Of a stretch of 33,729 bases of DNA, positions 1 to 33,729 are shown in pieces. Under the pieces are notes generated by a model, which was not told where the DNA came from, ran no database searches, and worked only from the letters and a program-made list of their open reading frames with translations. Each line of letters opens with the position of its first letter. Position 1 is the stretch's first letter. The stretch spans positions 1 to 33,729 of the IMG/VR virus record IMGVR_UViG_3300030107_004787; one strand, given 5' to 3'. Source of the stretch: a virus. The position numbers and the translations under genes are program-made.

Positions 1-101
1 ACTTATGCACTTCCTGAATTAAAATCTAAATTAAAAGATATTGTAAAGGAAGCAGGCACATACCCACACCAAAAGTGGATTCCAAATAAGAGTTACAAAA
101 A
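1..101. repeat. Terminal direct repeat, left copy (assembly overlap)
   Basis: These 101 bases reappear at 33629-33729 with a single difference at base 3 (t here, c there), which is synonymous (ACT/ACC, Thr) in the gene crossing the ends. Joining the ends restores one continuous reading frame, so the molecule is circular or circularly permuted with a unique length of about 33,628 bp. The cut lies inside a gene, so it reflects an arbitrary assembly breakpoint rather than a physical phage end. Confidence 0.95.
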
Positions 102-456
102 GCAAACCACTAGAATGTTTAAACTGGTTTCTTTAGGTGTTATGGTTGAACCACAAGAAGGTCTAGGTCTTAACAGTTATGAACCAAAGCCTTATGTTGG
201 CAGGTTCTCAAGAACTGCGCTTTCTGCAGGCTTTCCTAAAGACCCTGAAGGTAAAGAAATGTATTTAGAACTTAGTCTTGACCAGTTTTTTGAACTTTCC
301 ACTGGTAAATGGCTAGACAAAATGGACATGCTACTTCACTTTAAAGATTCAACAATAAATCTTCCTTCAGGTGGCAGGGGTATTAGCAATGCTTGTTATG
401 ATAGACTTTTGAATGGTAAGTGTACGCACTTTTACATGTTAAAGCACCCATCATGA
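1..456 (+). CDS. SprT-like zinc metalloprotein, C-terminal part (continues from 33167-33729)
   Basis: This is the 3' part of the gene starting at 33167; the frame is open from base 1 and the combined protein is 305 residues. This half (151 codons) carries no metal motif; the HELIH active-site motif lies in the N-terminal half at the right edge. The sequence here is rich in Tyr, Gly and Lys with a cysteine near the end (GKCTHF), and I do not recognise a second named domain. An ATG at 115 is only an internal Met. The stop TGA overlaps the ATG of the next tiny gene (ATGA), implying translational coupling. Confidence 0.85.
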   Translation, partial: TYALPELKSKLKDIVKEAGTYPHQKWIPNKSYKKQTTRMFKLVSLGVMVEPQEGLGLNSYEPKPYVGRFSRTALSAGFPKDPEGKEMYLELSLDQFFELSTGKWLDKMDMLLHFKDSTINLPSGGRGISNACYDRLLNGKCTHFYMLKHPS

Positions 457-536
457 AAGAAAGGATAAAGGAAGCACTATGTTTGCTGTGGATATTCTTT
501 GTGTGGTTATTTATTCTAGTGTTCTTCAATTTGTAG
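453..536 (+). CDS. Tiny single-pass membrane protein (27 aa)
   Basis: The ATG overlaps the stop of the SprT-like gene as ATGA. The peptide has a basic amphipathic N-terminus (MKERIKEAL) followed by one strongly hydrophobic segment of about 17 residues rich in Trp, Phe, Leu and Val, then FNL and a stop. The layout suggests an inner-membrane peptide with N-in topology. It is the last gene before the terminator at 576-599. Function is unknown; short membrane peptides in phages range from holin-like to host-modulating proteins. The coupling and the clean membrane segment are the only support. Confidence 0.5.
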   Translation: MKERIKEALCLLWIFFVWLFILVFFNL

Positions 537-575
537 GTGGCATGAAGCCATAAAGCGTGTAGCTACAAAGCAATC

Positions 576-599
576 AAGCCCCTTAACTGGGGCTTTTTT
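576..599 (+). terminator. Rho-independent terminator
   Basis: AAGCCCC, a 6-base loop (ttaact), GGGGCTT, then a run of six T. It ends the SprT-like transcript about 40 bases after the last stop codon. Confidence 0.9.
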
Positions 600-621
600 G
601 TTGCTTAAAATTAATTGTAAA
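594..621. repeat. Intergenic 28-bp direct repeat, copy 1
   Basis: Bases 594-621, from the T-run of the terminator through TTGCTTAAAATTAATTGTAAA, are identical to 7198-7225. In both places the block lies directly after a terminator hairpin and just upstream of a promoter of the same family, so terminator tail and promoter travel as one cassette. Confidence 0.85.
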
Positions 622-634
622 AAATTATTTGCAT

Positions 635-663
635 TTGTCAAGAATTGTTTTTAAGCTTTACAC
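635..663 (+). promoter_or_regulatory. Putative early promoter (family member 1, divergent)
   Basis: TTGTCA at 635-640, a 17-bp spacer, TTACAC at 658-663, immediately followed by the ATG at 664. It aligns base for base in spacing with the better copies at 6517, 7232 and 33100 (TTGACAAGT...). A start point 6-7 bases after the -10 would lie at or just inside the ATG, so either the mRNA is nearly leaderless or the true promoter is slightly upstream. The -10 match to TATAAT is poor. Confidence 0.45.
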
Positions 664-1113
664 ATGGCAGAATATGAAATAAGCTATAATGAATTTTTGG
701 AACTAGCTGAACTTTATCAGCTATCAGAAAATCCATTGAATGAATTTGAAACATGGGATAATGTTTTGACAATCTTTAAACATGCGCCTGTAGTTTGCGC
801 CAGTGAAGATTGCCAAGTCAAATTTGATGCACTACCTGAAACAATAACAGTTTACAGGGGAATCCTTTTGAAACACAATACTGATTTTGATATTAATGTT
901 GGTGTGTCTTGGACAACAGATTCTAAAATAGCTAAAATGTTTGCCTATAGGTTTTTAGGTTTGGGTGGTGAAGCTTGCATTTTAAAAGCAGAAGCACCAA
1001 AAGAAAGTGTTTTATTTTATACTGATGAAAGGGAAGAAAATGAAATAATAATTGACCCCTTAAACCTTAAAAACATCCATAGAATTAATCTTATAGAAAT
1101 TGAAAGAGAGTAA
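664..1113 (+). CDS. Candidate ADP-ribosyltransferase-fold protein (R-S-E type)
   Basis: 149 residues. The motifs fit the R-S-E class of mono-ADP-ribosyltransferases in order and spacing: VYRG with Arg65, GVSWTTDSKIAKMFA with the S82-W-T84 strand followed by a helix, and EREENEIIIDP with an E125-x-E127 pair like the ExE of arginine-specific enzymes. Family members transfer ADP-ribose from NAD to proteins or RNA; phage examples such as T4 Alt and ModA alter host RNA polymerase. It is the first gene of the early operon, a common place for host-takeover proteins. No Shine-Dalgarno precedes the ATG, consistent with a leaderless or very short leader. The last codons (GAA AGA GAG TAA) contain the ribosome-binding motif of the next gene. 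Assignment is by motif only; an inactive fold relative is possible. Confidence 0.5.
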   Translation: MAEYEISYNEFLELAELYQLSENPLNEFETWDNVLTIFKHAPVVCASEDCQVKFDALPETITVYRGILLKHNTDFDINVGVSWTTDSKIAKMFAYRFLGLGGEACILKAEAPKESVLFYTDEREENEIIIDPLNLKNIHRINLIEIERE

Positions 1114-1117
1114 ATAA

Positions 1118-1597
1118 ATGAAGCAATTTGAAAAATATGGAAAATATAAATGGGAATTTGAAAAAGGTGAAGATTACCAATATGATTGTTATTTTAGATT
1201 TGATGAAAAAATGATGGCAAGGCTTATGGGTTGTGATATTCAAGATGCAAAGTCTTTTTTGGCTCTTGAATTAAGGATTGTTGATTATGAAGAACATTAT
1301 ACCCCAAGCGGTCAAAGCACTGGTAAAATGATAAACCCTGAATATGAATTACAAATGTGGGGATTTGATTATGGTCAATATTATAGGGCTAATAATTTAA
1401 ATCACATAAAAGGTGTTGTTAGAAAATATGTTGAAAAACTTGTTAAGTTGATTGATGATAAAAATTATAACTGGGAAACCTATGATAGGCTTTGTCAAGA
1501 AATGGAAGAAGCTGAAAAAGAAAGAAGTGTAAAAGAAAAAGAAGCATGGCAGAAGAAAGATATGGACAAAAGAATTAAATACACATTTGGGATTTAA
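1118..1597 (+). CDS. Unknown early protein (159 aa)
   Basis: Starts four bases after the previous stop, with the shared initiation motif gaaagagagtaaataaATG. The protein is charged, tyrosine-rich in its first 90 residues, and ends in a helical, Lys/Glu-rich tail (about 125-150, EEAEKERSVKEKEAWQKK) likely to be coiled coil. I recognise no domain. Its neighbours (putative ADP-ribosyltransferase upstream, DUF7694-like protein downstream) suggest an early, non-structural role. Confidence 0.75.
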   Translation: MKQFEKYGKYKWEFEKGEDYQYDCYFRFDEKMMARLMGCDIQDAKSFLALELRIVDYEEHYTPSGQSTGKMINPEYELQMWGFDYGQYYRANNLNHIKGVVRKYVEKLVKLIDDKNYNWETYDRLCQEMEEAEKERSVKEKEAWQKKDMDKRIKYTFGI

Positions 1598-1618
1598 CTA
1601 AAAAAAGAGAGTAAATAA

Positions 1619-2146
1619 ATGATTGCAATTAAAGACAATATTAAAACAAATCAATGGCAAAGCCTGCAAAGGATTGAACACCCACTTCTACAAGAACCAA
1701 AAAGACAGGCTATCAAAAGAATCTATAGACAGATGAAACGCATTTCTAAATTTTCACAAAACCTATTAGGTGTGACAATGAGGAAAGCAAAAGAATCTTA
1801 TAGGGACACCATAGAAAATGAAAAAGTTTATGTGAATGATTTGTATTGTGTTTTTGTTAATGAAGAAAATGACTGGATTCACTTGTCAATTAAAACACAT
1901 GATAAATCTACTGACCATGCTATTGGGTGGCAACACAAGCAATGGATTAAGAATGATATTTGCGGTGTAGAAGCAGAAGGTGTTGAACTTTTCCCTGCAG
2001 AAAGCAGAATGGTAAATTCAGCTAATCAATATCACATTTGGGTTTTGACTGAAAACAGGAAAATACCTTGTGGTTGGCATGAAGGCAGGCTGGTTACAGA
2101 TAACACAGTTGAAGGCGCAAAACAAACACTACAGAAGCGTACATAA
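1619..2146 (+). CDS. DUF7694-like phage protein (175 aa)
   Basis: The C-terminal two thirds match a conserved phage pattern: W-IHLSIKTHD near 100, then W-x-HKQWIKNDICGVEAEGVELFPAESRMVNSANQYHIWVL and a closing PCGWHEGR. This is the arrangement of the DUF7694 family, common in siphophages and of unknown function. The N-terminal 65 residues are basic and helical. It is preceded by a repeat of the aaaagagagtaaataaATG initiation motif, shared with the gene before it. Product name from memory of the family; function not known. Confidence 0.75.
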   Translation: MIAIKDNIKTNQWQSLQRIEHPLLQEPKRQAIKRIYRQMKRISKFSQNLLGVTMRKAKESYRDTIENEKVYVNDLYCVFVNEENDWIHLSIKTHDKSTDHAIGWQHKQWIKNDICGVEAEGVELFPAESRMVNSANQYHIWVLTENRKIPCGWHEGRLVTDNTVEGAKQTLQKRT

Positions 2147-2186
2147 TTGATTTTAATAAATGAAAAAATTAAAAAAAGGAAAGAAA

Positions 2187-2441
2187 ATGATTCAAAAATA
2201 CCTAGCTAGGGTGTTGCCAAGAAATAGTGTGTTTAATTCAAAAAGCACATTAATAAATTTTTTGGCTGACTATGGCATTAAGCAAAAATGGTTAAGCAAA
2301 AGAATGGGGCTTTCAGAAGGCATGCTTTCACTATTGCTTCACAATAAAAGAACATGGCAACACAGCCAAGTTGAAAACTGCGCAAAAGCTTTGGGTTTAC
2401 ATGCAAAGCAGGTTGCAGAAATGATTGAAAATTATGATTGA
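2187..2441 (+). CDS. XRE/Cro-type helix-turn-helix DNA-binding protein
   Basis: 84 residues from the ATG at 2187, chosen because aaaggaaag lies just upstream; an in-frame ATG at 2160 would add nine Lys-rich residues but lacks a ribosome-binding site. The helix-turn-helix spans roughly GIKQKWLSKRMGLSEGMLSL and continues into the typical third and fourth helices (WQHSQVENCAKALGLHAKQVAEMI). Such proteins bind operators as dimers. It lies inside the early operon rather than divergent from a partner, which argues for an early-to-late regulator rather than a lysogeny repressor. The palindrome CTGTTTAAACAG (8494, 9117, 33110) is a candidate site, which is inference. Confidence 0.8.
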   Translation: MIQKYLARVLPRNSVFNSKSTLINFLADYGIKQKWLSKRMGLSEGMLSLLLHNKRTWQHSQVENCAKALGLHAKQVAEMIENYD

Positions 2442-2586
2442 TTTAAATAAAGAACAGCAAAAGCTTAATAAGCACCTATTTAAATTATTTGATGAAATTT
2501 TAGATAGTGGTAAGGTAAAAACTTCTAATAAAAATAAAAGTGAAGGAAAAAAACCAAATGGCAACAACAAAGAAAAGCGTATTTGA
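2434..2586 (+). CDS. Small Lys-rich protein (50 aa), overlapping both neighbours
   Basis: Its ATG lies inside the last codons of the HTH gene (ATGATTGA, 8-base overlap) and its end overlaps the start of the annealing-protein gene by 29 bases. The first 25 residues look helical and amphipathic (NKEQQKLNKHLFKLFDEIL); the rest is Lys/Asn-rich and probably disordered. I recognise no family. The tight overlaps favour a real, translationally coupled gene, but part of the frame lies in AT-rich sequence where chance ORFs occur. Confidence 0.45.
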   Translation: MIDLNKEQQKLNKHLFKLFDEILDSGKVKTSNKNKSEGKKPNGNNKEKRI

Positions 2587-3280
2587 AACACTTTCAAAAG
2601 TAGATGTTTCAGCGCATTTAGAAAAGAAGGGTCAGTTTACCTACCTTTCTTGGGCATGGGCAGTAATGACCTTATTGAAACATTACCCTAATTCAACATG
2701 GAAGGTTCACAAGTGGGGTGTTGATGGGTGCAGACAACCTTATATGAAAACTGAAGCAGGTGCATTTGTGCAAGTTACAGTTTCAGTTGAAGGTGTTGAC
2801 AGGACACAAGTTCACCCTGTATTAGACCATAAAAATAACACAGTAGCAAAGCCAAATTCTTTTCAAATAAATACATCAATTCAAAGATGTTTAGCAAAGG
2901 CAATAGCTTTGCAGGGTTTAGGTTTGCATATTTATGGCGGTGAAGACTTAGTTCAGTATGACCAATCTTCAGATATGCCATTTGCAGGCGCAAAGCCAAC
3001 AGTAAAAAAGAGTATTCCTAAAAATGGTGTAACTACTGGACACAAACCAAATATGAAGACAGGTGGTGATAAATCAACAATTAGTCAACATAACTATATT
3101 ATGAAACTAAGGGAAGATTTTATGAAATTGCTGGGTGACACAAAGGGTTTAGAATCGCTGTCTAAGATTGAAAAAGATTGTAAATTAGAAACCCTTAATG
3201 TGAAAGAAATGACCAAGCAACAAGCCAGTGACTACATTGAAGGATTAATTCAAACTTATGCCAAAGTCAATCCTGCATAA
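2558..3280 (+). CDS. Single-strand annealing protein, DUF1071/Sak3 type
   Basis: 240 residues from the ATG at 2558 (gaaggaaaaaaaccaaATG); an upstream GTG at 2540 is less likely. The N-terminal signature VDVSAHLEKKGQFTYLSWAWA followed by helix and NSFQINTSIQRCLAKAIALQGLGLHIYGGEDL is typical of the DUF1071 (Sak3-like) recombinases, which anneal complementary single strands in phage recombination and replication, in the same functional class as Red-beta and ERF. The C-terminal 80 residues form a charged helical tail. It sits with a NinG-like nuclease and a replication protein downstream, making up the DNA metabolism module. A strong RNA hairpin follows its stop (3300-3359). Confidence 0.85.
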   Translation: MATTKKSVFETLSKVDVSAHLEKKGQFTYLSWAWAVMTLLKHYPNSTWKVHKWGVDGCRQPYMKTEAGAFVQVTVSVEGVDRTQVHPVLDHKNNTVAKPNSFQINTSIQRCLAKAIALQGLGLHIYGGEDLVQYDQSSDMPFAGAKPTVKKSIPKNGVTTGHKPNMKTGGDKSTISQHNYIMKLREDFMKLLGDTKGLESLSKIEKDCKLETLNVKEMTKQQASDYIEGLIQTYAKVNPA

Positions 3281-3299
3281 TTTAACCGCATGTGGTGTT

Positions 3300-3359
3300 G
3301 GGGGTAGGTGTGTTTCTTGTCGGTGGTCACTCTCTACCACTGGCACTTTTCCTACCCCC
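3300..3359 (+). ncRNA. Strong two-part RNA hairpin after the annealing-protein gene
   Basis: GGGGGTAGG (3300-3308) pairs perfectly with CCTACCCCC (3351-3359). Inside, TGTCGGTGGT (3318-3327) pairs with ACCACTGGCA (3336-3345) with two G-U pairs and an 8-base loop. Only three T follow, so it is a poor intrinsic terminator; a mRNA stabiliser, processing site or attenuator fits better. A frame runs through it (ATG 3292) but the hairpin sits where the protein would be low-complexity, so I start the next gene at 3367. Confidence 0.75.
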
Positions 3360-3366
3360 TTTAGAA

Positions 3367-3564
3367 ATGTTTGACACATGTTCACTTATAAACAAAATAT
3401 GTCCACATTGCACACATGTTGTGGATTATTCAAAACCTTTACAAGAAATGAAAACAGAATATTGTGGCATGATAACTGGTGGGGACACTACCACAAAGAA
3501 ACTTGAAGTCTGTTGGTTAAAGATGTCCACACACCAAAAAACAAAACACAGAAAGACAACATGA
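3367..3564 (+). CDS. Small cysteine-containing, zinc-ribbon-like protein
   Basis: 65 residues. CSLINKICPHC (about residues 5-15) contains a CPHC knuckle, with further cysteines at YCG and VCW later, so one zinc site is plausible. The start at 3367 is chosen because the frame upstream is the 3300-3359 hairpin; the ribosome-binding site is weak (ttagaa). The end overlaps the DUF3310 gene by four bases (ATGA), implying coupling. Function unknown. Confidence 0.5.
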   Translation: MFDTCSLINKICPHCTHVVDYSKPLQEMKTEYCGMITGGDTTTKKLEVCWLKMSTHQKTKHRKTT

Positions 3565-3785
3565 ACAAGCCAAATCCTGAAGACCCTATCAATCCAAATT
3601 ATTACACAAAAGGCATAGAAGTTACAAGGTTTGCCCATTCTCATGGGTTAAGCTTTGCTGAAGGTAATGTTATTAAATATGTTGTAAGACACAAGCACAA
3701 GAATGGATTAGAAGATTTAAAAAAAGCCAAGAAATATATAGAATTACTAATAGAGAATGAAGAAAACAAAAAAAGCATTAAGTAA
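3561..3785 (+). CDS. DUF3310-family phage protein
   Basis: 74 residues from the ATG at 3561 (agaaagacaacATG). The pattern INPNYYTKGIEVTRFAHSHGLSFAEGNVIKYVVRHKHKNGLEDLKKAKKYIELLI is the compact helical core of DUF3310, often labelled nucleotide kinase in phages without good evidence. It lies in the replication module, and the next gene starts inside its last codons. Confidence 0.85.
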   Translation: MNKPNPEDPINPNYYTKGIEVTRFAHSHGLSFAEGNVIKYVVRHKHKNGLEDLKKAKKYIELLIENEENKKSIK

Positions 3786-3951
3786 AAAAATAGACACAGG
3801 TAATTGGAAAATCTGTGGCAGTCATGGATTCATGTATAATGGAATTAATGACCCTGATTATATCAAAGATAGAAATGAAACCTTTAAAAGTAATGGCAAT
3901 GGCTGGTGGTACATACAAGGGCAAAGAATAAAAGAGGAAGCCAATGGCTAA
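3757..3951 (+). CDS. Small phage protein, unknown (64 aa)
   Basis: Begins inside the end of the DUF3310 gene (29-base overlap) and ends overlapping the replication gene as ATGGCTAA. After a Lys-rich start the body (WKICGSHGFMYNGINDPDYIKDRNETFKSNGNGWWYI) is rich in aromatic and Gly/Asn residues and looks like a small beta-rich domain. The tight packing argues it is real. No family recognised. Confidence 0.6.
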   Translation: MKKTKKALSKKIDTGNWKICGSHGFMYNGINDPDYIKDRNETFKSNGNGWWYIQGQRIKEEANG

Positions 3952-4729
3952 AAGATATATAGACACAAAAATTTGGGACAAAGCTTGGTATAGAAGGTTA
4001 GGTGTTGAAACAAAAGCCATTTGGTTATATTTAATAACTAGATGTGACCATGCAGGTATTATTGATTTTGACTATGATTCATTTAACTTTCACCTTAGTG
4101 TTTCCCATGATGAAGAAATGTATTTAAAACTGTTTAAACACTTTGAAGGCAGGGTTGTTTTATATGAAGAAGACACTAAGATATGGGTTAAAACTTTTAT
4201 TGATTATCAGTATGGGGGGCTAGAAACATTGAATCCAAATGTCAGACCACAAAAAGCTGTTATTGATAGGTTAATCAATCAAGGGCTGTTAGACCCTGAA
4301 ACAATGGTTTTTGTGACAGTGGAAGATTCTATTCAAGAAGAACAAAAAGCTAAAGGTCAGGCTATTATTGAAGCTTATAAACCTACTCTAATAGAAAGGT
4401 TCAATGATATTGTAGATGTAGAAGAAGAAGTTGAAAAAATGATAGACTGGTTAAAGCAATCAGGGAAAAGGTATAAAGACTATGAAGCTTTTGCTAGAAA
4501 TTGGTGCAGAAATACGAAAGGAACTTTTAAAAATAAAAAAGGCAATGGCAAATATACACTGGCAGACTTTAAAAAAGAAACTGGTGGCTTCAATATTGGA
4601 TATTGTTTTGACTGTGGTGAATATCAATTCTATAATGATTATGAAGTTTGGGGCGATAGCAGATGTTGTAAAAAAAGGATTTTACCAAAAAGAAGGGAAA
4701 CCAAAAATGGAAAATCAAGTGCTAATTAA
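3944..4729 (+). CDS. Phage replication initiator/replisome organiser-like protein with C-terminal zinc ribbon
   Basis: 261 residues. The N-terminus (YIDTKIWDKAWYRRLGVETKAIWLYLITRCDHAGIIDFD) is the winged-helix pattern seen in phage replication proteins of the DnaD-like/replisome organiser group. Residues about 165-190 (MIDWLKQSGKRYKDYEAFARNWCRN) fit the C-terminal helical segment that recruits helicase loaders. The last 45 residues hold CFDCG and a second CC pair (SRCCKK), a possible zinc ribbon. Probable role: origin recognition and helicase loading. It overlaps both neighbours and follows the annealing protein, consistent with the replication module. Confidence 0.75.
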   Translation: MAKRYIDTKIWDKAWYRRLGVETKAIWLYLITRCDHAGIIDFDYDSFNFHLSVSHDEEMYLKLFKHFEGRVVLYEEDTKIWVKTFIDYQYGGLETLNPNVRPQKAVIDRLINQGLLDPETMVFVTVEDSIQEEQKAKGQAIIEAYKPTLIERFNDIVDVEEEVEKMIDWLKQSGKRYKDYEAFARNWCRNTKGTFKNKKGNGKYTLADFKKETGGFNIGYCFDCGEYQFYNDYEVWGDSRCCKKRILPKRRETKNGKSSAN

Positions 4730-4976
4730 AATAGATAAATCAGAATATGATTTAATGATTAACTGGGGCAGGCAATTTGTACTTATGGCAAAACAAGGCT
4801 TTATTAAAATTGATAGGGAAGAAATACAAAAAAGCCAACAGCTTTTAGATGGGTTTGAATCAGACCCTAAAAAAGGTTTTAAATCTGTTGTTGGTATGCT
4901 AGAAGAAAAAAACAAAGCTGTAGGTGAATTAAAATACAAAGACCACCCTTATGGTGAAGTATATGAAGGTGATTAA
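4707..4976 (+). CDS. Unknown small acidic/helical protein (89 aa)
   Basis: Start at 4707 is taken for the agaaggga upstream; the same frame is open further back but overlaps the replication gene out of frame. It contains a helical region (SEYDLMINWGRQFVLMAKQGFIKIDREEIQKSQQLLDGF) and a Lys/Glu-rich second half. It overlaps the preceding gene by 23 bases and the next one by one base (TAATG). No family recognised. Confidence 0.65.
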   Translation: MENQVLIKIDKSEYDLMINWGRQFVLMAKQGFIKIDREEIQKSQQLLDGFESDPKKGFKSVVGMLEEKNKAVGELKYKDHPYGEVYEGD

Positions 4977-5143
4977 TGGCAGGAAAGGGTGACAAACCAA
5001 GACCTGTAAATAAGGTATTATTTGATAAAAATTTTGACAGGATTTTTAAAATTAAAATTTTAGATGATGAACAAGAAAGCAATACAAGCAACAAAAAGCC
5101 ATTTCAAACACAAAAGACCAATAAGAAAAGCGTTTCCAAATAA
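4976..5143 (+). CDS. Small conserved phage protein of the MAGKGDKxRPVN type
   Basis: 55 residues starting in a TAATG overlap. The opening MAGKGDKPRPVNK followed by F-x-x-NFDRIF is a widespread signature of very small phage proteins of unknown function found in replication regions; the rest is polar and Lys/Ser-rich. I recognise it from its N-terminal pattern only. Confidence 0.7.
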   Translation: MAGKGDKPRPVNKVLFDKNFDRIFKIKILDDEQESNTSNKKPFQTQKTNKKSVSK

Positions 5144-5159
5144 ATGGGAAAATGCGGTT

Positions 5160-5267
5160 ATGAAAAGCCATTGTTGTGATTCAGTTGCTAAAAATAACTT
5201 TGTTGAAGACAAGAAAGGTGTCTGTTCTGATTGCGGAAGAAAAACAACTTTTAGATTAGTTCCATGA
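5160..5267 (+). CDS. Mini zinc-ribbon protein
   Basis: From ATG 5160 the peptide is 35 residues with two metal knuckles: HCCDS near the start and CSDCG about 15 residues later, followed by RKTTF. This is a plausible four-cysteine zinc ribbon. The frame is open upstream to 5064 (67 residues, Lys-rich extension overlapping the previous gene by 80 bases); I prefer 5160, with gggaaaa upstream, but cannot exclude the longer form. The stop overlaps the next ATG (ATGA). Confidence 0.5.
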   Translation: MKSHCCDSVAKNNFVEDKKGVCSDCGRKTTFRLVP

Positions 5268-5626
5268 AAATTAAACACAGCCAAGAAGATAAATTATTTT
5301 CACTTTATATTAGAAACAAAGCCAAAGGTATTTGTGAACATTGTAAAAAATATAAGGGTGTTAAAAAGCTTCAGGCAAGCCACTTTATAGGTAGAAGGAA
5401 TAAAGCGGTTAGGTGGGATGAAGAAAATGTTAGCGCATTGTGCTTTACTTGCCACATGGTTATTATGACTGAGAATCCACACTACCACACCAAATGGATG
5501 AAAGAAAAATTAGGAAATAGATATAATGATTTAATAGTCAGGTCTAGGGAAATTAAAAAATGGAAAAAAGAGGATTTAAAAGATTTAAGATATGTCTTAA
5601 ATAAAGAATTAAAAAGAATAAGCTAA
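5264..5626 (+). CDS. NinG/Rap-like HNH-type recombination nuclease
   Basis: 120 residues. ICEHC (C24, C27), LQASHFIGRRNKAVRWDEENV with His40, and LCFTCH (C60, C63, H64) follow the layout of the lambda NinG (Rap) family: zinc knuckle, catalytic-type His in a beta-beta strand, second knuckle. Lambda Rap cleaves D-loops and Holliday junctions during recombination. The companion annealing protein is encoded upstream. The C-terminal 45 residues are a basic helix. Start overlaps the previous stop by four bases. Confidence 0.75.
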   Translation: MKIKHSQEDKLFSLYIRNKAKGICEHCKKYKGVKKLQASHFIGRRNKAVRWDEENVSALCFTCHMVIMTENPHYHTKWMKEKLGNRYNDLIVRSREIKKWKKEDLKDLRYVLNKELKRIS

Positions 5627-5636
5627 GGTAAACCAC

Positions 5637-5759
5637 ATGCCAAACAAGAAAAGTAAACAAGCAAAAAGAACAAGGCTAAAGCTTAATGCCAAATGGAAGG
5701 CAGAAGGCAGAACCAAAAAACAGCACCAAAGATGGCTAAAAAAGCAAAATGGCAAATAA
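5637..5759 (+). CDS. Very small basic phage protein (40 aa)
   Basis: Preceded by aaggtaaaccacATG. The sequence is almost entirely Lys/Arg/Gln/Asn-rich (MPNKKSKQAKRTRLKLNAKW, then WKAEGRTKKQHQRWLKK), a pattern I have seen as a small conserved protein in many phages. Its charge suggests nucleic-acid binding. It overlaps the following nuclease gene by 11 bases. Confidence 0.65.
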   Translation: MPNKKSKQAKRTRLKLNAKWKAEGRTKKQHQRWLKKQNGK

Positions 5760-6207
5760 ATTTTTAGAAAGATTTGCTAAGTCACATGAAGCGGTTACGC
5801 TAACAGCAGAATGGTTTGCAAAAGAAGGCTGTTCAAATATAAAAATTCCTGATTTTACATTAGCACCAAGTCATAAAGAATGGAAAAGGCACACTGATGA
5901 TGGTGATTTATATGTAAATAATAAAAGAATAGAAGTAAAAGGATTGACTGGCAAGCATTACTGGTTTACCCACAACCATGAATATCCTTATGACAACTGG
6001 ATAATTTGCGCCAAACACAGCTATGATAGGGCAAAGCCAAAGCCTTATGCTTATATTGTTTGGAATTGCAACAGAACACATTTTGGAATAATAAAAACTG
6101 ACACTTTTGATAATTGGAAGGTAAAGAATATAAAAGACCCTAACTATCCAACCAGTCAGGATTTTTATGTAATTGATAAACTATTTGTAGAAGTTAGGGC
6201 AAAATGA
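5749..6207 (+). CDS. Putative PD-(D/E)XK-fold nuclease
   Basis: 152 residues. DDGDLYVNNKRIEVKGL places Asp51/Asp53 shortly before Glu62-Val-Lys64, the D...(D/E)xK arrangement of this superfamily, on a predicted beta hairpin after an N-terminal helix. The remainder alternates strands and helices (NWIICAKHSYDRAK, YAYIVWNCNRTHFGII). Members cut or trim DNA, including phage resolvases and exonucleases. With the annealing protein and NinG-like protein nearby, a recombination or DNA-processing role is likely. Substrate cannot be told. Confidence 0.55.
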   Translation: MANKFLERFAKSHEAVTLTAEWFAKEGCSNIKIPDFTLAPSHKEWKRHTDDGDLYVNNKRIEVKGLTGKHYWFTHNHEYPYDNWIICAKHSYDRAKPKPYAYIVWNCNRTHFGIIKTDTFDNWKVKNIKDPNYPTSQDFYVIDKLFVEVRAK

Positions 6208-6407
6208 AATTTGAATTTATAGAAGAAAAAGAAAACCTTATAAAGGACACAGCATTAAGGGATATAAAGCTAGTGACTTCTTATATGATTTTAAAAAAAT
6301 ATGCTGTAGAATATTCTTATATTCAAAGGATAGAAATATTGTCAAAAGAATTCAATCTTAGTTTTCAGGGTGTTAAAAATATCATCCAAAAACTAAAACA
6401 TGAATAG
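6204..6407 (+). CDS. Small helix-turn-helix-like protein, last gene of the early operon
   Basis: 67 residues beginning in an ATGA overlap. Residues about 35-65 (VEYSYIQRIEILSKEFNLSFQGVKNIIQKLK) look like a helix-turn-helix of the type found in sigma region 4 and small phage regulators: helix, short turn at NLSFQ, recognition helix. A regulator of later transcription is a reasonable guess. A terminator follows at 6439-6474. Confidence 0.6.
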   Translation: MKFEFIEEKENLIKDTALRDIKLVTSYMILKKYAVEYSYIQRIEILSKEFNLSFQGVKNIIQKLKHE

Positions 6408-6438
6408 GCTGGCATTTGAAATGCTGGTTGGCAAGCAG

Positions 6439-6474
6439 AAGCCCTGTGAAACTGGTATGTGGCACAGGGTTTTT
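6439..6474 (+). terminator. Rho-independent terminator of the early operon
   Basis: CCCTGTG (6442-6448) pairs with CACAGGG (6463-6469), extended by a G-U pair and two A-U pairs, followed by TTTTT. It comes 30 bases after the last early stop codon. Confidence 0.85.
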
Positions 6475-6516
6475 CTGTGTAAACACCCCCCTTTGTAAAT
6501 TATTTGTAAAAAAAGC

Positions 6517-6545
6517 TTGACAAGTATTATTTAGATGTATTACCT
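6517..6545 (+). promoter_or_regulatory. Promoter of the putative large ncRNA (family member 2)
   Basis: TTGACA (6517-6522), 17-bp spacer beginning AGTATTATTTA, TTACCT (6540-6545) continuing TTAG. The block cttgacaagt and the TTACCTTTAG end are shared with 33100-33132. The -35 is perfect; the -10 is weak by E. coli standards, so an activator or a host-specific preference may apply. Confidence 0.65.
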
Positions 6546-6551
6546 TTAGTC

Positions 6552-7203
6552 TAGTTATTTGATATTGTTATAAAAATTTAAGGTTTTTGTTGGTGGTCAG
6601 GGTATGAGATTAATATTTTGGCTTTTAAACCAGCAAAAACAATTTGCAGAGTTTTTATTGGTTGTTCTTGTGTGGAAAATAACAAGTGCAGTGGATTCAA
6701 TAAAGTTAAAGGCTTGCGCTCTCTGCAACATGATTTTAAAGAATTGGTTAGCCGTAATAATCCCTAATGTTGGGCGGTGCCTTGAGAAGCTTGAAATGTA
6801 ATTTCGTACTAGGGTTGAATTATATAATAGAAACCTGAAACAGACTAACCTGTAAATTTTAGGGGGAATGATATTTGAAAATTTGGTTTGCTTGGTCTTG
6901 TTAGATTAAGGTCTTTATGACCCCAAGCCCTTAGAATATGCTCGTATAAAGAGCCAGTGACAAAAATGATTAGTAGGATGGAAGTGTTGTTTTTTGCCCA
7001 ACAATCCATTATCCATGTATTTTGTTTAGTGACTAGGGGATTATTTTGGTGGGATGATTGTGGAAGGCTGTGCATGGCAATAAACAATAGACAAAACTAC
7101 CCCATTTTGGAAAAATAACTGGGATGCCCACAAGTTCAAGCAGACTAACCCCCTTTCTAGGCAGTTTTACTTACTCTTTTTGTGCCTTTTTAGGGGGTTT
7201 TTT
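6552..7203 (+). ncRNA. Candidate large structured noncoding RNA (about 650 nt)
   Basis: The unit is bounded by a promoter (6517-6545) and a terminator (7147-7203) and holds no believable gene: the only frames (6604-6801 +, 6845-7087 -) lack ribosome-binding sites and phage-like composition. It is more G-rich than the other intergenic DNA of this genome and dense in helices: GCTTGG/CCAAGC (6890-6895/6923-6928) enclosing GGTC-tttat-GACC (6910-6922); GCTC/GAGC (6940-6954); a long stem GGA.TGGA.TGTTG / CAACA.TCCA.TCC (6976-7014); CTTGT/ACAAG (6668-6686); TGCAG/CTGCA; CCCATTTT...TGGG (7101-7123). Long-range GCTTGAA/TTCAAGC (6789/7135) is possible. Two related halves are visible. The size and phage setting recall GOLLD and ROOL RNAs, but I recognise no known family. 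Confidence 0.6.
7147..7203 (+). terminator. Terminator of the ncRNA unit
   Basis: AACCCCCT (7147-7154) pairs with AGGGGGTT (7192-7199); an inner stem AGGCA (7159-7163) / TGCCT (7183-7187) sits within; six T end it (7198-7203). An AGGGGG at 6861-6866 could compete for the CCCCCT arm. Confidence 0.8.
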
Positions 7204-7225
7204 GTTGCTTAAAATTAATTGTAAA
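7198..7225. repeat. Intergenic 28-bp direct repeat, copy 2
   Basis: Identical to 594-621. Here too it runs from the T-run of a terminator to just before a TTGACA promoter (7232). Confidence 0.85.
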
Positions 7226-7231
7226 TAATAC

Positions 7232-7261
7232 TTGACAAGTATAGTTTAAGCAGTATATATT
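7232..7261 (+). promoter_or_regulatory. Promoter for 7307-8378 (family member 3)
   Basis: TTGACA (7232-7237) with the family spacer start AGTATAGTTTAAGCAGT, then TATATT (7256-7261, spacer 18) or TATATA (7254-7259, spacer 16). This is the copy with the best -10. The predicted start near 7268 places the ATG at 7268 at the very 5' end, which supports using the downstream ATG at 7307. Confidence 0.7.
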
Positions 7262-7306
7262 ATAACCATGAATTTATTTAACAACACAAAAAAAGAGAGT
7301 AAAAAC

Positions 7307-7720
7307 ATGAAAAAAGAAAGAAAAATCAATAACAATGCACAGACAATTACACTTAGCCTTGACGATTTCAACAAAGGCACAAACAATCACCCCTGTATAA
7401 ACTTGGAAAAAAGCCTAAACACAAACAGTCTTTTTAAGGGACTTACTATAAAAGTAAATGATGATGTTACTGTTAGAATAACCACTGCTGAAGTAACAGA
7501 GCAGGTTTGGGTAAAGGTTAGAACCTCAAATGAAGACAATGTGCTTACTAAGAAAGTTAATGTTGACAGAAAAAATATATTTAAATCACTTCAAAAATCT
7601 CACAAAAACTATAGTGAAAAAAGTTATGGAAAGTGTGGGGATATAGAGGTAACACTAAAAAATAATGATGAGCATATTCAAGATATGAAGAAAATGAATA
7701 AGCTTTCTAAGGAATTTTAA
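7307..7720 (+). CDS. Unknown protein (137 aa)
   Basis: The start at 7307 is chosen because the shared initiation motif aaaaagagagtaaaaacATG precedes it; the in-frame ATG at 7268 would lie at the transcript start with no ribosome-binding site. The protein is Lys/Asn-rich, with a beta-strand-like centre (LFKGLTIKVNDDVTVRITTAEVTEQVWVKVRT) and a charged helical end. I recognise no family. It is followed by a hairpin and by another unknown gene in the same unit, separate from both the early and late operons. Confidence 0.7.
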   Translation: MKKERKINNNAQTITLSLDDFNKGTNNHPCINLEKSLNTNSLFKGLTIKVNDDVTVRITTAEVTEQVWVKVRTSNEDNVLTKKVNVDRKNIFKSLQKSHKNYSEKSYGKCGDIEVTLKNNDEHIQDMKKMNKLSKEF

Positions 7721-7734
7721 TTAAACCAAAAATA

Positions 7735-7756
7735 GGGGTGGTGTAAAAGCCACCCC
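7735..7756 (+). ncRNA. Intercistronic hairpin without T-run
   Basis: GGGGTGG (7735-7741) pairs perfectly with CCACCCC (7750-7756) around an 8-base loop. The following ataaaaagag is not a T-run, so it more likely protects or processes the upstream mRNA than terminates it. The next gene starts 20 bases later. Confidence 0.7.
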
Positions 7757-7775
7757 ATAAAAAGAGAGAAGAAAA

Positions 7776-8378
7776 ATGAAAAAAGTAAAAATAAAAAAAA
7801 TGTTAAATAAGCTTTTAGACAGTGAACTAAAAAATGCTTTGCGGTTTGGTAATAATGATGTGGCAGTTAGGGCTGATAGTGACAATGCCATTGCTTATTG
7901 CTTGAAAAGGGTAGATGGTTCATTGCGAATATATCAAGGTGACTTTCGTTCAATAGAAAGACAAAAAAAGGAAGATGAATTACAACATAAAGATTCTTGG
8001 TACACTATAATCTTTGATGAATCTTGTAAATTAAGTGTTCATGACCCACTTGATAAAAATGTGATATTAGGTGTTGAATTTCACACTTATATAACTATGC
8101 ATGGAAATCAACTTGTAAGCATGGATGTAAGTGCTAGGTTTGATGATACATTAGAACCAAATCTTACTGTTGATTATAAATTTTCTGAATCAGAAGGTAA
8201 ATGGCGGAATTACACAAACGCTTCAACATTCAACACTTATGATGAATATGAATCAAGAAAGTTTGCATGTGCTTTGATGTTAATTCAAAAAGTGATAATT
8301 CCAAAAATGGTTGACACTAAGAAAAGAATATTTAATAATTGTTCACAGATTGAATTAGTTGAAGAATATCCATACTAA
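7776..8378 (+). CDS. Unknown protein (200 aa)
   Basis: Preceded by aaaaagagagaagaaaaATG, another form of the shared initiation motif. After a Lys-rich N-terminus, residues 20-150 look mainly beta with repeated acidic positions (FGNNDVAVRADSDNAIAYC, SWYTIIFDESCKLSVHDP, LVSMDVSARFDD), and a helix follows near 165-185. No domain recognised and no signal peptide. It forms a two-gene unit with the preceding gene and is closed by a terminator. Confidence 0.75.
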   Translation: MKKVKIKKMLNKLLDSELKNALRFGNNDVAVRADSDNAIAYCLKRVDGSLRIYQGDFRSIERQKKEDELQHKDSWYTIIFDESCKLSVHDPLDKNVILGVEFHTYITMHGNQLVSMDVSARFDDTLEPNLTVDYKFSESEGKWRNYTNASTFNTYDEYESRKFACALMLIQKVIIPKMVDTKKRIFNNCSQIELVEEYPY

Positions 8379-8398
8379 ATAAACTAAAAAGAAAGATG

Positions 8399-8429
8399 AA
8401 AAAGCCCTGCAGAAATGTGGGGCTTTTTT
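8399..8429 (+). terminator. Rho-independent terminator
   Basis: AAAAAGCCC (8399-8407), 12-base loop, GGGCTTTTT (8420-8428) and a six-T run. It separates the 7307-8378 unit from the late region. Confidence 0.9.
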
Positions 8430-8430
8430 A

Positions 8431-8493
8431 TTTATATAATATTTTTATTTATATTTATATAATATTTATAACACTTTATTAAGTGTATGTAAA
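8431..8493. repeat. AT-rich region with direct repeats upstream of the late promoter
   Basis: TTTATATAATATTT occurs at 8431-8444 and again at 8454-8467. It is followed by TAACACTTTATTAA (8469-8482), which also occurs at 33015-33028 beside another AT-rich stretch. Almost no G or C in 40 bases suggests easily melted DNA. It could be a replication unwinding element or an UP-type promoter element; I see no iterated initiator-binding boxes to decide. Confidence 0.5.
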
Positions 8494-8505
8494 CTGTTTA
8501 AACAG
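8494..8505. promoter_or_regulatory. Perfect 12-bp palindrome, candidate operator
   Basis: CTGTTTAAACAG lies 18 bases upstream of the -35 of the late promoter. The same 12-mer occurs at 9117-9128 and 33110-33121, and its 10-bp core at 27060-27069. The position upstream of the -35 would suit an activator. Confidence 0.5.
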
Positions 8506-8523
8506 GTACTGAAACAAAGTTAC

Positions 8524-8552
8524 TTAACTTTATTTGTATTTGTTGGTATAAT
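8524..8552 (+). promoter_or_regulatory. Late-operon promoter (extended -10)
   Basis: TTAACT (8524-8529), 17-bp spacer ending TGG, then a perfect TATAAT (8547-8552). It differs clearly from the TTGACAAGT family used by the other units. The leader of about 120 bases to the first late gene (8553-8678) holds no ORF that I can support. Confidence 0.75.
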
Positions 8553-8678
8553 ATAGTATAGCCTATGGTAGGCTGACACTGCTAAAATAGGATTTAAAAG
8601 GCAAATAGGGCAGATAAACAAATAGCCAAACTAAACTAAGACTGCAGTCAAAGTTTTTAGAATAAAGGAAAGATAGCC

Positions 8679-8771
8679 ATGCCTTATGGTACATATCCCA
8701 AAAAACGCAAGAAAAAAACCAAAAACACCCCCAAAAAGGCTAAAAAGCGTAAAAAGGGTAGGTCATACTAG
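8679..8771 (+). CDS. Tiny very basic protein (30 aa)
   Basis: aaaggaaagatagccATG gives a strong start. After MPYGTYP the peptide is almost all Lys and Arg (PKKRKKKTKNTPKKAKKRKK), ending GRSY. Such protamine-like peptides next to terminase genes are plausible DNA-binding or packaged proteins. Eight bases separate it from the small terminase gene. Confidence 0.6.
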   Translation: MPYGTYPKKRKKKTKNTPKKAKKRKKGRSY

Positions 8772-8779
8772 CTAACTAT

Positions 8780-9124
8780 ATGAAAGACCCTAGTGGAAAG
8801 AATAAGCCTGAAAAGCAGGAAAGTAACAGGAATAATGATGGAACTTTTAAAAAGGGACAATCAGGCAATCCAAATGGCAGACCTAAGAAAGGGTTTGCTA
8901 TTGCTGATATATTAGATACCATTGGTGATAAATCATTTAGTAATGATAAAACATTTAAAGAAGCAATCTTGGAAAAGGTTTATGAAAATGCTTTGGCAGG
9001 TGACCTTAATAGTGCAAAGTTTATTGCGGATAGAACTGAAGGCACTGCATTGCAAAAGATGTCAGTGACAACAAATGAACCAGTACAGGTTTTAAAGATA
9101 GTTGACCAAAATGAAACTGTTTAA
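8780..9124 (+). CDS. terS: Terminase small subunit-like protein (DUF5681-type)
   Basis: 114 residues directly upstream of the large terminase. The motif FKKGQSGNPNGRPKKGF (about residues 24-40) is the hallmark of the DUF5681 domain found in small terminase-like proteins; helices follow (AIADILDTIG, FKEAILEKVYENALAGDLNSAKFIADRTEG). TerS recognises phage DNA and regulates TerL. The ribosome-binding site is weak. The stop TAA lies inside the palindrome CTGTTTAAACAG. Role assigned from motif and position. Confidence 0.8.
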   Translation: MKDPSGKNKPEKQESNRNNDGTFKKGQSGNPNGRPKKGFAIADILDTIGDKSFSNDKTFKEAILEKVYENALAGDLNSAKFIADRTEGTALQKMSVTTNEPVQVLKIVDQNETV

Positions 9125-9128
9125 ACAG
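9117..9128. promoter_or_regulatory. Palindrome CTGTTTAAACAG at the terS/terL junction
   Basis: Second exact copy of the 12-mer, spanning the terS stop codon and ending 7 bases before the terL ATG. As RNA it would form a weak hairpin near the terL start, so it could act on DNA or on translation. Confidence 0.4.
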
Positions 9129-9135
9129 CTTATAA

Positions 9136-10362
9136 ATGAATATAAAGCTAGACAAAGTTAGGTGGGAAATATTAAACCACAAAGCGGATGTGAAAATTTT
9201 AATAACTGGCAGAAGATGGGGGAAGTCAGTTTTGTCAGCAGTATATCTATTGCACCAACCTTTTCAAGCAGGGGAGCGCAGGTTATATATAGCCCCTTTC
9301 TACAGGCAGGCAAAGCTAATTATGTTTCCCCTGATGAAAGAATTAATGCTACAATTTGGGGATGTAAAAATTAATGAAACAGAATTATCATTTAGGTTTG
9401 ACAATGGTGCAGAACTATCACTTAAAGGTGCTGACAACCCTGATAGCCTTAGGGGCATTAGCTTGGGGCGCAATGGAAGCAATGGTGTTGTCTTAGATGA
9501 AATGGCTTATATTAAGGAAGGGTTCTTTGAAGAAGTGATAACACCAATGCTATTAGACCACAATGCAAAAGCATTATTAACATCTACCCCAAATGGATAT
9601 AACCATTTATACAATACTTACTTACTAGGGCTAGGTAAAAACCCTAGATATAAGTCTTGGCAGTTTAGCACATTGGAACATGGCATGATTCCAAAGAAAG
9701 CTGTGCTTGAAGCTAAGAAGTCAATGACCAAAGACCAGTATAAGCAAGAAATGCTTGGCACATTCCTTACATCAGGAAATAAAGCGGTTTGGGAATTTGA
9801 TAGGAATGAACATGTCAGACCAATCAAAGACATGCCACCAAAACTTTTCTACGGTTTAGATTTTAATATATCCACTATGGCATGTGTGCTAATGGGTAGA
9901 TACTCAGACGGTACTTTAGCAGTGGTGGATGAATTGGTTTTAAATAATTCTAACACTGATGAAATGGCTAGGCTAATGAAAAAGAAATACCCACAGGTAA
10001 AAGACTGCTACCCTGACCCTGCAGGCAAAAGCAGGTCAACTGTGGCAGTAAACAACCGCAGTGACCATTCTATACTGCGTGAGCATGGATTTAATGTCTA
10101 TGCTAAAAACAAAGCACCACATACAAAAGATAGGCTGTATAGTTTGAATAGAATGTTAAAAGATAGTGAAGGCAAAATAAGAATGACAGTTACACCTAAA
10201 TGTGTAAACCTGATTAAAGATTATGAACTGTGCCAAAGGGAAAGCAATGGGTCTTTGTCTAAGAAGGATGAAAACCTAACACACTTTTTAGATGCTTCAA
10301 GTTACTACATTGATTTGGTAGAACCTGCTTATAGGCGCACCGCAACAACATTGGAATTTTAA
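9136..10362 (+). CDS. terL: Terminase large subunit
   Basis: 408 residues. The ATPase has Walker A GRRWGKS (25-31) and Walker B GVVLDEMAY (D121, E122), with a coupling motif near LLTSTPNG. The nuclease domain begins at YGLDFN (D242), with further acids at YPDPAGKS (D294) and FLDASSYYID (D386), matching the RNase H-like terminase nuclease. It pumps DNA into the prohead at the portal and cuts it. Length is normal for siphophages. There is no clear ribosome-binding site, so coupling to terS is likely. Confidence 0.95.
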   Translation: MNIKLDKVRWEILNHKADVKILITGRRWGKSVLSAVYLLHQPFQAGERRLYIAPFYRQAKLIMFPLMKELMLQFGDVKINETELSFRFDNGAELSLKGADNPDSLRGISLGRNGSNGVVLDEMAYIKEGFFEEVITPMLLDHNAKALLTSTPNGYNHLYNTYLLGLGKNPRYKSWQFSTLEHGMIPKKAVLEAKKSMTKDQYKQEMLGTFLTSGNKAVWEFDRNEHVRPIKDMPPKLFYGLDFNISTMACVLMGRYSDGTLAVVDELVLNNSNTDEMARLMKKKYPQVKDCYPDPAGKSRSTVAVNNRSDHSILREHGFNVYAKNKAPHTKDRLYSLNRMLKDSEGKIRMTVTPKCVNLIKDYELCQRESNGSLSKKDENLTHFLDASSYYIDLVEPAYRRTATTLEF

Positions 10363-10363
10363 A

Positions 10364-11752
10364 ATGATTATACCTGACCTATCACTAAAGACAGTACAAG
10401 AAACACTTAAAAAAGAATTAAACAGAATTGAAACCGCTAGGTGGAAAGAAGTGGAAACCTTTTTAGATTATTATGAAAACATTGAAACTGAAAAATATAT
10501 TAAGCCTTATTTTGATTCTGAAACCCTTTCATCTGTTCCGCTTTTCACACAGTCTATTGTCAGAAGATTTTGTAAGGCTTCAAGTTTAGTCTATGGCAAG
10601 AGTTTAGATATTGAAAGATTTGCTGATGATAGATATGCAGACTACACAAAAGAATTAAATCATAAATGCAGACAGCTTGAAGAACTGACATGGCTATTAG
10701 GCAATATGTGTTTTAGAACAAGATATAACCAAGCCAAGCAACAACTACAATGGGATTTGATTCCATTCTATCATGTCTATTTTATGGATGGCAAGCAGGA
10801 TGAACCAATGGCTATTATGTACCCAATACAGCGTAGTGGTTATGGTAAACTAGAAAAGGAAATGTTTGCCTTTTGGTCAAAGGGTCAAGATGGGGAATTG
10901 GGTCATCATTTCTTAATTGATTCTGATGGTGTTATTTATAGTGTGAATGAAGAAGATGTTAACCCATATAAAAACAGCGCAGGTGAATCAGTGCTTCCAT
11001 TTACATTTACTAGAAGACAGCCTAGAGTTAGGGACTTCTTTGGTGGTAATGCTTCTGATGTGATTCAAGCTTCACAACAATTAGATTTAGCCATGACTGA
11101 ATTAGCATTAGCTGTTAGGATGGGTGCAACAGGTGGTGTTAAGTGGATTAGTGGATTAGATGTAAACCCAAGTGAACCTATTAAGATTGGTGTTGATAAA
11201 GTTCTTTGTCTTCCAACAGATACACAATTCAACATGACAGCACCTTCAGGTGGATTAAAAGAGATTATTGACACCACCAAATTCTTTATTGAATCAGTAG
11301 CTTCAAACAATCATTTGAATATCACATTTGCTGATGTAGGAAACAGCGCAATCAGTGGGGAAGCATTAAAGATTTTAAACATTGAAAGCATTGAACAAAG
11401 GGAAGCAAGTGTTGAAGATACATGGCGCAACTTTGAAAATGATAGATTTGAATTAGATAGAATAGTGCTGGAACAAGATGCAGGTGTTAAACTAAATGAA
11501 GACTATTATGTTGACTTCCCTGAATTATCATTTCCTATTAGTGAAATGGAAGAACTACAAGTGCTTGAAAAAAAGCACAGCATGGGGCTAATTACAAAGA
11601 AAGAAATGTTATTGCATTTTAATCCTGACATGGACAAAGCTGAATTAGAATCCAAGCTAGGTGAACTAAAAGAAGAAAGGAATCAGGAAGCAAGTGAAAC
11701 TGCACCGCCTGAATCTAAGGGCAGTTTAGTGGAAAGACTGATTAATGTATAA
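10364..11752 (+). CDS. Portal protein
   Basis: 462 residues between the large terminase and a MuF-like protein, the standard portal position. Features fit: N-terminal helices, aromatic wing region (WDLIPFYHVYFMDGK), a long central segment with QASQQLDLAMTELALAVRMGATGGVKW forming stem/crown helices, and an acidic Glu/Lys-rich C-terminus (about 405-455). It forms the dodecameric DNA channel at one capsid vertex. Start is two bases after the terL stop. Confidence 0.88.
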   Translation: MIIPDLSLKTVQETLKKELNRIETARWKEVETFLDYYENIETEKYIKPYFDSETLSSVPLFTQSIVRRFCKASSLVYGKSLDIERFADDRYADYTKELNHKCRQLEELTWLLGNMCFRTRYNQAKQQLQWDLIPFYHVYFMDGKQDEPMAIMYPIQRSGYGKLEKEMFAFWSKGQDGELGHHFLIDSDGVIYSVNEEDVNPYKNSAGESVLPFTFTRRQPRVRDFFGGNASDVIQASQQLDLAMTELALAVRMGATGGVKWISGLDVNPSEPIKIGVDKVLCLPTDTQFNMTAPSGGLKEIIDTTKFFIESVASNNHLNITFADVGNSAISGEALKILNIESIEQREASVEDTWRNFENDRFELDRIVLEQDAGVKLNEDYYVDFPELSFPISEMEELQVLEKKHSMGLITKKEMLLHFNPDMDKAELESKLGELKEERNQEASETAPPESKGSLVERLINV

Positions 11753-12633
11753 TGCCAGTAGAAAAAGATTTATTTGATGTATTCTATAGTGACCTTGATA
11801 AGATTAGTAAAAAGCTTTTTGACAATGTTGTTAAGATGGGGTCAGCTATTGAAGGCTTTAGTGACACACAAATCATTAGGGTTTCTAGGGAATTGGACTT
11901 CTTTATTGAATTACAAGAAGCAGGTTTTAATACAAGCTTTCAAAAGCTTATGGAAGGTTATGATAGTGAAGCTGAAGACATACTTAAAAAGTTTCAAAAA
12001 GTGGTTAGGGCTAGGACAGGTGGTAAAGCTGTTGAGTTATTATTATCACCAGCAAACACTGAAGCCATTGCACAACAGCTTCAGCTACTTAGGGATTTGG
12101 ATGGGGAAGTTTTGTTAGGAAGGTTTGCACAAGAAACAACAACCATGAAGTCTGAACTATTAAAAGGAATTATAGCAGGTGAACCTGCAGGTGTTGTAGC
12201 TGAAAGATTGGCATTGAATTTCAATGAACAATTATTAAGTGATAGGGCAAGAATGATTGCTAGGGATGCTTATGCGGATTTTGCACAGACTGGAACTTTT
12301 AATGTGTTTAAACAGACCCCTGACCAACTATTTAGATATAGTGGAAGCAAGGATAAAAAGAACAGACCAGCTTGTAGGTATTTCTTAGATAACCAACAAA
12401 ACAAAAAAGGCTTTACAGCTAAAGAGATTAAGGACTTGGGCAAGAAAATGGGACAAGGGAAAATTCCATTGCCAGTTTATAATAACAGGAAAAAAGCCTA
12501 TGTGTTAGAATATGTTAGAGCAGAATTTGACCAAGTAAAAAGGGGTGGGCATAACTGCAGACACCGCTTTGTTCCAGTTGGAACAAGGGCAAGGTCGTCT
12601 GCAAGAACCCTCAGCACCCCAATTAAGGTTTAA
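11752..12633 (+). CDS. MuF/SPP1 gp7-like minor head protein
   Basis: 293 residues overlapping the portal stop by one base. The C-terminal half has the head-morphogenesis pattern: SDRARMIARDAYADFAQTG, then FRYSGSKDKKNRPACRYF and GGHNCRHRFVPV, with paired Cys and His residues. The N-terminal half is helical. In this family the protein binds the portal and sits inside or at the neck of the capsid. No toxin domain is fused. Confidence 0.85.
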   Translation: MPVEKDLFDVFYSDLDKISKKLFDNVVKMGSAIEGFSDTQIIRVSRELDFFIELQEAGFNTSFQKLMEGYDSEAEDILKKFQKVVRARTGGKAVELLLSPANTEAIAQQLQLLRDLDGEVLLGRFAQETTTMKSELLKGIIAGEPAGVVAERLALNFNEQLLSDRARMIARDAYADFAQTGTFNVFKQTPDQLFRYSGSKDKKNRPACRYFLDNQQNKKGFTAKEIKDLGKKMGQGKIPLPVYNNRKKAYVLEYVRAEFDQVKRGGHNCRHRFVPVGTRARSSARTLSTPIKV

Positions 12634-12635
12634 GC

Positions 12636-13091
12636 ATGAAGGCACAAGAAGTAGCAGTTTTTACTAAAGGATTTATGGATAGAACCGCAGAGATAATGGC
12701 AGGCAGGATTGTATTGGATGCGGATGATGGGAAGTTTCAAAACAATAAGAAAAAATTAAAGTATAAGTCAGCAGAATATAAACTAAGAAAGAAAGCAGGG
12801 AAGGCAGGAAAGAAGGGTGTTTCAACAGATACACAAACAAGCTTTGTTAATATGCGCTTAACTGGTGACACACTAAATAGAATTAAAGGGGTTGGAACTA
12901 AGAATGGTTTTGCAATCACTTATGCAAATGGGGAAATAGTTGAAGGCAATGCTAAAAGAGGATATGACCTTTATGGTTTATCTGATAAAAATATGTCTTA
13001 CTTGGCAACCCATTTAGAAAATGAGATTGAAAGAAAGATATTAATTTATGAAGCACAAGATGAAACAATAAACTTAGGTAAAAAACAATAA
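12636..13091 (+). CDS. Virion morphogenesis-like protein, unknown (151 aa)
   Basis: Lies between the MuF-like and scaffold genes, three bases after the first. A Lys-rich stretch (about 33-60) is followed by NMRLTGDTLNRIKGV and a short beta segment (GFAITYANGEIVEGNAKRGYDLYGLS), somewhat like small phage virion-morphogenesis proteins. Position suggests a head or neck component. I cannot name the family. Confidence 0.65.
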   Translation: MKAQEVAVFTKGFMDRTAEIMAGRIVLDADDGKFQNNKKKLKYKSAEYKLRKKAGKAGKKGVSTDTQTSFVNMRLTGDTLNRIKGVGTKNGFAITYANGEIVEGNAKRGYDLYGLSDKNMSYLATHLENEIERKILIYEAQDETINLGKKQ

Positions 13092-13110
13092 CAAAAATAA
13101 GGAACATCAA

Positions 13111-13680
13111 ATGTCAGAAGATGTAAAACAGGCTGAATCCACTGTTGCAGAGGACAGTGTCAAAGAACCTGCAAAAGATGAAACCACCAATCAAGGTGTC
13201 AAAGTGAATAGTGATTCAGTACCATATCAAAGGTTCAGTGAAGTTAATGCTAGGCGCAAAGAAGCAGAAGCTAAACTGGATGCTTATAAGTCAAAAGCTG
13301 AAGCCAAAAGAAAATCTGAACTAGAAAAGCAAGGGGAATACAAAGCCCTGCTTGATGAAAGTAAAGTGGAAATGGATAGGCTTGAAACTAAAGCAAAGCA
13401 ATGGGAAGCTTATGAATCACAAAAAAGGGAACAGCTTATGAAAGCTGTTGAATTAACAGAATCACAGCAAAAGATTGCAAGCAAGTTAGACTTGATTGAA
13501 TTAGAATCTTATGTTGATGATTTAACCACAAATAAAATAAAGCAACCTATTCAAACTGATGCTTCAATTCCTGCAAGTGGGATGCCCAATTTAGCGGACA
13601 ATCCATTTGAAGAACCTGACCACAAAGGTGGGTTTACCACCAAGTGGGATGCTATTATGGCTAAGTATCAAAATAAATAG
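13111..13680 (+). CDS. Capsid scaffolding protein
   Basis: 189 residues just upstream of the capsid gene. Acidic and disordered N-terminus, then a long coiled-coil region (about 45-115, NARRKEAEAKLDAYKSKAEAKRKSELEKQ and onward), and a C-terminal segment ending KWDAIMAKYQNK that could be the capsid-binding helix. This composition and position are typical of scaffolds. aaggaacatcaaATG is a good start. Confidence 0.85.
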   Translation: MSEDVKQAESTVAEDSVKEPAKDETTNQGVKVNSDSVPYQRFSEVNARRKEAEAKLDAYKSKAEAKRKSELEKQGEYKALLDESKVEMDRLETKAKQWEAYESQKREQLMKAVELTESQQKIASKLDLIELESYVDDLTTNKIKQPIQTDASIPASGMPNLADNPFEEPDHKGGFTTKWDAIMAKYQNK

Positions 13681-13700
13681 GATGCAGATTGGATTAAATA

Positions 13701-14546
13701 ATGGCTAATGTAACCATTACTACAAGTGCTGTCAATAAGAAGGCGATGTTATCTGATGCTGTTCTTGCTTCAATGGAAAGACAGATGGTGTGGGAAAACA
13801 CTGTTGACAATTCTTTTTCTTCATTGGTAAAGGGCGGTGGCGGTCAGGTCTTGACAGTACCAAAAGCAACAACACCTTCAGCAGGTTCAAAGTCTGCTGG
13901 GTCTGATGTAACTTACAGTGCAGACACACATGGCAGTTTCACAATCACTGTTGACCAGCATAAATATGTTGCAAAGCAGATTGAAACTTCCGCACAAGTG
14001 TGGACACAACCTTCCATGTTTCAAATGGAAACCAACCAATTTGGATATTCTTTAGCAAAAGCTGTGGATGACTACTTGGAAGGAATTGCTGAGAGTGATA
14101 CTGGGTCAGTCAGTGACTTAGGCGCAGACAACACATTTACCAGTGCTTTAATTAGAACTGGTATGGCTTCCTTAATGGGGTCAGATGTGCCTTTTGATGG
14201 CAACACTTTCTTAACAGTTAACCCTGACAGCTATGCTTCAATACTGGCTATTGATGACTTTGTTGATGCAAGCAAGTATGGCAATTCAGCACCAGTTCAA
14301 ACTGGGGTAATTGGAAAACTTTATGGCATTGAAGTCAGAAGTTCAAGTTCTATTAGTGGCAACGCTGATGGGGATGAAGCTGGCTATCTTTACCACAGAA
14401 GTGCGATTGCTTTTGCAAGAGCAATGGATGTTAAAGTTGAAATGGATTATTCTGTAACTGCACTAGCAGACCAAGTTGTAGCACATACCATTTATGGTGG
14501 TGCTTTAGCATTTGGTGACAGAATTTATGAATACCATAATGTCTAA
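13701..14546 (+). CDS. Major capsid protein (HK97-fold, P22-coat-like)
   Basis: 281 residues after the scaffold. N-terminal helix (NKKAMLSDAVLASMERQMVW), a Gly-rich turn and beta region (VKGGGGQVLTVPKA), the long spine-like helix area (FGYSLAKAVDDYLEGI), and a C-terminal segment (GIEVRSSSSISG, HRSAIAFARAMDVKVEMDY) are in the usual order for P22 coat/HK97-fold capsid proteins. No N-terminal cleavage domain is evident, consistent with a separate scaffold. A strong hairpin follows the stop. Confidence 0.88.
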   Translation: MANVTITTSAVNKKAMLSDAVLASMERQMVWENTVDNSFSSLVKGGGGQVLTVPKATTPSAGSKSAGSDVTYSADTHGSFTITVDQHKYVAKQIETSAQVWTQPSMFQMETNQFGYSLAKAVDDYLEGIAESDTGSVSDLGADNTFTSALIRTGMASLMGSDVPFDGNTFLTVNPDSYASILAIDDFVDASKYGNSAPVQTGVIGKLYGIEVRSSSSISGNADGDEAGYLYHRSAIAFARAMDVKVEMDYSVTALADQVVAHTIYGGALAFGDRIYEYHNV

Positions 14547-14574
14547 TGATGGGTAACCATTAAAAATGTATGCT

Positions 14575-14598
14575 TGGGGGTTGTTTACACAGCCCCCA
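14575..14598 (+). ncRNA. Strong hairpin after the capsid gene, no T-run
   Basis: TGGGGGTTGT and ACAGCCCCCA form a 10-bp stem (one G-U pair) around the 4-base loop TTAC. It starts 28 bases after the capsid stop and is followed by catacc, so it is not an intrinsic terminator. A role in stabilising the capsid mRNA or lowering downstream expression is likely. Confidence 0.75.
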
Positions 14599-14617
14599 CA
14601 TACCAAGAAAGAAACCA

Positions 14618-14956
14618 ATGGCAATATTTGATTGGAAATGCAATGACAGTGACAACTGTGGAAATATTTGGGAAGAAATAACACTACCCCAAGAAACAGA
14701 ACCAACTGCATGTCCAAAGTGTAAAAGTAAAAAAATTACAAAGTGCATGGGTGCGCCTATGTCAGTTTTTGTAGGTAATGGGTGGACAACATGGGATGGC
14801 TATGTGTCTAATTCAATAAAAGAGATGAAAAAAGAACATGCTAAGAAAAGCTATTTAAAGACCAATGATGGTAGAACAACAGCACATGATAGCAGTGACA
14901 AACAAAAAATTAATTCTGCATTAAAAAAAGCAGATAAACTAACTATAAATATTTAA
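14618..14956 (+). CDS. FmdB-type zinc-ribbon protein
   Basis: 112 residues from the ATG at 14618 (agaaagaaaccaATG); the frame upstream is the hairpin. The first half has two cysteine pairs: C8 and C14 with CGNIWEE, then CPKCKSKKITKC, a FmdB-like zinc ribbon. The tail is polar and basic. Such small ribbon proteins are frequent in the head-gene region of phages; their role is not known. Confidence 0.7.
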   Translation: MAIFDWKCNDSDNCGNIWEEITLPQETEPTACPKCKSKKITKCMGAPMSVFVGNGWTTWDGYVSNSIKEMKKEHAKKSYLKTNDGRTTAHDSSDKQKINSALKKADKLTINI

Positions 14957-14965
14957 GGAAGTATT

Positions 14966-17900
14966 ATGGCAAGTCAACCTGATTTAACCAATGTTGCCAT
15001 TTCTAGTGGGTACGCAACACTAATTCACACTGAAGAAAGTGGTGGGGTTTCAACAAGCTACACCAATTTATATGATGGGGATGGAACTTTAATCCCTATG
15101 GCTTTTGCCACTACAGGGGTCAAGATAATAGATGGAAGTTATGATTTTGATATAGCTAGTCATGATGGTTCAAATGGTTTAAAGCTTGGTGGAACATTGG
15201 TCACCACTAGCGCAACTGAATTGAACCTACTTGATGGAATAACAGCAGGGACAGTTTCCGCTTCAAAATTTCTTTTAGTTGACAGCAACAAAGATTTAAC
15301 TGGATTGCGCAACCTTACTGGAACAGGCACAGCGCAGTTTGCTAATTTTACAGCCACAGGTGACACCACCATTGGTGATAGTGTTGCAAGTGATTCAGTG
15401 GCTTTTAATTCTACAATCACAACCAATCTAGTCTTTGAAGGGTCAACTGCAAATGCTTATGAAACTACATTAGCAATCACAGACCCAACCGCAGATAGAA
15501 CTTGGACAATCCCTGATGCAACAGACACATCAGTTGGTAGGGCAACCACAGATACTTTAACAAATAAAACTTTAACAGCACCTGATATAAACACACCTGA
15601 CATTGATGGTGGAACAGTAGATGCAATCACAAGCTTAACTGTGGCAAACAATGTGGACATTGGTTCTTATGATTTAAGAGCAGGAACACTTACTGCTGAT
15701 GGATTGACAAGTGGCAGGGTGGTATTTGCAGGCACAAATGGTGTTCTTTCTGATGATAGTGATTTATCATTTAGCGGTGCAACATTATCTGCAACAAATG
15801 TGACTTCATCAGGCACAATGACTTATGGGTCACTATCTGATGGGTCTATAACTATCACAGCTTTTGTAGATGAAGATGGAATGGATAGTGACAGTGCAAC
15901 ATTAGTTCCAACACAGCAATCAGTTAAGGCTTATGTAGATGCACAGGTTACCGCACAAGATTTAGACTTTCAAGGTGATTCAGGTGGTGCATTAAACATT
16001 GACTTAGATAGTGAAACGCTAGACATTGCAGGTGGAACTGGAATTGACACATCAGGGTCAAGCAACACACTTACAGTTGCAATAGATTCTACAGTAGCAA
16101 CTTTAGCAGGGTCACAAACTCTTTCAAATAAGACATTAGCAAGCCCTGTTATAACTACACAATTTAACATTGGTTCTGCAACAATTACAGAAGCAGAACT
16201 TGAAATATTAGATGGGGCAAGCACTACAACCGCAGAACTGAACATCATAGATGGTGACACTACAGCCACTTCAACCACATTAGCTGATGCTGATAGGGTG
16301 GTGGTTAATGATAATGGCACAATGGTTCAGGTAGCCTTAACAGATTTTGAAACTTATTTTGAATCAGCACTAGACACACTTTCAAATGTGACAACTGTTG
16401 GAACACTTAATTCAGGGGCTATTTCTTCAGGGTTTGGAAACATTGATATTGGTTCAAGTAACTTAACAGCTACAGGTACAGTTTCACTTGGGGCAACAAG
16501 CTTTAATGATAATAACATAACTAATGTTGGTGACATAAATGTTGACAGTGTTTCATCTGATGATGGTTCAGGGTTTGACCTTATTTTAGATGATAATAAA
16601 ACAACAGCACTTGAAATTAAAGAAGGTTCAACTGCTTATTTAACTTTTGTGACAACTGATTCAGGTGAAAAGATAACACTTGGCAAAAAGCTTGAAGCAG
16701 GCAGTGTAGAAATTGAAGGAAGCGCATTTGATATAAATGGTGGAACTATTGATGGGGTCACAATGGCAACTTCTGACATAACAGTTGGAAGTGGCAAAAC
16801 CCTAGATGTTAGCGCAGGAACTTTAACACTTGCTGATAATCAAATTTCAGGTAATAAGGTAGAAGGCGGAACTATTGCAAGTACAACAATAACTGCACTT
16901 ACAACCGCAGGCATTACAGCTTCAGCCAATCTTGATATTGGTGCTTATACTTTAAGGGCTTCAAACTTTTTAGCAGATTCACAAACAGCAACACGAGTTG
17001 CATTTTATGGCACTGATGGATTATTGTCAGGTGATTCTGATATGACTTTTTCAGGGTCAACTTTAACAGTCACAGACTTAACAGTAAGTGGAACACTAAC
17101 CACAACAGGAAGCGCACAAGAAGTTTCAACTACAAACTTAAATGTGCAAGACCCATTAATTCTTTTAAACAAATATGATTCACAGCCATCAAACAATGCT
17201 TATGATGCTGGAATAGTAATTAAAAGGGGTTCAAGTGATTCTACACCTGAAAATGTTGCAATAATTTGGGATGAATCTGCCAACACATTTAGCTTGGTTG
17301 ATACTGATGAAGATGGAACAACTGCTGGAAATATTACAATCACAGATTATGAAAATTTAAGAGTTGGCGCACTAACTGCTGATGATGCTTCAACATTCAC
17401 AAGCACAATTTCTACAGCTTCAGGTTCAACTATTGGAAACTTGACACTTGCTAATGGCTCAATCACAGATTCAGGCGGTGCAATAAGTTTTGGAAATGAA
17501 AATCTTAGCACTACAGGAACATTAAGTGCAGGGGCAATTACTGGAACAAGCTTTGTAATTGGCAGTGCAGATATTGGTGAAGCTGAATTAGAAATATTAG
17601 ATGGCGCAACTGTGACAACTGCTGAACTTAATTTGATTGATGGGGGAACAGCTAGGGGAACAACCGCAGTGGCAAGTGGGGATGGTATTTTGATTAATGA
17701 TGGCGGTACAATGCGAATGACCAATGTAGATACAGTTTCTACATATTTCGCAAGTCATAATGTTGGTGGCTCAAATATTGTTACAACTGGAGCATTAAAT
17801 TCAGGAAGTATTACAAGCGGATTTGGTACAATAGATACTGGCTCAAGCAATATATCAACAACTGGTGTTGGTAGCTTTGGTTCACTGGATATTTCAGGCG

Positions 17901-20038
17901 ATGTAGATGTGGATGGCACACTTGAAACAGACGCTTTAACAATCGGTGGAACAACATTAGCTGAAACTATCTCAGATACAGTAGGAGCAATGGTTGGCTC
18001 TAATACTGAAACAGGAATAGCAGTTACTTATGATGATTCAGATAACACACTTGATTTTGTTCTTGGGACAACTCAAACAACTGTAACATCAATGCTAAAC
18101 GCAAGTTTAGTAGCTGGTAGAGATGCAGACAACCAAATCAAATTTAGTACAGATGACCAAATAATATTTAGAGTTGCTGGTGGCGATGGTGTAACAATGA
18201 AAGCAAGTGGTGAGATTGAAGCAACTTCCTTAGATATTAGTGGGGCAGTAGATGCAGATGGAGTTGTAACTGCAAATGCAGGTGTGGTTGTTGATAACAT
18301 TACCATAGATGGAACAGAGATAGATTTAAGTAGTGGTAATCTTACTTTAGATGTAGCAGGTTCTATTATTTTAAATGCTGATGGTGGACAATTACAATTC
18401 CACGATGGTAGTACTGAAATTGGTGTCTTTGAAAATAGTAGTTCTGATTTTGTAATGGAATCAAAAGTACAAGACAAAGATATTATCTTTAAAGGTAATG
18501 ATGGTGGTTCAGGGATAACTGCACTTACACTTGATATGTCTGAGGGTGGTGATGCTACTTTTGCAGGGAAAATACTTCTAAATGAATCTGCCGATACAGA
18601 TACAGGTGTTTACTTTCAAGAAGGCGGCACTTACAAAGGCGGAATATTTAACGATGCTTCTGCTGATTCTACTATTATTATGGACGGTTCAAATGCCAAT
18701 GTAATGCATTTAAAAGGTGGAAAAGTTGGTGTCGGTACAAATTCTGTAAGTTCTGATGCTACTTTTGGTGTATCTGGTAATATAGAATTAAAAAGCGCAG
18801 GCAATAGATATTATGTACCAAGACAATCGGATGGCGCAATAACTGGTTCTTTTTATTCAAGGGCTGATTCCAATGTTACAATAAGTGGTGCAGGTTCTTC
18901 AGCAGGGCTAATAGAATTCATACCTTCATCTTTAAATAGCTCTGCTGTTGCTATGACTATAAAAGCTAATGGAGAAATTCAATTTGGTGATTCAAATAAT
19001 ACAGCAAATATATATTATTATGGAGAAGGAAAACTTGCAATTAATGATTCAGCAGGTTCGGCAAGTACCCCAACTTATTCTTTTAATTCAGATGTAGATA
19101 CAGGAATGTATAGAACGGGTGCAAATGAAATAGGTTTTGCAACTGGTGGTTCTGAAAGAATGCGTATTACATCTGATGGAGATTTGGGACTTGGAGACAA
19201 TGCACCTTCAAGTGCATTAACAAACTTTGGCTCTGCTTCGCACGGTTTATCTATAAAAAATGAACAACCAACAATAGCATTAACAGATACAGATACAGGT
19301 GGTGGGCATTTATGGATAGCTAATGGTGGAGGTATAGGATATTTCCAAAATAGTGTTAGTGGTGCGACAATGAGATTTTATGTTGAATCAACACTTGCGT
19401 TAGAAATTGAAAATGATGGTGTATTAAAATCAAGTGATGGTATAGAATTTGAAGGCACTGCTCTTGGTGCTGGTCAAACAGGTATAGGCTCAAGTGGTGA
19501 TGGTGGTGATTTAAGAATATATACTAATGGCACACAAACAACTACATTTTCATCTGCTGGTCGTGTAGGCATAAATGAAACATCTCCAAACGCAAAGCTA
19601 CATATTGAAGAAGATAGTTCTGGTCAAGAGGCGTTTTATATAAATCATGGTCAAAGTGGACAACAAACAATGATATTGTTTAAAACTTCTGATACTACAA
19701 GAGGTACTATTGTTTCAGATAATAGCCCTTCAGGAACAAGCTATGTAAGTGGTTCTGATGAAAGATTAAAAGAAAACATAGTTGAAGTTAATGATGCTTT
19801 GTCTATTGTAAATGAAATTCCTGTAAAGCAGTTTAATTGGATTGAAGATGAAAGCAACACTCCTGTAATTGGATACATAGGTCAAGAGTTAATACAAAAA
19901 TATCCACAAGCTGTTTCAGTTATAAAAACAGATGAATATGATGACCACCACATGGTTGACCAATCAAAAATGGTAGCTGTATTAATGAAAGCTGTACAAG
20001 AATTGTCAGCAAAAGTAGAAGCATTAGAAAATGCGTAA
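14966..20038 (+). CDS. Long tail fibre/spike with C-terminal S74 intramolecular chaperone
   Basis: 1690 residues, by far the largest gene. The body is low-complexity beta-rich sequence (Thr, Ser, Gly, Asp) with recurring modules ATELNLLDGIT, AELEILDG...TTAELN(I/L)IDG and DTLTNKTLTAPDI, suggesting trimeric beta-helical fibres. Residues about 1595-1690 (SDERLKENIVEVNDALSIVNEIPVKQFNW, then GYIGQELIQKYPQAV) are the Peptidase_S74 chaperone of endosialidase-type proteins, which folds the trimer and is then cleaved off. The C-terminus is a coiled coil. The product binds the host surface. The segment after about 17.75 kb looks slightly different in codon choice, as expected of a mosaic receptor-binding gene. 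Start has aaggaagtattATG. Confidence 0.9.
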   Translation: MASQPDLTNVAISSGYATLIHTEESGGVSTSYTNLYDGDGTLIPMAFATTGVKIIDGSYDFDIASHDGSNGLKLGGTLVTTSATELNLLDGITAGTVSASKFLLVDSNKDLTGLRNLTGTGTAQFANFTATGDTTIGDSVASDSVAFNSTITTNLVFEGSTANAYETTLAITDPTADRTWTIPDATDTSVGRATTDTLTNKTLTAPDINTPDIDGGTVDAITSLTVANNVDIGSYDLRAGTLTADGLTSGRVVFAGTNGVLSDDSDLSFSGATLSATNVTSSGTMTYGSLSDGSITITAFVDEDGMDSDSATLVPTQQSVKAYVDAQVTAQDLDFQGDSGGALNIDLDSETLDIAGGTGIDTSGSSNTLTVAIDSTVATLAGSQTLSNKTLASPVITTQFNIGSATITEAELEILDGASTTTAELNIIDGDTTATSTTLADADRVVVNDNGTMVQVALTDFETYFESALDTLSNVTTVGTLNSGAISSGFGNIDIGSSNLTATGTVSLGATSFNDNNITNVGDINVDSVSSDDGSGFDLILDDNKTTALEIKEGSTAYLTFVTTDSGEKITLGKKLEAGSVEIEGSAFDINGGTIDGVTMATSDITVGSGKTLDVSAGTLTLADNQISGNKVEGGTIASTTITALTTAGITASANLDIGAYTLRASNFLADSQTATRVAFYGTDGLLSGDSDMTFSGSTLTVTDLTVSGTLTTTGSAQEVSTTNLNVQDPLILLNKYDSQPSNNAYDAGIVIKRGSSDSTPENVAIIWDESANTFSLVDTDEDGTTAGNITITDYENLRVGALTADDASTFTSTISTASGSTIGNLTLANGSITDSGGAISFGNENLSTTGTLSAGAITGTSFVIGSADIGEAELEILDGATVTTAELNLIDGGTARGTTAVASGDGILINDGGTMRMTNVDTVSTYFASHNVGGSNIVTTGALNSGSITSGFGTIDTGSSNISTTGVGSFGSLDISGDVDVDGTLETDALTIGGTTLAETISDTVGAMVGSNTETGIAVTYDDSDNTLDFVLGTTQTTVTSMLNASLVAGRDADNQIKFSTDDQIIFRVAGGDGVTMKASGEIEATSLDISGAVDADGVVTANAGVVVDNITIDGTEIDLSSGNLTLDVAGSIILNADGGQLQFHDGSTEIGVFENSSSDFVMESKVQDKDIIFKGNDGGSGITALTLDMSEGGDATFAGKILLNESADTDTGVYFQEGGTYKGGIFNDASADSTIIMDGSNANVMHLKGGKVGVGTNSVSSDATFGVSGNIELKSAGNRYYVPRQSDGAITGSFYSRADSNVTISGAGSSAGLIEFIPSSLNSSAVAMTIKANGEIQFGDSNNTANIYYYGEGKLAINDSAGSASTPTYSFNSDVDTGMYRTGANEIGFATGGSERMRITSDGDLGLGDNAPSSALTNFGSASHGLSIKNEQPTIALTDTDTGGGHLWIANGGGIGYFQNSVSGATMRFYVESTLALEIENDGVLKSSDGIEFEGTALGAGQTGIGSSGDGGDLRIYTNGTQTTTFSSAGRVGINETSPNAKLHIEEDSSGQEAFYINHGQSGQQTMILFKTSDTTRGTIVSDNSPSGTSYVSGSDERLKENIVEVNDALSIVNEIPVKQFNWIEDESNTPVIGYIGQELIQKYPQAVSVIKTDEYDDHHMVDQSKMVAVLMKAVQELSAKVEALENA
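16195..17887 (+). repeat. Internal duplication within the fibre gene (copies near 16195-16500 and 17578-17887)
   Basis: Two segments of about 100 residues align: EAELEILDGAS-TTAELNIIDGDT ... NDNGTMVQV ... GTLNSGAISSGFGNIDIGSSNLTATG and EAELEILDGAT-TTAELNLIDGGT ... NDGGTMRMT ... GALNSGSITSGFGTIDTGSSNISTTG. A second pair (near 15650-15830 and 16930-17100: RxGTLTADG...FAGTNGVLSDDSDLSFSG versus RASNFLADS...FYGTDGLLSGDSDMTFSG) shows the unit is larger. DNA identity is moderate, so the duplication is old. Confidence 0.75.
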
Positions 20039-20306
20039 AAAACTAAACCAATGGGCAAACTTTGATAAAGCGGTCAATGTGCTGGTAATTATTGCACTTA
20101 CCCTTACCTTTGTCTTTACAGCTATTAGTTGTGCAGATGAATTTTACTTTGGGAAATCAAGGGATGAATTAAATGCAGAGGTATCGCAAAACGCATTTGA
20201 AATAGATAGCTTATTTAAACTGATTCAACTACAGCTTGATTCTACTGCGATGGATTTTAATAAACTCTATATAGATGCACAACGCATAAACAACGGTAGT
20301 AATTAA
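20031..20306 (+). CDS. Small membrane-anchored protein, possible lipoprotein (91 aa)
   Basis: The ATG lies eight bases before the end of the fibre gene. Basic N-terminus, one hydrophobic segment (about 16-33, VNVLVIIALTLTFVFTAI) and a cysteine directly after it (AISCADE), which could be a lipobox or just a membrane anchor; the remaining 57 residues are helical and polar. First of a run of small membrane genes; spanin-like or tail-related roles are possible, neither is shown. Confidence 0.65.
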   Translation: MRKKLNQWANFDKAVNVLVIIALTLTFVFTAISCADEFYFGKSRDELNAEVSQNAFEIDSLFKLIQLQLDSTAMDFNKLYIDAQRINNGSN

Positions 20307-20590
20307 TGATACAGTTTATGCTAGGATTAATTTTAGGTTATGCTCTTAGTGGCGATATAAGTGAACCTGTACCTTCTGAGATTATAACTTATTCTGATAG
20401 TGGCAAGGTGGTTAAGGTGTATAGGTCGGATGCTTTTGCACATAGATATTATCCAAATGCAATAGCGATTGGTTGGAACACAAATGATTATAGATACTGG
20501 GAAACAAGACCACACATAAAACCTGTTTATACTAAAAGTATTGTTATTAATAAAAAGCCAAAGCCAAGAGTAAAAACAGAAGATGAATGA
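20306..20590 (+). CDS. Small protein with hydrophobic N-terminus (94 aa)
   Basis: Starts on the last base of the previous stop (TAATG). Residues 1-15 (MIQFMLGLILGYALS) are a short signal-anchor-like segment; the rest is Tyr-rich (HRYYPNAIAIGWNTNDYRYW) with a basic tail. No family recognised. Probably membrane-attached with an outward-facing domain. Confidence 0.65.
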   Translation: MIQFMLGLILGYALSGDISEPVPSEIITYSDSGKVVKVYRSDAFAHRYYPNAIAIGWNTNDYRYWETRPHIKPVYTKSIVINKKPKPRVKTEDE

Positions 20591-20663
20591 AATAATTTTA
20601 GGAACAATAGCAGTTGTTGTATTAGCAGTTGGTATATATTGTATGTGTAAAGATGGAAACTAA
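20583..20663 (+). CDS. Tiny membrane peptide (26 aa)
   Basis: Overlaps the previous gene by eight bases. After MNE there is a clean hydrophobic helix (IILGTIAVVVLAVGIYCMC) and a short KDGN tail. The overlap with the preceding gene and the next micro-ORF supports translation. Similar peptides occur in phage lysis regions. Confidence 0.55.
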   Translation: MNEIILGTIAVVVLAVGIYCMCKDGN

Positions 20664-20706
20664 AAATAAAGATTGTTGTTGTTGTTGTTGTGGGTGTAAG
20701 AAATGA
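20653..20706 (+). CDS. Cysteine micropeptide METKNKDCCCCCCGCKK (17 aa)
   Basis: Begins inside the preceding membrane-peptide gene (11-base overlap) and ends in an ATGA overlap with the next gene at 20703, so it is placed exactly like a coupled cistron. Six consecutive TGT codons are followed by GGG TGT, giving Cys6-Gly-Cys, with Lys on both sides. Seven thiols in 17 residues would bind a soft metal or be palmitoylation/redox targets. The trinucleotide run is also prone to copy-number slippage without loss of frame. Translation is inferred only from the layout. Confidence 0.4.
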   Translation: METKNKDCCCCCCGCKK

Positions 20707-20975
20707 GTAAACCAATAGGACAAGATTCAAGTCTAAATATTTCATTACCAATGCTTTTGCAAGCAGTTGGATTTATTGGTGCAATGGTTTGGGGATATGG
20801 ACAGCTAAACACTAGAATTAGTTTTTTAGAACATCAGGCAAACATGAATGAACAGGCAATAAAAGAAATGAAGGCAATGCAAAATTTGCCAATTCCTTCT
20901 GATGTCAGGCAGGATGAAAAACTGCAAAAAATGGAAGAAGAAATAAATAGAATAAGGGATGAAGTTTGGAATTAA
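20703..20975 (+). CDS. Membrane-anchored coiled-coil protein 1 (90 aa)
   Basis: A polar start (MSKPIGQDSSLNISL) leads into one transmembrane helix (about 15-31, PMLLQAVGFIGAMVWGY) and then a long coiled coil (FLEHQANMNEQAIKEMKAM and QDEKLQKMEEEINRIRDEVW). The next gene has the same plan and a related N-terminus (DSTISLSVAMILKIGF), so the two look like diverged duplicates. Candidate holin/antiholin or spanin-class protein, by context only. Confidence 0.7.
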   Translation: MSKPIGQDSSLNISLPMLLQAVGFIGAMVWGYGQLNTRISFLEHQANMNEQAIKEMKAMQNLPIPSDVRQDEKLQKMEEEINRIRDEVWN

Positions 20976-21220
20976 AAGCAGACAGCACAATTAGCTTATC
21001 TGTAGCAATGATTTTAAAAATTGGATTTTTAATAATGATTGTGACTGGCTCATGGTATCAAGCCCAAATGAAATTTGCAGAACAAGAATCAAGAATTAAA
21101 GACTTAGAAAATAAAGTAGTTGTTTTAGATGCTAGTATTGAAGGAATGGAAACAGCACACATAGAACAACTAGAAGAAACTAATAGAAGCCTTATGCAAA
21201 GGCTTGGACTTAAACGCTAA
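20966..21220 (+). CDS. Membrane-anchored coiled-coil protein 2, TTG start (84 aa)
   Basis: Starts at TTG (20966) with aagggatgaag upstream, overlapping the previous gene by ten bases; no ATG is available before the transmembrane segment (about 14-29). A coiled coil follows (AEQESRIKDLENKVVVLDASI...). The DS(S/T)-I-S-L start and TM-coil layout match the preceding gene, suggesting tandem duplication. Role probably shared with it. Confidence 0.7.
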   Translation: MELKADSTISLSVAMILKIGFLIMIVTGSWYQAQMKFAEQESRIKDLENKVVVLDASIEGMETAHIEQLEETNRSLMQRLGLKR

Positions 21221-21237
21221 AAGAAAAGGAAATAAAA

Positions 21238-21498
21238 ATGGCAAAAGTCAAAGAACCAGTAGTAGAAAAAAAGCAAGACCCTAAAGCTGTTATTTCAGTA
21301 GATGGGGTAGAATATAAATATGAAGACCTTAGTGACGAACAAAAAGTAATGTTTGCACACATGCAAGACTTGTCAAGAAAAATCCAAACCACAAGGTTTA
21401 ATCTTGACCAGTTAAATGTAGGCATGGCAAAGTTTAAAGACCTTTTTGTGGATTCATTAAAAGATGATGAGGAAAAGAAAGAGGATGCCAACAACTGA
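21238..21498 (+). CDS. Small soluble helical protein (86 aa)
   Basis: aaaaggaaataaaaATG start. The segment ISVDGVEYKYEDLSDEQKVMFAHMQDLSRKIQTTRFNLDQL is a compact beta hairpin plus long helix seen in small DUF6447-like phage proteins; the tail is acidic. It lies among membrane proteins and could pair with their coiled coils. Family name is tentative. Confidence 0.65.
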   Translation: MAKVKEPVVEKKQDPKAVISVDGVEYKYEDLSDEQKVMFAHMQDLSRKIQTTRFNLDQLNVGMAKFKDLFVDSLKDDEEKKEDANN

Positions 21499-21739
21499 AA
21501 TAGTAAACATGGCTATTGAAAGACTTGGGGTTATGGCTATTTTAGCTGTAGCCCTAATCTTCACTTTAAAATATTTAACAAGTTCTTTGTCTAAACAGAT
21601 AGAGGAATGTAAACAAATTTTAATAAAACTTATTGACAGGTTTAATGTGTCAGATAAAACTACCAAAGATTATAGGGATGACATGAAAGAAAAATTAGAT
21701 GACCTTGAAAGCACTGTTGATAGAAAATGGAAAGACTAG
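21485..21739 (+). CDS. Membrane-anchored coiled-coil protein 3 (84 aa)
   Basis: The ATG at 21485 has aagaaagagg directly upstream; the frame is open seven codons further back. One transmembrane helix (about 12-30, GVMAILAVALIFTLKYL) is followed by a coiled coil with a regular Lys/Asp pattern (SKQIEECKQILIKLIDRF, DDMKEKLDDLESTVDRKW). Third gene with the TM-then-coil plan. Confidence 0.7.
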   Translation: MPTTEIVNMAIERLGVMAILAVALIFTLKYLTSSLSKQIEECKQILIKLIDRFNVSDKTTKDYRDDMKEKLDDLESTVDRKWKD

Positions 21740-21750
21740 GGACTAGGTAC

Positions 21751-21975
21751 ATGAATGAAGAAAATTTTGGTAGTTATTTTCAAGCCTTAGTAAGGAAAGT
21801 TGAAAGAATTGAAACTAATGTGAATTGGATGAAGGAAGAAATGAAAAAAGACCAAAAGCACATTGACCAAATTTATAGAAATAAGGAAGAAATACAGAAA
21901 GTTAAGACTGTCAGCACAGTGTTGTTTGGAATTTTTGCTTTTATTTCTTCTTTCTTTGGGTTTAGAATAAAATAA
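21751..21975 (+). CDS. Coiled-coil protein with C-terminal membrane anchor (74 aa)
   Basis: ATG 21751 is preferred (agggactaggtacATG); ATG 21727 in the same frame overlaps the previous gene. Here the order is reversed: a coiled coil (ALVRKVERIETNVNWMKEEMKKDQKHIDQIY) and then a hydrophobic end (STVLFGIFAFISSFFGF). A tail-anchored partner for the preceding proteins is possible. Confidence 0.65.
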   Translation: MNEENFGSYFQALVRKVERIETNVNWMKEEMKKDQKHIDQIYRNKEEIQKVKTVSTVLFGIFAFISSFFGFRIK

Positions 21976-21992
21976 AATAAGGAAAAATCTAC

Positions 21993-22151
21993 ATGGAATG
22001 GTTGCAAGCAAATTGGGAATATGTATTAATAGGCTTTTATACTTTAGAAAAAGTTGTAAAGCTTTCACCAAGCAAGAAAGATGACATTGTTTTTGATGTT
22101 GTTTTTGATGCTATGAAAAAACTTTATGAATCAATAAAAAAAGGAAAATAA
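21993..22151 (+). CDS. Small phage protein (52 aa)
   Basis: aaggaaaaatctacATG start. Trp/Tyr-rich N-terminal helix (MEWLQANWEYVLIGFYTLEK), then SPSKKDD and an amphipathic helix to the end. It is too small for confident naming but sits in a tight run of small cistrons with proper spacing. A peripheral membrane protein is possible. Confidence 0.65.
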   Translation: MEWLQANWEYVLIGFYTLEKVVKLSPSKKDDIVFDVVFDAMKKLYESIKKGK

Positions 22152-22152
22152 A

Positions 22153-22308
22153 ATGTTTAAAAGAATCATAAGCAGAGCAGTTAGAAAGATTGGTGCAAAA
22201 AAGCTTTTATTGGCTGTATTAGAAAGCGCAGTTAAAGCAACCAAGACAAAGGAAGATGACAAGCTTCTTGAAGATGTTAAAATGTTTATTGAAGATTATG
22301 ATGGATAA
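22153..22308 (+). CDS. Small basic-then-acidic helical protein (51 aa)
   Basis: Starts one base after the previous stop, with aaggaaaataaa as ribosome-binding site. A basic N-terminus (MFKRIISRAVRKIGAKK), a moderately hydrophobic helix (LLLAVLESAVKA) and an acidic end. The end overlaps the start of the lysin gene by eight bases. No family recognised. Confidence 0.6.
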   Translation: MFKRIISRAVRKIGAKKLLLAVLESAVKATKTKEDDKLLEDVKMFIEDYDG

Positions 22309-22801
22309 AAAAATGTCAATACCACATCAGCAAATGAAGGAATTGATTGAAAGCTGTTTAAACTCTCTAGGGAAAAAATATGCAAAGCCTGAAGCTGTTG
22401 AGTTGGTGTTGGCAACTGGTCTAGTTGAAAGTAAGTATAAATACATTAAACAGATTGGTTCAGGGATTGCTTCTTCTTATTGGCAGATTGAAGGGGACAC
22501 AGCAAAAGATTGTGTTGATAACTATCTTAGCTTTAGACCTTCACTTGCTAAAAAGTGTGCAGAAGTTTCACAGACACCTGTTAGTTTATGGGTCAAGGGA
22601 ACTAAGGAAGACTGGGAAGACGTTTTAAAGTACAATATGAATTGCGCTATAATTATGTGCAGGCTTAAATATTGGCGAAGCCCCAAGCCCTTACCTAAGA
22701 CAACATTGCAAATGGCGCACATGTGGAAAGATGTGTATAATACTGAAGGTGGCGCAGGCACAGTTCCGCATTTTATGGAAATTGTTGGAAAACATATTTG
22801 A
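22301..22801 (+). CDS. Lytic transglycosylase/lysozyme-like endolysin
   Basis: 166 residues from ATG 22301 (22313 is an alternative four codons on). The core KPEAVELVLATGLVESKYKYIKQIGSGIASSYWQIE resembles the SLT/goose-lysozyme pattern: a helix ending in a catalytic-type Glu (E43 in LVES), then G-S-G-IAS-YWQIE. No signal peptide, so export would need a holin, and the membrane cassette directly upstream offers candidates. Such enzymes cleave peptidoglycan glycan strands; in phages they serve as endolysin or virion enzyme. The assignment rests on motif similarity. Confidence 0.65.
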   Translation: MDKKMSIPHQQMKELIESCLNSLGKKYAKPEAVELVLATGLVESKYKYIKQIGSGIASSYWQIEGDTAKDCVDNYLSFRPSLAKKCAEVSQTPVSLWVKGTKEDWEDVLKYNMNCAIIMCRLKYWRSPKPLPKTTLQMAHMWKDVYNTEGGAGTVPHFMEIVGKHI

Positions 22802-23559
22802 AAATAAAAGACACAGTTGTCATTTTTCCTGACATACATTTCCCAATGCAGGATGAAGAAGCTTTTAGCTGTGCGCTTAAAGTTTTAGAAAGGGTAAAGC
22901 CTTCAGCTTTTTTGTGTATTGGTGATTTTGCAGAAGGTGAAAGTGTTTCACACTGGCAATGGTCAAAGAAAAAAAGACCGCCATTGGAATATCAGCTTCC
23001 TGCAATTAAAGAAGAAATAAGATTGGTGAATGAAGGACTAGATAGAATTGATAAATCATGTAAAAAAGCAAAGGTCAAAAAGAAGATAATGACAATGGGA
23101 AACCATGAACTTTGGTACGATAATTTTGTGGAAGAAAATCCTTATTTAAAACAATATAAAGCAATGAACGCATTTAAGATGAAAGAAAGAGGCTATGAAG
23201 CACACCCCTATGGGAAATATGTCAAAATTTTAGGTTCTAAGCTATATGCTTATCATGGCGGTCATTACATGGGGGTCAACCACCCTAGAAGCCATGTCCA
23301 AAATTTAGGGGTAAATATAATTTATGGACACACACATGATTCTTTAAAGTCAGTAGTGACACATTTGACTGGGGCAAAAATGGCTCATTCATTAGGGTGT
23401 TTATGTAAAATGGAAAAAGAATTTTTGAAACACAGAAAAACAAACTGGACACATAATGTTGCAGTTTTAGATATTTTTGAAGATGGGAATTTTAATTTGA
23501 ATGTTTTAACAATAATAAAAGGACAAACTAGCTATTGTGGGGAAGTTATACATGGATGA
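22798..23559 (+). CDS. Calcineurin-like metallophosphoesterase, TTG start
   Basis: 253 residues starting at TTG overlapping the lysin stop (TTGA). Metal motifs in order: PDIH (D12, H14), IGDF (D43), MGNHE (N102, H103), YHGGH (H153, H156) and YGHTH (H178, H180), a complete metallophosphoesterase site. The family includes nucleases, phosphatases and phosphodiesterases acting on nucleic acids or nucleotides. Its place between lysis and neck genes gives no substrate clue. The N-terminus starts directly with the first strand (DTVVIFPDIHF), so no export signal. Confidence 0.85.
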   Translation: MKIKDTVVIFPDIHFPMQDEEAFSCALKVLERVKPSAFLCIGDFAEGESVSHWQWSKKKRPPLEYQLPAIKEEIRLVNEGLDRIDKSCKKAKVKKKIMTMGNHELWYDNFVEENPYLKQYKAMNAFKMKERGYEAHPYGKYVKILGSKLYAYHGGHYMGVNHPRSHVQNLGVNIIYGHTHDSLKSVVTHLTGAKMAHSLGCLCKMEKEFLKHRKTNWTHNVAVLDIFEDGNFNLNVLTIIKGQTSYCGEVIHG

Positions 23560-23734
23560 ACTTAACAATTTTGACCAGCTAAACTTACCACAGCAAATTG
23601 TTGTTGTTAAAGAAATAGCAAAGGTTTTTAAGGATTGTCAAGACCCATTCCTTTTAGACCAGTTGATAACATTTTTGCAACAATTAGAAGTTCCTGAAAT
23701 AATTAACATGAATGAAATGATAGGGGAAGCATAA
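23552..23734 (+). CDS. Small acidic helical protein (60 aa)
   Basis: ATG 23552 with ggggaag upstream; a GTG at 23537 is in frame but further inside the phosphoesterase gene. The protein is two or three amphipathic helices (LPQQIVVVKEIAKVFKDCQDPFLLDQLITFLQQLEVPEIIN). It ends one base into the next ATG. No family recognised; a neck-gene neighbour. Confidence 0.6.
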   Translation: MDELNNFDQLNLPQQIVVVKEIAKVFKDCQDPFLLDQLITFLQQLEVPEIINMNEMIGEA

Positions 23735-24774
23735 TGGCTAGTACATTTTATGAAAATTACTGCAATATAACAGATGACCTGCAGGTAATTGAACCAAATT
23801 TAAATTCTTATAATGTCAGAAGGGCATTGGAAGGCTTTGTCCAATCTTCAGGCATTATTTATAAAGTAGGTGGAACAGGTTATGTTTCAGTTCTTTATAG
23901 AGATGGACAAGAACTTGGTTCTGCTCAAGGGTCATCAGGCGCAGTGGATAGTGATTCAGAATGGTATTATGATGAAGATGCAGATTTGCTTTATGTGGCA
24001 AGCGCACTAGACCCTGCCACAGAACATTTTTATGAAGCAGGTTTGGACTGGAAAAGCACAAAAACTGAAGCGGTTGACCGCAGTAGTAGTTTCATTAGAG
24101 AATTTATCAATAAGCCTATAAGAAGACTGTCAGGGGATGAAGGCAGTGAATCTACTGGGACTTATCAAGATATTATTGTTAAGTGTGCAAGCCATTTAGC
24201 TGTGGCAACAATTATTAAACCTTATGACTTTGAAAAAGCAATGCGTATTGAAGGTGTGGTTTACAATGAAGAAACCAATACAGGGCTTTTAAATTTAATT
24301 AAATCAGGTGAAATTCCATTATGGGATGAAACAACAGATAGGCAAAGAAGTGGAATTATAAAAAGAATTGCTTATAATGCTTCATCTACAGGGGGCATAG
24401 TGGATGTTTTTATGGCTAAAAATGCACCTTATGTAGATTTTGATAGGGTTAAAGTTATTATTTCAAATGATGGTAATTCAGGCAGTGGTGCAAACTTTAA
24501 TGCAGGTTCTGAAAATAGCACAATTAAATATAGTGTCTATGTTAAAAATGACAATGGGATGAAAGTTGAACAGGTGGTAACTGATGAACCTTTAAATGGC
24601 AGTTATCAAACATTAGCGTATGGTGTTTTAATTAGATTTGCGGTCAGTTCAACTGGTTCTTCTTCTAGTGCTAAATATTATACCAATGATGAATGGGAAA
24701 TTTCATTAGATGGTAAACCAATAGAATCAGGTTCAGGTGTTAAAACTGTCCAAGCTGTGCGGTGTGATTATTAA
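23734..24774 (+). CDS. Putative head-tail adaptor (neck) protein (346 aa)
   Basis: The first 190 residues are mostly helical (ITDDLQVIEPNLNSYNVRRAL, DRSSSFIREFINKPIRRL, VKCASHLAVATIIKPYDFEKAM), the pattern of connector proteins that dock under the portal. The C-terminal 140 residues look beta-rich (DVFMAKNAPYVDFDRVKVIIS, WEISLDGKPIESGSGVK). Followed by two tail-completion-like genes and the tail-tube gene, the order expected of neck genes. Identified by fold pattern and context. Confidence 0.6.
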   Translation: MASTFYENYCNITDDLQVIEPNLNSYNVRRALEGFVQSSGIIYKVGGTGYVSVLYRDGQELGSAQGSSGAVDSDSEWYYDEDADLLYVASALDPATEHFYEAGLDWKSTKTEAVDRSSSFIREFINKPIRRLSGDEGSESTGTYQDIIVKCASHLAVATIIKPYDFEKAMRIEGVVYNEETNTGLLNLIKSGEIPLWDETTDRQRSGIIKRIAYNASSTGGIVDVFMAKNAPYVDFDRVKVIISNDGNSGSGANFNAGSENSTIKYSVYVKNDNGMKVEQVVTDEPLNGSYQTLAYGVLIRFAVSSTGSSSSAKYYTNDEWEISLDGKPIESGSGVKTVQAVRCDY

Positions 24775-25238
24775 TGGCAACAACTTATTTTCAAACCTAT
24801 AAAGAAATTCAAGACAAGCTGGCTGATATTATTAGAACAGAGTTTAGGGGCTTTAGTGTTTATTTTGATGATAATTATGTAAATAGAAAGCCATCATATT
24901 TTAATATCTTAAAAATCAAAGATGAATTAGTGGAAAATCTTGTTCCACAATCACAGATTAGGAATTATGGATTTAGGGTTAAGTATTATTTAAGAAGACC
25001 AAACTATTCTAAAGATTTGGTTTTAAATGCTTTGTTTAGAATAGGGGACAGAATTAATCAATTAATTTATAATAATTCTAATGTGAAATTTTATTCAAAT
25101 AGTAAAGACTATTATTTCACTGATGGGCATTTTTCAAATTACACAGTCAGACCTACTAGGGATGAAAGTGAAGATATTAATGAATTGCACATTGCTTCTT
25201 TTGATTTTGACGTTATGGCTTTTGAGGTTGTAAAATGA
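24774..25238 (+). CDS. Neck/tail-completion-like protein A (154 aa)
   Basis: Begins on the last base of the previous stop. Helix (TYKEIQDKLADIIRTEF), strand pair (FSVYFDDNYVNRKPSYFNILKI) and later helix (KDLVLNALFRIGDRINQLIYNN) resemble small tail terminator/completion proteins. The next gene has the same plan (helix, PVYFDKGFQYRRSMYFSVEP, helix NTVNKIIERSKQLL), so the pair look paralogous. Confidence 0.6.
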   Translation: MATTYFQTYKEIQDKLADIIRTEFRGFSVYFDDNYVNRKPSYFNILKIKDELVENLVPQSQIRNYGFRVKYYLRRPNYSKDLVLNALFRIGDRINQLIYNNSNVKFYSNSKDYYFTDGHFSNYTVRPTRDESEDINELHIASFDFDVMAFEVVK

Positions 25239-25849
25239 TAGCGCACAGTGAACAATTTAAAGATATTACAAAAGGTCTTGATATTTTACTTTCAGGTGAA
25301 TTTAAAATTCCTGTTTATTTTGACAAAGGTTTTCAGTATAGAAGGTCTATGTATTTTTCTGTAGAGCCTATAAGTTCTGATATTGCTGAACTTAGAACAG
25401 ATAGCCAAGTTAGGGAAGTGTCTGCAGAAATTAAATTTTATTGGCATAGGGGCGGAAATAGATTTGGGGAAAGAGCAAACCACCAAAAAATAATGAACAC
25501 TGTAAATAAAATAATTGAAAGGTCAAAACAGCTTTTAACAAACAATTCAAATTATACAGTGGACAACACACCTTCTTTTAGTGATGTAAATTTAACATTC
25601 AGTCAAGATAATACACAGTTTGTTTATCCTAAATTTGCTTTAACAACTACATATTCACAAGACCCAACTGTGTTTGGTTCTTCAACAAGAAAAAGCAGAG
25701 ATTATATTTATTTTAGGGACACATATTGGTTTGATGGAAAAATAGAATCAGTCAATTATGACCCACCAAGAAATGACACAGAAAATAGAAGTGACCTAAT
25801 TATGGCTTCAATGATGTATAGTACAAAGATTGAAGATGTGGTTAGCTAG
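25235..25849 (+). CDS. Neck/tail-completion-like protein B (204 aa)
   Basis: ATGA overlap with protein A. Same arrangement of elements as A with an extra C-terminal region (DPTVFGSSTRKSRDYIYFRDTYWFDGK) of about 50 residues. One of the pair probably caps the tail tube (terminator) and the other completes the head or neck. Assigned by context and shared pattern. Confidence 0.6.
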   Translation: MIAHSEQFKDITKGLDILLSGEFKIPVYFDKGFQYRRSMYFSVEPISSDIAELRTDSQVREVSAEIKFYWHRGGNRFGERANHQKIMNTVNKIIERSKQLLTNNSNYTVDNTPSFSDVNLTFSQDNTQFVYPKFALTTTYSQDPTVFGSSTRKSRDYIYFRDTYWFDGKIESVNYDPPRNDTENRSDLIMASMMYSTKIEDVVS

Positions 25850-25863
25850 CTGGAAAGGATAGT

Positions 25864-26049
25864 ATGAAACTAAAAAAGAAAAAGGACTGCATGATTCCTT
25901 CTTCAGATTCCTATAAAGGTTTAGCCTATAGTGATTGGGAAGCTTTGAATGATGGTCAAGCAGTAGAATTGGAAAATGTCCCAGAGGTGGCAAAGCCATA
26001 TCTTGAAGGACAATCAGATAACAAAAACAGCAAGAAAGGGGATAAATAA
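25864..26049 (+). CDS. Small polar protein before the tail-tube gene (61 aa)
   Basis: ggaaaggatagtATG gives a clear start. Lys-rich start, acidic middle (YSDWEALNDGQAVELENVPEVAKPYL), disordered end. The stop overlaps the next ATG. Small genes in this position are common; no function known. Confidence 0.6.
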   Translation: MKLKKKKDCMIPSSDSYKGLAYSDWEALNDGQAVELENVPEVAKPYLEGQSDNKNSKKGDK

Positions 26050-27056
26050 TGGCACTAGATGGACAAGCTTTAAGCCCAAAAGAATTTCTTTTAGCTTTTA
26101 AGCCTGAAACAACTATTGGGACAGAAAATGTTTCAAGCATGAATCTCTTAAATGTTGATTCTGTTTCTAGCCCTTCTTTCAATCTAAGTCAAGTATTAGA
26201 CGTTAGAAATGGTGTTGGTAGAACTGCAAAAGTTGCGGATGCTTTCACTGATGAAAAAGGGACAAGAAAAGAAATCAGCTTTAGCGGAACAGCAGACAAT
26301 ACAACCCTGCCTATTCTGCTACAGGCAATAACAACAACTGCAGTTGGCTCTAGCCCTGCAAGTTATGATATTGCTTATAACTGGACACCACCTGAAATAC
26401 AAGTTGGGACTGGTTCAATCAGTGACAATCTACACACTTTTACAGTGGCAATTTCACATCCTGAAGCAGGCAATGACCACAGTATGGTTTTTAAAGGTTG
26501 TGTTCTAACTGCTCTTTCCTTAACTGGTAGCATGGGGACTGAATCAGGCAGAATAAAGATTAGTGGAACATTTGCAACTGGAAGTCAAGGAACTTTTGGG
26601 CAGGCAAGACCAACTTCAACAACAGCTTATAGTTCAACCAATTATAGCATGACACAGTGGACAGCTAAAACAACAATAGCAGGAATTGCTGATTGTGTTA
26701 TTAGTGATTTTACTTTAAACCTAGAAAATCCTTCAGAGTTTTTAGGCTTTAATGCTAGTGGTGACCCACAAGCTGTAGTTAGGGGTGTTCCTGAAATCAT
26801 GTGCAGTGTTGATGCAACTGTTAAAGCAGATGACAACACTTCAGGATTGCATAACAGTTATAAAGCAGGTGGAACAAGTGCTTCTGTATTACTTTCTAAT
26901 CATGCAACATGGTCAAGTGCTACAACCTTTGGAATTAGCATGGCTAATGGGGTATTGACAGGGGTAGATTATAGTGAAGCTTCAGCAATGTTTTATAGTG
27001 TTTCAATTAAAGGATTGGCAAGCACTTCAGGGGACTTAATTCAAATCATTGCTTAA
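26049..27056 (+). CDS. Major tail (tube) protein
   Basis: 335 residues directly before the tail chaperones. Beta-rich sequence throughout with Thr/Ser/Gly content (FTVAISHPEAGNDHSMVFKGCVLTALSLTGSMGTESGRIKISGTF), an N-terminal arm, and repeated strand motifs typical of siphophage tube proteins. aaggggataaataATG is a strong ribosome-binding site, fitting a highly expressed protein. Confidence 0.82.
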   Translation: MALDGQALSPKEFLLAFKPETTIGTENVSSMNLLNVDSVSSPSFNLSQVLDVRNGVGRTAKVADAFTDEKGTRKEISFSGTADNTTLPILLQAITTTAVGSSPASYDIAYNWTPPEIQVGTGSISDNLHTFTVAISHPEAGNDHSMVFKGCVLTALSLTGSMGTESGRIKISGTFATGSQGTFGQARPTSTTAYSSTNYSMTQWTAKTTIAGIADCVISDFTLNLENPSEFLGFNASGDPQAVVRGVPEIMCSVDATVKADDNTSGLHNSYKAGGTSASVLLSNHATWSSATTFGISMANGVLTGVDYSEASAMFYSVSIKGLASTSGDLIQIIA

Positions 27057-27098
27057 AAGTGTTTAAACAGTTTCTAATAGAAAAGAAAGGTGAAACTA

Positions 27099-27374
27099 AT
27101 GTTAACAATAAAATGGAATAAAAAAGACTGGGAAATAAAGGACATAGTTTTTTCAGATAAAAGAAAACTACACATGCTAAATGCAATGTGCTTTCAGGAT
27201 GAAAAAATTAACCAAAAACAATATTATAAGCTCTTAGAAGAAGTTAGAGATATGGCAGGTTATGGGGATGGAACAGAAAACTTAAAAAAGCTTAAAGAAT
27301 TTACAATGGTTCAAGTTGACACATTTTTGCAAACTGTTTTAATGGAATATTTAGGACTAAATGCAAAAAAGTAG
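27099..27374 (+). CDS. Tail assembly chaperone, short form (gpG-like)
   Basis: 91 residues from ATG 27099 (aagaaaggtg upstream; GTG 27090 is a weaker option). Charged helical protein (DKRKLHMLNAMCFQDEKINQKQYYKLLEEV). Located between the tail-tube and tape-measure genes, where lambda-like phages encode G and G-T chaperones that bind the tape measure. Its last codons GCA AAA AAG TAG contain the slippery heptamer A AAA AAG in the correct phase, so a fraction of ribosomes would shift -1 into the next frame. Confidence 0.82.
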   Translation: MLTIKWNKKDWEIKDIVFSDKRKLHMLNAMCFQDEKINQKQYYKLLEEVRDMAGYGDGTENLKKLKEFTMVQVDTFLQTVLMEYLGLNAKK

Positions 27375-27435
27375 AATGGGAATTGGCTTTATTTGTTTGG
27401 TGCAGTTTTTTTGGATGGCAGGACAGCCTATTCCC
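27365..27435 (+). promoter_or_regulatory. Programmed -1 ribosomal frameshift signal
   Basis: A AAA AAG (27365-27371) read as GCA AAA AAG, then six bases (27372-27377), then a stem: GGGAAT (27378-27383) with ATTCCC (27430-27435), continued after one T-T mismatch by GGCT (27385-27388) with AGCC (27425-27428). Slippery site, spacer and stem all match the known requirements. Confidence 0.85.
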
Positions 27436-27796
27436 TGATGATATTTCTGCCATTAATTATGAAGCAACTTCACCAACGCTAGGAAAAAGAATTTGGTTTA
27501 AAAGCATTAAAGATATAAACAAAGAATTGGACAGGATAATTGCAGAAGGATATAAAAAGGATTTTAGCGCAGGTCAGTCATTATATTATTCTATTCCCTT
27601 TTTTTGCAATGCTAGGCTTTTTGCAAAACCGCTTTATGGAAACTTATTAGAGGAATACCAAATTGTGCAAGATTATAAAGTACCTTTGGCTAAAACTTTG
27701 GACAAAGTTCCTGTAATAAAAACAAGGTATTTTTCAGTAATAAGACAGGAACTATTAAACTGCCAAAAAAGGCAAATGGATATGAATAATGGCTAA
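27371..27796 (+). CDS. Frameshift extension of the tail assembly chaperone (gpT-like)
   Basis: Read by -1 shift at 27371: ...NAKK continues as VEWELALFVWCSFFGWQDSLFPDD..., giving a 232-residue fusion with the upstream ORF. On its own this frame has only a TTG (27383) and no ribosome-binding site, which supports frameshift expression. The extension is aromatic-rich and resembles the hydrophobic T part of G-T chaperones. The end overlaps the tape-measure ATG by eight bases. Confidence 0.8.
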   Translation, partial: VEWELALFVWCSFFGWQDSLFPDDISAINYEATSPTLGKRIWFKSIKDINKELDRIIAEGYKKDFSAGQSLYYSIPFFCNARLFAKPLYGNLLEEYQIVQDYKVPLAKTLDKVPVIKTRYFSVIRQELLNCQKRQMDMNNG

Positions 27797-30077
27797 GAAA
27801 ATTAAATTAGTATTTGAAGTACAGGGCGCAAAAAACGCTGAATCAAAAACTAAAAAAGTAGATTCATCTTTAACAGGATTAGCCAAAAAGGCTGGTTTAG
27901 TCACTGTAGCCTTTATGGGCGCAAGGGGATTAAACAATGCCTTTAAAACTGCAACAGCTTTAGGTAGTGCATTTGAACAAAATATTAAAAACCTTTCTGT
28001 TATTGCAGGGGCAACAGGTGGAACTTTAAAACAGCTTGAGCAGTCAGCCCTTAGGCTAGGTGGTTCAACTAAATTCACAGCTTCAGAAGTTGCTAATCTT
28101 CAAATTGAATTTTCCAAGCTAGGTTTCACAGCAGATGAAATTTTAGATGTAACTGAAGGCACACTTAATTTATCTACAGCTTTTGGTTTAGACCTAGCAC
28201 AATCAGCTAGTGTTGCAGGTTCTACACTTAGAGCATTTGGACTTGATGCAAGTGAAACAACAAGGCTTACTGATGTCATGGCTACAAGCTTTGCAAGCAC
28301 AGCCCTTGACATGGACAAGTTTGCCAATTCAATGTCATTTGTAGCCCCTGTTGCAAAAGTGGCAGGATTTTCTTTGGAAGAAACCACCGCAATCTTAGGA
28401 ACGCTTGCCAACGCAGGTATAAGTGGCAGTATGGCAGGAACTAGCCTTAGACAGGTGTTTTTAGAGCTTTCTAATGAAAACAGCAAATTGGCTAAAAAAT
28501 TAGGTGGCACAGTCAGCAATTCCCAAGAACTTGAAGAAGCACTAAAAAAATTAAAAGAAGAAGGCATAGGAACTGCTGAAATGAAGCAGTTGGTAGGTCA
28601 AAGGGCGGTTTCTGCTTTTAGTATTTTATTAGATGGTGCAGGCACAGTTTCAGACCTAACAACAGCATTTAATGATGCTAATGGTGCAGGCAAGCTTATG
28701 GCAGATGAAATGCTTGACACTTTAGAATCAAAATTTAAGATTATGAAGTCAGCTAGTGAAGATTTGGGAATAGCCTTCTTTGATACATTTGACACTATTT
28801 TAAAAGATGCAACAGATGTAATGACAGAAGCAATAGGCGGACTGTCAGAATTTTTTAAACTTACAAGTGAAAGCCCATTAGAAACAGCAATAAGACACAT
28901 TGGTGAACTTGGTGGTAATACATTAGATTTAAGAACTGAACTTGCGGAACTGAATCTTGAACAGGCAAAGATGGGGATTGAAACCTTGCCAACAATTATT
29001 CAGGCTCAAGAAAAGCAAAAACAAAACACTTCAGACTTAATACAAGTTGAAAGGGAACTTAGGGTTGCAGAAGAACAACTTGCAGAAACAGAAGATAAAA
29101 TACTTGAGTTAAGAAAAAGTGGTGCAAAAAGCAGTGAAATAAGACTAGCACTTGGTGGTGCAAATATAGACCAAGACAAAGAGGCTGTCCAAGCCCTTAA
29201 GGATAAAAGAGATTCTTTGAACCAAGATAACGAAGCACAGGCTGAAGCAATAAAGAGAAGACAGGAACTTAAGCAGGCAGAATTAGATTTGGTTGCTGTT
29301 CAAAAAGAAGCATTAGAGGTAGATAAAGAAAAGAAAGAGGGTGAAGAAGGTGAAATACCAAAAAAGAAAACTATAGTTGACCAAGAATCTGCACAGGTTC
29401 AAATTCTTAGAGAAAAATTAGAACTAATGAATCAAGATATGGAAATTCATGAAATGCAAAAAGCAATGGTTGAATTTCAAATTGAAAACGCAGACAAGTT
29501 TAATCTTTCAAAAGAAAAACAACTGCAACTACAGGTTCAACTGTTAGCTTTAAATAAAAAGGAAGTTGATTCTGAAAAGAAAAAGGCAGATGAAATTAGA
29601 AAAATGCGGAACAAGTCTATTCAAGATGCAATTCTACATGCTGACACATTAGAAGAAGCAAGCTATAAGGTAATTTCGGCTGAAGCTTCAAAAGCTGTAG
29701 CCAGTGCAATATCTGCAGTGTTTAGGGCATTTCCGCCACCAGTTAACGCTATCCTAGCACCATTTGCAGGGGCAACAGCCATGCGCCTAGTTTCAGAAGG
29801 TGTTAAGATGGCTAGTGGTAAAAAGTTTAGACAGGGTGGATTTGTTGATGGTTTTGGTGGTGGTGATAGGGTACATGCAATGCTAGAACAGGGTGAATTT
29901 GTTATGAATAAAGAATCTGTGCAGGCAATAGGTGTTCAAAACTTACAAGAATTAAATGCAGGTAGAAGTGGTGGTGGTATGAATCTTGTATTCAACGCAC
30001 CAGTTACTAATGAAGATTTTGTCAGGGACTTTATAGTGCCTTCCATACAGGAAAATGCTGAAAGGAATTTAAGTTAA
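27789..30077 (+). CDS. Tail tape measure protein (TP901-type)
   Basis: 762 residues. The segment FTASEVANLQIEFSKLGFTADEILDVTEGTLNLSTAFGLDLAQSASVAGSTLRAFGLDASE (about 100-160) and the following SFVAPVAKVAGFSLEETTAILGTLANAGISGSMAGTSLRQVF are the conserved core of the TP901 tape-measure family. A long coiled coil occupies about 375-620, then a hydrophobic stretch (about 630-680, ASKAVASAISAVFRAFPPPVNAILAPFAGATAMRLV). Length predicts a tail near 100-120 nm at about 0.15 nm per residue. It sets tail length and is ejected ahead of the DNA. Confidence 0.9.
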   Translation: MAKKIKLVFEVQGAKNAESKTKKVDSSLTGLAKKAGLVTVAFMGARGLNNAFKTATALGSAFEQNIKNLSVIAGATGGTLKQLEQSALRLGGSTKFTASEVANLQIEFSKLGFTADEILDVTEGTLNLSTAFGLDLAQSASVAGSTLRAFGLDASETTRLTDVMATSFASTALDMDKFANSMSFVAPVAKVAGFSLEETTAILGTLANAGISGSMAGTSLRQVFLELSNENSKLAKKLGGTVSNSQELEEALKKLKEEGIGTAEMKQLVGQRAVSAFSILLDGAGTVSDLTTAFNDANGAGKLMADEMLDTLESKFKIMKSASEDLGIAFFDTFDTILKDATDVMTEAIGGLSEFFKLTSESPLETAIRHIGELGGNTLDLRTELAELNLEQAKMGIETLPTIIQAQEKQKQNTSDLIQVERELRVAEEQLAETEDKILELRKSGAKSSEIRLALGGANIDQDKEAVQALKDKRDSLNQDNEAQAEAIKRRQELKQAELDLVAVQKEALEVDKEKKEGEEGEIPKKKTIVDQESAQVQILREKLELMNQDMEIHEMQKAMVEFQIENADKFNLSKEKQLQLQVQLLALNKKEVDSEKKKADEIRKMRNKSIQDAILHADTLEEASYKVISAEASKAVASAISAVFRAFPPPVNAILAPFAGATAMRLVSEGVKMASGKKFRQGGFVDGFGGGDRVHAMLEQGEFVMNKESVQAIGVQNLQELNAGRSGGGMNLVFNAPVTNEDFVRDFIVPSIQENAERNLS

Positions 30078-32320
30078 TGGCATTAAGTCAACCGCATGCA
30101 GATTATACTTCTGCGCTAACCAGTGGTATGATTGAAGATTATTTGGTGGTATTGCATTATTATAATTCATCTTCCAGTGGTCAAGTTGGTATAAGCCTTA
30201 ACACATCTTCTTCAATAACCATTAACAGTGCCAGCACTTCATTTACACCTGCAATAATGTCCCCACCAACAATAAGGGAAAAAATAGACCTTAGAACCTA
30301 TAAATCAAGTGTAGCCAATATATCACTATCTGTGGCAGACTTTCCAACAAGTGAATCCACATTTCCACTAAGCAATGATGCAGGTTTATTTTCAGGTGAG
30401 TTTTATGAAAACAGTGGCAGTAGATATTATATAAATCAAAAAGTTGAAATTTTTAGCATGCTTAATGATTCAAATGATATTGCCAAATGTTTAAAGATTT
30501 TTGAAGGTAGGCTTGCAGACGTTCAGCAAAACTGGATGGGTAAAACATTAAAACTACAAATTACTTCTTATAATCCATTTGACCATATAACAATTCCAAC
30601 AGCTAGGGATAATGTTGAAAACACACCTGCGCCAATAACTTATGGAAGTTATACACCCAATGCTTATAATGACTATGCAACCAGTGTTGATTTATGGCAA
30701 GCACCAATTTTAGATAAAGGTAAACAGGGGTATGTTAGGGCTTTGCTTAGAGATAGTACAATAGCTTCTGATGCGCACCCACATTTATGGGATGAATTAT
30801 TGGAAAAATTTATTCCTATTGGGATTAATAATTCAGGTGGGCTAGATAGTGCTTCTGAAGCCTATAACGGTTTAAATATTTCTTATGCAGATAAAAGACT
30901 TTATAGGTTGGTAAAGTCAAAACCCTTTGCGGTAACTGGTTCAGGCACAAATTTAGAAAACGCTTATGCAGTACCAAACGCAGACAGCACTGCTAATTTT
31001 GGAACAACACAAAATGCAGGTGTTTCTGCTACAGGTTCACAACAATCAACAACAGACACAAATGAAATAGTAACCTATTCCCTTCCACAGTTTTCAGGCG
31101 CACCTACAGCCTACACAATTACTATTGTTTATAAATTAAAAGGCTCTGCGGATTCAGGTGTTAATTATACTGATGCAACTATTCAACTAGATGCAAGGGT
31201 TGATGACACCACATTTTCTACTGGTGGCAACAATTCCACATGGAATCCTTCCACTAATGAATTAAGTATGTCAGATGGAAGTGGCGCAGACACAGCAACA
31301 TCAGGTTTAATTACCCAATCATTTACTGTTAATGTGGCTACCACAGATGGCTATCCTGACACACTTTCATTAAGAACTTCAGGAACTTTTGATGAATATG
31401 AAGGCTCAGGAAATTTAAAGCATTATGCGGAACTTTATGACATAAGAATTAATGCAACCTGCGCTGTTGACCTATCCCAATCAAATAAAAACCTGCAATC
31501 AGGCATGCGTGAAATTTTAGGAATAGACCATTTATATTGTGGGGCTAATGGCTACACCCAAAGTTGGGCAACTAGCACACTGGTCACAACTATAATTGAC
31601 ATGCACAGGGATTTGGTTTATAGGTTTGGTGGCATTACAGCAACACCTACAAATTGGTCAACTTTAGATTCAGCAAGGTCAAATTATACTGTAACCTACA
31701 GTGAGTACAAAGAACAAACACTGCAACAATTATTAGATAGGTGTCAATTTGAAGGCAATTTTATTTTTAAAACAGACTGTCAGGGGGCTTATAAATATAT
31801 TGACCCACACCCAAGTGGCGGAAGTGCAACTAGCACAGATGGTGGAAGTTTAATTTTTAGAAAAAGTGAAATAAACAACATTAGTTTTAAACTGTCACCT
31901 ATTACTTCAGTCATAACAAAATTGAAAATGAAATATGACCAACACCCTGCAACACAAAAATGGCAAACAATAAGCACTGAAACAAATTCAACACCTAGAA
32001 CCAACTATAACTTTGGCAACTTAACCAATGAAAACACACAAGAATTAGCATTTAGTATTTTAAATAACAGCACAGGTTTATCAGAATGGAAAACTAGAAA
32101 ATTTGCACACTTTGGTGAACCAAGACTAATCTGTTCATTTGATGTTTTTAACCCAAAATATTATTACTTAGAAGTTGGTGATAGATTTTTATTTCATACA
32201 GATATTGGATATGTTCTTGGCAAAGACTTAGGTGATGATGAAGTTGGTTTTATAATTACAGAAACAAAAAGAACCATAGGCAAGATAAGTGTTAAAGGTT
32301 TTTGGTTAGGTGAAGCATAG
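30077..32320 (+). CDS. Tail-tip/baseplate hub protein (747 aa)
   Basis: Directly follows the tape measure, the usual place of distal tail or hub proteins. The N-terminus is beta-rich (IREKIDLRTYKSSVANISLSVADFP, VEIFSMLNDSNDIAKCLKIFEGRL), the middle is Ser/Thr/Asn-rich, and the C-terminal part (SEYKEQTLQQLLDRCQFEGNFIFKTDCQGAYKYIDPHP, YYYLEVGDRFLFHTDIGYV) resembles hub proteins that form a tube-like ring. No enzyme motif seen. The start overlaps the previous stop by one base. Confidence 0.72.
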   Translation: MALSQPHADYTSALTSGMIEDYLVVLHYYNSSSSGQVGISLNTSSSITINSASTSFTPAIMSPPTIREKIDLRTYKSSVANISLSVADFPTSESTFPLSNDAGLFSGEFYENSGSRYYINQKVEIFSMLNDSNDIAKCLKIFEGRLADVQQNWMGKTLKLQITSYNPFDHITIPTARDNVENTPAPITYGSYTPNAYNDYATSVDLWQAPILDKGKQGYVRALLRDSTIASDAHPHLWDELLEKFIPIGINNSGGLDSASEAYNGLNISYADKRLYRLVKSKPFAVTGSGTNLENAYAVPNADSTANFGTTQNAGVSATGSQQSTTDTNEIVTYSLPQFSGAPTAYTITIVYKLKGSADSGVNYTDATIQLDARVDDTTFSTGGNNSTWNPSTNELSMSDGSGADTATSGLITQSFTVNVATTDGYPDTLSLRTSGTFDEYEGSGNLKHYAELYDIRINATCAVDLSQSNKNLQSGMREILGIDHLYCGANGYTQSWATSTLVTTIIDMHRDLVYRFGGITATPTNWSTLDSARSNYTVTYSEYKEQTLQQLLDRCQFEGNFIFKTDCQGAYKYIDPHPSGGSATSTDGGSLIFRKSEINNISFKLSPITSVITKLKMKYDQHPATQKWQTISTETNSTPRTNYNFGNLTNENTQELAFSILNNSTGLSEWKTRKFAHFGEPRLICSFDVFNPKYYYLEVGDRFLFHTDIGYVLGKDLGDDEVGFIITETKRTIGKISVKGFWLGEA

Positions 32321-32365
32321 GGTGTGTAAACAGTCTGAAAGACAAAAAATTGAAAGGAAACTATA

Positions 32366-32755
32366 ATGGCTGTGACTAGCGCAAAGTTTGGTGAAAATGG
32401 GTCAGGCAATAATAATGCAAATTACTCACCTTCAACCAACCCCCAAATTGGTATTAGATATGGAAGAAATTATAATGGAATAGTAATTAAAAAAGCTTAT
32501 GATAACACAGCCTACACTACCCAAAAATTTGGCAGAAAAAGAAGCTGGACTTTGAATTATACGCATTTGGATAGTACAGACAAAGGCAAGCTGGAAGCGT
32601 TATTTGAATATACAGTTGGACAATTAAAGCCATTTTATTTTTCTGAAGATGGCACAAATTATTCTTATCAAGTTAGGTTTACGCAAACCAATTTAGAATT
32701 TACAGAAGTTGCTTATAGTGTTTTTAGTACACAGTTAGCATTTGAAGAAGTTTAA
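32366..32755 (+). CDS. Small tail protein, last gene of the late operon (129 aa)
   Basis: gaaaggaaactataATG start after a 45-base gap. Asn/Gly/Tyr-rich N-terminus, then KFGRKRSWTLNYTHLDSTDKGKLEALFEY and PFYFSEDGTNYSYQVRFTQTNLEF, the kind of small beta sandwich common in tail-tip proteins. It is followed by a terminator. Exact family not recognised. Confidence 0.65.
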   Translation: MAVTSAKFGENGSGNNNANYSPSTNPQIGIRYGRNYNGIVIKKAYDNTAYTTQKFGRKRSWTLNYTHLDSTDKGKLEALFEYTVGQLKPFYFSEDGTNYSYQVRFTQTNLEFTEVAYSVFSTQLAFEEV

Positions 32756-32799
32756 AAGTTTAAGTTTGGGGCATTTGTTGGGGTTTGAATTTCAGTTTA

Positions 32800-32825
32800 A
32801 AAACAGGCTAAAATACCTGTTTTTT
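32800..32825 (+). terminator. Rho-independent terminator of the late operon
   Basis: AAAACAGG (32800-32807), 8-base loop, CCTGTTTT (32816-32823), T-run to 32825. An outer inverted repeat, TTTGGGGCA (32765-32773) with TGCCCCAAA (32860-32868), encloses it. Confidence 0.9.
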
Positions 32826-33099
32826 GCCCAATTTTGCCTTCTCTATAAAATCCCAAATTTGCCCCAAATAGCCACTTTTTTAATTTTTTTGAATCCAAGT
32901 ATGTATAGATAACTTTACAACATATAAATAAACCTACCCCCCTTAAAATCAATTTAACCCAAACTTAATAATTTTAAGCAAAATCACTACTTTTGCCTTA
33001 ATTTTTTAAGTATTTAACACTTTATTAACTCTTAGCTAACAGCTATAAATATTATAAAAATAATGATATTTATAATAAATTATAATGTGTAAATAAAGC
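32826..33099. other. AT-rich intergenic region without a gene
   Basis: About 270 bases between the late terminator and the SprT promoter. It holds the right arm of the outer inverted repeat, long A/T stretches (33040-33090), and TAACACTTTATTAA (33015-33028) that recurs at 8469-8482 next to another AT-rich stretch. No ORF above about 15 codons with a ribosome-binding site. A replication origin is possible but I see no clear iterons. Confidence 0.55.
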
Positions 33100-33128
33100 T
33101 TGACAAGTTCTGTTTAAACAGTTTACCT
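33100..33128 (+). promoter_or_regulatory. Promoter of the SprT-like gene (family member 4)
   Basis: TTGACA (33100-33105), 17-bp spacer, TTACCT (33123-33128) continuing TTAG. The spacer contains the palindrome CTGTTTAAACAG (33110-33121), so a dimeric regulator binding there would cover the promoter and repress it. Confidence 0.65.
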
Positions 33129-33166
33129 TTAGGGGTATGTTTAATCAAAAGAAAGAGAGTAAACAA

Positions 33167-33729
33167 ATGAAACACAAAACAAGAGAATCATGGATAAGAA
33201 AAGTAGCCATGATTTTAAATAAAAAAATCTTAGTGCCAAGTGTCTATCAGGCAATGCCATTAAGAAAAGTAAACAAGGTAGTAGTGTCAGGTGAAACTAT
33301 TGAAAAACTACCTATTAATAAAATACAATTTTCTTGCGCTTATTCACCCAATATGAGAGTTAGCCAAGTGGTTGTAGATAAACAAGTAGATGCTAAAGTT
33401 AGAGCCATTGGACAGTGCCATTATGATTATGAAGTTACTGGTGAAGCTAAAGGCAAATTCCTTACCAACATCTTTATTAGCCCAAAGCTAGATAATCCAG
33501 TTACAGTTGCAGAAGTTATCTTGCATGAGTTAATCCACACTATGAGCAAAGGACATGGACACAAGGGTGCTTTTAGATGGATTGGTGAAGCATGTGGTTT
33601 AGCATTTACACCAAAAGGTAAGGGTCACACCTATGCACTTCCTGAATTAAAATCTAAATTAAAAGATATTGTAAAGGAAGCAGGCACATACCCACACCAA
33701 AAGTGGATTCCAAATAAGAGTTACAAAAA
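33167..33729 (+). CDS. SprT-like zinc metalloprotein, N-terminal part (continues at 1-456)
   Basis: ATG 33167 follows the shared initiation motif gaaagagagtaaacaaATG. 188 codons lie here; with 1-456 (overlap removed) the protein is 305 residues. The zinc motif is HELIH (H120, E121, H124) with GHGHKGAFRWIGEACG just after, the SprT-like arrangement found in many phages. SprT/SPRTN-type proteins bind or degrade DNA-associated proteins; the phage role is not established. It has its own promoter and is separate from the early operon. Confidence 0.85.
   Translation, partial: MKHKTRESWIRKVAMILNKKILVPSVYQAMPLRKVNKVVVSGETIEKLPINKIQFSCAYSPNMRVSQVVVDKQVDAKVRAIGQCHYDYEVTGEAKGKFLTNIFISPKLDNPVTVAEVILHELIHTMSKGHGHKGAFRWIGEACGLAFTPKGKGHTYALPELKSKLKDIVKEAGTYPHQKWIPNKSYK
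33629..33729. repeat. Terminal direct repeat, right copy
   Basis: Matches bases 1-101 except for c at 33631 against t at base 3. See the left copy; together they show circularity. Confidence 0.95.

Follow-up and report, generated by a model that had tools for sequence, protein, structure and literature searches.

The DNA analysed here, a viral record of 33,729 nt referred to as the window, contains a promoter-to-terminator unit that likely encodes a large structured non-coding RNA, and this RNA probably represents an undescribed family of large structured phage RNAs. A candidate of this kind had been proposed in an earlier note on the sequence, and the proposal is supported by syntenic, frame-less homologues that also run from promoter to terminator (n=2), by compensatory changes in a long-range helix (P3) and by the lack of a match in Rfam. 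The features of the unit, all on the + strand, are the following.

6517-6546, +, promoter with TTGACA at 6517-6522, an 18-nt spacer and TACCTT at 6541-6546 (from an alignment of seven such promoters)
6553-7203, +, proposed non-coding RNA of ~651 nt, with its predicted start at the conserved AGTTATTTGATA (promoter spacing, no conserved frame)
6554-6560, +, 5' arm of the tentative helix P0, GTTATTT, with GAATGAT at 6866-6872 as partner (possible in 3/3 RNAs)
6564-6733, +, extra domain of ~170 nt, in the window copy only, with local helices 6583-6594/6629-6640 and 6644-6651/6721-6728 (alignment, inverted repeats)
6746-6850, +, 5' domain closed by P1, GGTTAG at 6746-6751 with CTAACC at 6845-6850 (shuffle test)
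6861-6883, +, invariant junction strand AGGGGGAATGATATTTGAAAATT, 23 nt, identical in 3/3 RNAs (alignment)
6883-6901, +, 5' arms of P3 (6883-6895) and P3b (6897-6901), giving 13 bp, a 1x1 interruption and 5 bp with 7130-7148
7009-7129, +, 3' domain, GCTGTGCATGGC ... ACTACCC ... AACTGGGATGCC, inside P3, present in the window and L014 and absent from L015 (BLASTN, 69% over 120 nt)
7130-7148, +, 3' arms of P3b (7130-7134) and P3 (7136-7148) (helix scoring, covariation)
7147-7203, +, two-stem intrinsic terminator with a T tail (inverted repeats, folding energy)

Since the ends of the record overlap, with positions 1-98 repeated at 33632-33729 with one mismatch, the window is probably a complete phage genome of 33.7 kb. 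Its genes include those for a terminase, a major head protein and a tape-measure protein, as well as a recombination module of a Sak-like single-strand annealing protein (2540-3280) and a NinG-like HNH nuclease (5264-5626). The terminase is 86-97% identical to that of a dozen IMG/VR contigs, most of them short, and its identity to sequenced phages is at most ~39%. From the metagenome origins of the contigs we infer a marine source for this group of tailed phages. A gene with a HELIH metallopeptidase-like motif spans the record ends (33167-33729 and 1-456); its counterpart in the related contigs L014 and L015 is found just upstream of the RNA unit. The early region is organized in small cassettes which are split by near-identical terminator and promoter modules (33098 and 7232 in the window, 879 and 1774 in the related contig L007, and also in L014 and L015), and in several of these modules a GTTTAAAC element, a possible operator, is placed between -35 and -10. 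Another conserved stretch, for the most part non-coding, is located at 8430-8780, immediately before the DUF5681 gene, which is followed by the terminase. It is present in about nine related contigs with 67-77% identity and probably serves the late operon as leader and promoter; its part 8535-8680 has an ordinary minimum folding energy (z +1.0). At 8681-8770, before the DUF5681 gene, there is a tiny ORF rich in Lys and Arg, MPYGTYPKKRKKKTKNTPKKAKKRKKGRSY, and a similar basic reading stretch occurs in L036 near 6560-6660.

The RNA unit is located in the longest gene-free stretch of the window, a gap of 860 nt (6408-7267; the next longest are 411 and 401 nt) between a gene for a 67-aa protein ending at 6407 and the next gene at 7268-7720. 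The promoter at 6517 and the two-stem terminator ending at 7203, both named in the earlier note, are indeed present, and the unit is real. The -10 hexamer, TACCTT, fits sigma-70 poorly, and the promoter is absent from the list returned by a sigma-70 consensus scan. The TTGACA promoter-like module recurs at 33098 and 7232 of the window and in L007, L014 and L015, with TTACCTTTAG found again at 33098 and in two L007 promoters. In the window, L014 and L015 (3/3) the predicted RNA start, at AGTTATTTGATA in each, is situated exactly 30 nt after TTGACA. At the other end, the terminator (7147-7199) folds with -20.7 kcal/mol (z -4.2), and the units of L014 and L015 each end in a strong terminator of their own. 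That the unit holds no credible ORF, as had been stated before, agrees with the absence of PHROG matches for the ORFs in the gap (65 aa, 53 aa and 80 aa antisense), none of which is conserved. In a six-frame comparison of the three units no frame is conserved, and the matching stretches contain stops and are in frames shifted against each other.

Homologous regions, the existence of which was a point raised by the earlier note, were found by BLASTN against related loci in L014 (3742-4258, ~517 nt) and L015 (3613-4066, ~454 nt), each between its own promoter and terminator. Both units are syntenic with that of the window, with the 67-aa gene before them and the terminase after them. The known members of the family are three (window, L014 and L015), all from metagenomic contigs and ranging from ~454 to 651 nt. 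Between L014 and L015, similarity covers the 5' domain, with 84% over 157 nt, and the final ~100 nt. The 67-aa gene is found in five genomes (window, L007, L014, L015 and the contig of L036), three of which have the unit (3/5). Pattern scans of IMG/VR, in which the invariant motif (as 20- and 16-mer), the promoter with the 5' end, the 3' domain pair, the terminator-promoter module, the terminase and the 67-aa gene served as queries, found the unit in L014 and L015 only; the other motif matches examined are chance matches, many of them coding. The contig L013/L062 begins inside an apparent terminator of the unit. Distant BLASTN of the three units against the INPHARED phages gave a single chance match of 33 nt, and a scan of genome contigs gave three matches, all by chance. 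A covariance model of the 5' domain of L014 and L015 finds the window copy (E 4.8e-5), mostly via the invariant motif; with this model, 20 records that are related or match the promoter yielded no further members.

The cassette organization of the early region makes it conceivable that the unit is a decayed protein-coding cassette, a moron unit that lost its gene and kept promoter and terminator. The neighbouring units are one- or two-gene cassettes between near-identical promoter and terminator modules, and L007, the closest relative having the region (terminase 94%), lacks the RNA unit and has small genes in its place. Against this, an invariant block of 23 nt, a fixed 5' end and a co-changing helix of 13 bp are not expected in decaying sequence, and no common frame is left among the units. 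Decay of this type is therefore considered highly improbable, and a gene for a structured RNA is the preferred reading.

Evidence for this reading comes from helix P3. Its arms are at 3893-3907/4136-4150 in L014 and at 3760-3772/3933-3945 in L015, and in each of the three RNAs P3 (13-15 bp) is the top-scoring long-range helix, with arm sequences that differ. It begins 0-1 nt after TTTGAAAA in all three RNAs and is followed in each by a small interruption and a further 4-5 bp. Dinucleotide shuffling gave P values of 0.006 (window), 0.001 (L014) and 0.006 (L015), or 6e-6 combined, for a test that, like that of the hairpin discussed below, was designed after inspection of the sequences. In an alignment of the 13 pairs, which was made by hand from the arms of three sequences and so favours pairing, 39/39 cells are paired and 6/13 pairs are changed on both sides; as controls, 2/500 shuffles were as good and slid registers were 28-47% paired. 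P3 thus shows, in three sequences, the compensatory base changes in a conserved helix that are looked for in a structured non-coding RNA gene. Because the sequences of P3 differ while all its pairs hold, a family of structured non-coding RNAs is supported. The same data bear on the possibility that the unit is a DNA-level element, such as a replication origin or a packaging or recombination site, that came to be placed between a promoter and a terminator by chance. Such an element would also be non-coding, with a conserved position upstream of the terminase and head genes. However, conservation starts at the predicted RNA start, the arms of P3, roughly 185-265 nt apart, stay complementary within a single strand although their sequence changes, and the extremes of GC skew are at 3644 and 25475, not at the unit. 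We give this explanation hardly any credence in comparison with an RNA gene.

Other helices are less well defined. At the position of P1, L014 and L015 have ATTGGGG/CCCCAAT, with bases different from those of the window, where a helix of at least 6 bp at the homologous place has a shuffle P of 0.017. P0 is invariant in 3/3 RNAs, so that it has no covariation, and contains three G-U pairs. The hairpin around the conserved loop AACTGCAGAA has different complementary stems in L014 (P 0.028) and L015 (P 0.0009), and a helix of the 3' domain, TTATTTT/AAAATAA versus TTGTTTT/GAAACAA, has one double change that is not significant by shuffling. Alifold was not significant on the aligned 5' and 3' domains (z -0.3 to -1.5) and was significant for the full-length pair of L014 and L015 (z -3.2). 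A column-wise count of compensatory helices on MAFFT alignments was not significant, in part due to misplaced gaps in the stems. The z values for folding of the whole RNA are -0.70 (window, not unusual), -3.1 (L014) and -1.5 (L015). The many local helices reported for the window can be written, but its folding energy does not set the RNA apart; because of this, counting helices in one sequence is not evidence, while the comparative data are. Some of the pairings suggested before are revised. TTAGTCT (6546-6552) cannot pair with AGACTAA (7142-7148) in the transcript because TTAGTCT is upstream of the predicted start, and the 3' arm of P3 already pairs with its 5' arm. The hairpin at 6890-6928 (GCTTGG/CCAAGC) and the pairing of 6789 with 7135 both compete with P3, which is favoured by covariation.

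On the basis of these features, an RNA would be transcribed under the promoter at 6517, stop at the terminator that ends at 7203, and be composed of a 5' domain closed by P1 and a larger second domain closed by P3, joined by the fixed strand of 23 nt. The outer domains change or are swapped between phages while the junction strand and the pairing of P3 are kept, and the gene would be a cassette open to exchange within the early region in this group of marine tailed phages. The RNA is presumed to be made from its own promoter during infection, and a trans-acting RNA is rather likely, more so than a leader, because each of the three phages has a different gene downstream of the unit. As a long regulatory leader, similar to an attenuator or riboswitch, the RNA could control read-through of the terminator into the gene at 7268-7720, since the unit is directly upstream of that gene and ends in a terminator. 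That gene has its own promoter at 7232, however, with 11/12 consensus matches, and a leader is considered quite unlikely.

For the trans-acting RNA, the proposed fold would expose the invariant AGGGGGAAUGAUAUUUGAAAAUU strand where the two domains meet. There the strand may bind a partner, either protein or RNA, or contribute to a tertiary core, and the variable domains would provide the scaffold. Exchange of the outer domains with retention of the strand and P3 suggests that the strand is a functional site. A scaffold or ligand-binding role through this strand, as judged from the sequence, is tentatively proposed with somewhat less than an even chance. A search for antisense targets of the strand gave none that is conserved in the phage sequences examined. 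Palindromes are conserved in loops, CUGCAG in the AACUGCAGAA loop of L014 and L015 and UGCA in the GUGCAUG loop of the window and L014, which is a weak hint of RNA-RNA contact between copies. An RNA-only homo-oligomer like GOLLD or ROOL, with the fixed two-domain junction, swappable outer domains and the palindromes as kissing contacts, could be envisaged but is unlikely. If it were formed, this would mean a separate origin of large self-assembling RNAs in an unrelated lineage of marine phages.

Few large structured RNAs have been described in phages, with functions that are unknown, and a family without a match in Rfam adds a tractable case: the phages are small and marine, the RNA is short enough to be synthesized and folded, and the invariant strand points to a functional site. 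The occurrence of the units suggests that a phage keeps an RNA of 450-650 nt as an exchangeable early cassette beside protein cassettes.

Among known systems, a tRNA nearby or inside the RNA (GOLLD) and tRNA islands nearby (ROOL) are common, though not obligatory, features. ARAGORN found no tRNA in the window, so the proximity to tRNA typical of GOLLD and ROOL is not seen here. The covariance search against Rfam 15 that the earlier note had called for gave no family match, including GOLLD and ROOL, for the window at the gathering threshold or for any of the three members at E<=10, with chance hits only. This is consistent with a new family, and the suggested membership in GOLLD or ROOL is not upheld. 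The unit could also be a catalogued large RNA, such as GOLLD or ROOL, that has diverged beyond the reach of covariance models. Features in common would be the phage origin, a length of several hundred nt, a conserved core with variable periphery and an unknown function; in view of the lack of matches and of a nearby tRNA, such membership is very unlikely. The HK022 put RNA, a short antitermination RNA that acts in cis on its own polymerase, is similarly a structured RNA encoded by a phage, but the transcript of the window is longer and is predicted to end at its own terminator.

GOLLD and ROOL are phage and prophage RNAs which were recently shown to build RNA-only cages (PMC12286853). Like ROOL (Rumen-Originating, Ornate, Large), the family described here is phage-encoded and structured, has no ORF and is of unknown function, and it is similar in size to a ROOL example of 659 nt (PMC12286853). 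It differs from ROOL in having no Rfam match, no tRNA island and members that range from ~454 to 651 nt, and the architecture of invariant junction strand and P3 is its own. The similarity to GOLLD is that of a large phage-encoded RNA with one conserved and one variable part, and a marine GOLLD example exists; GOLLD is often >800 nt, with the 3' region as the part that is universal (PMC12286853). In the window family, by contrast, constancy is seen at the 5' end, in the central strand and in P3, and the 3' domain is absent in L015.
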